From Candidatus Manganitrophus morganii (lineage in GTDB: Bacteria; Nitrospirota; Nitrospiria; SBBL01; Manganitrophaceae): a DNA stretch of 64,000 bases. Location of the stretch: assembly GCA_021651055.1 (NCBI GenBank), contig JAJHOH010000001.1, positions 310,001-374,000 on the forward strand, written 5' to 3'. Position 1 is the first letter of the stretch, and each line of letters opens with the position of its first letter. Below are positions 1 to 64,000 of the stretch, in pieces. The translations under genes and the position numbers were made by a program. Below the pieces are notes generated by a model. It saw nothing but the letters and a program-made list of their open reading frames with translations, did not search any database and had not been told where the DNA came from.

Positions 1-182
1 GGGCTGGGGGTGATCGATCCGCTCGGCCCTGCATTCGGTCCGGGCGGCAGCCCGATTCCCTCGAAGAGAGGATGATCTTTCTTGAATCCCGCGGTGTTGA
101 CGTTCGCCAGATTATTCGTGATAACCTCCAGACGCTTTTCTTGAGCCAAGGCTCCCGAGAGGACCGGATAGATTGCATCCAT
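1..182 (-). CDS. flgF: Flagellar basal-body rod protein FlgF, N-terminal part (runs off window)
   Basis: Only the first 60 codons are inside the window. The product begins MDAIYPVLSGALAQEKRLEV and carries the rod/hook family N-terminal signature ITNNLANVNTAGFK at residues 21-34, which forms the coiled-coil rod core after export by the flagellar type III system. The short, Pro/Gly-rich stretch after the signature and the opening residues look more like FlgF (proximal rod) than FlgG; FlgG remains possible. GGAG lies about 11 nt before the ATG. A sigma-54 promoter about 60 bp upstream (241-256) should drive it. The C-terminal half cannot be assessed. Confidence 0.85.
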   Translation of the reverse strand, partial: MDAIYPVLSGALAQEKRLEVITNNLANVNTAGFKKDHPLFEGIGLPPGPNAGPSGSITPS

Positions 183-240
183 TGTTTTTCGACTCCGAAT
201 GAAAAAGAAGACCGCTCCGCTATTCCTGAGTGGAATCATA

Positions 241-256
241 AGCAAGGGATGTGCCA
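241..256 (-). promoter_or_regulatory. Sigma-54 (-24/-12) promoter for flgF
   Basis: Read on the minus strand this is TGGCACA-N4-TTGCT, an almost perfect RpoN promoter with GG (255-254) and GC (243-242) separated by exactly 10 nt. The predicted start of transcription is near 230, giving a leader of about 48 nt before the flgF ATG. Flagellar rod genes are commonly sigma-54 controlled in bacteria with polar flagella. A FleQ-box-like palindrome lies upstream at 415-428. Confidence 0.85.
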
Positions 257-414
257 GGACGAGAAATCGCGCTGAGAGGGATTCATTTGCCGGGAAAAAG
301 TCGAATCGGCGCTTTTTGCCGATCGGGGTAGGCAGAAGTTTCCTTTCTGGAGGGATGACGGAATTGAAATTCAGAATTGTGCAGATGGGTTTGCAAGGAG
401 CTTGACAGGTCTGT

Positions 415-428
415 GTCAAAAAGATGAC
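415..428. promoter_or_regulatory. FleQ-box-like palindrome upstream of the flgF promoter
   Basis: GTCAA-AAAG-ATGAC fits GTCAA-N4-TTGAC with one mismatch. It lies about 180 bp upstream of the -12 element of the flgF promoter, within the usual range for enhancer binding by a sigma-54 activator. It partly overlaps a second inverted repeat, TTGACA-N6-TGTCAA, at 402-419. The assignment rests on similarity to three other sites placed the same way in this window. Confidence 0.5.
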
Positions 429-449
429 ATCGCCGAAACAAGCGGCGTT

Positions 450-1682
450 TTAAAAACCGGCGCTGAGCTGATTCATCCAGGAGATCGCTCCCCGTTGAGC
501 GCTCATCAAGTCGCTGAGTCTCAGCCCGGACTGTTTGAGCAAGCGATCCACCCCTTTGAAATCGGCCGCTTCCTGGCGCTCACTCAGGGAAAGAAGGAGG
601 CCGAGGGATCCTTCATGCGCCAGCAGCGCCTGCCGCACATCGTCCGACAGATTGAGTTGCTCGACCACTTCCTTCATCGGCGTTCCAAGCAATACGTCGA
701 TCAACGAGAGGAGTCCCGTCATAAAGGCCAGATCGGAATACCCCATCCCCCGGTAAAGATCGGGCCGCGATTGGACGAGAAGCTCCATGATCCGGCCGCG
801 CAGCGTTGCCGTTTGCATAAGCGGATTATGGATCCCCCCTTTGCCTCCTTGCGTAAAGAGAAGGAGCTGGACCCAACGTTTGAGCTGTTGCCTCCCCAGC
901 ATGGTAATGGCGTGGGAGATGGCGGTGATTTTTTGCCGCGTTCCGATCGCCACCGAATTGACCAGACGGAGCAGATTGTAGCTGAGGGCGGGGTTTCCCT
1001 TGAAAATCTGTTCGATCTCGTTTGTATCCGCGTCCTTCATCACCTTTTCATTCAGCTTCATCAGCGACACCATGGCGGGGTCGGCCCGCTTCTGAGATAA
1101 AATGGAAGGGCGGGCGAAATAATATCCCTGGAAAAGTTCAAATCCCATCGGACGGCACCGTTGAAAATCCTCTTGCCGTTCGACTTTTTCAGCCAACAGC
1201 CGGATCGATCGCTTTTTGAACGGTTGAATCCCCGCCCATAATTTTTCTCCCGTCATCTCGGCGATATTGATTTTGACCACGTCGATGACCTCAAGCAGCG
1301 GGAGATGCGACCCATCGTCGCGGAAATGTTGAAGGGCAAAACTGAATCCTTTCTTTTTAAGCGCCTGCATCCTCTGGACCACCCGCGGTTCGATCTTTGG
1401 CGTCCCAAAAACCTCAAGAACCATTTTTTCTTTCGGAAGAAGCTCAATTGCATCGCTGAGGAGGATCTCTTCATTGACGCCGACAAACCCCTTTCCTCCA
1501 CCCAAGAGCGTCTCAATCCCGAATTGGGTCAGCGCACCGGCGATCACACTCGCCGATGTCTGCAAGACGTTGTCTGCCTGAGACAGGTGACTCTCCGAGT
1601 GAAAAAGGAGTTCGTAAGCGACGATCTCCTCATCTTTATTCAGAATTGGATTCCGTCCCAAGAAAATCGCTTCTTCACGCAT
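450..1682 (-). CDS. Degenerate EAL plus HDOD domain signalling protein (YuxH type)
   Basis: A 410-residue protein. Residues 1 to about 200 resemble an EAL (cyclic-di-GMP phosphodiesterase) fold: the opening YELLF motif is at 23-27, and a KGFSFALQHFRDDG stretch stands where active enzymes have the metal-binding DDFG motif. The catalytic acidic residues of that motif are not in place, so hydrolysis of c-di-GMP is unlikely. From about 205 onwards it is an HDOD domain (NPALSYNLLRLVNS, ISHAITMLG), a non-catalytic HD relative used as a signalling scaffold. Transcribed just after motB with a 64-bp gap. Inferred role: c-di-GMP-related or protein-binding control of motility; no target can be named. 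Confidence 0.8.
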   Translation of the reverse strand: MREEAIFLGRNPILNKDEEIVAYELLFHSESHLSQADNVLQTSASVIAGALTQFGIETLLGGGKGFVGVNEEILLSDAIELLPKEKMVLEVFGTPKIEPRVVQRMQALKKKGFSFALQHFRDDGSHLPLLEVIDVVKINIAEMTGEKLWAGIQPFKKRSIRLLAEKVERQEDFQRCRPMGFELFQGYYFARPSILSQKRADPAMVSLMKLNEKVMKDADTNEIEQIFKGNPALSYNLLRLVNSVAIGTRQKITAISHAITMLGRQQLKRWVQLLLFTQGGKGGIHNPLMQTATLRGRIMELLVQSRPDLYRGMGYSDLAFMTGLLSLIDVLLGTPMKEVVEQLNLSDDVRQALLAHEGSLGLLLSLSERQEAADFKGVDRLLKQSGLRLSDLMSAQRGAISWMNQLSAGF

Positions 1683-1746
1683 AAAACACTTCGATCGTTG
1701 AAATCACGGAAAGCGAATACCGGTGTGGGTTATCGGTTTAATCTGA

Positions 1747-2514
1747 TTACGGATTCTTCATGTCGGCGCCCGATCCATCCGGACCTCTGGGCGGGGGAAA
1801 AGGGTTAAATTCCGGATCGGCTTTTTCCTCCGGCGGATTTAAAAGAACGATCTCGACGCGGCGATTCTTTGCGCGTCCTTCTAACGTATCGTTGACGGCG
1901 ATCGGCCGGAACTCGGCATACCCGGCGATCGAAAATCGATCGGGAGTCATCCCGTGTTCTGTTGTAAAGTAGCGGACAATCTGTGTCGCCCGGGTCGCGG
2001 AGAGCTCCCAATTCGAGGGATAAAACGGCGTTTTGATCGGAATATTGTCGGTGTGTCCTTCCACCAGGATCGCGTTCGGAGCGTCGATAATCAATCCGGC
2101 GATATGATCGAGCGTTTCCCTGAATTCGGGCAGAAGCTCCGATTGACCGGTTTCAAACGCGAGACTCTCACTGATTCGGATGACCACGCCCCGGCTGTCC
2201 CGAATCACTTTCATCCCCCCCGGATTCTCCTCCGTATTGATATTGGCCGTCAGCTTCTTGTAAAGCTGCAAGCCGATGTCGAACATTTCGGAGCCGGAGG
2301 CCTTCGAGCTGAGTCGAATATTCGAGGCGGAGTGCGCGATGATCGGGTGAAAGGCCGAATTGAGCGAGTCGGCGACCGCCCGGAATTTTCCTTCCCGCAC
2401 GGAAGAGGTCGAATACATCACCACGAAAAAAGCGAAGAGCAATGTGATGAAATCGGCATAGGAGACCAACCATCGTTCCATGTTTTCATGCTCTTCATGT
2501 TTTTTCTTTTTCAT
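1747..2514 (-). CDS. motB: Flagellar stator protein MotB
   Basis: 255 residues. A short lysine/glutamate-rich cytoplasmic start is followed by one membrane helix containing SYADFITLLFAFF, where Asp21 matches the essential ion-binding Asp32 of E. coli MotB. The C-terminal half is an OmpA-like peptidoglycan-binding domain (EGHTDNIPIK, SNWELSATRA, GRAKNRRVEI). It pairs with MotA to form the ion-conducting stator that turns the rotor. The ATG is 5 bp after motA, so the two are translationally linked. The ion used (proton or sodium) cannot be told from what I read. Confidence 0.96.
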   Translation of the reverse strand: MKKKKHEEHENMERWLVSYADFITLLFAFFVVMYSTSSVREGKFRAVADSLNSAFHPIIAHSASNIRLSSKASGSEMFDIGLQLYKKLTANINTEENPGGMKVIRDSRGVVIRISESLAFETGQSELLPEFRETLDHIAGLIIDAPNAILVEGHTDNIPIKTPFYPSNWELSATRATQIVRYFTTEHGMTPDRFSIAGYAEFRPIAVNDTLEGRAKNRRVEIVLLNPPEEKADPEFNPFPPPRGPDGSGADMKNP

Positions 2515-2519
2515 TTCGG

Positions 2520-3290
2520 CTATCCCTTCTTTATTTTTTTCTTTTCCCCTTCGGTCAGAAATCCTTCCAGCTTCTCCTGGATCAGCCGGGGGTTCTCTCC
2601 GGCCGCGATCGACATCAACCCCTCGATAATCAGCTGACGCGTGATCCCTTCCATCTGTCCCCGCATCTTCAACTTCGAGGCAAGGGGCAGGAAGATCAGG
2701 TTGGCGGCAAGGACGCCGTACACCGTGGCGACGAAGGCGGTGGCGATCCCGCTCCCCAGCTTGCTCGGATCGGCCAGATTCTCCATAACGTGGATCAGCC
2801 CCAGAACCGCTCCGATGATCCCGAAGGTGGGACAGTATCCGCCGGCGGCGTCAAAGACCTTGGCCGCCATAACATGATGTTCTTCGCTGAACGATAGGTC
2901 GACTTCCAGGATCTCGCGGAGCAGCCTCGGCTCCGTCCCGTCCATTAAAAGCTGAAGTCCCTTTTTAAAGAAGGGATCTTTCACCTCTTTCACCTTCGGC
3001 TCCAGCGCAAGAATCCCCTGTTTTCGCACGATGTTCGCGTAATCGACCAGTTGCTTGATATAGCCCGCGGAATGGTCCGGCTGCGATTTGATCGTGCTGA
3101 TTCCCAGCTTGATCCCTTCCAAGAATTTGGGGAGGGAATATTGGACCATCACCGCCCCGAGGGTTCCCCCCAACACGATGATCGCGGCCGTAAACTGCAT
3201 GACCGACGAGAGGTGTCCTCCTTCGAGGTGTTGTCCGCCGATCAGCGCGGCCAGCCCGACAACCACCCCCATTATGGTCAAAATATCCAT
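2520..3290 (-). CDS. motA: Flagellar stator protein MotA
   Basis: 256 residues with two membrane helices near the N-terminus, a long charged cytoplasmic loop, and two more helices containing the conserved proline segments GGYCPTFGIIGAVLG and ATVYGVLAANLIFLPL. These match the MotA/ExbB-type channel. The loop touches FliG to deliver torque. Directly upstream of motB and 17 bp after cheZ, so the stator is co-transcribed with the chemotaxis genes. Confidence 0.96.
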   Translation of the reverse strand: MDILTIMGVVVGLAALIGGQHLEGGHLSSVMQFTAAIIVLGGTLGAVMVQYSLPKFLEGIKLGISTIKSQPDHSAGYIKQLVDYANIVRKQGILALEPKVKEVKDPFFKKGLQLLMDGTEPRLLREILEVDLSFSEEHHVMAAKVFDAAGGYCPTFGIIGAVLGLIHVMENLADPSKLGSGIATAFVATVYGVLAANLIFLPLASKLKMRGQMEGITRQLIIEGLMSIAAGENPRLIQEKLEGFLTEGEKKKIKKG

Positions 3291-3307
3291 CGCGATCCGT
3301 TAAGGGC

Positions 3308-4021
3308 TTACAGCCCGTATTCCTTCAAAAGGTGATCGACGTCGGTTTGGCCCATTTTATCGGCGCCCGCGAACCGATTCCCCGTTTTCATCAAATTCGC
3401 ATCCCGGTCGGTCTCTTTCGACGACGTCGGCGGACCGCTCTCCTTCCCCTTCACGTTGAGCGAGCTGTTCAGCCGTCTAATCCGCGACTGCACATTCGTC
3501 ATATCGGAGGAGATCTTCTTCAGCCACTGGGCGGCGACATCCTGAAAGGAGAGCGCCGTCATCAAATCCATCAGCATTTTCTTTTCGTCCCGAAGGGTCG
3601 AACCGATCTCGTCGGCCTGGCGCTTCAGCGTGGGGCGTTGCAGCATCTCCGCCTGTGACTGGGTCTTAAGCGACTCCCACTTGTTCGCGAGCGCGTCATG
3701 ACTCTCGATCACCTTTTCCACAATTCCCAAAACCCGATGAACCTCTTCTTCGGTAAACCGCGTCACGCCGTGGATCTGATCGGTTCCGTAGGGGATTTGG
3801 CTGGAGGCCGTCTCGATATCCGATTCAGCCGCCTGCAATTTCCTTGAAATCGCCTGGAGGTATTTCGCAAGCTTGCCGAGTTCATCGGAGAGCTTTTGAT
3901 CGGCCTCCTTTTTGAGGTCCCCCTCGATGATCCCGCGCGCGGCCCGGATCAGGCCCCGGATATTATTGTCTTCTAACGAAGATTCATGGAAATCCATCCC
4001 GGTCATTCCTTTCATGATCAT
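3308..4021 (-). CDS. cheZ: CheY-P phosphatase CheZ
   Basis: 237 residues, mostly helical. The segment ALSFQDVAAQWLKKI (157-171) matches the CheZ active site: Asp161 and Gln165 have the same four-residue spacing as Asp143 and Gln147 of E. coli CheZ, and the glutamine acts on CheY-P. The extreme C-terminus VDHLLKEYGL matches the CheY-tethering peptide of CheZ (VDDLLxSLGF type). Located right after cheY. The longest reading starts at 4021, but Met9 (3997), with AAAGGA about 10 nt upstream, is an equally plausible start. CheZ speeds CheY-P decay so that motor responses end quickly. Confidence 0.93.
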   Translation of the reverse strand: MIMKGMTGMDFHESSLEDNNIRGLIRAARGIIEGDLKKEADQKLSDELGKLAKYLQAISRKLQAAESDIETASSQIPYGTDQIHGVTRFTEEEVHRVLGIVEKVIESHDALANKWESLKTQSQAEMLQRPTLKRQADEIGSTLRDEKKMLMDLMTALSFQDVAAQWLKKISSDMTNVQSRIRRLNSSLNVKGKESGPPTSSKETDRDANLMKTGNRFAGADKMGQTDVDHLLKEYGL

Positions 4022-4079
4022 TACGTATCCGTTGAGCGAGCGAAGCCGCCGCCCGCCATGTCAACGATGGATTCCGTTT

Positions 4080-4463
4080 TCACGCGTGCTTAAAGACCTT
4101 GTCGATTTTTTCTTTCATCGTCTCGGGAGTGAACGGCTTGAGGATATAGCTGTTCACCCCCGATCGGATCGCCTCCAGGATATGATCCATTTCGGCTTCG
4201 GTCGTCACCATCAAGACCGGCAGCGCCGATAATTTTGGATCCTGCCGAATGGCCTTGAGAAGATCGAGGCCGCTCATGTTCGGCATGTTCCAATCGCTGA
4301 CCACCAGATCAAACGGCGTATTGCGGACCATCTCCAAAGCCTTGTCGCCGTCTTCCGCCTCATCGGTGTTCGGATACCCCAACTGCTTGAGGGTATTTTT
4401 GATAATTCTTCTCATGGACGACATGTCGTCCACGACCAAGATCTTCATATTTGGATCAGGCAT
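4080..4463 (-). CDS. cheY: Chemotaxis response regulator CheY (copy 1)
   Basis: 127-residue single receiver domain. Asp12-Asp13, phospho-acceptor Asp57 (VVSDWNMP), Thr87 and Lys109 (ILKPF) fall at exactly the numbers of E. coli CheY, and no output domain is present. CheA phosphorylates it, and CheY-P then binds the FliM/FliN switch. It lies between cheR and cheZ, overlapping the cheR stop by 8 bp, so this is the likely motor-binding CheY of the pair in this cluster. Confidence 0.95.
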   Translation of the reverse strand: MPDPNMKILVVDDMSSMRRIIKNTLKQLGYPNTDEAEDGDKALEMVRNTPFDLVVSDWNMPNMSGLDLLKAIRQDPKLSALPVLMVTTEAEMDHILEAIRSGVNSYILKPFTPETMKEKIDKVFKHA

Positions 4464-5388
4464 CTCTCGCTCCTCCGCTTGATATTCGTTCCCCTCCCGA
4501 TTTGTCTTTCCGAAGATTCTCTCCCCTCTCTATCCCTTGGCGTCGTACGGGAGGCGGGGGAGAGGGGATTACGTCGTTTCTTCTATAATAGACTCCGCGA
4601 TCAACTTCCATCCGAATCAGTCGATCGGTGATGCCAAGGGGTGTTTCTCCTCCCCCCAGAAAGAGGGCGCCGTTCGGGGTCAAAGACGCGGCCATCCCCT
4701 CCAGGACCTTCTTTTTCAAGGCGCTGTCGAAATAAATGAGAAGATTCCGACAGAAAATAATATCGAACGGCCCGAACGAAGAAAAATCGGTCAACAGATT
4801 AAGCCGTTTGAATTGGATCCAGCGCTTCAGCTCCGGCCGGACCTTCCACTCCGACTCGATTTGATCGAAAAAACGGGTCATGTATTGGGCCGGGAGTCCC
4901 CGTTGAATTTCATACTGGGAGTAGACGCCGTTCCGCGCCCGCTCCAGCACCCGCTCGACAAGATCGGTGGCCAAAATCCCGGCATCCCAGCCGGCCAGCA
5001 TCGGCTCGATGTTGCAGAGGAGCATCGCCAGGGAATAGGGCTCTTGGCCGGTCGCGCACGCCGCGCTCCAGATCCGGATCCGCCGCCGCTTTTGGTTCGC
5101 TTTGAGCAGGTCCGGCAGGAGCACATTCCCGACAATATCGAATGGGACCCGATCCCTAAAAAAAGAGGTCTCGTTGGTCGCCATCGCGTCGACGACCTTC
5201 TGGAGGAGGGGGCTCTTCGGCTGCTGTTTCAGGTAAAGACAAAGCGCATCGATCGAAGTCAGCCCTGCTTCGCAAACGATCGGCTCCAGCCGGGCTTCAA
5301 TAAGATAGGTCTTCGAGCTGTCCAAGACCAAACCGCTCTCCTTGTGCAAGAGGGCAATCATGAAATCGACCGACTCTTTTGAGACCAT
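4456..5388 (-). CDS. cheR: Chemoreceptor methyltransferase CheR
   Basis: 310 residues from the ATG at 5388, which overlaps the cheB stop as TGATG and signals coupled translation; a longer TTG-start reading (5415) is less likely. The N-terminal helical domain is followed by the S-adenosylmethionine fold with IWSAACATGQEPYSLAML and FDIIFCRNLLIYF. It methylates glutamates of the chemoreceptors encoded nearby, for adaptation. The last 40 or so residues (PPPPVRRQGIERGENLR...) are low-complexity and extend past the usual family end. Confidence 0.94.
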   Translation of the reverse strand: MVSKESVDFMIALLHKESGLVLDSSKTYLIEARLEPIVCEAGLTSIDALCLYLKQQPKSPLLQKVVDAMATNETSFFRDRVPFDIVGNVLLPDLLKANQKRRRIRIWSAACATGQEPYSLAMLLCNIEPMLAGWDAGILATDLVERVLERARNGVYSQYEIQRGLPAQYMTRFFDQIESEWKVRPELKRWIQFKRLNLLTDFSSFGPFDIIFCRNLLIYFDSALKKKVLEGMAASLTPNGALFLGGGETPLGITDRLIRMEVDRGVYYRRNDVIPSPPPPVRRQGIERGENLRKDKSGGERISSGGARDA

Positions 5389-6473
5389 CAGGCCCGCATC
5401 CTTTTCATCACGCAATCCTCGATTGCTCCCCTCATCTCATCAAGGGGAAGAACACAATCCGCCAATCCCTCCCGCACCACAAACGACGGCATTCCCCAAA
5501 CCACGCTGCTCGCCTGGTCCTGCGCAAAAATGATCGCTCCCTTGCTCTTCATCGCCCGGATGCCGTTTAAACCGTCCTGCCCCATCCCGGTCATGATAAT
5601 CCCGAGCGTCTCCTCCCGGTAGACTTCGGCCACCGACCGGAAGAGGACATCGACCGAAGGGCGACAATAATTGACAGGCGGCTCCTGGTTCATTGCCAGG
5701 AAAACCCTTCCCTCTTTCTGACGAACCGCCATGTGATAGTTGCCCGGGGCGATATAGGCCGTTCCCGGCTCCAGGATCATACCATCTACCCCCTCCACGA
5801 CCTTCACTCCATTCCCCTGCTGGAGCCGCTCCGCCAGCATGCGGGTAAAAACCGGCGGCATATGCTGGACGATGACGATCGGAACCGGAAAGTCTTTCGA
5901 CAATTCGGGGATCAATTTAGAGAGCGCCGCAGGCCCTCCCGTGGAAACGCCGATGGCGACGATCCCGACGGTTTGAGGCGTCGACCTCAAGACCCGTTCG
6001 ACAGTAAGCTCCTCGACCTGCTTCGCCCCTTTTTGGAGCGGCTTCGTCCAGGCGGGATGCGGCCGGAACTGCTTGATCTTGGGGATCAGCTCCGCCGCGA
6101 CTTGTCTGACCGCCTCGCTATACCCGCCCGGATGGGTCGTGGTCGGTTTTGCGACATAGTCGCTCGCTCCCAGCGAGAGGGCTTCAATCGTCTGGACCGC
6201 CCCGCGTTGCGTCGCGCTGCTGAACATGATCGTTCTGATCTTCGGGAAATCGACCCGCAGCGCCCGTAAGAGTTCAAATCCATCCGCCTCGGGCATCTCC
6301 AGATCGAGAATCAACACCTCCGGACTCCATTGAGCGATCCGCTGCAGGGCGATTTTCCCATTGGAGGCGGTCCCAACGATCGAAATATCCGGATCATGAG
6401 ACAGGGCCTCCGTCACGGCGCGCCGAACCACGGAGGAATCGTCGATGATCATGACCCGGATCGGCTCAAACAT
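5388..6473 (-). CDS. cheB: Chemotaxis methylesterase/glutamine deamidase CheB
   Basis: 361 residues from the ATG at 6473. An N-terminal receiver domain (DDSS, Asp57 in LILDLEMP, AKP) is followed by a linker and the CheB catalytic domain: Ser in IGVSTGGPAAL, His in VQHMPPVFTRML and Asp in MTGMGQDGLNG form the triad. Phosphorylation by CheA activates removal of receptor methyl groups. Overlaps or abuts cheR and cheY2, which fits a single operon. A longer TTG-start reading exists to 6488. Confidence 0.95.
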   Translation of the reverse strand: MFEPIRVMIIDDSSVVRRAVTEALSHDPDISIVGTASNGKIALQRIAQWSPEVLILDLEMPEADGFELLRALRVDFPKIRTIMFSSATQRGAVQTIEALSLGASDYVAKPTTTHPGGYSEAVRQVAAELIPKIKQFRPHPAWTKPLQKGAKQVEELTVERVLRSTPQTVGIVAIGVSTGGPAALSKLIPELSKDFPVPIVIVQHMPPVFTRMLAERLQQGNGVKVVEGVDGMILEPGTAYIAPGNYHMAVRQKEGRVFLAMNQEPPVNYCRPSVDVLFRSVAEVYREETLGIIMTGMGQDGLNGIRAMKSKGAIIFAQDQASSVVWGMPSFVVREGLADCVLPLDEMRGAIEDCVMKRMRA

Positions 6474-6474
6474 C

Positions 6475-6846
6475 TCAATCACGCGCAATTCCTAAAATAG
6501 ACAATTTCTCTTCGAGAATCTCTTGTGTAAACGGCTTCATGATATATTCGTCCGCGCCCCGCTCCATCGCCTGGACGATTTTCCCCATTTCGCATTCCGT
6601 GGAAACGATAATAATGCGGGGACGTTTGTTCAGCCTTTTCACTCCGAGCGCGTCGAGCAACTGCATTCCATCCATCTCCGGCATATTCCAATCGAGCAGA
6701 ATCAGCCCGATATCCGGATGGACGTTCAGCTGCTCCAGCGCCTCCTTGCCGTTGACCGCCTCGGTCACGGAATGCCCCATTTTTTTAATCATCTGCCGTA
6801 AGAGACTTCGCATTGCAGCGGAATCATCAACAACGAGCATCTTCAT
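6475..6846 (-). CDS. CheY-like response regulator (copy 2)
   Basis: 123-residue lone receiver domain with Asp7-Asp8, phospho-acceptor Asp52 (LLDWNMPEMDG), a Ser in place of the usual second Thr region (IVSTECEM), and Lys in IMKPF. A strong ribosome-binding site, AGGAGG, lies just before the ATG. It is the first gene of the cheY-cheB-cheR-cheY-cheZ-motAB group. It may be the motor CheY or a phosphate sink that drains CheA. Copy 1 sits next to cheZ, so I favour a sink or auxiliary role here, but this is inference. Confidence 0.88.
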   Translation of the reverse strand: MKMLVVDDSAAMRSLLRQMIKKMGHSVTEAVNGKEALEQLNVHPDIGLILLDWNMPEMDGMQLLDALGVKRLNKRPRIIIVSTECEMGKIVQAMERGADEYIMKPFTQEILEEKLSILGIARD

Positions 6847-7037
6847 GAATCCTCCTAGGGCGACACCCGGTGCGCCCCCTTCATATTGAGAGAACAGCGA
6901 GTAACTCGCCTTATTCGGTTGCGTCTCATCTTTTTAGATCGGGATAAAACCTTTAGGCCATCCCTGAAGTGTAGCAAACAACGAACGCCCGTCAACCCCA
7001 AGATTCACCTCCTTAAACAACCTCACCCCTTTCCGGA

Positions 7038-9026
7038 CTAGACCGGCTCGACGTTTTGAGTCATCAATAGCGATTTCCTCTCTTCTTGAATGCGGAATGC
7101 CCCTTTCGGATCGCCTGGGCCGATTCTGTCGGCCTCAACGTGGAATTGACTGACCATTGCCATTAATTCGGCGCCCATCTGGGCCAGCCGCTTCGAGGCG
7201 GCGAGGATGGCGGCCGCCCCCTCAGCGGTCCCTTTGGCCGCGGAAACGACCCCATCGATGCTCTCGGTGACCTCCCCGGTCCCCCGGGCCGCCTCCATCA
7301 CCGAGCGGCTGATCTCGTTGGTCGTCGCCGTCTGCTCTTCGATCGCTCCCGCGATCGTGGTGGCGATCTCGTTGATCTGGGTGATGATCCCGGTGATCTC
7401 TCCGATCGCGGAGACCGCCTCTTTGGTGTCGGTCTGGATCACGCCGATCTTCTGCCCGATCTCCTCGGTCGCTCTCGCCGTCTTCTTCGCCAGATCTTTG
7501 ACCTCATTAGCCACCACCGCAAAACCTCTCCCTGCTTCTCCCGCCCGCGCCGCTTCGATCGCCGCGTTCAATGCCAATAAGTTCGTCTGCTCGGCAATCG
7601 ATGTGATCACTTTGATGACTTTGCCGATCTCCGCGCTGCTCTCCCCGAGCTTGCTGATCGTCTGGTTGGTCTCCCGCGCCACCTGCACCGCTTCTGAGGT
7701 GATCCGGGTCGCTTTCACCACGTTTTGGGAGATCTCTTTCAACGTCGCCGTCATTTCTTCCGCCGCGGTGGCAACCGCCTGCACGTTGCGGCTGGTCTGC
7801 TCGCTCGCCGAGGAGACCGTGCTCGCCAGCCGCTCCGTCTGCTCGGAGTTCGAGCCCATCTGCTGGCTCGAAGCCGCCAACTCCTCCGAAGAGAGCGCCA
7901 GGGAACGGGTCGATTCTTTGACCCGGAAGATGATCCCCGAGAATTTTTCCGAAAAGGTGTTAAACCAACGTCCAAGCTCGCCGATCTCATCGCGGCTTTT
8001 AATCTCGATCCGCTCTGTCAGGTCCCCTTGTTGTTCCGCCCGCTTTAACACCTCCATAATTTGATAAAGCGGCCGGCTGATCGATCGGGCCGTCCGAAGG
8101 CTCACCAGGACGACAATGACACTGACCCCGCCGAAGAGGAGCAAGGCGAAAAAGGTCATTTCTCGTCGGCTGGAGAGCAACAAATTGAGCGGTTGGAGAA
8201 GAACGACTCCCCCTTCCGTCTTCCCCTTTTTCCCCTTTAATGAAACGACCATATAGAGGTATTCCTCTTCACCCACTTTCCCTTCGATCGGCGCCGCGAC
8301 GGCCTCCTTCATGGCGACGCGGTCGAAATGAGATAACGTCGAAGCGATTTTCCTCCCCTCACCATCCACGAGGGCGGCCTCCAACCCGACCCGATGTTTG
8401 ATCCCCTCTACGAAGCCCTGATCCAGAAATACCCCTTCCCTCAAGAACCCGATCGGGCGTTCTAGAAACTGAAGCGCTTTATAAACCGAGACTTCGATCC
8501 CGTGTTCCATCACATTCCATTCGACCGCATGACCCTCCGCATGAAGCTGCTCCATGACTTCGCCCAGAAGCGAGTCCCCCGTTCGCTCCTCCATCTTCCC
8601 GACGAGCGAAGCGGAAGAGGAACCCGACTCAATCGAACCGGCCTGCACGGCCTTCGTTTTTTGAACGATCCAGAATGGAATCCCTTGTTCATTATAAATT
8701 CCCAGCAGGTCCGATTCGGAAAATCCGAGAAGCTGCGCCATCTGTGGTCTGATCACCTCCCGGCTGCCGGAGGCGAGCGCCTGGAGCAGCAACGACTGCG
8801 CGGCATGCCGTTCGGCTTGATTTACGAGTCGTTTCTCCTCTCTCCGAAGTTCGATCTCGACCCCTTTGCGGTTTGCCGCCAGCCGCTCTCCCATCTCCTG
8901 GCGGAGGTTCCTTGTGGAGAAAAAAAGGTTGGCCGCTGTCATGAGGATCATCGGCGCCATCGAGACGATCAAAAACCACGCGAGGAGTTTTTTCCGAAGA
9001 TCCCATGTTCGGAAGAAATCGAGCAT
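7038..9026 (-). CDS. Methyl-accepting chemotaxis protein (MCP 1)
   Basis: 662 residues from the ATG at 9026, preceded by GGAGAGAAAGAG; a longer start at 9056 has no ribosome site. A cytoplasmic start, a membrane helix, a large periplasmic sensor region of about 250 residues, and a second helix ([17 protein letters not shown]) are followed by HAMP and the long coiled-coil signalling domain. The hairpin tip is [19 protein letters not shown]. The signalling half is identical in DNA to MCP 3 over 7250-7889 and to MCP 2 over 7250-7709. Ligand unknown. Followed by a 191-bp gap before cheY copy 2. Confidence 0.94.
7250..7889. repeat. Long direct repeat, copy in MCP 1
   Basis: About 640 bp that I find identical to 11017-11656 in MCP 3. 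Its first 460 bp (7250-7709) are also identical to 9282-9741 in MCP 2. The offsets stay constant (3767 and 2032 bp), so there are no insertions or deletions. It encodes the receptor signalling tip and flanking methylation helices. Identity at silent positions points to recent duplication or gene conversion. Confidence 0.9.
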
Positions 9027-9081
9027 CTCTTTCTCTCCTATGTTGCTCTTTTGCATTTCGTTCTAGGACCCTGTTCTTGGC

Positions 9082-10746
9082 CTAACCTGTTTCAGTCAGC
9101 CGCGCGCCCGCCTTCACCTGAGATCCGGATACCGGTTTTGTCTCTTTCTTTCGCCTTTGCGCATCGTTGATTTGAAACTTGCTGACGAGGACCATCAAAT
9201 CGGCCCCCATCTCCGACAACTTTTGAGAGGCGACTAAGACATTCTCCGCTCCTTCCGTTGTTCCCTTGGACGCGGAAACCACCCCATCGATGCTCTCGGT
9301 GACCTCCCCGGTCCCCCGGGCCGCCTCCATCACCGAGCGGCTGATCTCGTTGGTCGTCGCCGTCTGCTCTTCGATCGCTCCCGCGATCGTGGTGGCGATC
9401 TCGTTGATCTGGGTGATGATCCCGGTGATCTCTCCGATCGCGGAGACCGCCTCTTTGGTGTCGGTCTGGATCACGCCGATCTTCTGCCCGATCTCCTCGG
9501 TCGCTCTCGCCGTCTTCTTCGCCAGATCTTTGACCTCATTAGCCACCACCGCAAAACCTCTCCCTGCTTCTCCCGCCCGCGCCGCTTCGATCGCCGCGTT
9601 CAATGCCAATAAGTTCGTCTGCTCGGCAATCGATGTGATCACTTTGATGACTTTGCCGATCTCCGCGCTGCTCTCCCCGAGCTTGCTGATCGTCTGGTTG
9701 GTCTCCCGCGCCACCTGCACCGCTTCTGAGGTGATCCGGGTGGCCATGGTGACATTCCCGGAAATCTCTTTGAGGGTGGCGGTCATCTCCTCGGCGGCGG
9801 TGGCGACCGACTGCACGTTGCGGTTGGTCTGCTCGCTCGCCGAAGAGACGGTGCTCGCCAGCCGCTTGGTCTCTTCGGAGTTGGAACTCAACCGCTGGCT
9901 TGAAGAAAAGAGATCTTCCGATGTCGAGGCGATCTGTCGAGCGCCGCTTTGGATCTTAAAGACCAACTCTCGAAGATGTTCGGCCATACGGTTGAATGTT
10001 CCTGCCAAATGGCCGATCTCATCCCCGCGGGCCACCTCATTTCGTACCGTGAGGTTCCCCGCCGCCACCTCCGCCGCCACTTCCGAGACCTGTTTGAGCG
10101 CCCGGGCGATGGCTGCGGCGTTCGTAAGAGAAATGACCGACAAAACCAAAAACCCGACGAGGGAGATGGCGATGATCGTCGCCCTGGAGACGCGGTTCGC
10201 CCGATCGGCTTCCCCTTGGGACACCTTCATATCTTCCTCGATCAGACCACTTAAATGCGCCATCTCCACCTCCAATTTCTTGAAGGCATCGATAAATCCC
10301 TCGAACCGGGCGACCGCTTCGAGCTCGCCGTCGAGAACCATTCCGGCCACTTCCTCCCCACTATTGATGTAGGCGTTCAGGGCCGGATAAATCTCCTGAA
10401 GTTCCTCCTTTACCTTTCCTTGGAGCGGAAGCGCCTCGATTTTCGTCAACTGTTCTCGGAAGAGGGAGGCATGACCGGAGAGTTCTTTCAAGATCTCCTG
10501 CTTCTTCACGGCGTTTGCGCCCCCTGCGGCAATCATGGCCGCTTGGACATCTCCCTTTAAAGCATCGTGCATCATGTCGGCGGTCAAATGGTAGCGTAAC
10601 GCCGTCACGCTGACTCCCATTCGGTTCATCGCCCCGGTCACCCGCGTGATTCCCCAAAAACCGAATCCTCCGATGACAAGCGCCAGAAACAATCCGAGAA
10701 AGCCAAGCCCCAACATTTGTTCTTGGATTGTCATTTTGAACTTCAT
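9082..10746 (-). CDS. Methyl-accepting chemotaxis protein (MCP 2)
   Basis: 554 residues. TM1 is at about 12-34 ([19 protein letters not shown]), then comes a periplasmic four-helix-bundle-type sensor of about 150 residues, TM2 ([19 protein letters not shown]), HAMP ([19 protein letters not shown]) and the signalling domain with the conserved tip. 460 bp of the tip-coding DNA are identical to MCP 1 and MCP 3, while the sensor half is unrelated in sequence. The ATG follows a modest AAGG. 25-55 bp separate it from MCP 1, so they may share a transcript. Confidence 0.94.
9282..9741. repeat. Long direct repeat, copy in MCP 2
   Basis: 460 bp that read as identical to 7250-7709 and 11017-11476. Beyond 9741 the sequence diverges (GGCCATGG versus CGCTTTCA), although the protein stays similar. 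The sharp edge of identity is typical of a conversion tract. Confidence 0.88.
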
Positions 10747-10813
10747 TACAAAACCTTTTTCAATGTTTTATTTGTCACTCTTTAACTTGAAAGGATGCAT
10801 CCTTCCTTTCTGA

Positions 10814-12352
10814 TCATGATGAAACTGCTTCCACCCGGCGTATCACCGACGAGCGAGGGCGATTCCCCATCCGATCCATTTCCGGATGAGCCTCTTCTCG
10901 CTTCATTTGGAATTTGCCGACCAGCGACATGAGGTCGCTGCTCATTTTGGCAAGCCTTTGAGAGGCATCTAAAATGGTGGTTGCCCCCTCAGCGGTCCCT
11001 TTGGCCGCGATCACCACCCCATCGATGCTCTCGGTGACCTCCCCGGTCCCCCGGGCCGCCTCCATCACCGAGCGGCTGATCTCGTTGGTCGTCGCCGTCT
11101 GCTCTTCGATCGCTCCCGCGATCGTGGTGGCGATCTCGTTGATCTGGGTGATGATCCCGGTGATCTCTCCGATCGCGGAGACCGCCTCTTTGGTGTCGGT
11201 CTGGATCACGCCGATCTTCTGCCCGATCTCCTCGGTCGCTCTCGCCGTCTTCTTCGCCAGATCTTTGACCTCATTAGCCACCACCGCAAAACCTCTCCCT
11301 GCTTCTCCCGCCCGCGCCGCTTCGATCGCCGCGTTCAATGCCAATAAGTTCGTCTGCTCGGCAATCGATGTGATCACTTTGATGACTTTGCCGATCTCCG
11401 CGCTGCTCTCCCCGAGCTTGCTGATCGTCTGGTTGGTCTCCCGCGCCACCTGCACCGCTTCTGAGGTGATCCGGGTCGCTTTCACCACGTTTTGGGAGAT
11501 CTCTTTCAACGTCGCCGTCATTTCTTCCGCCGCGGTGGCAACCGCCTGCACGTTGCGGCTGGTCTGCTCGCTCGCCGAGGAGACCGTGCTCGCCAGCCGC
11601 TCCGTCTGCTCGGAGTTCGAGCCCATCTGCTGGCTCGAAGCCGCCAACTCCTCCGACTGTTTGTTCAGGTCCACCATGCGGCCCAACACCTCTCCCCGAA
11701 CATTCTCCATGATCTCCTCCAACTCGGCCTGCCTTTCCGCGACCAGCCGCATCTCCTGTTGACCGCGAAAACAGGACATCACGAGGATCACATCTTCAAA
11801 AACCACCCAGGCCGCGTGTTCCAGCCAACGCCATTGACTTGCATCGTGCATCCCGAAAACAGACTGAGGAAAAAAAATCCCCCGGATCAGGTGATCGGCC
11901 GCAACGATCGCCGTTCCGGAGAGAAGGAGCGACCAGTCCCGATAAAAAGCAATAAAAGCAAGAGAGCCGAAGACATGAAAATGCGTCTCGATTCTCCCCC
12001 CGGAGAGATGGATCAGCAACGCCCCCATGAGCATCTGCGATACCGCGATGACATGGCGGGTCAACAGAGCGCCCGGCTTGGTAAAAGCCAAAAAGACTGG
12101 AAACCCGGTAAGAATGCCCCCTAAAAAGAGAGCCAGCAGCAACGGATGCTGCCCCTGAAGGGTTTCTTTCGGCCACTGATTGGGAAAAACAAAAACGGCA
12201 AACACAAGCCCCACAAACCACTGAAAGATCATCAGCATCCCGAAAAGGCGATCGATCTCTCGATAATTTTTATTCAATTGCTCACAAAAATGGGGCAAGG
12301 CCCTTTGCTGAATTTTTTCGACCTGAACCGAAACTTTCTCTTCTGGTGTCAT
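10814..12352 (-). CDS. Methyl-accepting chemotaxis protein with multi-helix membrane sensor (MCP 3)
   Basis: 512 residues. The first 200 contain about five membrane helices and no large periplasmic domain: for example [18 protein letters not shown] and [20 protein letters not shown]. They are followed by a histidine-rich segment, [20 protein letters not shown], shared with a class of membrane-embedded sensors. There is no obvious HAMP. The chain passes directly into the signalling coiled coil with the [19 protein letters not shown] tip. It probably senses something in or through the membrane (redox or a small molecule), but the ligand is unknown. AAGGGG precedes the ATG. Confidence 0.9.
11017..11656. 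repeat. Long direct repeat, copy in MCP 3
   Basis: 640 bp identical by eye to 7250-7889 in MCP 1. It ends at the junction with the unique sensor-proximal part of each receptor. Confidence 0.9.
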
Positions 12353-12639
12353 CCCCTTCGCCCCTCACCCTCCAAATGACAACACAACCGATGTCCTTGT
12401 CGTCTTCGTAAACAGGATCTTCATTGTTCGTCTGCCGGCTATAGGTGCTCTCTTGCCTTTATCAATGGTTCTCGACCAGTTTCGGGTCCTTCCCCAGGAT
12501 GGATCCAAAATGAGACCGATCGCCTCGCCCTCTCTCCCCTGTTGGATCCGCCTGGAATTTGCCTCGTCCATGCTTTCATCGATCGACCTTCTTGCCGAGC
12601 CGTTCCATTCTTCCCGAGAAGGATCTACTCTCTCGGTGC
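12353..12639. other. Intergenic region between MCP 4 and MCP 3
   Basis: 287 bp without a convincing gene. On the minus strand a possible sigma-70 promoter for MCP 3 is listed separately. A 68-codon minus-strand reading frame here has no recognisable protein and no good ribosome site, so I do not call it. Confidence 0.6.
12438..12465 (-). promoter_or_regulatory. Possible sigma-70 promoter for MCP 3
   Basis: Minus-strand TTGATA (12465-12460), a 16-nt spacer and TATAGC (12443-12438), about 80 bp before the MCP 3 start. Five of six and four of six matches to consensus. No sigma-28 element was recognised nearby. Confidence 0.35.
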
Positions 12640-14214
12640 CTACTCATATTGAAACCGTCCGATGATCTGTTTGAGCTGGGTCGCCATTCGCGCCAGATCT
12701 TCGGCCGCTTTTCGGGTGCCGCCGGCTCCCGCCGACGTCCCTTTGGCCGTGTTCGCCATACCGACCGTGTTCTGCGCGATCTCGGCACTTCCTTTCGCGG
12801 CTTCCGACACACTCTGGCTGATCCCGGTGGTGGTGACGGTCTGCTGCTCCACCGAACCGGCGATGGAAGTTTGAATGCCGTTCATTTGACTGATGATGGC
12901 TCTGATCTGATTGATGGCCGCCACGGCCTCTTTGGTATCGGTCTGAATCGATTCGATCTTCTGGCCGATCTCCTCGGTCGCCTTGCCGGTTTTCCTGGCA
13001 AGGTCCTTGACCTCGTTCGCGACCACGACGAAACCTTTCCCCGCCTCTCCGGCGCGGGCCGCCTCGATCGCCGCGTTGAGGGAGAGGAGGTTCGTCTGCT
13101 GGGCGATGGCGGTGATCACTTTGATCACATCCCCGATCTGGGTGCTGCTCTCCCCCAACTTTCCAATCGTGGCGTAGGTCTCCTCGGCAAGATTGACCGC
13201 CCGGGTTCCGACCTCGGCCGCCTCCCGCGTATTTTGAGAGATCTCTTTGATGCTGCTGTTCATCTCCTCGACGGAGGAGGAAATCGACTGCAGGCTGCGG
13301 CTGACCTCTTCCGCCGTGGCCGAAACCATATTGGCTTGGGTCGCCGTCTCCTCGGCGTTCCCGCTCATCTGCTGGCTGACCGAAACGATATTGTCGGAGG
13401 ATTGCGAGAGAACATCCGAGCTGACCGAAATCGCTTTCACCGTCTCCCCCATCCGGTCGATCGCCCGGTTGAGGGCCTCTCCGATCTGGCCGATCTCGTC
13501 GCGAACCTCCACCTTGACCCGCCCGGTCAGATCCCCCTGGGCGATTCGATCGGTTACCTTCAGCGCCTGCGAGACCTGATTTTTCACGGACCGGATGACG
13601 ACAAACGACAACACGCCGAGCAGAAAAATACATACGAAAACGACCAAAAAGATGAAGGCGAAGGAACGGGCCGCCTGTTTCTGATTTGCCCGCGCCTTCT
13701 CAAACGCTTCCCTCATCTCCTTTTTCCACTTCGCCGTTAATGCCTCCAATTGCCCGTTCACCTCCTTATACGATCCCTGCATCCGCTCCAGTATTTCGAC
13801 GAGATTCTCTCCTTTCTCCTTACGAAGCATCTTAATCGACGCGTCCCGGGCGAGAATGTAATATCCGGTGAATCCCTGCTCCAGCCCCGCAAACGCTTCC
13901 GCGGCGGAGCGAATACCCTCTTTTCCACCCCGGAGTCGGTTCAAAAAAGTATCGCGAAGGGCGTCGACTTTTTCTACCGTCTCCATATCATCGGCGGCGA
14001 CCGCGTCTTGCAAACTCCGCTGAATGTTCGCAAGGACCGTCTCAAGGTCGCGGCTCAACTCCAATGCGGGGAAGTATTCGTTCTCAATCTGCGTCATCAG
14101 ATCCTCATCGGCGTTGCGGCCAAGCTGGGTAAAGAACAAAATGAGGAGAAACGCCGCCGTCGCCAATGACGGCATGAGGACAATCTTATGTGTGAATTTC
14201 AGGTGACGAAACAC
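12640..14214 (-). CDS. Methyl-accepting chemotaxis protein (MCP 4)
   Basis: 524 residues, GTG start preceded by AAAGGAGGT. TM1 ([20 protein letters not shown]), a periplasmic helical-bundle sensor of about 160 residues, TM2 ([20 protein letters not shown]), HAMP and the signalling domain ([19 protein letters not shown]). Its signalling half is related to MCP 1-3 but clearly diverged, so it did not take part in the exchange that homogenised them. It lies 20 bp after a PstS-like periplasmic protein on the same strand, which may be its binding partner. Confidence 0.93.
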
Positions 14215-14234
14215 AATACCTCCTTTCTCGACGC

Positions 14235-14669
14235 TTACTCGAGCACCCTCACGACTTTTACGCCGTCGAGGGCAGTCCCTTCGGAAACATATCCGATGGC
14301 ATCGGGATTCTCCCGAACAAAGGTAATGACCTCCCGGTCGGAGTTTTTCTCTACAGGCGGCACATCGCGGCCGGAAAAGATCTGCTTTTGCCAGTAGCTG
14401 ATCACGGAATGGACCTCCTTGCCGTGAATCTCTTCCGTAAACCTGATTCTTGCCGGGGACGATTCGCTCTGATCGACCGGCAGGACTTTACGGCCGGTTT
14501 CCCAAGAGGAGGTCTTCTTCAAGAAATAATTTGAAATCTGAGTCTTCTTCAGCGTCGCCACGGGATTCGACGGGTGGACAATGATTTTGATGGATATGTC
14601 CCCCGCCTCAATGAGCGTCGCCATCAATGGAAATCCAAAAAGCAAGACCAAAAAAAACAGTTTCTTCAT
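14235..14669 (-). CDS. Short PstS-like periplasmic binding protein
   Basis: 144 residues with a signal peptide ([21 protein letters not shown]). The mature part ([49 protein letters not shown]) matches the small stand-alone relatives of phosphate-type solute-binding proteins. No transporter permease or ATPase is present nearby. Its neighbours are a porin upstream and a chemoreceptor immediately downstream, so I infer a sensory rather than uptake role: it may present a ligand to MCP 4. The ligand could be phosphate or another oxyanion; this is not shown. Confidence 0.75.
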
Positions 14670-14770
14670 TTTTCTGCCTCTTTTTCAAAAGTTCAACTCA
14701 CGGCCCGTTTCGGTTTTCAACAACGGAAGCGGGCGCCGATTACGATGAGGTTCTCTCCATCCATCTCAGC

Positions 14771-15931
14771 CTAGAAGCTGGTTGAAAGGCTGACGATGTA
14801 ATACTTCACCTTAATCGGATCCATGAAAAGAGGCACAATCGGTTCCTCCGTATTGAGGGTCTTCACTTGATGCCCTTCCACTTTCAGAACCAGATCGGGT
14901 CGGAATTTATAATTCACGCCGACCGCATAATCTCTGTGCAGTTTAAGATCCATGAAGTTCAAACCAGGCACCACGACAGTGGGAAGATCCAGTGTCGCAA
15001 TCTCAGCCATCACATTGAACTGGAATTTCCCGAGCCTTGCCCCGGCCAGGGCATAATAGTCCTGGAAGTCGTGATATTTTGAATCGCTTTTGCGATATTC
15101 CACCTGGAAGAGAAAATGCTCAAAATCGGCATCCAGCGAAGCATGCAGGTCTTTTTGGCTCTGCTTGTGACCGGGAGGGACGGTCGGGACATCATGGTCG
15201 ACCGTGTGATTGCCGCCCAGGCCGAGTCGGAGGCCTTCGATCGGGGTCTGCAGCCAGAGTTGCGCGCCGAGCGCCGACTTGGAACGAACCGGCGTGACCA
15301 CCCCATCGATCACGTAAACAAAGTCCCACTCCCCGGCATAGATTTCGGTCTGGAGTTCCCACGCACCGAGGGGAAGCGAGTGAGCAATCACACCGCCGTC
15401 GACGGTCTCGCTGGAAAAAGCCACCTCTCCATAGAACTGAGAGGCAGGGCGATAGAAGGGAAGAACGGTTCCGGCATCCATCACTTCATTGTAGATTCCG
15501 TTCGGGATGGGAATCTTACCGATTTTGATGATCACCGAGTCACTCAGCTGGTGTTGATAGTACAGCCAATCCATTTCCACTGTGTGATCGTCTGCGAGCG
15601 GACTCTCTCCCAACCGCTCATGATTCAGTTGGAGGACAAACGTATCCTTCGCGGTCATCTTGTAACGGAACATCAGTGCCGCCGTCCGATAATCGGTCGT
15701 CCCGTCCTGAGGAATTCCTAAAATCTGACCGCCGCTGGAGTTGGCATAGGCCTGCGTCAGATACCCATAGATCGAAAGGTTGGACTCTCCGATCTGGGCC
15801 GCCGAGGCGGTTTTCACAAAAAACATCCCTGCAATCGATAATGAGATGAAAAGGAACAGCCCCCAAGTCACTTTCGCCCCTTGCCGTTTCCGTTCCGATG
15901 CTTTCTTTGTTAAAGGCTGAATCCACTCCAT
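14771..15931 (-). CDS. Outer-membrane porin-like beta-barrel protein
   Basis: 386 residues from the ATG at 15931, which has GGAGGAAACATC just before it; an upstream start at 15955 lacks this. There is a basic N-terminus, a signal helix (WGLFLFISLSIAGMFFV), an Ala-X-Ala site, then alternating beta-strand sequence (IYGYLTQAYANSSG, YYQHQLSDSVIIKIGKIPIP) ending in Phe, typical of outer-membrane barrels. It resembles the uncharacterised porins found beside PstS-like proteins. It lies between cheW and the binding protein. Substrate unknown. Confidence 0.75.
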   Translation of the reverse strand: MEWIQPLTKKASERKRQGAKVTWGLFLFISLSIAGMFFVKTASAAQIGESNLSIYGYLTQAYANSSGGQILGIPQDGTTDYRTAALMFRYKMTAKDTFVLQLNHERLGESPLADDHTVEMDWLYYQHQLSDSVIIKIGKIPIPNGIYNEVMDAGTVLPFYRPASQFYGEVAFSSETVDGGVIAHSLPLGAWELQTEIYAGEWDFVYVIDGVVTPVRSKSALGAQLWLQTPIEGLRLGLGGNHTVDHDVPTVPPGHKQSQKDLHASLDADFEHFLFQVEYRKSDSKYHDFQDYYALAGARLGKFQFNVMAEIATLDLPTVVVPGLNFMDLKLHRDYAVGVNYKFRPDLVLKVEGHQVKTLNTEEPIVPLFMDPIKVKYYIVSLSTSF

Positions 15932-15966
15932 GATGTTTCCTCCTAGTCGGTTCATGATGCTGCGGT

Positions 15967-16560
15967 TTATGCTCCTGTTGATTGCTTAGACAGAATTTCC
16001 TTGGCTGATGCGCCCGCCCCTTTGATGACCTCCTCGGTATTTAAGGCTAGAAAAATCCGGTCGTCCAGCTTATAGACGCCGTCGAGCACCAAAGCGAGCT
16101 GGGGGTCGACCGTCTCCGGAGGACGCTCGAAGAGGGCCGGCGTTACCTCGATCACGTCGCCGATCTGATCGACCAGGAGATTGACCGCCCCCTCCGCCGT
16201 CCGAATGACGACACTCATCGCTTCCATCCCGGCTGGACGCGGAGGAAAACCGAGGCGGTTTCTCAATTCCAGCGCCGTCACAATCTCACCGCGAAGGTTG
16301 ATCAATCCGGCAATGACCGGCGGCGCCAGGGGGACCGGGGTGATCTCCTGGGTCGCAAAAATTTCTTGGACCCGCTCCACTTCGACCCCAAAGAAATGGT
16401 CTTCGATAAAAAAGGTGGCATACATCCGGTTTTGGTCATGGCGCCGGTCGGCCTTGGCGGCCCGGCGCTCGACGCCCTCCGGCGATCCCGCTTTTACCGT
16501 TCGCCGCGGCCCGATGCGGCGGAATGCTTCCGAACCGGTATCAAATTGTTCTTCGGACAT
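15967..16560 (-). CDS. cheW: Chemotaxis coupling protein CheW
   Basis: 197 residues. A charged N-terminal tail of about 45 residues precedes a CheW/SH3-like domain: FFIEDHFFGVEVERVQEIF, PPVIAGLINLRGEIV, NLLVDQIGDVIEV. It links chemoreceptors to CheA. It is 40 bp after cheA on the same strand. The tail is longer than in compact CheW proteins, which are near 160 residues. Confidence 0.92.
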   Translation of the reverse strand: MSEEQFDTGSEAFRRIGPRRTVKAGSPEGVERRAAKADRRHDQNRMYATFFIEDHFFGVEVERVQEIFATQEITPVPLAPPVIAGLINLRGEIVTALELRNRLGFPPRPAGMEAMSVVIRTAEGAVNLLVDQIGDVIEVTPALFERPPETVDPQLALVLDGVYKLDDRIFLALNTEEVIKGAGASAKEILSKQSTGA

Positions 16561-16600
16561 TGCGCTCTCCCTTCTCTATGCCGGCGCCGGCCGATCCCCA

Positions 16601-18760
16601 TCAGACATGCGCTTCCTTCTCCAACCATCCCGGCGCCACACTCTCGATGATCTGTTCCATGTCGAGAAGATCGGTGGTGAGGCCTTGAATGACCAGCGAT
16701 CCGCGAACGCCGATCTTTCCGGCCGGCGCCGGATGAAGAATGACCTCTTCCTGAACCGTATCCAAAATCTGGCCGACCACCAGGCCGACGCTCTTTTTGT
16801 TTCTCGAAAAGAGAATTGCGGGAAGGGTCTCCCCCGCTCCGGTCGAGCCGTTCCCGATCACCCGATCGAGGCGGATCAACGGCAACAGATCGCCTCGATA
16901 TTGAACCACCTCCCGTCCGGCGGCATGTTCGACCGCCGACGTTTTAAACTCTTCCAATCGTGTCACGAGCTTCAACGGAATGGCATACCGATCTTGGCCG
17001 GAAAGAGAAAAGAGCAAAAGGGTCTCTTGCGTCGCCTGCTCGACCGTCTCAACCTTTTCTTCGGCTTTGAGTTCGGAGCCGGCCGACATTTGGTGGAGCC
17101 CTCCCGCTTCGGCGATTCCCGACGCATCGAGGATCAGCGCCACGGTTCCGTCGCCGAGGATCGTGGCGCCTGCAAAGACGTTCAGCCCTTTCAGGTGGCG
17201 GCTGAGCGGCTTGACGACAATTTCTTCCCGATCGCTCACTTCATCGACCACCAACCCAAACGATTGGCCCCCCGCCCCCAAGACGATCACGTTCGTCTCC
17301 TCGGCCCCGGCGCCCTCTCCGGCATTCTCCGCAGACGGCCTCTTTTGTAACCGAAGAACGCGACCGAGACGGATGAGCGGAAGAAGTTCGCCGCGAAGCC
17401 GGTAGAACTCGGCGCCGTGGATCGTCTCGATCCGCTCGCCGGCCTCGACATCGATACGGACCAGCTCGATCAGATTCGCCTGGGGGATGGCGAACAGTTC
17501 CCGACCGCAGCGGACCATCAGGGCGGGGATGATCGCGAGGGTGAGGGGAATTCTCAGCTTCAGCAGCGTTCCCTGCTCAAGCCGGCTCTCGATCTCGATG
17601 GCGCCGCTGATCTTTTCGATGTTGTTGCGCACCACGTCCATCCCGACCCCGCGCCCGGAAACATTCGTCACCTTGTCGGCCGTGGAGAGCCCCGGAAGAA
17701 AGATCAGGTTCAGGGTTTCGGATTCGGTGAGGCCGGCCGCCGCCTCGGCCGTGATCAGCCCCTTCTCGATCGCCTTCCGTCTGACCTTCTCTCCGTCGAT
17801 CCCGCCGCCGTCGTCGCGTATCTCGATGTTGATCTGCCCCCCCTCGTGATACGCATTTAAGAAAAGGGTTCCCTTCGGATTTTTCCCGCGCGATCTCCGG
17901 ATCTCCCCGGTCTCGATGCCGTGATCGATTGCATTTCGGACGATATGGGTCAGGGGGTCCTTAATCGCCTCCAGAAGGGTTTTATCGAGCTCCGTCTCGG
18001 CCCCCTCCATCACCAGTTCCACCTCTTTCCCGTTGGCGTGCGCCAAATCACGAACGACGCGGGGAAACTGGTTCCAGACATTTCGAATCGGCTGCATCCG
18101 GGTGCGGGTCACGCTTTCCTGAAGCTGGGTCGTGATCAGATTCATCCGCTGAGCGATCCCGGCGTCGACCGCATTGTCCCGCTCACGCACCCGCTGAAGA
18201 AGTTGATTTCGAACCAAGACCAATTCACTCACGAGGTTCATCAATTTATCGAGGAGCCCGACGTCCACCCGGATCGTCGAGTCGGCCGCGGAAAGAGACT
18301 TGGAAGAGGAAGGGGCTTCTTTTCCCCCCTCGTGGGGCGGAGTGAGCTCCGCGGGCGGCGCGGCGACGCCCGGATTTCCGACCAGGAAGGCATCCAGCTT
18401 CTGCCGTATCGCCTCATAACTCCGATCCGGCTCCTGTAAGGTCGAACCGATGTGGGCCAGTATCTCTTTGATCGCATCAACCGCCTCCAGCAGGAGGTCG
18501 ATCCCATCCGGGGTAACGATCATTTTCTTATCCCGCATCCGTACCAGGATGTTCTCGGCGCCGTGCGCCACATTCTCAAGCTTGGGCAGTCCCAGAAAAC
18601 CGCAGGTTCCCTTGATGGTATGAATCGTCCGGAAGATGCTCGCGAGGAGGGCCCCGTTCGTCGGCTCCTTTTCCAAGGCGACGAACTCCTGATCGAGCCG
18701 CTCGATCCCTTCCGCGCACTCCACTAAAAACTCTCTTAAGATGCTCTCCTGCTCATCCAT
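16601..18760 (-). CDS. cheA: Chemotaxis histidine kinase CheA with two CheW-like C-terminal domains
   Basis: 719 residues. HPt domain with phospho-accepting His47 (IFRTIHTIKGTCGFLG); a short linker in place of the usual P2 CheY-binding domain; dimerisation helices (LVSELVLVRNQLLQR); ATPase domain with HIVRNAIDHG, IRDDGGGID and SGRGVGMDVV; then a first CheW-like domain (around 430-560) and a second one (around 575-705, YRGDLLPLIRLDRVIG). It autophosphorylates under receptor control and passes phosphate to CheY and CheB. The double CheW tail could link receptor arrays differently from canonical CheA. Confidence 0.95.
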   Translation of the reverse strand: MDEQESILREFLVECAEGIERLDQEFVALEKEPTNGALLASIFRTIHTIKGTCGFLGLPKLENVAHGAENILVRMRDKKMIVTPDGIDLLLEAVDAIKEILAHIGSTLQEPDRSYEAIRQKLDAFLVGNPGVAAPPAELTPPHEGGKEAPSSSKSLSAADSTIRVDVGLLDKLMNLVSELVLVRNQLLQRVRERDNAVDAGIAQRMNLITTQLQESVTRTRMQPIRNVWNQFPRVVRDLAHANGKEVELVMEGAETELDKTLLEAIKDPLTHIVRNAIDHGIETGEIRRSRGKNPKGTLFLNAYHEGGQINIEIRDDGGGIDGEKVRRKAIEKGLITAEAAAGLTESETLNLIFLPGLSTADKVTNVSGRGVGMDVVRNNIEKISGAIEIESRLEQGTLLKLRIPLTLAIIPALMVRCGRELFAIPQANLIELVRIDVEAGERIETIHGAEFYRLRGELLPLIRLGRVLRLQKRPSAENAGEGAGAEETNVIVLGAGGQSFGLVVDEVSDREEIVVKPLSRHLKGLNVFAGATILGDGTVALILDASGIAEAGGLHQMSAGSELKAEEKVETVEQATQETLLLFSLSGQDRYAIPLKLVTRLEEFKTSAVEHAAGREVVQYRGDLLPLIRLDRVIGNGSTGAGETLPAILFSRNKKSVGLVVGQILDTVQEEVILHPAPAGKIGVRGSLVIQGLTTDLLDMEQIIESVAPGWLEKEAHV

Positions 18761-18802
18761 GAGGAACCCCCAAAACAGTGGCTCATTTCTCTCCCCCTCT
18801 TC

Positions 18803-20131
18803 TCATCGGCCGGAAGAGTTAAAATCTTTAACATTCCTGTAAATAGTGATTTGGCCGATGATCGGATCGATCCGATGAAAGTTCTGTATTTTCTCTAAGT
18901 GCGCCGCCTGGAGCCGGCTCTGCGCGGGGAGCAATAGAATCCCACCTACCGTTTTCAGATCCCGCGCCAGGGTCATCCCCTCTTTTAACTCTTCAAGCGA
19001 TACTTTAACTTCATCCGACGAAATCGTCTCCTGGACCTTTTCGATAATTTCGCCAACAGCATGAACCACGACCGGATCAAAACGTTTCCCCCGCTCTTTC
19101 TCCAAGGCTTTCAGCGCTTCCGAAACGGAGGCGCGTCCGATCGCCACCGGAGGATTCAATAGGAGATCGAAAGTGTCGGACACCGCCACAATTTGCGACG
19201 GCAGGGGAATCATCTCCCCTTTCAAGCGGTCCGGGAATCCACTGCCGTCGTAATGTTCATGATGAGACCGGATGATCTGTCCGACCGGCTCCAAACGCTT
19301 AATCCGCTTGAGCGTCGCCTGTCCCAGAAGGGGATGCTTTTGCCAGAGCGCTTGCTCGACGGCATCCATTTCTTCTATTTTCTTTTTCGCGAGCGAATCG
19401 GGATAACCGAGGATTCCGCTGTCCATCAGCAGCGCCGCCGCCTCGCAGGTCCGTTGCTCCTCTTCCGGAAGGGCAAGATGCGCGGCAATTTCCTTGGACA
19501 AAATGGCCGCCCGTCGCGCATGTCCGACCAGCGCCGGGTTTTTCATCTCCATCAACCCCATAAACAGCTCGAGCATGTCCTGAAAGCCGGCTTCCAATTC
19601 CAGATTCTTCATCTCTAACGCTTTGGTCCGCTCCCGGACCTTCGATTCAAGGCTCCGGTTGATGTCGTAGAGCTCTTTGTTCTGCTCCTTGACCAATTCG
19701 TTCAGATTCCGGTTGGATTGGACCAGATCATAGTGACGGAGCGCCTCTCGGACCGTCAGGCGCAAGTCATCGTCGTTCCACGGCTTAGAGATATACCGGT
19801 AGATCTGACTCTGGTTGATCGCTTCGACCGCCGCCTTCATATCGGTATACCCAGTCAGCATGATTCGCATGATATCCGGGTTTCTCTCACGGACCTTTGC
19901 GAGAAACTCCGTTCCTTCCATCTCCGGCATTCGATGGTCGGAGACGATCAACGATACCGGTTTGGACGCGATGAGGCTCAATCCCTCTTTTGCGCTGACG
20001 GCGGTGAGAATTTCGTACGGCTCTTTTCGAAAGATCCGACGAAGCGCATGGAGAATATTCTCCTCGTCATCGACAAATAGAAGAAGGTGCTTTGCCCCCC
20101 CTCCAGACCCCTCTTCGCTTGGCTGGTTCAT
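18803..20131 (-). CDS. Response regulator with degenerate HD-GYP domain
   Basis: 442 residues from the ATG at 20131, preceded by GGGAAAGG. Receiver domain 1-135 (FVDDEE, Asp65 in VSDHRMP, ISKPW), a coiled-coil linker (LESKVRERTKALEMKNLELE), then an HD-GYP-like domain. Where active c-di-GMP phosphodiesterases have LLHDIGK, this has LLMDSGI, so the HD metal-binding histidine and the lysine are gone. The GYP loop reads HHEHYDGSGFP. Enzyme activity is therefore doubtful; it may act as a binding or scaffold domain. The start lies just past the preceding kinase gene's stop, suggesting it is the partner regulator of that kinase. Confidence 0.82.
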   Translation of the reverse strand: MNQPSEEGSGGGAKHLLLFVDDEENILHALRRIFRKEPYEILTAVSAKEGLSLIASKPVSLIVSDHRMPEMEGTEFLAKVRERNPDIMRIMLTGYTDMKAAVEAINQSQIYRYISKPWNDDDLRLTVREALRHYDLVQSNRNLNELVKEQNKELYDINRSLESKVRERTKALEMKNLELEAGFQDMLELFMGLMEMKNPALVGHARRAAILSKEIAAHLALPEEEQRTCEAAALLMDSGILGYPDSLAKKKIEEMDAVEQALWQKHPLLGQATLKRIKRLEPVGQIIRSHHEHYDGSGFPDRLKGEMIPLPSQIVAVSDTFDLLLNPPVAIGRASVSEALKALEKERGKRFDPVVVHAVGEIIEKVQETISSDEVKVSLEELKEGMTLARDLKTVGGILLLPAQSRLQAAHLEKIQNFHRIDPIIGQITIYRNVKDFNSSGR

Positions 20132-20159
20132 ACCGACCTTTCCCGCTGGTTCATCAGAT

Positions 20160-23100
20160 TCATCCCGATGCTCCGGCCGATTCATCGATCGGCAGGAGAA
20201 GACGGAATTTGGTTCCCTTGCCGACGGTGCTCTCGACCTCGATCTTTCCGTTGTGCTTCTGAACGATCCGATAGGACACCGACAGACCCAGCCCGGTCCC
20301 CTTTCCCACCGGCTTGGTGGTGAAGAAAGGATCGAAGATCTTCTTGACATGTTCTTCCGAAATCCCGCAGCCGGTATCCTCGATCTCTACGACGATCCAA
20401 TCCCCTTCGACACGGCTGCGGATCCAGATCTTTCCCCGCTCGCTGATCGCATGCGTAGCGTTCACCAACAGGTTCATGAAAACCTGATTGATCTGCTGCG
20501 GATAGCAGAGAATCTCCGGAATCTCCCCCAGCTCTTTGATCACCTCGGCTTTGTACTTCAGCTCGTTCCAGACGATGTTCAGGGTGCTCTCGATCCCCTG
20601 GTTGAGGTTCATCCTCATCCGCTCCGCCCGGTCGACATGCGAGAACTCCTTCAGATCCTGTACGATCCGCCGGACCCGCTCCATCCCGTCGAGGGACTGC
20701 GCCACCAGCTGGGAGAGGTCTTCGAGGAGAAAGCCGACATTCACCTGCTTCGAAAGGGACCGAACCCGGCGCTTTTCCCCTTCAATCGCATCGGATTCTC
20801 CCCCCTCCACCGCGGTGAGGAGCGACTCGTAGCCGCCGACCAACTGCAGAAGGTCGGTCATGTACTCCTCCAGCGTCCTCAGATTGCTGCTGACGAAGCC
20901 GATCGGATTGTTGATCTCGTGCGCCACCCCCGCCGCCATCTGGCCGAGCGAAGCCATCTTCTCCGACTGGAGGAGGTAGGCTTGGGTTTCTTTCAGATCT
21001 TCATAGGCCCGCTGGAGGGCCTCTTCGGCCTGTTTGCGCTCGGTGATGTCTTCCGCAATTCCGGCGACGCGATACACCGCTCCCGCCGCGTTGCGAATCG
21101 GGAAGGCGCGGTCCCGTATCCACCGGATCGATCCGTCGGGACGGATGATCCGATATTGCAAATCGTATTCGCCGGTCGTCTGTTTCGGAAACGCCGCGAT
21201 CACTCGCGCCCGGTCTTCGGGATGAATCGTGTCGAGCCACGCGCGCGGCTCTTCATAAAGTTTCTTGGGAGAAATTCCCCAGATCTCCTGATAGGCGGGA
21301 CTGACGTAGATCATTTCGTTCTTGTCGGTCGAGGTCATCCAGAAAACCTCGCGGATGCTCTCGGCCACCTGCCGGAAACGCTCCTCGCTCTGCCGCAGCT
21401 TCTCTTCGGCGCGCCGCCGCTCGGTAATGTCCATCATCGCCCCGATCATTCGGACCGGCGCGCCGGCTTCATCGCGAACGATATAACCCCGGTCGAGGAC
21501 CGTTGCATAGGTTCCGTCGCCGCGCCGGAAGCGGTACTCGCCCGACCAGAACTGGCCGCCGCGGTCGATCGCTTCATGAACGTCCGAGAGGATTCGCCGC
21601 TTGTCGTCGGGATGAATTCGGTCCGTCCAAGATTCGGCCCCCGGCTGAATCTCTTCGAGGCGCAAACCGAGGAGGGGGCCGAAATTCTCGCTCCACCAAA
21701 GGGCATTCGTGGTCAGATCCCAATCCCAGATGACGTCGTTGGTGGCGCGGGTGGCAAGCTGGAACCGCTCTTTGCTTTCTCGAAGCGCATCCTCCGCCCG
21801 TTTTCGCTCGGTGATGTCCTCCGAGATGCCGAGCAGATAAAGCGGTCTCCCCTCCTTGTCGTAGAGCGGTATCTTCCGGGTATGCAGAATCCGCGTCCCC
21901 CGGTGCCGGGTCTGGATCGGCTCCTCCGGAATATCCAGGAGTTTCCCCTCGCCGAACACCTGCCGGTCTTTGGAAGTGAAGAAATCGGCCTGCGCTTCCG
22001 GGAAGAGGTCATAATCGTTTTTTCCGATCAGTTCTTCTCGGGGATAGCCGAGCAGCGCTTCCCCCGCCTTGTTGAACCGCACGAACCGAAGCTCCCGGAC
22101 CTCCTTGACGAAAAGCATGTTCGGAATGTTCTCGATGATCGAGTTGAGGAACGCCTCCGCGTTTCGCAACTCTTCTTCCGCTTGTTTCCGCTCCGTCACG
22201 TCTCGGAAGATCGCCCGGGTGATGACCGTCTTTCCATTTTCAATCCGAGGGTTGATGTTTCCCTCCACGGCAATCGGCCGGCCGCTTTTCGTCACGAAAA
22301 CCATCTGCGCACTTCGGAGCGATTCCCCTTTCTTGATCCGCTCGAAAAGCGCTTCGCAATGGGTCTGGTTGTCGGGATGAAAGAGATCCGATAAGGTGAG
22401 ATGGGGGAGATCTTCCTGTTCATAGCCGAGCGCTTCAAGCCAAGTCCGGTTTACAAATTGAAAACGGCCGTCCGGGGTCACGCTCTGAATCAGGTCATTC
22501 GCGTTTTCCAGGAAATCGAGCATCAGATCTCTGCTCTCATGAACGGCCTGTTCCGCCTTTTGCCGCTCGGTAATGTCTTCAACGACAAGAAGAAGTCTCG
22601 CCCTGTCTCCCTCGGTGTATCGGACACCCCGCATCGTGATCATCTGAAGCCGCCGGTCGCCCTTGAGATCATTAATATCGACGATCGTCTGGCATTGATG
22701 AACACCCCCTCCCAACACCTGCGTCGCCCATTCCGCCAGATCGGAAGTCGGCAACACCTCGAAAAGAGACCTTCCACGAAACTCTTTCTCGGGATCTCCC
22801 ATCATCTCTCGGAACGCCAGGTTCGCTGAAATGATTTGTAGGTCCCCGGAAAGCAGGAGCATTCCGAGCGGCACACTGGAGATGACGTTTTGGAGGTGAT
22901 CCTTGGCGGCGCGGATCGCTTGCTGGTCGGCGTGCCGGTAGGCGTCGATCGCCAATCCCATATCGAAGAAAACGACCTTCAACAGGGCGCGATACATCTC
23001 GATGAATTTCGGGGCATTTTCTCCGGAAGCTTGCCAGGCCTTCGGCAGAAGCTCCGAAAGATACTGCGCGTAGGTGCCGAAGTACCACTTCGGGGCCAAG

Positions 23101-23447
23101 CCGATGCGTTGGTGGGTCAGCCCGATTCGAAGACGATCTTGAACGTAAGCGTCGCCGTAATCGCCTGCGGTGAGTCGGTCGAAGTACGAGGCCAATGCCT
23201 GCTTGAGGCGCATAAATGTATCGGCATCAGGAAGGAGCGCGCGTGTCTCATCGAAAGAGAGGAGGTGGTCGTAGAAGGCATCCGCCAGGACCTGCTTTCC
23301 CCCTTGCTGTTCGTGAAACTCCTTCAGCAACGCCAAATCGCGATCTCCCAGCTTTAAGTAATCCCTTCGTCGATCCGCTTCCGCGCCATCGACTCCGATT
23401 TCTCTTACGATCGCCGCAATCGCTTTTTCGATACGCCGTTGATCCAT
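20160..23447 (-). CDS. Globin-coupled multi-PAS sensor histidine kinase
   Basis: 1095 residues. Residues 1 to about 180 form a globin-coupled-sensor (protoglobin-like) domain with [16 protein letters not shown]; His112 is the expected proximal heme ligand. Five PAS modules follow, each joined by an ITERKQAEE-type linker. Then come the phospho-accepting dimerisation domain ([20 protein letters not shown]) and the ATPase domain ([17 protein letters not shown]). No membrane segment is seen, so it should sense oxygen or another gas in the cytoplasm. GGAGCGGA precedes the ATG. 427 bp of its ATPase-coding DNA are identical to the next kinase upstream. Confidence 0.9.
20188..20614. repeat. Long direct repeat, copy in globin-coupled kinase
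   Basis: 427 bp reading as identical to 23502-23928 (constant 3314-bp offset), covering the kinase ATPase domain. Beyond 20614 the sequences diverge sharply while still encoding similar protein. Confidence 0.9.
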
Positions 23448-23488
23448 TCCGTTCCGCTCCGAGGATTCTCTTTATTTCCTCTTCCGTC

Positions 23489-25108
23489 TCAAGCCGCTGT
23501 CATCGGCAGGAGAAGACGGAATTTGGTTCCCTTGCCGACGGTGCTCTCGACCTCGATCTTTCCGTTGTGCTTCTGAACGATCCGATAGGACACCGACAGA
23601 CCCAGCCCGGTCCCCTTTCCCACCGGCTTGGTGGTGAAGAAAGGATCGAAGATCTTCTTGACATGTTCTTCCGAAATCCCGCAGCCGGTATCCTCGATCT
23701 CTACGACGATCCAATCCCCTTCGACACGGCTGCGGATCCAGATCTTTCCCCGCTCGCTGATCGCATGCGTAGCGTTCACCAACAGGTTCATGAAAACCTG
23801 ATTGATCTGCTGCGGATAGCAGAGAATCTCCGGAATCTCCCCCAGCTCTTTGATCACCTCGGCTTTGTACTTCAGCTCGTTCCAGACGATGTTCAGGGTG
23901 CTCTCGATCCCCTGGTTGAGGTTCATCCGCATCCGCTCTCCCTGGTCGACGTGCGAGAACTCTTTCAGATCCTTGACGATTTGACGAATCCGTTCCATCC
24001 CGTCGAGGGACTGCGCCACCAGCCGGCAGAGGTCTTCGAGGAGAAATCCGACATTCACCTCTTTCTCGAGTGATCGAACCCGCTTCCGCTCGACTTCAAC
24101 AGCGTCACCCTCTCCCAGTTCCACCACGGCGAGGAGCGACCCATAACCTGAAATCAATTGGATCAATTCGGCCATATACTCCTCGAGCGTCCTCAGATTG
24201 CTGCTGACGAATCCGACCGGATTGTTGATCTCGTGCGCCACCCCCGCCGCCAGTTGACCGAGCGACGCCATCTTCTCGGACTGAAGCAGATGGGCTTGGG
24301 CGGCATGTAACTCTTCTTCCGCCCGTTTGCGCCTGGTAATATCACGGGAATTGATAATGCCGATCACGGCACCGGAATGGTCTCGGTGGCCCCTTCCCAT
24401 CGATTCGAGCAAGCGCCACGACCCGTCCCGGTGCCGAAACCGGAACTCAACCAAAAAAGCCTTCTCAAGCTCCTGGGAACCCTTTCTGACGGCCTCCATC
24501 AGAGGGGGGATGTCGTCCGGATGAACGCACTGAAAAATGTTCTGTCCGACCAACGCTCCCTGCCGATACCCCAGCACCCGCTCCACGGAGGGGCTGTCGT
24601 AAAGAATCCCCCCCATCACATCGATCACCGTGATAATGTCCGACGAATGCTCGATCAGCGACTGGAAGTAGTCCTCATTTTGCCGCAGCGCCGCCTCGGC
24701 CCACCTCCGTTCCCGCCGTTCGGCCGCTTCACGCAGTTCCCGATCGACGGCGGGAATCAACCGCTTGAGATTCCCTTTCATGACATAGTCGTTCGCCCCG
24801 TTCCGCATCGACTCCACCGCGGTGTCCTCGCCGATCGTTCCGGAGACGAAAATGAACGGGATATCCAGCCCCCTCTTCCTCAGCAAATTCAAGGCGGCCA
24901 CCCCGTTGAAGTGAGGCATGGAGTAATCGCTGAAGGCAATGTCCCAGCTCTGCCGATCCAACGCCGCCGTCATCGCCTCCGGTGTCTCTACACGTTCATA
25001 GGTCGGATCATAGTTGCCCCGGCGCAACGCGTCGATCAACAACTCGGCGTCTTCCGCCGAATCTTCAATCACCAATACTTGCAGCGGCTTCGTCACATCC
25101 GTTCCCAC
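23489..25108 (-). CDS. Receiver-PAS-histidine kinase hybrid
   Basis: 539 residues, GTG start after GGAAGGT. N-terminal receiver domain (IEDSAEDAE, Asp61 in FSDYSMP, MKGN in place of the usual KP), a PAS domain (around 155-265), a dimerisation domain ([20 protein letters not shown]) and an ATPase domain whose DNA matches the downstream kinase. A receiver at the front suggests it is controlled by another kinase. Located between fliA and the globin-coupled kinase on the same strand, so it may link environmental sensing to flagellar or chemotaxis output; the partner is not known. Confidence 0.87.
23502..23928. repeat. Long direct repeat, copy in receiver-PAS kinase
   Basis: Partner of 20188-20614, 427 bp with no difference seen by eye. 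It lies at the 3' end of the coding sequence. Confidence 0.9.
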
Positions 25109-25146
25109 GTTTTACCTTCCAAATGCCAAAAACGCCTGTTTCACCC

Positions 25147-25905
25147 TTATTCCTTTCTTTCAGCCAACGCCCCTTTCAACCGGCCGATCGCCTGTGCGTG
25201 GAGCTGACAGACCCTCGATTCGGTCACCTTTAAAACCTGTCCGATCTCTTTCATCGTCAACTCGTCGAAGTAGTAAAGCGAAATCACCTGCCGCTCTTTC
25301 TGTGGAAGGTGATCGATCGCCTGGACCAGCCGATCTCGAAGCCCTTGCGCAAGCAAGGAGAGAAGCGGATTTTCCGCGTTGAGGTCTGCCAGCGACTCGA
25401 TAAACCGGCGCTCATCTCCCTCTTCCAACCCGACATTTTCCAGATGGAGCAGGCTGATCCCCTTCGCCTGAAAAAGAAAGGCGTCGAACTGAGCGGCGTC
25501 CATCTCGAGAGCCGCCGCAATCTCTTCTTCGGAGGGGACGCGTCCCAGGTCCTTCGACAGCTTCTCGAGGGTCCGCTGAAACAGCGTGACCTTTTCCCGG
25601 ACCGACCGCGGCATCCAATCGAGCGATCGAATTTCGTCCAACATGGCGCCGCGGATTCGAAATTCCGCATAGGTTCGAAACCGGGCCTCCCGCGACGGAT
25701 CATACTTGCCGATAGCGTCCATCAGCCCGATCACCCCCGCGTGAATTAAATCCTCCACATCCAACGAAGGAGGGAGGCGAAACGCCAGCCGTTGCGCCAG
25801 GTATCGAATGATCGGCGCAAATTCCGAAATCAGCTTTTCGGCGGACGCCGCGTCGATGGGGGGGACGGGCTTGCGTCGGGTGGCCGACTCTTTATCCGGG
25901 GCCAT
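25147..25905 (-). CDS. fliA: Flagellar sigma factor FliA (sigma-28)
   Basis: 252 residues with sigma-70-family regions 2 (DLIHAGVIGLMDAIGKYDP, RIRGAMLDEIRSLDWMPRSV), 3 and 4 (LPQKERQVISLYYFDELTMKEIGQVLKVTESRVCQLHAQA), the FliA/WhiG pattern. It directs RNA polymerase to late flagellar and chemotaxis genes. Last gene of the fliL-flhG run, 16 bp after flhG. I did not find a convincing sigma-28 promoter inside the window, so its targets (such as flagellin) are probably elsewhere. Confidence 0.95.
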   Translation of the reverse strand: MAPDKESATRRKPVPPIDAASAEKLISEFAPIIRYLAQRLAFRLPPSLDVEDLIHAGVIGLMDAIGKYDPSREARFRTYAEFRIRGAMLDEIRSLDWMPRSVREKVTLFQRTLEKLSKDLGRVPSEEEIAAALEMDAAQFDAFLFQAKGISLLHLENVGLEEGDERRFIESLADLNAENPLLSLLAQGLRDRLVQAIDHLPQKERQVISLYYFDELTMKEIGQVLKVTESRVCQLHAQAIGRLKGALAERKE

Positions 25906-25921
25906 TTGGCATCCCTCTGTC

Positions 25922-26821
25922 CTAGTCCTTCATCCCCCCGCCGGATGGGGCCCGCGGGCGCTCCGTGTTCTGGAACAAAAACGACTTCCAGAGAAATTGA
26001 ACGTTCCCCTTCGGAATCGGGCTGACCGGACGCTGAAGGATCTCCCGGGCCAGTTCGGCGAATCGAAGACTTGACCGGGCGCTCGGATAACGTTCCACGA
26101 CCGTCTTCTGCTCGCAGACCGCCATCCGCAGATAATCATCGTAAGGAATGGCGCCGACATAGTCGACGGCAACCCCCAGAAACTGATCGGCGACTCTGCT
26201 GAGTTTTTTGAAGATCTCTTTTCCCTCTTGCGCTCCCCGAACCATGTTCACCAGGAGATTGAATCGTTTTTCATGATGCTGCCGGGACAACACCTTCATC
26301 ACCGCGTAGGCGTCGGTGATCGACGTCGGCTCTGGGGTCGCCACCACCACAATCTCCTGCGCGACGGTGTTGAAGTAAATCACGTTGGATGAAATGCCCG
26401 CCGCGGTATCAATCAGAAAGATGTCGACTTCTTCTTCGAGCCGGTCGAGCTCGGAGAGGAGGATCAGCTTCTGCTCCGCGGTCAATTGGGTCATTTCCTC
26501 CGTTCCCGAGCTGGTCGGAAGGATCCGGATCCCCGCCGGACCCTGAACCATGATCTCCGAGATCGACTTCTCTCCCAGAAGAACATGCTCCAACGTGTAG
26601 GGCGGGACAATGCCGAACAGGACATCGACATTTCCCAAGGCCAGATCGGCATCCAAGATCAGAACCCGTTGCCCCAGTTGGGAGAAAGCCACGGCGAGGT
26701 TCGCGACGACGTTCGTCTTTCCGACCCCCCCCTTCCCGCTCGTGACGGCGATGACCCTCGGCTGCCGGGGCGCCCCGGAAGAACCCTCCGCCCATTTCCT
26801 TAACGTCCTTGCTTGATCCAT
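25922..26821 (-). CDS. flhG: Flagellar number regulator FlhG (FleN/YlxH), MinD-like ATPase
   Basis: 299 residues. The deviant Walker A motif SGKGGVGKT (28-36) and MinD/ParA features (LILDADLALGNVDVLFG, IDTAAGISSN) identify it. It limits flagellar number and, in polar flagellates, restrains FleQ/FlrA. Gene order flhF-flhG-fliA is the classical arrangement. A 73-bp gap to flhF contains a palindromic element. Confidence 0.94.
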   Translation of the reverse strand: MDQARTLRKWAEGSSGAPRQPRVIAVTSGKGGVGKTNVVANLAVAFSQLGQRVLILDADLALGNVDVLFGIVPPYTLEHVLLGEKSISEIMVQGPAGIRILPTSSGTEEMTQLTAEQKLILLSELDRLEEEVDIFLIDTAAGISSNVIYFNTVAQEIVVVATPEPTSITDAYAVMKVLSRQHHEKRFNLLVNMVRGAQEGKEIFKKLSRVADQFLGVAVDYVGAIPYDDYLRMAVCEQKTVVERYPSARSSLRFAELAREILQRPVSPIPKGNVQFLWKSFLFQNTERPRAPSGGGMKD

Positions 26822-26837
26822 TTTGTTGTCCTTTTCC

Positions 26838-26892
26838 GTAGGGGGCGCTCCGATGTGACCGCCCTGGGGCGGCCACGCAGGTCTCCCCCTAC
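26838..26892. repeat. Intergenic palindromic element 1 (GTAGGGGG...CCCCCTAC)
   Basis: 55 bp bounded by a perfect 8-bp inverted repeat GTAGGGGG/CCCCCTAC, with an inner GC-rich hairpin (ACCGCCC/GGGCGG). It fills most of the flhF-flhG gap. Similar ends occur at 30278-30323 and 32534-32615. Confidence 0.7.
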
Positions 26893-26894
26893 AA

Positions 26895-28148
26895 TCAATT
26901 CAATACCAGATCGGCGATCCGTTTGGGGGTTGCAACCTCGATATCCTCCGGAACCCGTTGTCCCATGGTTAAATACGAAAGCGGCTTTCCTTTTCTTCTC
27001 ATCGCGGTTAAAAGGGATCCGTAGTTTCGGGTTTCATCCGTTTTGGTAAAGAGAAAATAGCTGATCGGAACGGCGGAGAAACGATCGATGATCTCTTCCA
27101 GATCGCGCTCCCGGGTGTTGGAGGAGAGGACTAGATGGGTCTCGACCGGCGCCTCGATCCGGGAGAGGACCGCCAGCGATTCCAGCTGCGAAGCGTTCAG
27201 ATGGCTTCGCCCGGCGGTGTCGATGAGGATCAGTTCTCCCTCCTGACGGCGGGCCACCGCCTCTTTGAGCCGGTCTTCCGAAACCACGACCGGCGCCCCG
27301 ATGATTTTTGCATAGATCTTCAGCTGCTCCACCGCGCCGATGCGATACGTATCGAGTGTCGCTAAGGTCACCTTCCCTTTCTTTCGAAAATGATGGGCCG
27401 CCAACTTTGCGACGGTGGTGGTCTTTCCGACGCCGGTCGGCCCGATCAATGCGACCACCTTCCCTCCTTGCTTCGGCCGCTCCATCGCCACCGCCGCCTG
27501 AGCCATCCCCTTGATCATCTCCTTGAGATAGTTCTCGACAAAATCTTCTTTCCAAAGATCCTCCGGCCCGAGTTTCCGCTTCATGACTTGGAGCAGGTCG
27601 GACGCGATTGTTTGATCGACCCCGTTTAAGACCAACCGCCGGTAAATGGCCGTCAGGGTCGGATGAAGATCGTTCGATTGCGGATGGCCGAGTGCGGTGT
27701 GCGGAATGGGAAAATGGGATCGGCTTTTCATCGCCGATAGTTCTTCTCTCATCCCTAGGTTCGATTTCCGAAGGGCCTCAATCGACTCTTTGACCGCGCG
27801 AAGCTCTTCCAAGACCGATCCGATGGCCGGATCGGCCCCCCCTGTCCGGCCGGCTTCTTCCAAGAGATCACCGAATCCCTTCGATTCGCCCGTGGAAACG
27901 TCCCTGCGGGACCTCTCTCCCCTGACCGGATCGGACCGCTCTTCCGTCTCCCTCCGCTCCCGCTGTTGCTGCATCGGGCTCGGCGGATCGACGGCGGCGG
28001 TCACCTCGATCATCGGACGGCCGAGGAGCCCGAAGTCCCCCTTCCGAATTTCGCGCGTCGACAAAATAACGGCGTCCGGTCCCATCTCCTTCTTGATCGC
28101 TTGGAGCGCCTCCGCAATTTCGAACACCTCATACTTTTTAATCTGCAT
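26895..28148 (-). CDS. flhF: Flagellar placement GTPase FlhF
   Basis: 417 residues. Opening MQIKKYEVFEIAEAL..., typical of FlhF; a charged linker; then the SRP-type NG domain with P-loop GPTGVGKTTT (236-245), TLDTYRIGAVEQLKIYA and LILIDTAGRS. FlhF marks the pole where a flagellum is built. It overlaps the 3' end of flhA by 11 bp, indicating coupled translation. Confidence 0.95.
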   Translation of the reverse strand: MQIKKYEVFEIAEALQAIKKEMGPDAVILSTREIRKGDFGLLGRPMIEVTAAVDPPSPMQQQRERRETEERSDPVRGERSRRDVSTGESKGFGDLLEEAGRTGGADPAIGSVLEELRAVKESIEALRKSNLGMREELSAMKSRSHFPIPHTALGHPQSNDLHPTLTAIYRRLVLNGVDQTIASDLLQVMKRKLGPEDLWKEDFVENYLKEMIKGMAQAAVAMERPKQGGKVVALIGPTGVGKTTTVAKLAAHHFRKKGKVTLATLDTYRIGAVEQLKIYAKIIGAPVVVSEDRLKEAVARRQEGELILIDTAGRSHLNASQLESLAVLSRIEAPVETHLVLSSNTRERDLEEIIDRFSAVPISYFLFTKTDETRNYGSLLTAMRRKGKPLSYLTMGQRVPEDIEVATPKRIADLVLN

Positions 28149-30237
28149 CGGTCACCTTCACGGTTTCGATCGATTGAATTCGGATCGGAGAGACCACTTC
28201 ACTGGAGGAAAGGATCACCAAATTCGGAATAAACCGCTCGACCAGCTTGCGCAGGTGCGGCCGGATCATCGGGGAGCAGAGGACAACGGGGGGCGTTCCC
28301 TTCATCGAGACCTGCTCGACCGCCTGCCGGATCCGGAGGAGGACCTTCTGCGCCAAGAGAGGATCGAGCGTCAGGACCGATCCCTGAGCGGTTTGCTGGA
28401 TACTCGACGCAATCCGTTGGTCGAGCAGCGGATCGATCCCGATGACCGGCAGCGTTCGATCGGAGGTCTGGTGCTGCCGGGTGATCGTCCGGCCCAGCGC
28501 CTGACGGACCGATTCGGTCAACAGGTCTGGGTCTTTGGTCGTGGGGGCCGTATCGGCCAGCGTCTCCAAGATGGTCCGCAGATCCCGGATCGGCACCCGC
28601 TCCCGGAGGAGATTGCTGAGAACTTTGACGACCCCGCCGAGGGGAAGGAGGGTCGGGATCAACTCCTCGACCACCTTCGGCGCTTCTCTCCCGAAGCGCT
28701 CGATCAGCTGCTGGACCTCTTGGCGTCCGAGGAGTTCATGCGCATGGCCTCGGAGGATCTCGGTCAGATGGGTCGCGACGATCGACGGCGCATCGACCAC
28801 CGTATAACCGGCCGTCTGTGCGCGCTCCTTCTCCTTTTCCGTGATCCAGAGCGCCGGCAGGCCGAAGCAAGGCTCTTTGGTTTCGATCCCTCCGATTCCG
28901 CGGTCGACCCCGCTCGGGTTCATCGCCAGATAATGGCCCGGCAGCAGATCGCCGCGGGCGACCTCCACCCCTTTGATCAGAATCAGATATTCATTCGGTT
29001 TGATCTGAAGATTATCCCGAATATGAATCGGCGGAACGACAAAGCCGAGCTCCAAGGCAAGCTGTTTTCGAATCGCCGTGATCCGCTTCAGCAGTTCCCC
29101 CCCCTGCGCCTCGTCGACAAACGAGATCAGCCCGTAGCCGACGTTCAACTCCATCAAGTCGAGCGGAACGATCCACTCCTGTTTTTCGGGGATCATCGGG
29201 GCGGCGGTCTCCTTCGCCGCCGGTTTGGCCTCGGCCGCGGCCGCTTCATCCTTCACTTTTTGCGCGGTATAGCCCAAATAACCGATCCCCGCCGCGAGGG
29301 TCAGAAAAGCGAGGTGCGGCAGCCCCGGCATCAAACCGAAGAGGAAGATGATCGACGCCGCCCCCATGATCGCACGGGGATGGACCAGGATCTGTCGCGT
29401 CACCTCCGCTCCCAGATTCGATTCCGCCGCGGCGCGGCTGACCACGATACCGGCCGAGGTCGAGATGATCAGCGCCGGAATCTGCGTGATCAATCCCTCG
29501 CCGATCGTCAGCAAGGTGTAATTTTGCGCCGCCGCCATGAAGCTCATCCCTTGTTGCAGAACCCCGATGATCAATCCGCCGATGATGTTGACGAAGATGA
29601 TCAAGATGGCGGCGATCGCGTCGCCGCGGACGAATTTGCTCGCCCCGTCCATGGCGCCGTAAAAGTCGGCCTCCTGTGAGACCGCTTTCCGCCGCCGGCG
29701 CGCCTCTTTTTCATCGATCAATCCGGCGTTCAGATCGGCGTCGATGCTCATCTGCTTCCCCGGCATCGCATCCAACATGAAGCGCGCGGCGACCTCGGCG
29801 ATCCGGCCGGCGCCCTTCGTGATGACGACAAAGTTGATGACGACGAGGATGGCGAAGACGACGAGCCCGACGGTATAGTTGCCGCCGACGACGAAGTTTC
29901 CGAAGGTCTTGATCACCTGCCCCGCCGCGTCGATCCCTTCGCTTCCGTGGAGGAGGATCAGCCGCGTCGTCGCGATGTTGAGCGCGAGACGGAAGAGGGT
30001 CACAAGAAGGAGGACCGAGGGGAAAGCGGAAAACTCCATCGGCCGGAGGGTATACATCGAAACGAAGAGAACGATCAGCGCCACACTCAGATTGAAGGCG
30101 AGAAGAAGATCGACGAGCACCCTCGGCAGGGGGAGGATCATCAGCATTAAAATCCCCACCACCCCGAGGCTCAGAACGATGTCCCCGTTCTTCAGCCACG
30201 ATCCGGCCGGCGCTTCTTGTGTGACGGTTTCTGCCAT
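28138..30237 (-). CDS. flhA: Flagellar export gate protein FlhA
   Basis: 699 residues. Eight membrane helices fill the first 330 residues, with the conserved FHIPEP-family loop (ARFMLDAMPGKQMSIDADLNAG) between them. A Pro/Ala/Glu linker leads to a large cytoplasmic domain that docks chaperone-substrate pairs (QGLIERF-type segment RQEVQQLIERFGREAPKVVEEL). Length is normal for the family. Main proton-driven component of the flagellar type III exporter. Confidence 0.97.
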   Translation of the reverse strand: MAETVTQEAPAGSWLKNGDIVLSLGVVGILMLMILPLPRVLVDLLLAFNLSVALIVLFVSMYTLRPMEFSAFPSVLLLVTLFRLALNIATTRLILLHGSEGIDAAGQVIKTFGNFVVGGNYTVGLVVFAILVVINFVVITKGAGRIAEVAARFMLDAMPGKQMSIDADLNAGLIDEKEARRRRKAVSQEADFYGAMDGASKFVRGDAIAAILIIFVNIIGGLIIGVLQQGMSFMAAAQNYTLLTIGEGLITQIPALIISTSAGIVVSRAAAESNLGAEVTRQILVHPRAIMGAASIIFLFGLMPGLPHLAFLTLAAGIGYLGYTAQKVKDEAAAAEAKPAAKETAAPMIPEKQEWIVPLDLMELNVGYGLISFVDEAQGGELLKRITAIRKQLALELGFVVPPIHIRDNLQIKPNEYLILIKGVEVARGDLLPGHYLAMNPSGVDRGIGGIETKEPCFGLPALWITEKEKERAQTAGYTVVDAPSIVATHLTEILRGHAHELLGRQEVQQLIERFGREAPKVVEELIPTLLPLGGVVKVLSNLLRERVPIRDLRTILETLADTAPTTKDPDLLTESVRQALGRTITRQHQTSDRTLPVIGIDPLLDQRIASSIQQTAQGSVLTLDPLLAQKVLLRIRQAVEQVSMKGTPPVVLCSPMIRPHLRKLVERFIPNLVILSSSEVVSPIRIQSIETVKVTDAD

Positions 30238-30277
30238 GTGAAAATCCTAAGTAACGGAAGAAAGTAGAGGGCAGAGG

Positions 30278-30323
30278 GTAGGGGGAAAAGATGGAAACAA
30301 AAATCTTTTTGGCCTTCCCCTAC
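30278..30323. repeat. Intergenic palindromic element 2
   Basis: 46 bp with GTAGGGG/CCCCTAC ends and inner arms GAAAAGAT/ATCTTTTT, in the flhB-flhA gap. It is followed at 30336-30353 by tandem CCCTACA units that run into the last codons and stop of flhB. Confidence 0.6.
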
Positions 30324-30342
30324 AGCCTATCCCCCCTACACC

Positions 30343-31413
30343 CTACACCCTCCAGTTTTTTTGCTTCATGCGATAGACATACGCCAAAATTTCCGCGACG
30401 GCGCGGTAGAGCTTCGACGGGATCGAATCGCCGATTTTGACCGCCTTGAAGAGGGCGCGGGCGAGCGGTTTGTTCTCGATCACCGGAACCCCGTGTTGAC
30501 GGGCGATCTCCCGTATCCGCTCCGCGATAAAGCCGGCCCCTTTCGCCACCACCTTCGGTGCCTTCATTTTTCCGTGTTGATACACGAGGGCCACCGCCAG
30601 GGTCGTCGGGTTGGTCAGGATCACGTCGGCCTTCGGCACGTCGGCCATCATCCGTTTGCGGGCCATCTCTTTCTGAGCGCTCCGCACACGCGCCCGGATC
30701 ATCGGATCCCCTTCGCTCTGCCGCATCTCCTCCTTCATCTCCTGTCGCGTCATCCGGAGGCTCCGCTCCAGGTTCCACCACTGAAAGAGATAATCGCCCG
30801 CCCCAAGGAAAGCGATCAGAAGACCGGTCGTCATCGCCAATTTAAAAACCATTCGGCCGGCAATCGCCGGCATTTGAGAGATCTCCGCCTGCATCGCGGT
30901 GGAGATCGCCGGAAGCGCCTGGCGAATGACGACATACGAAAGCGCGCCGACGGCAATAAACTTGATCAGCGTTTTGATCAACTCCGCGGCCGCCTGGAGG
31001 GAAAAGAACTTTGTCGCCCCTTTCAAGGGATTGAGCCGAGACCAGTCGGGGGCCAACGCTTCCGTCGACCAAACCCACCCATGCTGCCCGAAGGAGGCGG
31101 CGACCACGATTGCGCCGAGCATTCCCATCACCGGGATGAGAACCCACAACGTTCCTGAAAGATGGGTCATCGCCAAATGATAAAAAGAGCTCTCCGTCAT
31201 CGGCGTGGCGGAGAGGGCGCTCCAGGTTTGAATCATCATATTCCGCATCTGCGACATCACCATCGGAGCGGTGATGGAAAAACCGAGGACGCCGCCGAGG
31301 ATCAACGCGGCGGAATGGATCTCCCGGCTTTTGGGGACCTGCCCTTTCTTCCGGGCCTCCTCCCGCCGTTTTGGACTCGCTTTTTCGCTTTTTTCCTGAT
31401 CGTCCGATGCCAT
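30343..31413 (-). CDS. flhB: Flagellar export switch protein FlhB
   Basis: 356 residues: basic N-terminus (EKASPKRREEARKKGQVPKSRE), four membrane helices, then the cytoplasmic autocleavage domain. The cleavage motif is NPTT at 268-271, where almost all FlhB proteins have NPTH; cleavage occurs between Asn and Pro, both kept. It switches export from hook to filament proteins. The C-terminal WRV-stop lies in a CCCTACA repeat, so the end may have been altered by repeat insertion. Confidence 0.95.
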   Translation of the reverse strand: MASDDQEKSEKASPKRREEARKKGQVPKSREIHSAALILGGVLGFSITAPMVMSQMRNMMIQTWSALSATPMTESSFYHLAMTHLSGTLWVLIPVMGMLGAIVVAASFGQHGWVWSTEALAPDWSRLNPLKGATKFFSLQAAAELIKTLIKFIAVGALSYVVIRQALPAISTAMQAEISQMPAIAGRMVFKLAMTTGLLIAFLGAGDYLFQWWNLERSLRMTRQEMKEEMRQSEGDPMIRARVRSAQKEMARKRMMADVPKADVILTNPTTLAVALVYQHGKMKAPKVVAKGAGFIAERIREIARQHGVPVIENKPLARALFKAVKIGDSIPSKLYRAVAEILAYVYRMKQKNWRV

Positions 31414-31460
31414 TTATCAACTCAAATGCGTGAGAAGTGAGGAGTAGACGTCTTCACTCC

Positions 31461-32243
31461 TTACGGATTTTTCATTTCCAACAAAAGCCCCCCGATCGTT
31501 CCTTCCAGGCCGGCCATCTGGTTCTGCAGCAGCGCGACGTAGAGAGAGAGGGTCGCTCCCATGATCAGAAGACCGAGGCTGATCGTGATCGGGTAACTCA
31601 TCAGCCACACATTCATCTGTGGAACGACGCGCGAGATGATTCCCAGCGCGACGTTCGCCAGCAAAAGGGCGATGGTGACCGGAATCGCAATCCGCATTCC
31701 CATGACAAAAAGCTGGCCGGCCGCTTGAACGAGTTGCCCGATCGGCGCTCCCCCGGGATTGAAGGTCATCGGAGGAAGAATGGTGAAGCTTTGAACCAGC
31801 GCCCGAAGGACCAGATGGTCCGCATGGATCCCGAAGAAAACGAGGACCGCCAAAAGGGTATAAAACTGTTCGATCAATGGAACCGGTTGGCTGGAGCTCG
31901 GATCAATGACATTGGCGATGCCGAACCCCATCTGAAGGCCCGCGAGCTCTCCGCCGAGTTCCACCGCGGCAAAAATGAGACGGGACCCGAGCCCGATGAC
32001 CCACCCGATCATCATCTCTCCCGCCAGACCGACGACCCAGGCGGAGACCGTCGGCGGGGCCGGCTGAATCGGGATGATCGGCACGAGGATGAGCGAGACC
32101 GCCAGCGCCAACGACACCTTGATCAATCCGGGGATACTGCGCCCGCTCATGATCGGGAGCACGGCGAGAAAGCTCGCCACCCGAAAGAGAATCAGCACAA
32201 AAGCGGTCTCGTACCGGAAAAGAGGCTGCACCCACTCCATCAC
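31461..32243 (-). CDS. fliR: Flagellar export gate protein FliR
   Basis: 260 residues, about six membrane helices (LILFRVASFLAVLPIMSGRS, VGLAGEMMIGWVIGLGSRLI, FAAVELGGELAGLQMGFG). Export gate subunit that sits with FliP and FliQ in the MS-ring. Starts 6 bp after fliQ. The 47-bp gap to flhB holds a short imperfect inverted repeat (GTGAGGAGT...ACTCCTTAC). Confidence 0.95.
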   Translation of the reverse strand: MMEWVQPLFRYETAFVLILFRVASFLAVLPIMSGRSIPGLIKVSLALAVSLILVPIIPIQPAPPTVSAWVVGLAGEMMIGWVIGLGSRLIFAAVELGGELAGLQMGFGIANVIDPSSSQPVPLIEQFYTLLAVLVFFGIHADHLVLRALVQSFTILPPMTFNPGGAPIGQLVQAAGQLFVMGMRIAIPVTIALLLANVALGIISRVVPQMNVWLMSYPITISLGLLIMGATLSLYVALLQNQMAGLEGTIGGLLLEMKNP

Positions 32244-32249
32244 GCTCTC

Positions 32250-32519
32250 CTAATGGACGTAATTCGGAAGATTGATCAGCAGACGGCTCGTAAACTCGAT
32301 GAGCAGCGAGAGCATCCAGGGAAAGAAGATCAACAGAGCGAGCGCCACCGCCAGGATCTTCGGCAGAAACGTCAAGGTCGCTTCGTTGATTTGGGTGACC
32401 GCCTGAAAGAGGCTCACGAGCAATCCCGCCGCCAAGCTGAAAAGAAGCGCCGGGGCCGACAATAGCAGCGCCGTTTCGATGGTCCGCTGACCCATCTCAA
32501 CCACAAACTCCATCGTCAT
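32250..32519 (-). CDS. fliQ: Flagellar export gate protein FliQ
   Basis: 89 residues with two membrane helices and the family segment VSLFQAVTQINEATLTFLPKI. Typical length. Forms the export pore with FliP and FliR. A 103-bp gap to fliP holds palindromic element 3. Confidence 0.95.
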   Translation of the reverse strand: MTMEFVVEMGQRTIETALLLSAPALLFSLAAGLLVSLFQAVTQINEATLTFLPKILAVALALLIFFPWMLSLLIEFTSRLLINLPNYVH

Positions 32520-32533
32520 TGGAAAATCCTTTT

Positions 32534-32615
32534 GTAGGGGCGTGATTCATCACGCCCTGATTTACCACCCCTGATTTGCCGCAGCATACAAGGGCGCAAT
32601 GAATTGCGCCCCTAC
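32534..32615. repeat. Intergenic palindromic element 3 (paired hairpins)
   Basis: 82 bp with perfect 9-bp ends GTAGGGGCG/CGCCCCTAC. Just inside each end is a near-perfect hairpin: GGGCGTGAT-TC-ATCACGCCC (32538-32557) and GGGCGCAAT-GA-ATTGCGCCC (32592-32611). It lies between fliP and fliQ in an otherwise tightly packed operon. It looks like a small non-autonomous mobile or REP-type element. Confidence 0.8.
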
Positions 32616-32622
32616 ATCCACC

Positions 32623-33387
32623 TCACGCAAAGCTCTTGACCAGAGACCCCACGACGAGAAACCACCCGTCGGCCAAAACAAAAAGAATCAGCTTGAACGG
32701 AAGGGAGACCATAACGGGGGGAAGCATCATCATCCCCATCGACATCAAAATGCTCGCCACGACGATATCGATGATGAGAAAGGGCAAGAAGATCAGGAAA
32801 CCGATCTGAAAAGCGGTCCGGAGCTCGCTGATCATGAAGGCCGGAATCACCACATGAATCGGGAGCTCGGAGGGGGTATTCGGCGCCGGCAACTTCGCCA
32901 TCTCGACGAAAAGGGCGAGGTCTTTCTCACGAACCTGCTTGAGCATAAAACCCCGCGCCGAGTCGGCCGCCCGCTCGAGCGCCTCCGATTGCGACGCCTT
33001 TTGCTCCAGGTAGGGTTGAAGCGCCTCCGCATTGACTTTTTGCCAGACCGGCGACATCACAAAGAGCGTTAAAAAAAGGGCCAAGCTGATGAGGACCTGG
33101 TTGGGAGGGCTTTGTTGCGTTCCCAATGCATGCCGCAAAAAGGAGAGGACGACCACGATCCGCGTAAACGAGGTGACCATCATGATCAGGGCCGGGGCCA
33201 GAGAGAGGACCGTCAGGAGGAGGAGAATCTGAACGACCACCGACATCTGCTGGGGTGTGCCGTCTCCCAGGTTGATCGTCAAGGAGGGAGCTCCGTTGGG
33301 GGTCTCCGCCGCTGAAACCGGCGCCATAACACAGATCAAAAAGAGGGCGCATACAATCCCGGCGCGGAGGAGAAGCCGATGCGTCAT
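32623..33387 (-). CDS. fliP: Flagellar export gate protein FliP
   Basis: 254 residues from the ATG at 33387; a longer open frame upstream is only the shadow of fliO. Signal peptide (LLLRAGIVCALFLICVMAP), then the family core: MVTSFTRIVVVLSFLRHALG, ISLALFLTLFVMSP, FQIGFLIFLPFLIIDIVVAS. The gene start overlaps the fliO stop by 4 bp. Core pore subunit of the type III exporter. Confidence 0.96.
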   Translation of the reverse strand: MTHRLLLRAGIVCALFLICVMAPVSAAETPNGAPSLTINLGDGTPQQMSVVVQILLLLTVLSLAPALIMMVTSFTRIVVVLSFLRHALGTQQSPPNQVLISLALFLTLFVMSPVWQKVNAEALQPYLEQKASQSEALERAADSARGFMLKQVREKDLALFVEMAKLPAPNTPSELPIHVVIPAFMISELRTAFQIGFLIFLPFLIIDIVVASILMSMGMMMLPPVMVSLPFKLILFVLADGWFLVVGSLVKSFA

Positions 33388-33692
33388 GTTCGCGGCCCCG
33401 CGCTTGTTTCGATCGGCGCCGACGGAAGGGGCGGCTCCTCCAGCCGGGTGAGAAGGGAGATCTGTGTCGGCGTGATGCCGACGACCAGATATTCTTTTCC
33501 GACCTCGATCACCGCAATCTCTTTCTTCGGGCCGAGATAGGTCGTCGCCAAGACCTGGATGAGGGGCTGCGAACGCCAGCGTCCCAATTTGGAGCCGAGG
33601 AACCGTTTGGCGGCATAGGCCGTCAGGGCCATGATTCCGAGAACAAAAAGAAGCGATGCGCCGACTTTGATGAGGTTCCAAAAGGGGTCCAC
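33384..33692 (-). CDS. fliO: Flagellar biosynthesis protein FliO
   Basis: 102 residues: one N-terminal membrane helix (VGASLLFVLGIMALTAYAA), then a small soluble domain (LGPKKEIAVIEVGKEYLVVG) typical of FliO. Helps FliP assemble. Sits between fliN and fliP, overlapping fliP by 4 bp. Confidence 0.92.
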   Translation of the reverse strand: MDPFWNLIKVGASLLFVLGIMALTAYAAKRFLGSKLGRWRSQPLIQVLATTYLGPKKEIAVIEVGKEYLVVGITPTQISLLTRLEEPPLPSAPIETSAGPRT

Positions 33693-33696
33693 GGGG

Positions 33697-34113
33697 TCAT
33701 CCTTTGCTGAGTTGTTTGATCCGTTCCGCCGCGCTGACGATATCGGTGAGGCGAATCCCGAATTTTTCGTTCACGACGACGACCTCGCCTCGGGCCACCA
33801 ACTTATCGCCGATAAATACCTCCAGCGGCTCGCCCGACAGCTTTTCCAGTTCGACCACCGATCCTTGGCCGAGTTGGAGGAGATCCCGGATGAGAATTTT
33901 TGCGTTCCCCAGCTCGACGCGAATTTCCAGGGGAATATCGAGGATAAAATCGAGATTGCCCACCGGCGCGCCGGTTTTTTTCTGCTCCAGCGGCGCAAAC
34001 GAAGGGGGTTTCGCTTCCGCGCCCGCAGGCTTCTTGGCCGCCCCCGCCGCCGGTGCGGCGGCCGGCTTCTGCGCCCCGCCCCCCGGTCCGGCCTTGGGAT
34101 CCTCATCTGCCAT
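33697..34113 (-). CDS. fliN: Flagellar motor switch protein FliN
   Basis: 138 residues. An Ala/Pro/Lys-rich unstructured start of about 45 residues, then the SpoA/FliN domain (LDFILDIPLEIRVELGNAKI, LSGEPLEVFIGDKLVARGEV, VVNEKFGIRLTDIV). Forms the C-ring base with FliM. Overlaps the fliM 3' end by 11 bp. Confidence 0.95.
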   Translation of the reverse strand: MADEDPKAGPGGGAQKPAAAPAAGAAKKPAGAEAKPPSFAPLEQKKTGAPVGNLDFILDIPLEIRVELGNAKILIRDLLQLGQGSVVELEKLSGEPLEVFIGDKLVARGEVVVVNEKFGIRLTDIVSAAERIKQLSKG

Positions 34114-35104
34114 GTTGCGCTTCCCTCCGATCGTAAATCAGCGAGGTGATCTGAAACGCGGGCTTCCCCCGGTGGAGACCGGGATGGCCTCGAAATTTCG
34201 GTCTTCCCTCCACCTTCATCTCCAGATCTTCATCCACCCCCTTTTCGAGAATAATGATATCCCCCACCGCCAGCTGGGTGATCTCCTCTACCGTCAGAAC
34301 CGCCCCCCCCAACTCGGCTGTGACCGAAACCCGGCAGTCGGCCATCTCCGCCCTTAAACGCGCGGCCCATTCGGGATCAACCTCTCGGGCGGTTCCGGTG
34401 AAACCGCCGACCAATTTTTCAAAGACCGGTTCAAGAGAGGTAAATGGAATCGCAAGGATAATCTCCCGTTTCTGATCCTCAATCTCAAGCTTGAACGAAA
34501 TCTTGACGACCTGCTCGCCGGGGCTCATGACGTTGGCAAACTGCGGATTGGTCTCGGACCGGACCAAAGAAGGTTTGAAAGGATAAAGCGGCGTCCATGC
34601 TTTCTGAAATTCTTCAAGAACCATCACAACGAACCGGCGGATCACCCGTTGCTCGATCGGCGTAAACTCCGTGACGGCGATTTTGCCCGGACCTTGGCCG
34701 TTTCCGCCGAAGAGGAGCTCAAGAAGCGTATAGAGAAGCTCCGGCTTCACCACGATCAAGGCCTGTCCTTTGAGCGGATCCATTTTAATCAGGTTCAGGC
34801 TGATCGGCGCGGGAGCGTCTTTCATGAGCTCCTTAAAAGGAAGGACCTGGATCGGCATCGGCTGAATCTTGATCTCTTTACGCACGACCGAGGAGAGGGT
34901 GGCCTTGAAAAATCGCGCGAACCGCTCATGAGCAAACTCGAAACCCGAAATTCCTCCGTGAGGAATGGGATCGCGGCTGGTGAAATCATACGGCCGGACC
35001 CCTTGAGACGGCGCCGGCGCAGGTTGCGTGCTGACCTTTCCGTCGGAAACGCCTTTGAGAAGGGCATCCACCTCTTCTTGAGATAATATTTTCTCCGCCA
35101 TCAT
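34103..35104 (-). CDS. fliM: Flagellar motor switch protein FliM
   Basis: 333 residues from tandem ATGs at 35104/35101. The N-terminal EKILSQEEVDALLKGV is the CheY-P-binding peptide of FliM, which supports this start; a TTG-based extension to 35128 is possible but unneeded. The central domain binds FliG (YDFTSRDPIPHGG, FEFAHERFARFFKATLS), and a SpoA domain lies at the C-terminus. A 10-codon open frame with its own GGAG lies just upstream at 35112-35141 and ends 7 bp before this start. Confidence 0.95.
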   Translation of the reverse strand: MMAEKILSQEEVDALLKGVSDGKVSTQPAPAPSQGVRPYDFTSRDPIPHGGISGFEFAHERFARFFKATLSSVVRKEIKIQPMPIQVLPFKELMKDAPAPISLNLIKMDPLKGQALIVVKPELLYTLLELLFGGNGQGPGKIAVTEFTPIEQRVIRRFVVMVLEEFQKAWTPLYPFKPSLVRSETNPQFANVMSPGEQVVKISFKLEIEDQKREIILAIPFTSLEPVFEKLVGGFTGTAREVDPEWAARLRAEMADCRVSVTAELGGAVLTVEEITQLAVGDIIILEKGVDEDLEMKVEGRPKFRGHPGLHRGKPAFQITSLIYDRREAQHGR

Positions 35105-35149
35105 CGATTCACGATGTCGGCCCTGCAATCGACCGGTTCATCGCAACTC

Positions 35150-35710
35150 CTATTGCGCCACAAAATCGGTAAAATACGCCGCCTTCACCGCTCCCTTTTT
35201 TAAGATCGTATTTAACCTTTGGAGAATCTCATCGCGGAGCTCCATTTTTCCCTCAACGGTTCGGATACTCGCATACTCTTTGCTGCTGAAAAGAATCAGC
35301 AGCGAATCGCGGATTTGAGGCATCCGATTTGTCACCTCCTCGGTATATTCCTCCTTCGCCAGCTCCAACTTGATCGTCAGCTTAAGGTACCGGATCTCCG
35401 GGGTATCGGCCAGATTGACGACGAAGGGATCCAAATCGAAAATGACCCCCCCCTTCTCCTCCGTCTTCTTGCCGCCGGCCGCCTCCTTCCCGCCGCTACT
35501 CTCCGTTTTAGGAGGGGTCGCTTCTTCGGCGGCGACAGCCGCAACCGTCTCCTCGGAGGGTTTCTTCATCATGAAAAAAACGCCTCCTCCCGCCGCGAGG
35601 AGAATCACCGCGCCGACGATGATGAACAACATTTTCTTCGATTTTGCTGGAGGTTTCGCATCCTTTTTATCGGCTTTGTCGGCCTCCCCTTTTTTTTCTT
35701 CCTCCGCCAC
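35150..35710 (-). CDS. fliL: Flagellar basal-body-associated protein FliL
   Basis: 186 residues: lysine-rich cytoplasmic start, one membrane helix (MLFIIVGAVILLAAGGGVFFMM), a Thr/Glu/Ala linker, and a periplasmic domain (VIFDLDPFVVNLADTPEIRYLKLTIKL) that surrounds the stator. First gene of the large fliL-fliA operon, 31 bp after the predicted sigma-54 start site. Confidence 0.93.
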   Translation of the reverse strand: MAEEEKKGEADKADKKDAKPPAKSKKMLFIIVGAVILLAAGGGVFFMMKKPSEETVAAVAAEEATPPKTESSGGKEAAGGKKTEEKGGVIFDLDPFVVNLADTPEIRYLKLTIKLELAKEEYTEEVTNRMPQIRDSLLILFSSKEYASIRTVEGKMELRDEILQRLNTILKKGAVKAAYFTDFVAQ

Positions 35711-35751
35711 GGATCCACTCCCTCATGGGATTAAGTTCATTCGGTATGCAT

Positions 35752-35767
35752 AGCAATGTCCATGCCA
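35752..35767 (-). promoter_or_regulatory. Sigma-54 (-24/-12) promoter for the fliL operon
   Basis: Minus strand TGGCATG-N4-TTGCT with GG (35766-35765) and GC (35754-35753) 10 nt apart. Predicted start near 35741, giving a leader of about 31 nt. Drives the fliL-M-N-O-P-Q-R-flhB-A-F-G-fliA run. Confidence 0.85.
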
Positions 35768-35891
35768 GCGATAAAATGCCTGGAAGCGCGACCCGGAGGC
35801 CGGAATCGCCACCTTTTGATGATTAAAATTGGTTTAGCGAAGAGAAGATGCGATGAAAATCAAAAGAGGTGTCAAACAAGGGGGGAGGAGC

Positions 35892-35905
35892 GTCATTGCT
35901 TTGAC
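35892..35905. promoter_or_regulatory. FleQ-box-like palindrome upstream of the fliL promoter
   Basis: GTCAT-TGCT-TTGAC, one mismatch from GTCAA-N4-TTGAC, centred about 145 bp upstream of the fliL -12 element. It lies immediately beside the flgE terminator-like hairpin. Confidence 0.55.
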
Positions 35906-35908
35906 GGA

Positions 35909-35939
35909 GGCGCCGGGGCGGGATAACCGCCCCGGCGCC
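35909..35939 (-). terminator. Strong hairpin after flgE
   Basis: Perfect 13-bp GC-rich stem (GGCGCCGGGGCGG and its complement) with a 5-nt GATAA loop, starting 7 bp after the flgE stop. No run of T follows, so it may act as an mRNA 3' stabiliser or factor-dependent terminator separating fliK-flgD-flgE from fliL. Confidence 0.65.
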
Positions 35940-35945
35940 CGGGAC

Positions 35946-37235
35946 TTATCGCGTCAAATTCACCAGCTCCTGGAGGATCTCGTCGGTAATGGAGATCACG
36001 CGGGAATTGGCTTGGAATCCGCGCTGATATTCGATCATCTTCACGAACTGCCCCGCCAGATCGACGCTCGACAACTCCAGCGAGCTCGCCAGAATCCTTC
36101 CCATTCCGGCCGAATCGGGCGAGCCGAAAATCGGTTGTCCCGAATCGGAAGAGACGGCATAAAGATTATTTCCGAGCTTGACCAAGCCCTGGGGATTGTT
36201 AAATCGCCCGAGCGTGACCCCCCCGAGGGTCCGGCTCTTCCCGTTGGTGAAGAGCCCGGTGATCAGCCCCTCATTGTTGACGGAGACCCGCTGAAGCGAT
36301 CCGGAGGCATAGCCATCTTGCAATTGGTTGAGAACCCCCGAGTTCGATCCGAATTGGGTGAGCCCATTCAAACCGGTTCCGCCGTCCGTGGTAATGCTCT
36401 CCCCGAAACCAAAGTCGATGATCTGATTCTGCGTCGCCCCGCCGGAAAAGTCGAAGCCGCCGGTCGGATAGGTAATGACGCTCTCCGTATCGAGCTCTCC
36501 GGCGGTGGTGAAGGTCAACGTTCCCTGCGCCTGGATCTCCGTGACGCCGCTGGTCGCGTCCGCCCCCTCGACAACCGCGAACCACTGCCAGGTGTTTCCG
36601 CCTGGGGCCGTCGCGCTCTTTCTAAAGAAAACCGAGACGAGGTGGCTGTTTCCGAGGGAGTCGAACATCGACAAACTGGTCGAGAAATTCGAGGTCCCCG
36701 TCGGATCGGTCACATCAAAAGCGGCTGGAATGGTCGCCCTGGAATCGATATTCGCCACCACATCCATCCGGGTGGTCGCCTGCGGCGGAAAAGAAGTGGA
36801 CGCCACATTGAGATTGCCGATCTGTCCGGTCAGAGCGCCGGTCGGGTCGGCTTGATAGCCTTGAAGCAACAGGCCTTCCGGATTGGCGATGAGTCCGTCC
36901 TGGTCCACACTGAAAAGGCCGGCGCGGGTATACGACTCCGTTCCCTCCGGCGTTCTCAAGAGAAAAAACCCGTCTCCCTCGAGCGCCATGTCGAGTCCGT
37001 TTCCGGTTGTCTCGAACGATCCTTGGGTGAATTGCGTCCGGATGCCGCTGACGAAAACGCCATGCCCGATTTGATTGCCGGCGGAGCCTTCCCCGATAAT
37101 ATCGGAAAACGCCACGCTGCTGTCCTTAAAACCGATGGTTGCCATGTTCGCGATATTGTTGCTGATAACGGAAAGCCCGTTACCGAATGCGTTGATCCCG
37201 CTGACACTTGAAAAAAGCGAAGTTAAAATCGCCAT
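35946..37235 (-). CDS. flgE: Flagellar hook protein FlgE
   Basis: 429 residues. N-terminal rod/hook signature (FGNGLSVISNNIANMATIGFKDS), variable middle with hook-type repeats (TGTSNFSTSLSMFDSLGNSH), and C-terminal helix (SVDLAGQFVKMIEYQRGFQANSRVI). Exported and polymerised into the hook. Third gene of the fliK-flgD-flgE operon, 23 bp after flgD. Confidence 0.96.
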   Translation of the reverse strand: MAILTSLFSSVSGINAFGNGLSVISNNIANMATIGFKDSSVAFSDIIGEGSAGNQIGHGVFVSGIRTQFTQGSFETTGNGLDMALEGDGFFLLRTPEGTESYTRAGLFSVDQDGLIANPEGLLLQGYQADPTGALTGQIGNLNVASTSFPPQATTRMDVVANIDSRATIPAAFDVTDPTGTSNFSTSLSMFDSLGNSHLVSVFFRKSATAPGGNTWQWFAVVEGADATSGVTEIQAQGTLTFTTAGELDTESVITYPTGGFDFSGGATQNQIIDFGFGESITTDGGTGLNGLTQFGSNSGVLNQLQDGYASGSLQRVSVNNEGLITGLFTNGKSRTLGGVTLGRFNNPQGLVKLGNNLYAVSSDSGQPIFGSPDSAGMGRILASSLELSSVDLAGQFVKMIEYQRGFQANSRVISITDEILQELVNLTR

Positions 37236-37258
37236 CTGATCTTCCCTCCCTGTTTATC

Positions 37259-37867
37259 TTATTGATGGATCCGCAATACGCCCGATGCCGGAACCCGTGC
37301 GCCGTTGACCATGAGATAAGCGATGCTGTTCTCAAAGGTCACGCCGGTCACCCGTCCTTGCGTGTAGGTTTGCGCCCGAACAGGCGCCCCGGTGACATCC
37401 ACCGCGGAAACGTCATAGGTGTACGTCCCCTCCGGCAAGTTGTTTCCATGTTCATCCAAGCCGTTCCAGGTCACATTCCGCATTCCCGCCGGCTGGACTC
37501 CTGCGCGAATGTTCCGAACGACATTCCCCGTCTCATCCGAGATTTGAATCATCACCTCCCTGGCGTCCCCTTCCAATTGATAGTTCAATGTCGCGGGGAC
37601 ATCCTCCCGCAGAGGAAAGCTCCTCCCCTCGACCTGAACGTCTTTTCCGATCAAGCCGGCCGCGTTGTAATTGTTCATGGAGGCCATGTATTGCGTGAGC
37701 GTTCCCAAGGTTTTGTCCATATTCACCGACTTTTCCACCTGAGTGAATTGAGCCAGCTGCGTAACAAACTGCATGCTGTCCATCGGTTGGAGCGGGTCCT
37801 GGTATTGTAATTGGACCGATAGTAAATTCAAAAAAGTATCTGCGCCTAATTGACCGATTGCATCCAT
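37259..37867 (-). CDS. flgD: Hook-cap protein FlgD
   Basis: 202 residues. N-terminal export region (LGADTFLNLLSVQLQYQDPLQPMDS, FVTQLAQFTQVEKS), then the FlgD Ig-like/tudor part (RNVTWNGLDEHGNNLPEGTYTY). Needed for hook assembly and discarded afterwards. It lies between fliK and flgE, as is common. Confidence 0.95.
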   Translation of the reverse strand: MDAIGQLGADTFLNLLSVQLQYQDPLQPMDSMQFVTQLAQFTQVEKSVNMDKTLGTLTQYMASMNNYNAAGLIGKDVQVEGRSFPLREDVPATLNYQLEGDAREVMIQISDETGNVVRNIRAGVQPAGMRNVTWNGLDEHGNNLPEGTYTYDVSAVDVTGAPVRAQTYTQGRVTGVTFENSIAYLMVNGARVPASGVLRIHQ

Positions 37868-37924
37868 CTATCGTCTCCTCCACAAAAATGCGATTTGACT
37901 CCGGCGAGAAGATCGGTGCCCGCC

Positions 37925-39427
37925 TTATACGTAAATACTAATCGCGCTCCAAGCCCCCTCCTTCATCCACCGCTGCTCGGGAGAAATCTCCCCCTCTTCA
38001 GCCGGCAGCAGAGAGGATTGCGAAACGTAATAGGGAGCGTCCGTTCCCTGTTTTCGCAGGTGATCTTCCCAGCCGAGGGCGGCCTGGCCGGGATCGCCGA
38101 TGCTGACCGAGAACCGATCGATTTTCATCCCCTGTTCGGCCAGCGTTCCCCTCAGCAATTCCTGATTCCCCTCCAGGAGTTCCTTCACGAAAGGATGTTT
38201 TGTCACGATCTCGGCGACGATCCCCTCTTGATGCATTGAGATATCGATTTGAAGCTCACCGAGCCTCTCCGGTTCCAATTGAAGGCGGAAGGAAGGTTCG
38301 TTCTTAAAGTGGGATAAGCTCCACTTTTCGGATATTTGATGGAGAAGGTGTCTCTCCTCAGGCATTCCGGACAAGGTATCGCCCGTTATATTTGACTGAA
38401 TTGGATTGGACGATCCTATCTCCCTCTTCATGAAGTCATCTTTTAGGCGGGAGGGACCGATATCGGATGCGCTCATTCCAGCCGTTTCATTGGCAACCAT
38501 CTCCATCGGGTTTGGCCGTTCCGATCCAGTTCTCCCCCCGGCTTCTTCAGAGTTATTTTGATCGCCACCGGCGAGGACAGAAAGAACGGATTTCTCTTTT
38601 TCGATCCCACCGATTGCTTCGGTCTCGAAAAAGCTTGTCTCACTGGATTCATTTCCCTTGGGTCGTACGTTGGAAGAAGCGATTCGATCTGGATTCTCTC
38701 CCGCTTTTTGATGAAGACCCTTTTCCGGCAAGGTCATCGGACGGAGCGGATCATGGGAAGCGATCGGCTCCGTTCCTTTAACCGGCTCCGTTCCTTTAAA
38801 AGGTCCTGTCCCCTGAAGTTCTTTCTCTCCTTGCGGAGCGGGCTCCCCTGTTAAGCCTCCCTGTTCGGGAAATATTCCGACCTCCGTTTCCAGATCTGTG
38901 GAAACGATCGGGCCGGGTGTAGCCGCTTCTGCAATCGGCAGATCTGGTTTCGAAAACAAACGGACCTGTGGGCCGTTTCCCCGTGTCTGTTCCGGTCCAT
39001 CCGGTTGTGCCTCTCTCCCCGGAGAAGCGAGCGGAAGGGATGAAGATCCTTCCGGCGGAGGACCCTGTACAAGTCCAACTTGTAACGGAGTCAGCCCGGC
39101 AGGAGGATTGAGCGTCGAATCGATCGGAGAGGCCCCCCCTTCGGTTCCTTCCTCTCCCTCATCGAGAACGCCGATACGGACAATCTGGTTCCCGTCCAGC
39201 AAGGAGCGTCCGAGAAATGCCAATAAGGGATGGCCCTCCTCCGTCAAGGAAGCGAGAAGACCTTCCGCATTGGGGGTCCCGACGGCCCTCGTTTCGGCCG
39301 CAAGCCCATTCAGGACCTTCAGGAATCCTTCCGGGCTCTCTCCTTGTTTCGAAGCGAGCTTTTCGCCCTGAGATCCCGCGGCGGGTGCGAGGCCGTTGAT
39401 CGATTGCAGATCGAGTAGATCACTCAT
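37925..39427 (-). CDS. fliK: Flagellar hook-length control protein FliK
   Basis: 500 residues from the ATG at 39427. A longer GTG reading to 39529 would begin upstream of the sigma-54 promoter at 39482-39497 and so cannot be made from that transcript. Long disordered Gly/Pro/Glu-rich ruler region with internal GTEP/KGTEP repeats; C-terminal export-switch domain (FRLQLEPERLGELQIDISMH, LLEGNQELLRGTLAEQGM). Sets hook length and triggers the FlhB switch. First gene of its operon. Confidence 0.9.
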   Translation of the reverse strand: MSDLLDLQSINGLAPAAGSQGEKLASKQGESPEGFLKVLNGLAAETRAVGTPNAEGLLASLTEEGHPLLAFLGRSLLDGNQIVRIGVLDEGEEGTEGGASPIDSTLNPPAGLTPLQVGLVQGPPPEGSSSLPLASPGREAQPDGPEQTRGNGPQVRLFSKPDLPIAEAATPGPIVSTDLETEVGIFPEQGGLTGEPAPQGEKELQGTGPFKGTEPVKGTEPIASHDPLRPMTLPEKGLHQKAGENPDRIASSNVRPKGNESSETSFFETEAIGGIEKEKSVLSVLAGGDQNNSEEAGGRTGSERPNPMEMVANETAGMSASDIGPSRLKDDFMKREIGSSNPIQSNITGDTLSGMPEERHLLHQISEKWSLSHFKNEPSFRLQLEPERLGELQIDISMHQEGIVAEIVTKHPFVKELLEGNQELLRGTLAEQGMKIDRFSVSIGDPGQAALGWEDHLRKQGTDAPYYVSQSSLLPAEEGEISPEQRWMKEGAWSAISIYV

Positions 39428-39481
39428 CGCTTGTTTTCCGGTTGAACGTTGGGGCTGCCGTTTGTCATCGGGTTCGGATAG

Positions 39482-39497
39482 AGCAAGATGCGTACCA
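39482..39497 (-). promoter_or_regulatory. Sigma-54 (-24/-12) promoter for fliK-flgD-flgE
   Basis: Minus strand TGGTACG-N4-TTGCT with GG (39496-39495) and GC (39484-39483) 10 nt apart. Predicted start near 39471, about 44 nt before the fliK ATG. Confidence 0.85.
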
Positions 39498-39609
39498 GCA
39501 TGATTTCCGGAATTTTGTACCGTTTTCACCGAAACGCCGCCTCTTTTTCCGGACCTCTTTGCCTACCGGTGGGAATTTTCTGCCGGGAAGGGTCGGCGAG
39601 AAATCATCA

Positions 39610-39623
39610 GTCAAATCGTTGAC
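39610..39623. promoter_or_regulatory. FleQ-box-like palindrome shared by fliK and the fleQ-like gene
   Basis: Perfect GTCAA-ATCG-TTGAC. Centred about 134 bp upstream of the fliK -12 element on one side, and overlapping the -35 hexamer (39619-39624) of the divergent activator gene on the other. This layout fits activation of fliK and self-repression of the activator. Confidence 0.75.
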
Positions 39624-39646
39624 AGATGGAAAAAGTCTGTTATGCT
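39619..39646 (+). promoter_or_regulatory. Sigma-70 promoter for the FleQ-like activator gene
   Basis: TTGACA (39619-39624), 16-nt spacer, TATGCT (39641-39646). Predicted start near 39653, giving a leader of about 50 nt. Consensus -35 and four of six matches at -10. A housekeeping promoter suits the top of the flagellar hierarchy. Confidence 0.8.
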
Positions 39647-39703
39647 CTGACTATCCCCTTCTCGGAATATTCCATTTTAGAAATAACGTGATCGGAGAAC
39701 GCT

Positions 39704-41140
39704 ATGAGCGGTGACCGGATTCTTGTTGTCGAAGACGATCCTTCCGTCCGGACGGTGTTGTCAGAACTTTTGGAGCGAACGGGATATCGGGTTGAAACCG
39801 CCGCGGACGGCGCCGAAGCGCTCGCCTTGGCAAAGAATATCTCTTTCCAACTCCACCTGATCGATTACGAGCTCCCGGGCATGAACGGGATCGACCTCAT
39901 GAGGGAGATCAAACGGGTCCACTCGCATGCGGTTTGCATCCTCCTTACCGGCTTTGGGACCATTGAGCTTTCGGTGAAGGCGATGAAGTCGGGCGCATTC
40001 GACTTTGTTTCAAAACCGTTTCAGGTCGACGTCGTCCTGGGTCTCTTGAAAAACGCATTGGAATATCATCGTCTCAAACATGAGAACCTCTTATTGCAAA
40101 AAATGGTTCGCGAAAAATATCAATTTGAAAATATGGTCGGACAAAGCCCCCTCATGCAAGGGGTTTACGAATTGATCGAGCGTGTGGCCGACAGCGACAG
40201 CACCATCCTTATCCAAGGTGAAAGCGGAACGGGGAAAGAGGTCGTCGCAAAAACGATTCATTTTAACAGCCCGCGACGAGACAAGCCGTTGATTCCGGTG
40301 AACTGCGGCGCCATTCCGGAAGCGCTTCTGGAAAGCGAGCTCTTCGGTCATGAAAAGGGGGCTTTCACCGGCGCCGTCACCTCCCGGATCGGCCGATTCG
40401 AGCTGGCCCACGGGGGAACCCTCTTTCTGGACGAGATCAGCGAGCTCCCGCTCCCCTTGCAGGTAAAACTGCTCCGCGTGTTGCAGGAACGCTCCTTCGA
40501 ACGGGTCGGCGGAAACAAAACGATCCACGTCGACGTCCGCATCATCGCCGCCACCAATCAAGACCTCGAACAGGCCGTTGATGAAAAGCGCTTCCGGAAA
40601 GATCTCTTCTACCGGCTGAACGTCATTCCGATGATGATCCCTCCTCTTCGCGAGAGGAAGGAGGATGTTCCCCTGCTGATCGACCACTTCATCAGCCGCT
40701 TTAACGAGAAAAAGCAGCGTAAGATCCAGGGCGTCGTGCCCGATGCGGAGAAGCTCCTATTGGAATATCCCTGGCCGGGAAACATTCGGGAGCTTGAGAA
40801 TCTCATCGAGCGGCTGGTGACCCTGAAACAGGAGGGGTTCATCCAGCCGTCGGATCTGCCCGACAAGCTCACCAAATCTCACGAGCGTCGGCTCCTCTTT
40901 CAATTCGAGCTTCCCGAAGAAGGGGCCAATTTTTCAGAACTGGTCTCCGAATTTGAAAACCAGCTCCTACAGCAAGCACTGTCGAAGGCCAATGGCGTCA
41001 AGAATCGCGCCGCCCAGCTTTTGAAGATGAACCGGACCACCCTCGTCGAAAAACTCAAGCGGCGCTGGGCACATCCCACTCCCTCTCCCGCCGATACCGG
41101 AGCAAACCGGGAACCGCTTCCCGCCGCGAATACGGACTGA
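39704..41140 (+). CDS. Sigma-54-dependent flagellar master activator, FleQ/FlrA-like, with intact receiver
   Basis: 478 residues. Receiver domain with Glu10-Asp11-Asp12, phospho-acceptor Asp54, Thr82 and Lys104 (VSKPF). AAA+ domain with [18 protein letters not shown] (sigma-54 contact loop) and a Walker [11 protein letters not shown]-terminal Fis-type helix-turn-helix with [13 protein letters not shown], which resembles FleQ. Unlike Pseudomonas FleQ, the receiver looks competent for phosphorylation, so it could also be called NtrC-type. Its place next to fliK and the palindromes near all four sigma-54 promoters support a master role. GGAG precedes the ATG. Confidence 0.88.
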
Positions 41141-41189
41141 CCGGCGGGGGCCGAATCGTTTCTTCTCGACGATATTCTTGACTCTTCCT

Positions 41190-41203
41190 GTCAACCTGTT
41201 GAC
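41190..41203. promoter_or_regulatory. FleQ-box-like palindrome upstream of the flgB operon promoter
   Basis: Perfect GTCAA-CCTG-TTGAC, centred about 136 bp upstream of the -12 element at 41332-41333. Almost the same spacing as for fliK. Confidence 0.75.
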
Positions 41204-41316
41204 GGCCCTTTCCTCTCCCTCTCTTTCATTCACCTTCATTCACCTTTTTCCATCCCCTTTAAAACCATTTCATCCCTTCACCCATCGCTTGATCGGACCC
41301 AAGATTCTCCGGCTGG

Positions 41317-41334
41317 ATCGGCACCCTTCTTGCT
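41317..41334 (+). promoter_or_regulatory. Sigma-54 (-24/-12) promoter for the TPR-flrBC-flgBC-fliEFGHIJ operon
   Basis: CGGCACC-N4-TTGCT with GG (41320-41321) and GC (41332-41333) 10 nt apart. Predicted start near 41345, so the upstream methionine at 41330 of the long open frame is excluded and the TPR gene starts at 41378. Confidence 0.82.
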
Positions 41335-41377
41335 TATACCGGATTGGGGTCAAACCATTCATTACTATTGGATTGCA

Positions 41378-43444
41378 ATGAAACGCGTGGTTTTCATCAT
41401 ACTCCTGTTGAACTCGATCGTTTTAGCGCCGGACATCCGGGCGGAGGACCGGGACCTTCCCCTCTTCCCGGAAAACCATTCGGCCGAAGGCGCCGATCCC
41501 TTTAAAGCGATTTTGCAAGCATATCAAGAGGGTCAATTTGCCCTCGCCCTTTCGGAAACAGATCGCCTCTTGCAGCAGGTCCCAAAAGGACCTCTCTCCG
41601 AAACGGCTTCTTTTCTCCGTGGAGATCTCCATTTGAAATGGGCCGAGACGGGAGGGGCTCACCATCTCGATGATGCGCTGGCCGCCTTTAAAGAGGCGCA
41701 GCTGATGCACCCTGACTCGGAAAATGCCGTCCGCAGCTTCTGGAGAATGGGTCAAGTCTATGAAAAAATTGGGTTCTATTATGAAGCAATCGGGAGCTTC
41801 AAGAGGATCCTCCTTCGGCATCCGAACAGCCGCTTCGCCCTGCTCGCCCGGATCGGAATCGCCGAAACCTACCGAGGGTGGAAAAAATGGAAGGAAGCGG
41901 CCGACGCATACGAACAGATCGACCTCCGTTCCCTCTCGCAAGAAGATCAAGTCTCGGTCCTGCTCGGTCATGCCGACAGTCTTTATCAGCAAGCCGACTT
42001 CAAAATCGCCTACCAGAAATATGAACGCGGAGACGCCTTATCGAGCCATCCGGGAAGAGCGATCTCACCGATCGTCTTGTTCCAACATGCCGAATCGGCT
42101 TATCGCACCGGCCACATGGGTCAAGCACGAAATCTCTTCACCAATCTCTTTAACATCTTTCCAACCCATTCCCTCGCTTCGATTGCCCTGGCAAGGACGG
42201 GAGACACCTGGCGGCGGGAAGGAAAGGTTGACGAAGCAGGCTTCATCTACGCACAAATACAATCCGCGCCGGCCGCCGATCCAAACAGCGGCCTCGAAAA
42301 AATAATGGCATCGATCGGTCAGCTCGCGATGCAGGAGTGCGCCGCCGCCGAACAAAAACGCCCTTCCCATTGTCAGGAGGAGAATCGCGAAGAAATTCGC
42401 CGGGCATTGGGGTTGATGGAAAACCAAGTGAAAACCGTGTTGCAGGCCGCGCCGCTCGACGGTTTCGCTCAAGAGGTGCTTCTGGAGGGGATCGAGCAAT
42501 TTCGAATTTACGGCTCGCACTCCGTCGCGCTGGAGCTGCAAAGCCGTTTTCTCACCCTTCTCCCCTCCTCCTTGTTCCGGCTCCGTCTGGTCGCTATCCA
42601 TCGCAAAACGATCGGCGAGGAGGTCGGCCGGCTTGCAAAGGAAGAAGATCATCTGAAGATCGTCGCCCTCTTTCACGCCCTCTCCTCCAATTTCACCCCG
42701 CCGATGCTGACCGGTCCGACCGGTCTTCAGGTCGGGAAAAGCCATGCCCGCCTCGGTCTTCATACACAAGCGATCGATCTCTATGCGCCGATTTCGGCAA
42801 GCCTATCGAGCCGATTCGCGGAGGAGGCCCTTTTCCTTCTCGGAAAAAGCTTGCTGGAAAAGGGAGAGTACCCCCAAGCGGAGCATAAAATGAATACCTT
42901 TCTCAAACGTTATCCGAAGAGCCGGCATCTTTCCGCTCTTCTCATCGATCTTGGAGCGGCCCTCGATCATCAAGGAAAACATCCTCGCGCGATTAAGATC
43001 TATGCCGAATGGCTTCTCAAAAATCCCAAACATGCAGACCAAGAGAAGGTTTCCCTCCTTCTCGCCAAGGCCTTCCGGAAGAAGGGTGATTATCGGAAAG
43101 AGGCCGCGATTTACCTAAAGTGGATCGATCACCGCCCGGAGAACGCGGTCGAGCTCTCATTCCCATTGGGGGACGCCTACTACCGGCTGCGGGAATATCA
43201 AAAGGCGATTCAAGCGTATCAAACGGCGCTGAAAGAAAAATCTGAAACCCCGCAGGGGGATTGGATTCACCTACAAATAGGGAAGAGTTACGCCGCCCTC
43301 GGCCAAAAAAACCGCGGACGCTCCCTTTTCGATCAGCTTGCCCGGAACGCGAAAGATCCGTTGGTCCGCCAGATGGCCGCGGAGGCCATGGCCACGTTAA
43401 ACTTGAGGTCCGCCATCGATGGCAATCGAAGAAAAAAAGGCTGA
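41378..43444 (+). CDS. Secreted TPR-repeat protein at head of the flagellar operon
   Basis: 688 residues. Signal peptide (RVVFIILLLNSIVLAPDIRA) then tandem tetratricopeptide-like helical repeats through most of the length (for example YEKIGFYYEAIGSFKRILLR, YYRLREYQKAIQAYQTALKE). No enzyme domain. Likely periplasmic scaffold. It is the first gene after the sigma-54 promoter, and its last codons overlap the FlrB-like kinase gene by 26 bp. It could serve flagellar assembly or feed a signal to the kinase, which has no sensor domain of its own. No ribosome-binding site is obvious. Not a named family that I can recognise. Confidence 0.75.
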   Translation: MKRVVFIILLLNSIVLAPDIRAEDRDLPLFPENHSAEGADPFKAILQAYQEGQFALALSETDRLLQQVPKGPLSETASFLRGDLHLKWAETGGAHHLDDALAAFKEAQLMHPDSENAVRSFWRMGQVYEKIGFYYEAIGSFKRILLRHPNSRFALLARIGIAETYRGWKKWKEAADAYEQIDLRSLSQEDQVSVLLGHADSLYQQADFKIAYQKYERGDALSSHPGRAISPIVLFQHAESAYRTGHMGQARNLFTNLFNIFPTHSLASIALARTGDTWRREGKVDEAGFIYAQIQSAPAADPNSGLEKIMASIGQLAMQECAAAEQKRPSHCQEENREEIRRALGLMENQVKTVLQAAPLDGFAQEVLLEGIEQFRIYGSHSVALELQSRFLTLLPSSLFRLRLVAIHRKTIGEEVGRLAKEEDHLKIVALFHALSSNFTPPMLTGPTGLQVGKSHARLGLHTQAIDLYAPISASLSSRFAEEALFLLGKSLLEKGEYPQAEHKMNTFLKRYPKSRHLSALLIDLGAALDHQGKHPRAIKIYAEWLLKNPKHADQEKVSLLLAKAFRKKGDYRKEAAIYLKWIDHRPENAVELSFPLGDAYYRLREYQKAIQAYQTALKEKSETPQGDWIHLQIGKSYAALGQKNRGRSLFDQLARNAKDPLVRQMAAEAMATLNLRSAIDGNRRKKG

Positions 43445-44342
43445 GCTTCTTCGGGAAGCGTTCAGTCGCTTTAATGAAACTTCCCTCGACCTGGAGAAAT
43501 ACTACCGTCTCCTTCAAGAACAGGTCGCACAACTCAAATCCGAGCTGGAGGCGAAGAATCGCGCGCTGGAGGAAAGCCTCCAGCAGAGGGAGGCGCTTCG
43601 GGAGCAGGCGGAGCGAAATCATCGCCTGGCCGCTGTCGGTGAAATGTCGGCCCGGATGGCGCATGAGTTGAGAAACCCCCTCGGCAGCATCGAGCTCTTC
43701 TCCTCTCTTTTGAAGAAAAGGGTGGCCGATCCCTCTTTGCGGCAATACGCCGATCACATCTCCGCCGCCGTCGGCGCGATGGATTATGCCCTCTCGAATC
43801 TTCTTCTCTTTACCCGAACACCGGCCCCTTTCTTCCGCAAGACCGACCTGCGGAGAATGATCGAAGAGGCACGGCTCTTTGCCCTTCCGCTGATCCGGCA
43901 AAATCGGATCGGCTGGATCGAATCGATCGAGACTCTTTCCGATCCGGTCCGGTGCGATGAAGATCTCCTGCGACAGATCCTCCTGAACCTGATCTTGAAC
44001 GCGGTCGAAGCGATGCCGCAGGGAGGCGAACTCCGCGTCACGGTCGCTCCTCAGGAAAGAGATGGACCGTCCGGCTCCGATCGAGGCGCCGTCATGCCGA
44101 ACGATGGGGTGAAGATCACGATCAGCGATACGGGAGACGGGATTCCGCCGGAAATTCTCCCCAAGATCTTCGATCCCTTTTTTACCACCAAGTCGAGAGG
44201 AACCGGTCTCGGACTGGCGATCGTTCATCACGCCGTGACCGCCTTGGGGGGAACGATTCAGGTTCAAAGCGAGATCAATCGAGGATCGACCTTTACGTTG
44301 ACCCTCCCGCCCCGACTTGATCTGACGGAGCCGATTGAATGA
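43419..44342 (+). CDS. FlrB/FleS-like flagellar histidine kinase without sensor domain
   Basis: 307 residues. The N-terminal 65 residues form a coiled coil ([20 protein letters not shown]); His82 lies in [17 protein letters not shown]; the ATPase domain has [21 protein letters not shown] and [11 protein letters not shown]. No PAS or membrane segment. The [11 protein letters not shown] stretch is typical of the FlrB/FleS flagellar kinases. Partner of the next gene (ATGA overlap). Signal unknown. Confidence 0.85.
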
Positions 44343-45748
44343 TATATCCCTCCCCTTCCAGACCAATCCTGGTTGTCGATGACGACCCCGCCATGAGACT
44401 GGCCCTCTCGGAAAGCCTTCGGCAGTCGGGGCATCCGGTGGTGATTGCTTCGAACGGAGAAGAAGCGTTGCGTCACTGCCGGGAACAGGCGATCGGTTTG
44501 ATGATGACCGATATCCGGATGCCCGGGATGAGCGGAATGGACCTTTTTCAGGAAGCGAAGAAGCTGATACCTTCCCTCCCCATCATCATCATGTCGGCAT
44601 TTGGAACGATTCAAGCCGCCGTCGAGGCGATGAAGTCGGGAGCGTTCGACTATCTTGTGAAGCCCTTTTCCCAAGAAGCGCTGGAGATGGTTATTCAGAG
44701 GGCGCTCTGCTCGCAGGAGCTCCCCGCCGCCAAACCGCCCCCTCTCCCGACCGCTCCCGCCGGACGGGCTTTACTGACTCAGGACCCGGGAATGTTGCGC
44801 CTGCTCAAAACGGCCGAAGTGGTCGCCGCAAGCCAAACCTCGATCCTTATCGAAGGGGAAAGCGGAACGGGGAAAGAGCTCCTGGCCCGCTTTATTCACG
44901 AACAGAGCCCGCGCGCCCATCGCCCCTTTATCGCGATCAACTGCGCCGCGGTGCCGGAGGCGTTGCTGGAAAGCGAGCTCTTCGGCTACGAAAAGGGGGC
45001 CTTCACCGGGGCCGCCGCAAGAAAGCCGGGCCGGTTCGAGCTCGCTCACACCGGAACCCTCCTTCTCGATGAAGTGAGCGAAATGCACCTGTCGCTCCAG
45101 GCCAAGCTGCTCCGGGTTCTGCAAGAGCGCGAAGTCGATCTTCTCGGGGGGAAGGGGCCGATCTCGCTCGACATCCGGGTCATCGCCACAACCAATCGTC
45201 CGTTGTGGGAAGAGGTCAACGCCGGACGTTTCCGCGAAGACCTCTACTATCGCCTCAATGTCTTTCCGTTGCGCCTCCCTCCCCTCCGCCATCGCGTGGT
45301 TGATATTCCCCTGCTCGCCGATCACTTCATCAAAAAGGGATCGGCCAAAAATCAAAAGTCGGTCCTCTCTGTCTCGCCGGAGGCGCTCTCTCACTTAATG
45401 GGCCGGGAATGGCGTGGAAATATCCGTGAATTCGCGAATGTTATCGAGCGGGCGGTCCTCCTCTGCGACCGGGGGGTCATCACCCCCGATCATCTCCTCT
45501 TCGAAGCGTCTTCTGAGGCAAAGGCAGCCCCCCCGCCCCCGCGATCGACCACTGTTTGGGAAGCCGAGCGGGAGCTGATTTTGGAGACGCTCGAACGGGT
45601 CGGGGGAAACCGGACCCATGCCGCCCGGCACCTGGGGATCAGCATTCGAACCCTTCGGAACAAACTAAGAGAGTACCGGACCGCCGGATCAACAGACCCG
45701 CAACAGACCGCCGCCCCTGGGCGCGCGGATGAAGGAGGCACCTTATGA
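44339..45748 (+). CDS. FlrC/FleR-like sigma-54 response regulator
   Basis: 469 residues. Receiver (VVDDDPAM, Asp58 in MTDIRMPGMSG, VKPF), AAA+ domain ([27 protein letters not shown]) and Fis-type HTH (NRTHAARHLGISIRTLRNKLREYR) as in FlrC/FleR. Phosphorylated by the preceding kinase, it activates mid-level flagellar genes with sigma-54. Overlaps flgB as ATGA. Being inside the operon it may help control, it gives a feed-forward loop. Confidence 0.88.
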   Translation: MIYPSPSRPILVVDDDPAMRLALSESLRQSGHPVVIASNGEEALRHCREQAIGLMMTDIRMPGMSGMDLFQEAKKLIPSLPIIIMSAFGTIQAAVEAMKSGAFDYLVKPFSQEALEMVIQRALCSQELPAAKPPPLPTAPAGRALLTQDPGMLRLLKTAEVVAASQTSILIEGESGTGKELLARFIHEQSPRAHRPFIAINCAAVPEALLESELFGYEKGAFTGAAARKPGRFELAHTGTLLLDEVSEMHLSLQAKLLRVLQEREVDLLGGKGPISLDIRVIATTNRPLWEEVNAGRFREDLYYRLNVFPLRLPPLRHRVVDIPLLADHFIKKGSAKNQKSVLSVSPEALSHLMGREWRGNIREFANVIERAVLLCDRGVITPDHLLFEASSEAKAAPPPPRSTTVWEAERELILETLERVGGNRTHAARHLGISIRTLRNKLREYRTAGSTDPQQTAAPGRADEGGTL

Positions 45749-46149
45749 TCTCGAGCTTGTTTAGCAAAACCATCGGCCTGCTGGGGCAGGCCCTCGATCT
45801 GCGGAGTGAACGGCATCGGGTGATCACAGCCAATATCGCAAATCAGGATACCCCCGGCTACAAAGCGATGGAGGTGAATTTCAAGGAGGCGCTCGGTTCC
45901 GCCTCGGGATCTCTTCCGCTATCGCTCGATCGGACCGACGCGGCGCATCTTTCTTCAGGCGGAAGCGTGTCGGCTTCTTCTCATGCGGCCGTCTCCCCCG
46001 GCGCTTCTCAGCGGCTCGACGGGAACACTGTCAACGGGGAGCAGGAGATGGCCAAACTCGCCGAAAATACCCTCTTCTATACGGCGACGACGCAGATATT
46101 AAGCGGAAAACTCAGAGGCATTCGAAACGCAATCAGAGAAGGGAGATAA
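45745..46149 (+). CDS. flgB: Flagellar rod protein FlgB
   Basis: 134 residues with the rod signature RHRVITANIANQDTPGYKAMEVNF and the C-terminal helix. Proximal rod component. ATGA overlap with the activator gene and 3 bp before flgC. Confidence 0.94.
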   Translation: MISSLFSKTIGLLGQALDLRSERHRVITANIANQDTPGYKAMEVNFKEALGSASGSLPLSLDRTDAAHLSSGGSVSASSHAAVSPGASQRLDGNTVNGEQEMAKLAENTLFYTATTQILSGKLRGIRNAIREGR

Positions 46150-46152
46150 TCG

Positions 46153-46590
46153 ATGGACATTGAACAGGCATTCGCCATTTCGGCTTCGGCCCTCGATGCA
46201 CAACGGGCGAGATTAAACGTCATTTCCAGCAATCTCGCGAATGTGGAATCGACAAAAACAGCGGAGGGGGGACCCTATCGAAGAAAAGATGTCGTCTTCT
46301 CCGCCGCGCCGGCCGGAAGCTCTTTTGAAGAGGCCCTTCGATCGAATCTGGAAGGAAGCCAACCGGGGGTGTCGGTCACGCAGGTGATCCAAGATGACCG
46401 CCCCTTTAAGCGGCTCTACGAACCGCAACATCCCGACGCCGACCCGGACGGCTTCGTCCTCTATCCGAATATCAATGCGATGGAGGAGATGGTCAATATG
46501 ATCTCGGCCCTCCGCTCTTACGAGGCAAACGTCACCGCGCTGAACGCGACAAAAAGCATGGCGATGAAAGCATTGGAAATCGGAAGATAG
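46153..46590 (+). CDS. flgC: Flagellar rod protein FlgC
   Basis: 145 residues: SASALDAQRARLNVISSNLANVEST at the N-terminus, GGPYRRKDVVF, and C-terminal NAMEEMVNMISALRSYEANVTALNATK. Typical FlgC length and motifs. Between flgB and fliE. Confidence 0.95.
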   Translation: MDIEQAFAISASALDAQRARLNVISSNLANVESTKTAEGGPYRRKDVVFSAAPAGSSFEEALRSNLEGSQPGVSVTQVIQDDRPFKRLYEPQHPDADPDGFVLYPNINAMEEMVNMISALRSYEANVTALNATKSMAMKALEIGR

Positions 46591-46603
46591 CGAGGAGAAA
46601 ACA

Positions 46604-46894
46604 ATGGCGATACAACCGATCGGACCCAATCAAATTCATCCGACGCCTGCAGCGGGGGGTTCTGAAAAAACCGACGCTTCATTCGTAGACACGCTGAAGG
46701 AGTCGATTCGCCAGGTGAATGATGCCCAGCTGCAAGCCGATCAGGCGATCACCGATCTGACGACCGGCAAGCAGCAAGACCTTCATCAGACGATGATCGC
46801 CATCGAAAAGGCAAGCCTCTCATTTGAATTGATGATGCAGGTCCGGAACAAGATCGTCTCGGCCTATGAAGAAATCTCCCGAATGCAAATCTAA
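46604..46894 (+). CDS. fliE: Flagellar hook-basal body protein FliE
   Basis: 96 residues; the C-terminal half IEKASLSFELMMQVRNKIVSAYEEISRMQI is diagnostic. Links the MS-ring to the rod. 10 bp before fliF. Confidence 0.93.
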   Translation: MAIQPIGPNQIHPTPAAGGSEKTDASFVDTLKESIRQVNDAQLQADQAITDLTTGKQQDLHQTMIAIEKASLSFELMMQVRNKIVSAYEEISRMQI

Positions 46895-46904
46895 GAGGTA
46901 AACC

Positions 46905-48479
46905 ATGGCGGATATGTTTCAGCAGTTCAACGAACAGATGACCACCACCCCGCTGGCCAGAAAGATCGCCCTCTTGCTGGTTCTGGCGGCGACGGTTGCA
47001 GGCGGGGTCGTCCTCTGGCTTTGGGTGCAAAAACCGGAGTTTCAAATCCTCTATACCAACCTCTCTTCGGAGGACGCCGCTTCCGTGGTGGCCAAGCTGA
47101 AGGAAGGGCGCATCCCCTATGAGCTTTCGGCCGACAGCACCGCCGTGTCGGTTCCGACGGAGCGGGTCCATGAGCTTCGCCTTCAAATGGCGGGCCAGGG
47201 ACTTCCGCAGGGAGGAGGGGTCGGGTTTGAGATCTTCGACCGGAACAGCTTCGGGACAACCGAATTCGTTCAAAAGCTGAACTATCGGAGGGCGCTTCAG
47301 GGAGAACTGAGCCGAACCATCGGCCAGCTCGCCGAGGTGAGCAAAGCGCGGGTTCATCTCGTCGTTCCGGAGCGAACCCTCTTCTCCGAACGGAAAGAGC
47401 CGTCGCGCGCCTCGGTCGTCATCACCCTTCGCGCCGGAAAACGGCTTTCCGAAGGGCAGGTTCAGGGGATCATCCACCTCGTTTCGAGCAGTGTGGAGGG
47501 ATTGAGCCCTCAAACCGTTACGGTGGTCGACAGTCACGGCCAGATCCTCTCGAGACCGGGCGACGGATCGTCCCCCGTCCAGATGACCTCCGCTCAGCTC
47601 GATTACCAGAAGCATCTTGAAAAAGAAATCGAAGGGAAAATTCAGAGCATGCTTGAGACGGTCGTCGGGACCGGGAAGGCGGTGGTGCGGGTGACCAGTC
47701 TTCTGGACCTTCGCCAGGTCGAACACACTGAAGAAAAATTCGACCCCGATACACAGGTGGTGCGAAGCGAACAGCGCGCGCAGGAAGAGTTGAGCGGGAG
47801 CTCCGCCTCCGCCGGTTCGTCCGGCGTCCCCGGTGTTTTGTCCAACGTTCCTCCCGGGACGCAGGCGGGGTCCCCGGCCGGGGCCACCAGCACCAATAAC
47901 TCGCAAAAGAAGAATGAAGTGATCAACTACGAAATCAGCAAAACGGTCAGCCGGATCATCGAGCCGTTCGGAACAATCCAAAAGCTCTCGGTCGCGGCAT
48001 TGGTCGACGGCACCTATGAAGCCGCCGAGGGCGACACCCCCCGGAAGTATCTCCCGAGGAACGCGGAAGAGATGGCCAAGCTGGAGGAGCTGGTCAAAAA
48101 AGCAATGGGCTTCTCCGCGGAGCGGCAGGATCAGGTCGAGGTGGTCAATGTTCCTTTTGAATCCAACGCCCTCCTGGATGAAGAAACCGCCGCCGAGGAG
48201 CCGGCCGGAAACGCGTTCGCCCAGTGGCTTCCCTTCGTCCGCTACGGGATCGGCGTGGTCGTCGGGTTGATCGGCTTTATTTTTGTGGTTCGCCCCGTCC
48301 TCAAGGCGCTCCTCGCACCATCGCCGACGCCGGTCGCTTACCCTCCCGTCCGGGGACAGATGTCAGCTCCCTTCGGAGAACTGCCAGGTGCGCCCGGGGC
48401 GGAGCAGATGGTTCAGATGGCGAGACAAAATCCTCAGGCTGCAACGAAGGTGGTCAAGCAATGGCTCAAAGAGAAATAA
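46905..48479 (+). CDS. fliF: Flagellar MS-ring protein FliF
   Basis: 524 residues. TM1 (IALLLVLAATVAGGVVLWLW), ring-building motifs (LYTNLSSEDAASVVAKLKEG, VGFEIFDRNSFGTTEFVQKLNY), a Gly/Ser/Ala-rich periplasmic insert (around 300-345), TM2 (YGIGVVVGLIGFIFVVRPVL), and a short cytoplasmic tail that binds FliG. Slightly shorter than many FliF proteins. Confidence 0.96.
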   Translation: MADMFQQFNEQMTTTPLARKIALLLVLAATVAGGVVLWLWVQKPEFQILYTNLSSEDAASVVAKLKEGRIPYELSADSTAVSVPTERVHELRLQMAGQGLPQGGGVGFEIFDRNSFGTTEFVQKLNYRRALQGELSRTIGQLAEVSKARVHLVVPERTLFSERKEPSRASVVITLRAGKRLSEGQVQGIIHLVSSSVEGLSPQTVTVVDSHGQILSRPGDGSSPVQMTSAQLDYQKHLEKEIEGKIQSMLETVVGTGKAVVRVTSLLDLRQVEHTEEKFDPDTQVVRSEQRAQEELSGSSASAGSSGVPGVLSNVPPGTQAGSPAGATSTNNSQKKNEVINYEISKTVSRIIEPFGTIQKLSVAALVDGTYEAAEGDTPRKYLPRNAEEMAKLEELVKKAMGFSAERQDQVEVVNVPFESNALLDEETAAEEPAGNAFAQWLPFVRYGIGVVVGLIGFIFVVRPVLKALLAPSPTPVAYPPVRGQMSAPFGELPGAPGAEQMVQMARQNPQAATKVVKQWLKEK

Positions 48480-48521
48480 TGCGATTGTCGGCCTCTTCTT
48501 TGAACAGCGTCGGATGAGGGA

Positions 48522-49523
48522 ATGATGCGGAAGTTGACCGGCGCCGATAAAACCGCGATTCTCCTGATGACCCTGGGGGAGGACCTTGCCTCGGAGGTCT
48601 TGAAGCATCTCGATCCGAAAGAGATCCGGAAGATCAGCGGGACCATTGCGAAACTCTCCGACATCTCCCAGGAGGAGGTCGATTCGGTCTTGGGTGAATT
48701 TGCAGAACAGGCGGGGGCGGGGGGGGGCCCGAAGCTGGGGGGAAGAGATTATCTGCAACGGGTCTTGACGCGAGCACTGGGCCAAGAAAAGGCGGCCAAG
48801 GTGATGGAAGGCTTCCCCGCCGCCGAAGAGGCCGGGCTGGAGGAATTGAAGTGGACCGAGCCGAAGGCATTGGCCGACCTCCTTCTCGCCGAGCACCCGC
48901 AGACGGTGGCCCTCATCCTCACCCACCTCGATTCCACCCAAGGAAGCCAAATCCTCAGCCAATTCCCGGAAGCGCTTCGCGCCGACATCGTCCTCCGGAT
49001 GGCGACGCTGGAAGAGATCCCGCAGGGAATCATGAAGGAAATTACGGAAGCCCTTCAGGGGGAATTGAAACTGGTCAGCGCCCCTCCCGGAAAGAAGATC
49101 TCGGGGGTGAAGCTGGTCGCCGATCTCTTGAATCAGGTCGATCAAGCCACCGAGCAAGCGATTTTGGCCTCGATCTCCCAAAACAACCCGGAGCTGGCCG
49201 AAAAAATAAACCAATTGATGTTTACTTTCGACGACCTGATTCAGCTCGACGACCGGGGCATCCAAGAGATGCTCAAAGAGGTCAACAAGGATTCTCTCGC
49301 CGTTGCATTGAAGGCGGTCAAAGAAGAGGTCAAGCAGAAGATCTTCCGGAACATGTCCGAGCGGGCGGTGTCGCTCCTCACCGAAGATATGGAAGTGCGC
49401 GGACCGGTCAAGGTCAGCGAAGTGGAAAAGACGCAGCAGGCGATCCTCAAGATTGTCCGGCGGTTGATCGACGAAGGGAAAATCGCACTCGGAGGAAAGG
49501 GAGATGGAGACGCACTTGTCTAA
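48522..49523 (+). CDS. fliG: Flagellar motor switch protein FliG
   Basis: 333 residues. N-terminal LTGADKTAILLMTLGEDLASEV, middle EHPQTVALILTHLDS, and C-terminal torque helix with charged residues (FDDLIQLDDRGIQEMLKEV, LKAVKEEVKQKIFRNMSERA). Couples MotA to rotor. Its 3' end overlaps fliH by 20 bp. Confidence 0.96.
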   Translation: MMRKLTGADKTAILLMTLGEDLASEVLKHLDPKEIRKISGTIAKLSDISQEEVDSVLGEFAEQAGAGGGPKLGGRDYLQRVLTRALGQEKAAKVMEGFPAAEEAGLEELKWTEPKALADLLLAEHPQTVALILTHLDSTQGSQILSQFPEALRADIVLRMATLEEIPQGIMKEITEALQGELKLVSAPPGKKISGVKLVADLLNQVDQATEQAILASISQNNPELAEKINQLMFTFDDLIQLDDRGIQEMLKEVNKDSLAVALKAVKEEVKQKIFRNMSERAVSLLTEDMEVRGPVKVSEVEKTQQAILKIVRRLIDEGKIALGGKGDGDALV

Positions 49524-50151
49524 AGTGGTCCGTTCCGGAGAGACGAATGAAAAGGGAGTGTCGGCTTATACATTGCGGGAGGTCTCCCCTGCGCTGTCGC
49601 ACCCTTCATCCTCCCTCCCCGACCAAATCGGGGGAAGACTCTCGGCGATCGAACGCGACGCTTATGAGCGTGGATTCGCATCGGGGGAGCGGGCCGGAAA
49701 GGAGTTGGGTCTCAAACAGGTCGAGGCCTCGCACCAACTCGTCACACGCCTGATCGAAGCGCTCCAGAAGGTCAAGCCGACTCTTTTAGAAAGCGCCGAA
49801 AAGGAGATCCTCCAGATCGCCGTCGCCGTCGCCCGCCGCATTCTCCGGCAGGAATTCGGCCACAATCCGGAGCATCTTCTTGGGGCGATTCGCGCCGTTC
49901 TCCAAAAGATGGGTCAGATCGAATCGTTGGTGATCCGTCTCCATCCGCACGATCTGGAACGCCTCCGGAAGGAGCGGAATAAAGTGGTAGAATTGATCGG
50001 AAACGTGCAGTGGTTCCGGCTGGAGCCCGATGCAAGCCTTCTCCAGGGAGAGTGCCTCGTGGAGAGCAATGATCAGATCGTCGATCTGAGGATCGACAGC
50101 CAACTCTCGGTGATTGAAGAAGAACTTCTAAAAACAGACAACTCGAAATGA
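49504..50151 (+). CDS. fliH: Flagellar export ATPase regulator FliH
   Basis: 215 residues. RDAYERGFASGERAGKELG (FliH heptad/GxxxG region) then a helical C-terminal domain (EILQIAVAVARRILRQEF, LVIRLHPHDLERLRKER). Links FliI to the C-ring. Overlaps fliG and fliI. Confidence 0.9.
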   Translation: METHLSKVVRSGETNEKGVSAYTLREVSPALSHPSSSLPDQIGGRLSAIERDAYERGFASGERAGKELGLKQVEASHQLVTRLIEALQKVKPTLLESAEKEILQIAVAVARRILRQEFGHNPEHLLGAIRAVLQKMGQIESLVIRLHPHDLERLRKERNKVVELIGNVQWFRLEPDASLLQGECLVESNDQIVDLRIDSQLSVIEEELLKTDNSK

Positions 50152-51464
50152 AACCGGCGACGGCAAAATACCTCGACCAGCTCCAAGGAATCGATCCGGC
50201 CCCTCCCTATGGACGGGTTTCTCAGGCGATCGGTCTGGTTCTCGAAGGGCATGCCTCGATCTCCGCCATCGGCGAAGTGTGCGAGATCTCCTCCCTCGGG
50301 ATCGGAACACGTCTCCTGGCGGAGGTGGTCGGCTTTCGCGAGAACAAGGTTTTATTGATGCCCCTCGGAGAGCTCGCCGGGATCGGTCCGGGAAGCTCCA
50401 TCGTCAGCCGCGGGCATCAAGCGACCGCGGCGGTCGGGGAAAGTCTGTTGGGAAGGGTCATCGATGGTCTCGGAAACCCGATCGACGGAAAGGGTCCTTT
50501 GAAGGAGACCGAAACACACCCGCTTTACCTCTCCCCGCCCAACCCCCTCGAACGGCAACGGATTACCCGCCCGCTGGACCTCGGAATCCGAGCCATCAAC
50601 GGACTGCTTACCTGCGGGAGCGGGCAGCGGATGGGGATCTTCGCCGGCAGCGGCGTCGGAAAGAGTGTCCTGATGGGAATGATCGCCCGATTCACCGCCG
50701 CCGACGTGAACGTCATTGCATTGATCGGCGAGCGCAGCCGAGAGGTCAAAGAGTTCATCGAGAAAGACCTTGGAGAAGAGGGGCTTCGGCGTTCGGTCGT
50801 TGTGGTTGCCACCTCCGACCAACCCCCGCTTGTCCGCCGCCGGGGGGCGTTCCTCTCCATGACGATCGCCGAATATTTTCGAAACCGGGGGGGTCAGGTT
50901 CTCCTGATGATGGATTCGCTCACCCGCCTCGCCCACGCGCAGCGGGAAATCGGTCTCGCGATCGGGGAGCCGCCGACGACGAAGGGGTATACCCCCTCCG
51001 TTTTCGCCCTTCTCCCGAAATTTCTTGAACGGGCCGGCACCGGCACCGGCACCGGAACAATCACCGGTCTCTTCACCGTCCTGGTCGAAGGGGACGACCT
51101 GAACGATCCGATCCCCGACGCCGTCCGCGCGATTCTGGACGGGCACATCGTTCTCTCGCGTGAACTGGCGGCGCAAAACCAATACCCGGCGATCGATCTT
51201 CTCAACAGCACCAGCCGCGTGATGATCGATTTGATCAATCCGGATCATCTGGAGCTGGCGCGGAGTTTCTCCGATCTGATGGCGAATTACAAAAAGGTAG
51301 AAGATCTCATCAACATCGGCGCCTATAAACCGGGAAGCAATCCGAAAGTCGATCAGGCGCTGGCCCGATGGGATCGGATCCAGGCGTATCTTCGTCAACA
51401 AATCAATGAAAAGGTCGATTTCCAGGAAAGCCTTCAGGCGCTGCGGAAAGTCGTCAGAGAGTGA
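50148..51464 (+). CDS. fliI: Flagellum-specific ATPase FliI
   Basis: 438 residues. Walker A at 166-173 (AGSGVGKS), Walker B VLLMMDSLTRLA, and the family block GEPPTTKGYTPSVFALLPK. F1-ATPase-like hexamer that releases substrates from chaperones for export. ATGA overlap with fliH. Confidence 0.97.
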   Translation: MKPATAKYLDQLQGIDPAPPYGRVSQAIGLVLEGHASISAIGEVCEISSLGIGTRLLAEVVGFRENKVLLMPLGELAGIGPGSSIVSRGHQATAAVGESLLGRVIDGLGNPIDGKGPLKETETHPLYLSPPNPLERQRITRPLDLGIRAINGLLTCGSGQRMGIFAGSGVGKSVLMGMIARFTAADVNVIALIGERSREVKEFIEKDLGEEGLRRSVVVVATSDQPPLVRRRGAFLSMTIAEYFRNRGGQVLLMMDSLTRLAHAQREIGLAIGEPPTTKGYTPSVFALLPKFLERAGTGTGTGTITGLFTVLVEGDDLNDPIPDAVRAILDGHIVLSRELAAQNQYPAIDLLNSTSRVMIDLINPDHLELARSFSDLMANYKKVEDLINIGAYKPGSNPKVDQALARWDRIQAYLRQQINEKVDFQESLQALRKVVRE

Positions 51465-51513
51465 AGGAAGAAGTGAGAAGGGTCGCCCCCGTCACGTTAC
51501 TTAAAGAGGAGCC

Positions 51514-51957
51514 ATGCCCCGATACCAGTCAAAATTAGACGCCGTTCTTCGACAGCGGAAGCGTCGCGAGGGAGAGGTTCAAGAAGAGTTCATTGAAATG
51601 AAACACGACCTCGACACGGCGCAAGATCAGCTCCATCGCCTTCACAGGGAATTGGAATCGGCTCTGAAAGATCTGGCAGAGCAGCAGGTAAAGGGGATCG
51701 CTCCCGGCGAGCTCGATCTTTATTATCGCCTCATCAAGCATCAGCACGATCGGCTGGAAGAGCGGCGGAAAGCCCTCCAGCATCTCGCCGATCGATGCGA
51801 GAAAAAACGGGAGGACCTGCTTGAAGCAACCCGCGAGAAAAAAGTGGTGGAAAAAATAGAGGAAAAAAGAAAAGATCTCTATTTAAAAGAGCTCGAGAAA
51901 AAAGAAAGGAATCTTCTCGATGAATTGGCCGGGCGGCCGAAGCGGGAGTCGCCATGA
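51514..51957 (+). CDS. fliJ: Flagellar export chaperone FliJ
   Basis: 147 residues, almost entirely a charged coiled coil (LDAVLRQRKRREGEVQEEF, KDLYLKELEKKERNLLDEL), the FliJ pattern that acts as the FliI central stalk. Sequence motifs are weak in this family, so position after fliI is important evidence. AGAGGAG precedes the ATG. Confidence 0.85.
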   Translation: MPRYQSKLDAVLRQRKRREGEVQEEFIEMKHDLDTAQDQLHRLHRELESALKDLAEQQVKGIAPGELDLYYRLIKHQHDRLEERRKALQHLADRCEKKREDLLEATREKKVVEKIEEKRKDLYLKELEKKERNLLDELAGRPKRESP

Positions 51958-52484
51958 TCTCTCTGCAAAAGGCCCTCCTGCTCGCTTTCTTCTTCTTTTC
52001 AGCGATCTCTCCCCTCTATGCCCAAACAGAGCCGGTGAAGGCGGGGGAGATGATCACCGACACCCCCCCTCCCTCCCCTCTCCCCGATTTGTCCGCCCCC
52101 GCCGCGATGATCCAGGCGATCGAGCAGAGAAAAAACGAGCTCGAAAAAAGATCTCAAGAGCTCGATCAAAAAGAAGAACGGCTTCGGCTGATGGAGCAAG
52201 AGGTCGGTCAGATGCTGAAAAAATACTCCGAAATCCGAGAGGCATTGGAAGAAAAAGAGAAGAAACGGAAGCTGACCGAAGATGAACAGCTCGGACGGCT
52301 CGCAAAGATGTATGCGGTGATGCCGCCGGAAGAGGCGGCCGCGCGGATCGAAAAAATGGATGAATCGCTTGCGCTGAATCTTTTGGGGAAAATTAAGGAA
52401 AAGAGCGCCGCTCAAATCTTGACCAACTTAAGCCCGGTCAAGGCGGCCAAGCTGACGGAAAAACTGGCAAGGCCCCGCCGATAA
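51954..52484 (+). CDS. MotE-like periplasmic flagellar chaperone
   Basis: 176 residues. Signal peptide (LLLAFFFFSAISPLYA), a coiled coil (61-125, QRKNELEKRSQELDQKEERL), then an MgtE-N-type helical domain (LAKMYAVMPPEEAAARIEKM, AAQILTNLSPVKAAKLTEKL). This architecture matches MotE, a MotB-assisting chaperone found after fliJ in other bacteria. ATGA overlap with fliJ. Confidence 0.82.
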   Translation: MISLQKALLLAFFFFSAISPLYAQTEPVKAGEMITDTPPPSPLPDLSAPAAMIQAIEQRKNELEKRSQELDQKEERLRLMEQEVGQMLKKYSEIREALEEKEKKRKLTEDEQLGRLAKMYAVMPPEEAAARIEKMDESLALNLLGKIKEKSAAQILTNLSPVKAAKLTEKLARPRR

Positions 52485-52489
52485 TCCGC

Positions 52490-53587
52490 TCATAAAGAGA
52501 TTTGTTTTAAAAGGTCTTGGATTCTATCGAGACGCTCAAGGAGACGGCTCTCGTTTTCTTTTGAGAAGTGCGCCGCCTCCCCCAGCCCCTCCGCAAACAC
52601 ATCAATTTCCTCTGCAGGACACCCTAAACCGAGACGGTGACAGTACCGGTTGGCCAGAGCGACCAACGCCACCAGTTGCGGCCGTTCGGTCGCCTGATGA
52701 AACGTGTGGTGATGACGGATCACTTCCCTTAACCAGGACTGCAGCTTCCAGGTGGCGGCAACAAAGCTGCCCGCGTTACAATGATAATCAGTGAGAACCA
52801 CTTCCAGATCCTTATCATTCCACTCCCGATCCAACCATGCCCGCTTCTTCTGTTTTTGAGCCTCTTCATTCAACGCCGTGTAGATGATCAGCTTTCCAAT
52901 ATCATGCAGCAGTCCCCCCATGAAGGCATCCTCCCTCTCCTTCAGGCCTGTTAACTCGGCGAGCAAGGCTGCGAGGTAGGCGCAAGCGACGGCATGCTGA
53001 TTGAGCCGGCGGCACTCCTCTCGATAAAACCCTCCGACAAACTCCTTCGAGAGCATGGAAAATCCGAGCACCAAGATTCGAACCTGATCGAGCCCGATTC
53101 GCGTGATCGCCGTCGGAAGAGAATCGAACTTGTAAGCCCCTCCATAATAGGTCGAGTTCGCAATCCGAATAATATTGGAAGTAATCGCTTGATCATTGGC
53201 GATGATCTTGGCGAGATCCATTGAGCTGGCGTTGTAGCCCATGAGCAGGATTCGGTCGGCCACCTGGGGGATCGGCGGAACCTGGAAGTTGCTGTCGCTC
53301 ATTTTTTCGGCGACAAGCGTCCTGAGTCGCTCCTCTCCCCGTTTTGCATCTTCGCTTTTTACAACCGGTTGGGCTTCGGCCGGACTCGGACGTTTCTCGA
53401 TCAGCTCATCAATCACCTTTTTCACAGTAAGAACCGGCTCGGCAGGAACCGCTTTTTCGTCTCGCTTTTCATTGGAGGAGGTTCCGACGGCAGGCGGCGC
53501 GGTCGGTACTTTATTGACCTGAAGCGCGATTTCATGACGGCAGTGGGGACAGACAATGATTGCCTGTGGGGGCTGCTCCGTATTCAT
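52490..53587 (-). CDS. HDOD-domain signalling protein with short Cys-X2-Cys N-terminus
   Basis: 365 residues from the ATG at 53587, preceded by AGGAGAGTCG; a start at 53629 lacks a ribosome site. N-terminal CPHCRHEI (half zinc-ribbon), a Pro/Glu-rich linker, then an HDOD domain (VPPIPQVADRILLMG, DLAKIIANDQAITSNIIRIANS, GGLLHDIGKLIIYTALN). It keeps an HD pair, which HDOD proteins usually lack for catalysis. It faces the flagellar operon tail-to-tail. Role unknown; possibly stress or motility signalling. Confidence 0.8.
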   Translation of the reverse strand: MNTEQPPQAIIVCPHCRHEIALQVNKVPTAPPAVGTSSNEKRDEKAVPAEPVLTVKKVIDELIEKRPSPAEAQPVVKSEDAKRGEERLRTLVAEKMSDSNFQVPPIPQVADRILLMGYNASSMDLAKIIANDQAITSNIIRIANSTYYGGAYKFDSLPTAITRIGLDQVRILVLGFSMLSKEFVGGFYREECRRLNQHAVACAYLAALLAELTGLKEREDAFMGGLLHDIGKLIIYTALNEEAQKQKKRAWLDREWNDKDLEVVLTDYHCNAGSFVAATWKLQSWLREVIRHHHTFHQATERPQLVALVALANRYCHRLGLGCPAEEIDVFAEGLGEAAHFSKENESRLLERLDRIQDLLKQISL

Positions 53588-53951
53588 CGACTCTCCTGAT
53601 TCGAGAGGGGGCCGGTCACTTTGATCCATTTCAGCCGCTCACTGCTCCCTTCGTACTTACGAAATAAACTGCATGAGGACAACTTCCGAGTAAAAGTATA
53701 GCATACCGAAATGCCGTGAACTCTCCTGTCATCTTTGAAACTTACGGGAAAAGGTTCCAATCGCCTAAGGATCAACCCGATAAAGGCCTTGACAAGCCCG
53801 GAAACCCTTCGTTATAGTCAAAAGCCTATCGGAATATTTTTTCAGCGTCCTTACAGTTATTGAATGGATGCGTTCGCGTTTTTTATCACGTCCGGAAGTT
53901 CGCAAGCTCAAATCGGAAAAGTGTCGTTCATACAGAGTAGGAGGAGAGAAC
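53588..53951. other. Divergent intergenic region
   Basis: 364 bp between the HDOD gene (minus) and the DsrE cluster (plus). It holds a sigma-70 promoter for the plus strand (53789-53818). For the minus strand there is only a TGC-TATACT extended -10 at 53695-53703, without a clear -35. No gene was recognised. Confidence 0.55.
53789..53818 (+). promoter_or_regulatory. Sigma-70 promoter for the dsrE-like/tusA cluster
   Basis: TTGACA (53789-53794), 18-nt spacer, TATAGT (53813-53818). Predicted start near 53825, giving a leader of about 127 nt. A GGAGGAGAG ribosome site stands right before the first gene. Confidence 0.7.
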
Positions 53952-54278
53952 ATGGCTCGTTATCTCATCGTCGATAGCCGTGATTTGACGGAATATACGA
54001 ACGGCCGCTATATCCAGAAGGTGGCCTCCAAATTAAAAGAGGATGGAAATGAGGTGACCCTTTTCCTGATCGAAAACGGCGTCATCGCCGCTCGAAAAGG
54101 GGGGGATATCGGGAAGAATCTGACCGACCTCTCGAAGCGAGGCGCCAAAGTCATGGTCGACGATATCTCGTGCAAGGCCCGCGGCGTCGCACAGCTTGCC
54201 GATGGAGTGACCCAGTCGAACGTCGATCAGTTGGCGGACCTGATCACGGAGGGATCGGATAAGGTCATTTGGTATTAA
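53952..54278 (+). CDS. DsrE-family protein (1)
   Basis: 108 residues. YLIVDSRDLTEYT at the start, a DsrE/F-type fold pattern (VTLFLIENGVIAARKG, LSKRGAKVMVDDISCKARGV) with Cys74 at the position used for sulfur binding in this family, and C-terminal VIWY. Likely sulfur carrier. First gene of a five-gene run of small sulfur-relay proteins. Confidence 0.78.
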   Translation: MARYLIVDSRDLTEYTNGRYIQKVASKLKEDGNEVTLFLIENGVIAARKGGDIGKNLTDLSKRGAKVMVDDISCKARGVAQLADGVTQSNVDQLADLITEGSDKVIWY

Positions 54279-54309
54279 AACGAATTCTTCAAAACTTTAG
54301 GAGGAAACA

Positions 54310-54756
54310 ATGGCTACTGCAACCGCACCGACTGCGGCACCGGCAAAGGTAAAAAGGGTTGCGATCGTCCTGGCAACCGGCTCCTACCAACGCGAGGCGC
54401 CGACCACCGTTCTCCGGCTGGTCGAGAAACTTCTCCAGCGGGGGGTCGATGTGAACGTCTGGGCCTTCGAGGAAGCGGTCACCCTGACCAACAAAGATCA
54501 AATCGATCACAACGAGCCCGGTTCGCTGCAGAAAGTCTTGGGCGAGAAACACCCGAACATCGGCCGATTCATCGATCAATTGATCCGCGCCGGTCTTCAC
54601 GGCGCCAAGCTCGACTGGGTCTCCTGCATTCTCTGCGTGCAAGAGCGGGGGGTCGAGAAACACCAGATGGGTGGATCAATCGTCGGGACCCTCGGTGATC
54701 TCTGGAAATTCATCAAGGCGGCCGACCGGGTGATCTGCATTCCCACCTACCGATAA
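54310..54756 (+). CDS. DsrE-family protein (2), TusD/DsrE2-like
   Basis: 148 residues with an Ala/Pro-rich N-terminus, VAIVLATGSYQREAPTTVLR, and Cys106/Cys109 in WVSCILCVQERGV, where TusD/DsrE active-site Cys lies (CVxxxxRRG-like). Probable cytoplasmic sulfur-transfer protein. No membrane helix is seen. AGGAGG precedes the ATG. Confidence 0.78.
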   Translation: MATATAPTAAPAKVKRVAIVLATGSYQREAPTTVLRLVEKLLQRGVDVNVWAFEEAVTLTNKDQIDHNEPGSLQKVLGEKHPNIGRFIDQLIRAGLHGAKLDWVSCILCVQERGVEKHQMGGSIVGTLGDLWKFIKAADRVICIPTYR

Positions 54757-54767
54757 CGGAGATAAAA

Positions 54768-55154
54768 ATGGCAAACAAGGTGCTGGTTATTTTCGAAAAA
54801 CCGATCTACCTGAGTTTTGAACCGGTCGATCCGCATGTCTTCGCCACCGCCCTCGGCGTTTCCGACACCCCGGTGGAGGTCAACGTTCTTTTGCGCGATT
54901 CGGCCGTGACCTACGGCGTCAAGAATCAGCAGGTCAACGTCAAGATCGCCGGCCAGGACATCATGCTCCATGAAACCTCTCCTGAAAAGGTGATGACCTT
55001 CATGATTGAACATGGGGCCAAGGTCCGCGCGGTGGCGGAAGACATGAAAATCCGTGGCATCAATAAAGAAGACATGGTTCAGGGGGTCGAGATCATCAGC
55101 GAGGATGATTCGATCCGTTTATTGGAAGAGCACGACAGTGTCATGGTCTGGTAA
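54768..55154 (+). CDS. DsrE-family protein (3), cysteine-free
   Basis: 128 residues. VLVIFEKPIYLSFEPVD opening, DsrE/F-like alternation of strands and helices, and no cysteine at all. It would not carry sulfur itself. It may be a structural partner, as non-catalytic subunits are in TusBCD/DsrEFH complexes. 11 bp after the previous gene. Confidence 0.68.
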   Translation: MANKVLVIFEKPIYLSFEPVDPHVFATALGVSDTPVEVNVLLRDSAVTYGVKNQQVNVKIAGQDIMLHETSPEKVMTFMIEHGAKVRAVAEDMKIRGINKEDMVQGVEIISEDDSIRLLEEHDSVMVW

Positions 55155-55180
55155 CCGACCGGACTTCACGGAGTAATTTT

Positions 55181-55429
55181 CTGAGTCTGAACGTCACAAA
55201 AGTTTTAAATGTTACCGAGTATTTCAACCCGATCGACTGCCGAAGTCTCGGCGTCATCCGGACGACCCTGGCGCCGATGGAAAAAGGAGAGATCCTGGAA
55301 GTCCACGGAAACCGGTTTCAACAACGGGAAATCACCGCCTGGACGAATAAATTCAAACATCCGATCGTGAAGATCGAGGATGTCGACGGGCTTGTGAAGA
55401 TATTCATCGAGAAGGGCGGGCTGAAGTGA
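55181..55429 (+). CDS. TusA-like sulfur carrier protein, apparent CTG start
   Basis: 82 residues. The frame has no ATG, GTG or TTG before the conserved part. CTG at 55181 has GGAG with a 7-nt spacer (GGAGTAATTTT). Cys20 in NPIDCRSLGVI matches the TusA cysteine, though the usual CPxP proline is replaced (CRSL). The end GLVKIFIEKGG matches the TusA C-terminus. Stop overlaps the next gene's GTG (GTGA). A second CTG at 55187 is also possible. Carries persulfide between sulfur-transfer partners; here probably the DsrE proteins around it. Confidence 0.75.
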   Translation: MSLNVTKVLNVTEYFNPIDCRSLGVIRTTLAPMEKGEILEVHGNRFQQREITAWTNKFKHPIVKIEDVDGLVKIFIEKGGLK

Positions 55430-55839
55430 AGAAGATGGCGATCATCGTCACCCGGGGGACGCACAATAACTTTGTGACCGTTTTTACAATGGTGATGGCC
55501 GCCGCCGTCTGCGAGATGTCTGTTCGTATCTTCTTCCGGGACGAGGCGGTCTATAAACTCTCCCGTAAAAAAATCTCCGAGCTGAACCTTTCGGAGGTCT
55601 ACCGCGGGGTCGAAAATGAGTTAAAGAAAAACTATGAAGCAACCGGAATGGTCGACCTTCAGAAAGTGATTCAGGATGTCAAATCACAGGGCGATGTGAA
55701 GCTTTATAGCTGCACCTCTTCCATGGCGCTCGTCGGCCTGACGCAAGAAGAGCTGATTCCGGAAATCGACGAGCCGCGCGGCTTGACCTCCTTCCTCTTG
55801 GAAGAGATGGATGATGCCGATATGATCCTTAGCTTCTAG
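55426..55839 (+). CDS. DsrE-family protein (4)
   Basis: 137 residues, GTG start overlapping the TusA-like stop. Opening AIIVTRGTHNNFVTVFTMVMAAAVCE, then VRIFFRDEAVYKL and KLYSCTSSMALVGLTQEEL with Cys96 at the DsrE-type position; Cys29 is extra. Likely sulfur relay. Ends opposite the next minus-strand gene with a 4-bp overlap of the stop regions. Confidence 0.75.
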   Translation: MKKMAIIVTRGTHNNFVTVFTMVMAAAVCEMSVRIFFRDEAVYKLSRKKISELNLSEVYRGVENELKKNYEATGMVDLQKVIQDVKSQGDVKLYSCTSSMALVGLTQEELIPEIDEPRGLTSFLLEEMDDADMILSF

Positions 55840-56312
55840 TCGCCGTTCCCCTCTTCCCCTACATTCGGATCGAGCGCTTGATCCCCCTCTTTTGGATCTT
55901 CTTCCCCGGCACTTTTCTGTTGAAATTCTTCCTTCACCCTTCCCCGCAAAAGATAAAACATCGAGACAAGATGCCCCATCAGCAGAAGGCCGAAAAACCA
56001 TTTGAAGGCGACGGCCGAAGAGGGGGGATAGGTGACTGCGATCCTGAAGGGAAACGAAAAAACGAAGGTCGGCTGTTTTTTAACCATCAAGGGAAGAACA
56101 ACCAAGACGAGCAGCGGCGAGAGGATCATCGCCAGCTTCCGGCCCCACGCCCGTCTCAACGCCACCCCTCCTGCGATAACGAATGAAGGAACGGCATAGA
56201 TGAGGCCGGTTGCAATCAAGAGCGGATGGTCGAATTGAAAATAGGGAACAAAACAGATCAGCGCCGTGGCGAGATAGAAAAGCGCAACAAGATCGATTCC
56301 CCTCCGGACCAT
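55836..56312 (-). CDS. Small membrane protein of unknown function
   Basis: 158 residues with about four predicted membrane helices (LVALFYLATALICFVPYF, LLIATGLIYAVPSFVIAGGV, LAMILSPLLVLVVLPLMV, WFFGLLLMGHLVSMFYLL) and a charged Glu/Asp-rich tail. No family recognised. Convergent with the DsrE cluster. Sits 66 bp beyond the c-heme/FGE fusion gene, same strand. Confidence 0.6.
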   Translation of the reverse strand: MVRRGIDLVALFYLATALICFVPYFQFDHPLLIATGLIYAVPSFVIAGGVALRRAWGRKLAMILSPLLVLVVLPLMVKKQPTFVFSFPFRIAVTYPPSSAVAFKWFFGLLLMGHLVSMFYLLRGRVKEEFQQKSAGEEDPKEGDQALDPNVGEEGNGD

Positions 56313-56378
56313 TCTAAAACCTGAAATGACGGGAGGCGGGTAACGTTAATTTACCCCTTACGCCTCACCTTTCACGCC

Positions 56379-57365
56379 TCATGGATTCTTTGCTTCCGAC
56401 TTGGCGCAGCGGAATCCGGCGGAGATCGCCTTGGTCGCCGGGGACAGGGAAATTCGGTTGAAAGTTTGGAAGGAGAGGCCGCAGTTATAATAGCTGCAGT
56501 CGAAGAAGGAGCCTCCCCGGAGAACCCTCAACTTCTCACCGTAGTTCGGATGCGGCACCTTGTTTCCCGGATAAGGAAGGAACCAGTCGGCGGTCCACTG
56601 AAAGACGTTTCCGGACATGTCATAAAGTCCATAAGGACTCCTCCCCTCGGGAAAGGCGTTTACCGGCGTCGTATCCTTAATCCCCTCCGGGGGAACATTC
56701 GCCCGCTTGGCCTCGAATCGCGCTCCCCAAGGAAACATTCTTCCATCGGTGCCCCGCGCCGCCTTCTCCCATTCGGCCTCCGTCGGAAGACGCTTTCCTT
56801 CCCATTTGCAATAAGCATCGGCATCGAACCAGCTGACGAAGGTCACCGGATGGTCCCCCCTTCCCGCCGGATACTGATCCCGATTCCAGTGGGAAGGGGG
56901 AAATCGTCGGGTCGCATCGACAAACCGCTTATAGTGCGCGTTGGTCACATCATAAAGATCGATATGGTAATCATCCAGGTAAACTTTATGACGCGGACTG
57001 GCGTTCTTTTTAAAAAAGTCCTCCCCCATGATAAACTCGCCGGCCGGAATCAAGACCATCTTCTGTTCGATGATCTCCTCCCCTTTTTTCGGCTCAATGG
57101 CCCGGACCGCCCGTTGGAAGTAGGCCTCCAGCCCCAAGATATCGCCCAGGTTGTGAAGCCGGTGGCAGTTCACGCACCAGGGGTCGCGGGAATCGTCGAT
57201 CTGATGCCGGGCCGGCCCCTTGTGACAGAGGCGGCACTCTTTTCGCGCAGCGGGGTCGGCCAAATTCGGTTCGATCGTCTGGCCCGACGTCGATCCGAAG
57301 AAAAGAAGACCCGCTCCGGAAATCAGAAACAATAGAAAAAGAAAACCCAGCCACTTCCGTTTCAT
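56379..57365 (-). CDS. Di-heme c-type N-terminus fused to formylglycine-generating-enzyme/sulfatase-modifying domain
   Basis: 328 residues from the ATG at 57365. Signal/anchor (WLGFLFLLFLISGAGLLFFG), two CxxCH heme motifs (CRLCH 44-48, CVNCH 64-68), then an FGE-sulfatase domain (MGEDF, HIDLYDVTNAHYKRF, PVTFVSWFDADAYCKWEGKR, LPTEAEWEKAARG, MSGNVFQWTADW, LRGGSFFDCSYYNCG). In true FGE a Cys-x4-Cys pair follows RGGS; here the pair is present one residue further on. It should face the periplasm. Function unknown; possibly a redox-dependent activator or scaffold. No ribosome site is obvious. Confidence 0.82.
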   Translation of the reverse strand: MKRKWLGFLFLLFLISGAGLLFFGSTSGQTIEPNLADPAARKECRLCHKGPARHQIDDSRDPWCVNCHRLHNLGDILGLEAYFQRAVRAIEPKKGEEIIEQKMVLIPAGEFIMGEDFFKKNASPRHKVYLDDYHIDLYDVTNAHYKRFVDATRRFPPSHWNRDQYPAGRGDHPVTFVSWFDADAYCKWEGKRLPTEAEWEKAARGTDGRMFPWGARFEAKRANVPPEGIKDTTPVNAFPEGRSPYGLYDMSGNVFQWTADWFLPYPGNKVPHPNYGEKLRVLRGGSFFDCSYYNCGLSFQTFNRISLSPATKAISAGFRCAKSEAKNP

Positions 57366-57432
57366 GGGGTGAGATCTTAACACATTTCAAAAGGCGTGTG
57401 TAGGGCTCCGGCGCCATCCGAGGAGAAGATCG

Positions 57433-58119
57433 TTACCATCGGAACGCCAGTCCCAAGAGATAGGCTTTTGATCCCCGACTGACCCAGGGGGCCCAGCGGG
57501 ACTCCGGATAAAAGTAACGGTAGGTGTCCACCGCCGCCGGAAAAAAAATGAGGGTCGCCATCCATTTATCGCTCACGTCAAGCGCCTCCGACATCCCGCG
57601 CAGATCGCCGTCGGGGTCTTTCCGGCCGATGAGAGCATAGCCAACCGAGACAATAATGTCGAAGGCGAGGACCCCCTTCAAGAAGGGCCTGCGCTCCTCA
57701 CGCAGATTCGGATGCAGCGTCAGGATGAGCTCGGAGGTGATATTTTGGCTGTTGATTCCGGCCGAGGCGATCGCATACTGCTTCTGCGCCCCGTTGGAGA
57801 CCGGCCTTCCCGCCTCATCTGTATACCGGATATTTCCGTTCTCATCTCTGGTCGAGACGAGGTCATAACGGACGACGACAAACGGAATCGGGTTCCCCCG
57901 CGATTCGAGCCGCGCATCAAAGCCGAGCGACTCGGCCACTAGGGCATGGGCCCCTTCGTGTAAGATAAACCCGGCCGACGCTCCCGCAAGAAACCACCCA
58001 TAATCGGAAGGGTTCCATTCCTCCGCAGCCGCCGTTTTTCCCTCTGCGAATAACAATAGCAAGAAAATCAATACGAGCCGAATGATCCGATCCAGACGTG
58101 TCTCCCCTCTGAACGTCAA
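57433..58119 (-). CDS. Membrane-associated protein with HEGAH zinc-protease-like motif
   Basis: 228 residues. N-terminal hydrophobic segment (IIRLVLIFLLLLFAEG), a second (YGWFLAGASAGFILHEGAHAL) holding H54-E55-x-x-H58, the HExxH zinc-binding motif as in site-2/M50-type proteases (HEGAHALVAESLGF). A third ligand is not identified. The rest (VVVRYDLVSTRDENGN, DTYRYFYPESRW) is not a family I recognise. Possibly a protease or an inactive relative. Downstream of the LuxR-type HTH gene. Confidence 0.6.
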   Translation of the reverse strand: MTFRGETRLDRIIRLVLIFLLLLFAEGKTAAAEEWNPSDYGWFLAGASAGFILHEGAHALVAESLGFDARLESRGNPIPFVVVRYDLVSTRDENGNIRYTDEAGRPVSNGAQKQYAIASAGINSQNITSELILTLHPNLREERRPFLKGVLAFDIIVSVGYALIGRKDPDGDLRGMSEALDVSDKWMATLIFFPAAVDTYRYFYPESRWAPWVSRGSKAYLLGLAFRW

Positions 58120-58287
58120 ACGGTCTGGATATACCTGAACTGCGGCTGAAAGGCAATTTTTAATTGATCTCTTGTCTTTAAGCGCGATGAGACCTATAGA
58201 AATTTCTACAGAATTGAAACCGGTAAGGACCTAAGATTAAATTGAGAGGGACTGTTCGGTATCGGGAAATGGAGCAATGACTTCGAA

Positions 58288-58524
58288 CTACTCTTCTATC
58301 TCTATCTTAATCAACTTTTTCTGGATGGCATAGATAATCAGCTGAGAAACGTGGTTGAAACCGAGCTTGTTGTTGATGTTCGTCCGATGGGTTTCCACCG
58401 TTTTGATTTGGATCCCCAGCTTCTCGGCGATATCTTTGTTTTTATAGCCTTCGGCCACGTAACGAATGACTTCTATCTCTCGCGGAGTCAACGGTCTGCG
58501 TTCGTTCTTCTTGTCCTTCTGCAT
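58288..58524 (-). CDS. Stand-alone LuxR-type HTH regulator
   Basis: 78 residues, essentially just a LuxR/GerE DNA-binding domain: LTPREIEVIRYVAEGYKNKDIAEKLGI...KTVETHRTNI..KLG. No receiver or ligand domain. May act as an unregulated or partner-dependent transcription factor for the HEGAH protein gene that follows 168 bp downstream on the same strand. Confidence 0.85.
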   Translation of the reverse strand: MQKDKKNERRPLTPREIEVIRYVAEGYKNKDIAEKLGIQIKTVETHRTNINNKLGFNHVSQLIIYAIQKKLIKIEIEE

Positions 58525-58820
58525 TGAGACTTTTGATCATCCTCTGGTTAATGGGTAAATACCGCTTCGGATTTAGATCTTAACGAATGCTCTCAATCGA
58601 ATTCAATACTAATGGTGAATAGGTATCAAATCCTAATCATCACTAAAAGCAAACGCGATCCGGAGCGCTTCAATGGCGCGCCGACACAAATCAGCATTTT
58701 TTCCGTCTCTCATCTGCTCTTGCTTCACACAAGCTCGATTCCCTTTTTCTTCTTGACAAGCGTATCAACTGCATGTTAGTTAGAGGAATTATCAGCCTAG
58801 TCACTACCCTAGTAGTGAGG
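58525..58820. other. Divergent intergenic region between LuxR-type and TrmB-like genes
   Basis: About 296 bp, AT-richer than its neighbours around 58540-58650. It holds a plus-strand TTGACA (58753-58758) with a poor -10 (TTAGTT at 58776, spacer 17) and the operator-like repeat at 58801-58818. No gene recognised. No clear minus-strand promoter. Confidence 0.5.
58801..58818. promoter_or_regulatory. Perfect inverted repeat before the TrmB-like gene (candidate operator)
   Basis: TCACTAC-CCTA-GTAGTGA, a perfect 7-bp inverted repeat with a 4-bp spacer, ending 2 bp before the ATG at 58821. Its place suits self-repression by the TrmB-like protein and control of gltB behind it. Confidence 0.55.
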
Positions 58821-59675
58821 ATGGCTTTTCCAGAGGTCACCCCCTTCTTGAAAACATTAAAGATCAAAGAAATCATCAACCAATTCTCCGAAATCGGTTT
58901 TTCGGAATATGAGGCGAAATCGTATCTTGCCCTCGTTCAGAAAAACCCGTCGACCGCCTACGAAATCGGCAAGGAATCGGGCGTCCCTTCCTCAAAAATC
59001 TATGAGGTCCTCAACAAGCTCAAAGAAAAAGGGATGATCGTGTCGATCGACGAGGAAGACGCACGGGCCAAGCGTTATATTCCCCAGCATCCGGACGAGT
59101 TTCTCTCCCAATACCAACATGGGGTTCAGAAGACGCTTCAATCGCTGCGCGGCGTCTTCAGCGGGTTGAATGGGAACAAAGAGGCAAGCTATGTCTGGAA
59201 CATCGTCGATCATGACCGTCTGGTCGAGAAGGCCTTCCAGATGATCGAATCGGCTAAAAAAATCATTCTGCTTTCTCTCTGGAACGAAGAGCTCGCCGCA
59301 CTCGAAGGTCCCCTCCGCGCCGCCGAGCAGCGCGGGGTGCAGATTGCCCTGGTTCACTTCGGCCCTCCCAAGATCCGCGTGGGGCAGGTCTACTACCACC
59401 CGATCGAAGATACCCTCTATGCCGAAAAACAGGGACGCGCGCTGGTGATTGTGGTCGATTCACAGGAAGTGTTGATGGGGAACATCAGCCGAGAAGGAAA
59501 AACCGAAGGAGCCTGGAGCAAGAACAGAGGATTCACGATGATTGCGGAAGATTATGTGAAGCACGATATTTATATCGCCAAAATCATCAACCGGTTCGAA
59601 AAAGAGCTGATCCAAAAGTTCGGTGAAAAGTACGTCACACTTCGCAATGTTTTTGAAGATGAAGTCCTTTCTTAG
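58821..59675 (+). CDS. TrmB-family transcriptional regulator
   Basis: 284 residues from the ATG at 58821. Winged-HTH domain typical of TrmB ([48 protein letters not shown]) then a PLD-like/effector C-terminal domain ([34 protein letters not shown]). The start is uncertain: the ribosome site is poor here; a TTG at 58848 with AGAGGT upstream or Met at 58773 are alternatives. Lies 13 bp before gltB, so it probably controls it. Effector unknown; TrmB proteins often sense sugars. Confidence 0.85.
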
Positions 59676-59688
59676 GAGTCCGATCCCC

Positions 59689-62600
59689 ATGAAGAAACAC
59701 GGCGCGTCAGAGAATCGACCCGGCTTCCCCGCAAAACAAGGCCTTTACGATCCGCAGTTCGAGAAAGATTCCTGCGGCATCGGCTTCGTCGCCGACATCA
59801 AGGGCCGCCGCTCGCACGATATTATTCAAAAAGGGCTGCAGGTGCTCGAGAACCTTTCCCATCGGGGCGCCGTCGGCTGCGACCCCTGCACGGGGGACGG
59901 CGCCGGAATTCTGATTCAAGTGCCGCAGGCCTTTCTCAAACGGGCCTGCGGTGAGGTCGGCATGACGCTGCCGGAACCGGGACAGTACGGGGTCGGAATG
60001 GTCTTCCTTCCCCCCTCCTCCACCGATCGCCGCGCCTGCGAAACCCTTTTTGAGAAGGTCATCACTGAGGAAGGTCAGCGTTTTCTCGGCTGGCGAGACG
60101 TGCCGACCAAAGAGGACCATATCGGAGAGGTCGCGCGCCAGACCGTCCCTGCGATCCGCCAGATCTTCATCGCCCGCAACAGCTTAAATGAGACCGAGTT
60201 TGAACGGAAACTGTATGTCATCCGAAGGCGGGTGGAGAACGCCGTTCACCAGTCTGCCATCACGGAGCGAAAATATTTCTATATTCCCAGTCTCTCATGC
60301 AACACGATCATTTACAAGGGGCTCCTCCTCCCCTCTCAGATTCCACTTTTCTATCCCGATCTCGCCGATGCGCAAGTCGTGAGCGCCTTGGCGCTGGTCC
60401 ACTCCCGCTTCTCGACGAATACCTTTCCATCGTGGCCGTTGGCCCACCCCTACCGCTATATCTGCCATAATGGCGAGATCAATACACTGAAGGGAAACGT
60501 CAATTGGATGCGGGCGCGTCAAGGCCGCCTCTCCTCCGAGCTCTTCGGTGAAGAGATCGAAAAGCTCTTCCCGATCATCGGTGAAGACCAGAGCGACTCC
60601 GCCTGCTTCGACAATGCGCTGGAGTTTCTGATCATGGGAGGCCGATCTCTGCCGCATGCGATGATGATGTTGATCCCCGAGGCGTGGGCCGGCAACCCCG
60701 ATATGGATCTCGACCGGCGCGGCTTCTACGAATACCACGCCTCCATGATGGAGCCGTGGGACGGCCCGGCCGCCGTCGCTTTCACCGATGGGAAGCTGAT
60801 TGGGGCGACGCTCGACCGAAACGGCCTCCGCCCCGCCCGCTACCTGGTCACAAAGGGTGACCTGGTGGTTCTTGCGTCGGAAGCGGGGGTCCTCTCATTT
60901 CCACCGGAAGAGATCCGGACCAAAGGAAGACTTCAGCCGGGAAAGATGTTTCTGGTCGATACGGTCCAGGGGCGGATCATCGACGATAAAGAAATCAAAG
61001 CCGATATCTGCGGGAGAAAGCCGTATCGGTTCTGGATCATGGCCAACCGGATCAACGTCGAAGATCTCCCGGAGCCGCTCAACCTCCTCCAGCCCGATCA
61101 TATCACCCTGCGGCAGCGGCAGCAGACCTTCGGCTACAGTCTTGAAGATTTAAAAATGATCATGACCCCGATGGCGGTCAACGGAGAGGAGCCGATCGGA
61201 TCGATGGGAACCGACACCCCTCTCGCCGTCCTTTCGGACCGGCCACAGCTCCTCTTCAAATATTTCAAACAGCTCTTCGCCCAGGTGACCAACCCGCCGA
61301 TCGATCCGATCCGGGAGCAGTTGGTGATGTCGCTGGTGACCAACATCGGCCCCAAGTCGAATCTTTTGGGAGAGACCCCGGAGCATGCCCGCCGAATCCG
61401 GGTGCAGCAGCCGATCCTCACAAATGCCGATCTGGAGAAGATTCGGACGATCGCAGACGGCCACTTCAAAACACAAACGTTGCGGATGCTCTTCCCGGCG
61501 GCCGAAGGGCCGACCGGACTCGCCCCAGCGCTGGAGCGGCTTTGCAAGGAGGCCTCCGAAGCGATCCGGGCCGGATACAAATTCATCATCCTGAGCGACC
61601 GGGGGGTTAATGCGGAGTGGGCGCCGATCCCCTCCCTGTTGGCGATTTCGGCCGTTCACCACCACCTGATCCGGGAGTGCACCCGGACCGAGGTCGGATT
61701 GATCATCGAAAGCGGCGAGCCGCGTGAGGTCCACCACTATGCTTGTCTCATCGGCTACGGCGCCGGATCGATCAATCCCTATCTCGCCTTCGAGACCCTC
61801 ACCGACATGGCGCGGGAAGGCTACTTCCCGGAGACGATCGATGAGCCGACCGCCGAGGGGAAATACATCAAATCGATCAATAAGGGACTTCTGAAGATCT
61901 TCTCGAAGATGGGGATCTCGACCGTCCAGAGCTACTGCGGGGCGCAGATTTTCGAAGCGATCGGATTGAACTCGGAGTTGATCGACCGCTACTTTACCGG
62001 GACCCCCTCTCGGATCGAAGGGATCGGAATCGGAGCGCTGGCTGAAGAGGTCCTCCGCCGCCATTCGCAGGCCCATGAGCTCACCCCGAACAAACAGCTC
62101 GACTACGGTGGGGAATACCACTATCGGATCCAGACGGAACACCACAACTGGAACCCCGAAACGATCATGAAGCTCCAGCATGCAACGCAGAACGAAAGTT
62201 ATGCGACCTTCAAAGAGTTCAGCCAGGCGGTCGATGACGAAAGCCGCGCCCGGGCCAACCTCCGGGGGCTTTTGGACCTTCGCCTTCTCCCCGAACCGAT
62301 TCCTCTCGCAGAGGTCGAGCCGGCTTCTGCGATCGTCAAACGCTTCAACACCGGGGCAATGTCGTACGGATCGATCAGCAAAGAGGCCCATGAGATGCTG
62401 GCCGTTGCGATGAACCGGATCGGCGGGAAAAGCAACACCGGCGAGGGAGGGGAAGACCCCGAACGATTTATTCCTTTGCCGAACGGAGACTCGAAATCGA
62501 GCGCGATCAAACAGGTCGCCTCCGCCCGGTTCGGCGTGACGACGAACTATTTGATTAACGCCCGCGAGCTTCAGATCAAAATGGCGCAGGGAGCGAAACC

Positions 62601-64000
62601 GGGAGAAGGGGGACAGTTGCCCGGCCATAAGGTCGATGAGGTGATCGCCCGGATGCGCTACGCGACGCCGGGGGTCCAATTGATCTCGCCGCCGCCGCAC
62701 CACGACATCTACTCGATCGAAGATTTGGCGCAGCTGATTTATGATTTGAAGAATGTGAATCCGAACGCGGCGGTCTCGGTGAAACTTGTCTCCGAGGTCG
62801 GCGTCGGAACGGTCGCGGCCGGCGTCGCCAAGGCCCACGCCGACAAAATCTTGATCTCAGGCGACTCCGGCGGAACCGGCGCCTCCCCTTGGGGCTCCAT
62901 CAAACATGCCGGCATTCCCTGGGAGTTGGGGCTGGCCGAAACGCAGCAAACGCTGGTTCTGAACGATCTGCGCGGACGGGTCCGGGTTGAAACCGACGGG
63001 CAGTTGAAAACCGGCCGGGATGTCGTCATCGCCGCCCTGCTCGGAGCCGAAGAGTTCGGCTTCTCGACAGCGCCGTTGATCGTTGAGGGATGTATCATGA
63101 TGCGCAAGTGCCACCTGAACACCTGCCCCGTCGGGATCGCCACACAAGATCCGGTGCTCCGAAAGAAATTTACCGGCAAGCCGGAACATGTCGTCAACTA
63201 CTTCTTCTATGTCGCCGAAGAGATCCGGGAGTTCATGGCGAAACTCGGCTTCCGCACATTTAAGGAGATGATCGGACGGGTCGATAAAATCAAGGCGCAA
63301 AGGGCGCTCGATCATTGGAAGGCCCATGGCCTCGATCTCTCCCCGCTGCTGAAGCGGCCGGAGGTCGGCCCCGAGATCGCGACCTACTGCGTAATGCCGC
63401 AAGAGCATGGTTTGGAGAAGGCGCTGGACCATGAGCTCATCAAACTCGCCCGACCGGCGCTGGAATCGAAGCAAAGGGTGGAGCTCTCCCGTCCGATCCG
63501 AAACATTTATCGAACGGTCGGAGCGATGCTCTCGGGTGAGATCACGAAGCGTTATGGCGCGGAAGGGCTCCCTCCCGATACGGTCCACTTCAAGTTCACC
63601 GGCTCGGCCGGCCAGAGCTTCGGCGCCTGGTGCGTCAACGGCCTCTCGCTCACGCTGGAGGGAGAGTCGAACGACTACCTCGGCAAAGGAATGGCCGGTG
63701 GACGGATCGTCGTTTATCCTCCCAAAACGGCAACCTATCCCCCGGAAGAAACCATCTTGGTCGGCAACACCGTCCTCTACGGCGCCACCGGGGGAGAATG
63801 TTACCTCTACGGGATGGCGGGAGAGCGCTTCGCCGTCCGCAATTCGGGGGCGCGCGCCGTGATCGAAGGGGTCGGCGACCACGGGTGCGAGTACATGACG
63901 GGGGGGATCGTGGTGGTTCTCGGGAAAACCGGACGGAACTTCGCGGCCGGCATGAGCGGCGGGGTCGCTTTCGTCTACAACGAAGACGGCGCCTTCGAAC
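59689..64000 (+). CDS. gltB: Glutamate synthase large subunit GltB (3' end beyond window)
   Basis: 1437 codons are visible, roughly the last 5% being missing. Short 28-residue propeptide, then catalytic Cys29 ([10 protein letters not shown]) of the amidotransferase domain; central and FMN-binding synthase domain ([28 protein letters not shown]); the cysteine cluster [15 protein letters not shown] for the 3Fe-4S centre; C-terminal GXGXG beta-helix ([20 protein letters not shown]). Makes glutamate from glutamine and 2-oxoglutarate for ammonia assimilation. AGGAG lies about 10 nt upstream. Co-transcribed with the TrmB-like gene. A small subunit (gltD) is not in view. Confidence 0.97.

Follow-up and report, generated by a model that had tools for sequence, protein, structure and literature searches.

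The window analysed here, the whole 64,000-nucleotide stretch of the Candidatus Manganitrophus morganii genome (G000), a manganese oxidiser, carries five forward-strand genes, named A to E below, which had been described in the initial annotation as a cluster of four DsrE-family proteins and one TusA-like protein. This description is borne out, since Pfam profiles, orthologs and fold place A, B, C and E in the DsrE superfamily and D in the TusA family, and the set is intact. Gene A (53952..54278, 108 aa), gene B (54310..54756, 148 aa) and gene E (55426..55839, 137 aa, GTG start) score 37.6, 36.3 and 44.4 bits, respectively, with the Pfam DsrE profile, exceeding its cut-off of 22.7 bits. Gene C (54768..55154, 128 aa), encoding a cysteine-free subunit, lies slightly under it at 20.9 bits; its ortholog in genome G096 reaches 23.7 bits, and both alignment and an AlphaFold model (pLDDT 74) assign it to the DsrE/DsrH fold, with structural matches to YchN, DsrH, DsrF and TusB/C/D at E-values down to 3e-7. 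Gene D (55181..55429, ~82 aa) is TusA-like, scoring 25.2 bits in the window against a Pfam TusA cut-off of 28.6 bits, while its Blastocatellia orthologs obtain 34.3-35.4 bits. An ATG, GTG or TTG start is absent from gene D in the window, and judging from the sequence it likely starts with the CTG at 55181, after GGAG. The arrangement GGAG-N7-CTG is kept in most Manganitrophus, with ATG instead in G005. Gene callers restricted to ATG, GTG and TTG would miss or shorten D. The GTG start of gene E overlaps the stop of gene D. Purifying selection is strong on all five genes, with pN/pS of 0.02-0.11 against G005 and GW715 (0.05-0.11 for gene D), implying that all five are maintained proteins. The cluster is flanked by a divergent HDOD-type gene, which follows a flagellar cluster, and by an unrelated reverse-strand gene; for the window it was correctly stated that rhodanese, Hdr and Dsr genes are absent next to it.

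Profile comparison relates A most closely to TusD (98%) and TusC (91%), B to TusD (96%), C to TusB (93%) and E to TusD (96%). For E, which resembles a soluble DsrE2, the closest solved relative is the archaeal DsrE/DsrF-like protein SSO1126 (PDB 2qs7), which is given no function in its PDB title and is matched at an E-value of 3.6e-12; the score of E with NCBIfam SulfCarrDsrE2 is 27.7 bits against a cut-off of 210. B is the most conserved of the five proteins, with ortholog identities of 70-96%, and is 99% identical to the B of Manganitrophus strain GAC4. PDB sequence searches with B returned only DARPins plus a weak YchN match, and a model of B folded from 10 sequences was poor (pLDDT 46). 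No relative of B was found in IMG/VR, and a plasmid search with E gave no match.

The distribution of cysteines is informative with regard to the roles of these subunits. B contains two invariant cysteines, C106 and C109, forming a CxxC motif, and C106 aligns with the catalytic cysteine of TusD. The wider motif WxxCxLCxxERG is present in all aligned B proteins, those of Proteobacteria included, its first cysteine aligning with that of the TusD-like paralogs. By alignment, C96 of E is also invariant. C74 of A is off the TusD catalytic spacing, is replaced by Ala in Blastocatellia and is absent from those relatives read that possess only A, B and C; nor is a cysteine in C general across that family. 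Thus, the earlier proposal of a family-position cysteine in three of the DsrE-like proteins holds for B and E and fails for A, the residue of B being C106 and not Cys109. D contains an invariant cysteine, C20, within D-C-x-S-L-G, and does not present the TusA-type CPxP active-site motif. Since the motif of B is kept in all B proteins aligned and the cysteines of A and C are not general, B is likely the catalytic subunit, carrying the chemistry, while the other two are likely structural, as in TusBCD and DsrEFH. Those type I systems similarly have a run of three genes of the DsrE superfamily together with a protein of the TusA family, with the catalytic cysteine in the TusD/DsrE-like subunit, and C of the cluster fits their DsrH/TusB fold. 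The cluster differs from them in its order, A-B-C-D-E, in the extra invariant cysteine of B at +3 and in the addition of a fifth protein, E.

A sigma-70 promoter, TTGACA-18-TATAGT, with 11/12 matches, is located at 53789..53818 on the forward strand. Six Manganitrophus genomes retain its -35 and -10 blocks despite diverged surroundings, even though a blind promoter scan performed no better than chance (2 found vs 1.6 expected). The leader that follows, ~126 nt in length, is not conserved and gave no match in an Rfam search. The -35 region at 53788-53796, CTTGACAAG, is a perfect 9-base palindrome that is kept in the six Manganitrophus genomes. Directly after the -10 block, at 53825..53836 on the forward strand, lies a candidate operator-like 12-mer, CCTATCGGAATA, common to the promoters of the rrf2-tauE-aprAB-sat operon. 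An exact 11-mer of it occurs 5 times in G000, once before rrf2, and the core CTATCGGAATA stands immediately before rrf2 in six genomes, while in three close Manganitrophus it immediately follows the -10 of the five-gene promoter. This promoter lacks the right half of the rrf2 site, and the more distant Manganitrophus lack the core, so that the shared core is only a hint. A full Rrf2-operator model built from rrf2 promoters ranked the five-gene promoter 7th in the window and scored divergent Manganitrophus low. Because the full-site model does not single out this promoter, co-regulation of the five genes with rrf2-tauE-aprAB-sat is only a candidate on the basis of sequence. In Leptospirillaceae (L018, L019, L021, L022, L023, L072), a GGTTAnTAAnTTA-like motif is situated upstream of A, directly after the promoter, and is possibly an operator of their own.

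A search for the same gene order, A-B-C-D-E, recovered it in all the Manganitrophus genomes covered (in GW715 a contig end truncates it, and in the fragmentary nzgw269 a frameshift-like break splits B), in the Troglogloeales genome G007, in G019, a member of another family of Nitrospiria, and in Leptospirillaceae, where B was found in 5/21 genomes. In three Blastocatellia A-B-C-D is contiguous and E is located elsewhere in the genome. The set is hence shared by Manganitrophus with iron oxidisers and with some Acidobacteriota. Within GTDB samples of Acidobacteriota, B of the five-gene type was present in 3/396 genomes and the A-B-C type in 5, and for other phyla the occurrences given are those among the matches listed. 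The flanks mostly differ between lineages that carry the five-gene set. Conservation of the order while the flanks change indicates that the set is self-contained, as was originally suggested. Furthermore, orthologs of E (E-value <= 1e-36) were detected in 12/13 genomes with five-type B, including the three Blastocatellia in which the two are unlinked, vs 1/25 other genomes; the only five-type B genome without one, G140, has a cluster contig that ends inside C. This co-occurrence of E with B, linked or not, is strong evidence that the five genes act together, neighbours or not.

A diverged A-B-C triple without D and E extends the family further, occurring in other Troglogloeales, other Acidobacteriota and Proteobacteria, and is plasmid-borne in Paraburkholderia (L180, L182), where it adjoins a heavy-metal P-type ATPase, and in Methylophaga (L181). 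The Methylophaga plasmid has the run cysJ-cysI-A-B-C-cytochrome-oxidase-subunit-I, in which cysI ends at 7619 and A starts at 7620. A second association with sulfite reductase, involving the complete set, is observed in G019, where a same-strand run with gaps of at most ~110 bp reads Rrf2-TauE-AprA-AprB-Sir(HEPN)-TusA-TusA-A-B-C-D-E-Sat, an apparent sulfate-assimilation operon. The Rrf2 regulator is CymR-like by NCBIfam, under its cut-off, and TauE is a permease; the sulfite reductase (L070 3553-6240) bears two C-terminal TusA domains with an intervening HEPN domain. This context derives from one metagenome contig, with the cluster well inside it and an AprA 75% identical to that of Manganitrophus. 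The genome of the window possesses the same operon, rrf2-tauE-aprA-aprB-sat, without the insert, and its sulfite reductase (L097 9056-11524) has one C-terminal TusA domain. Other Nitrospiria likewise have long frames that include a TusA domain, and among the papers searched none combined sulfite reductase with a TusA domain. The assimilatory core of Manganitrophaceae consists of sat, aprAB and aSir (PMC9040806).

The presence of related gene sets beside sulfite reductase suggests that the chain probably serves sulfur assimilation. The pathway had been sought in thiolation or sulfur oxidation, and that assignment is not upheld by the partners found, which are assimilatory: Sir, AprAB and Sat in G019 and CysJI in Methylophaga. 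Support for assimilation as the pathway is moderate and rests on these two gene contexts, which come from distant phyla and from one genome each, the Methylophaga one with A-B-C only. Assimilation genes are not adjacent to the cluster in Manganitrophus, Leptospirillaceae or Blastocatellia; many genomes with a Sir-TusA protein are without the cluster, and no long TusA fusion was found in the Leptospirillaceae that carry it. Taken as a whole, the interpretation that we tentatively prefer, at slightly less than an even chance, is that of a persulfide relay resembling TusABCD/DsrEFH and linked to the assimilatory reduction of sulfite.

Among the alternatives, handling or detoxification of persulfide on the oxidative side, in which the relay would gather sulfane sulfur arising from stress or from the oxidation of sulfide and pass it to a persulfide dioxygenase or rhodanese, is unlikely, though it draws on several observations. 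Two acidobacterial A-B-C triples adjoin a persulfide-dioxygenase-like MBL-fold protein with two rhodanese domains (L101 6370-7749, convergent with A-B-C; L104 5243-6643, co-directional), the hosts are aerobic, and E resembles DsrE2-type proteins, a type that elsewhere is associated with the oxidation of sulfur (PMC4175335). Against this, dioxygenase, rhodanese, sqr, sox and hdr genes are absent beside all five-gene clusters read. The sHdr-linked set tusA-dsrE2-dsrE3A (PMC4175335) likewise combines TusA with DsrE paralogs, and E of the cluster is DsrE2-like without a membrane anchor, but B has Cys-X2-Cys in place of the Cys-X7-Cys of DsrE3A, and the hdr, lbpA and dihydrolipoamide dehydrogenase genes are missing. 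In G000 no sHdr HdrB pair was found; the proteins with CCG domains are, by reading, SdhB-linked, GlcF-like or DUF3501-linked, and the HdrB-like one adjoins SdhB. Membership of the sHdr system was rejected owing to the missing hdr partner genes.

Somewhat less probable still is a biosynthetic thiolation relay resembling TusABCD-E-MnmA that would serve the synthesis of 2-thiouridine or of a sulfur cofactor. The components are the same as TusA plus TusBCD, and in the Blastocatellia genome G314 D is the only TusA-family match and A, B and E are the only DsrE-family matches above threshold. The proteins of the cluster are nevertheless far from the NCBIfam Tus equivalog cut-offs, the best scores being 29.5 vs 49.2 for TusB, 23.4 vs 94 for TusC and 18.1 vs 89 for TusD; there is no TusE/DsrC gene within the cluster, and mnmA, moa, thi and lip genes are not adjacent. 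Moreover, G000 has two further TusDCB-like triples (L067 5973-6903; L068 6764-7725), one downstream of iscR-iscS-hscBA-fdx and the other beside a cytochrome-c-peroxidase-like gene, whose scanned TusC/D-like proteins are also far under these cut-offs, as well as a TusA-DsrE2 pair and a TusA gene beside a second cysteine desulfurase. In view of these other carriers, ordinary tRNA thiolation in G000 is not dependent on the five-gene set. A divergent member of the YTD/DsrEFH type II systems, which belong to sulfate-reducing and sulfur-disproportionating organisms, is highly improbable: although these share the building blocks (tusA with three DsrE-like genes) and are present in Nitrospirota (PMC12998232, PMC13293266), the cluster has CxxC in B, an E without counterpart there, aerobic metal-oxidising hosts and no yedE/yeeE gene flanking it in the window, L015-L023, L070-L077, L098 or L099, and membership was rejected on account of these missing partner genes. 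The initial view that the set is neither a standard dsrEFH/tusBCD nor an sHdr cluster is thus upheld and extends to YTD, given the different arrangement and the separate TusDCB-like triples and TusA-DsrE2 pair of G000.

What is known of DsrE and TusA relays comes mainly from tRNA thiolation and from energy metabolism based on sulfur. Their chemistry is established for TusA, TusBCD, DsrEFH and DsrE3A (PMC3397948, PMC13293266, PMC4175335), and by homology relay chemistry is well supported for the present cluster, the five proteins most likely forming a chain that hands sulfur from one to the next. In the preferred relay coupled to assimilatory sulfite reduction, A, B and C would form a sulfurtransferase complex like TusBCD/DsrEFH, in which B would carry sulfur on C106, the nearby C109 may resolve the persulfide, and A and C would be structural. 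D, through C20, would be the TusA-like carrier and E, through C96, the soluble DsrE2-like one, with sulfane sulfur presumably passing from cysteine to cysteine among the five. The relay would be fed by, or would feed, the sulfite-reductase-TusA system: sulfur leaving a siroheme sulfite reductase with one or more C-terminal TusA domains would be captured as persulfide on protein and delivered to biosynthesis, instead of being set free as sulfide. The most specific version, in which aSir loads persulfide onto its fused TusA and frees no sulfide, while D, ABC and E carry it to biosynthesis, is speculative and on balance rather doubtful. Such protein-bound, channelled sulfur assimilation would be comparable to the role of DsrC and DsrEFH in dissimilatory metabolism.

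If the relay is tied to assimilatory sulfite reductase, aerobic metal oxidisers such as Manganitrophus would keep newly reduced sulfur protein-bound, and the A-B-C operons, annotated only as "DsrE family protein", would gain their first candidate function.
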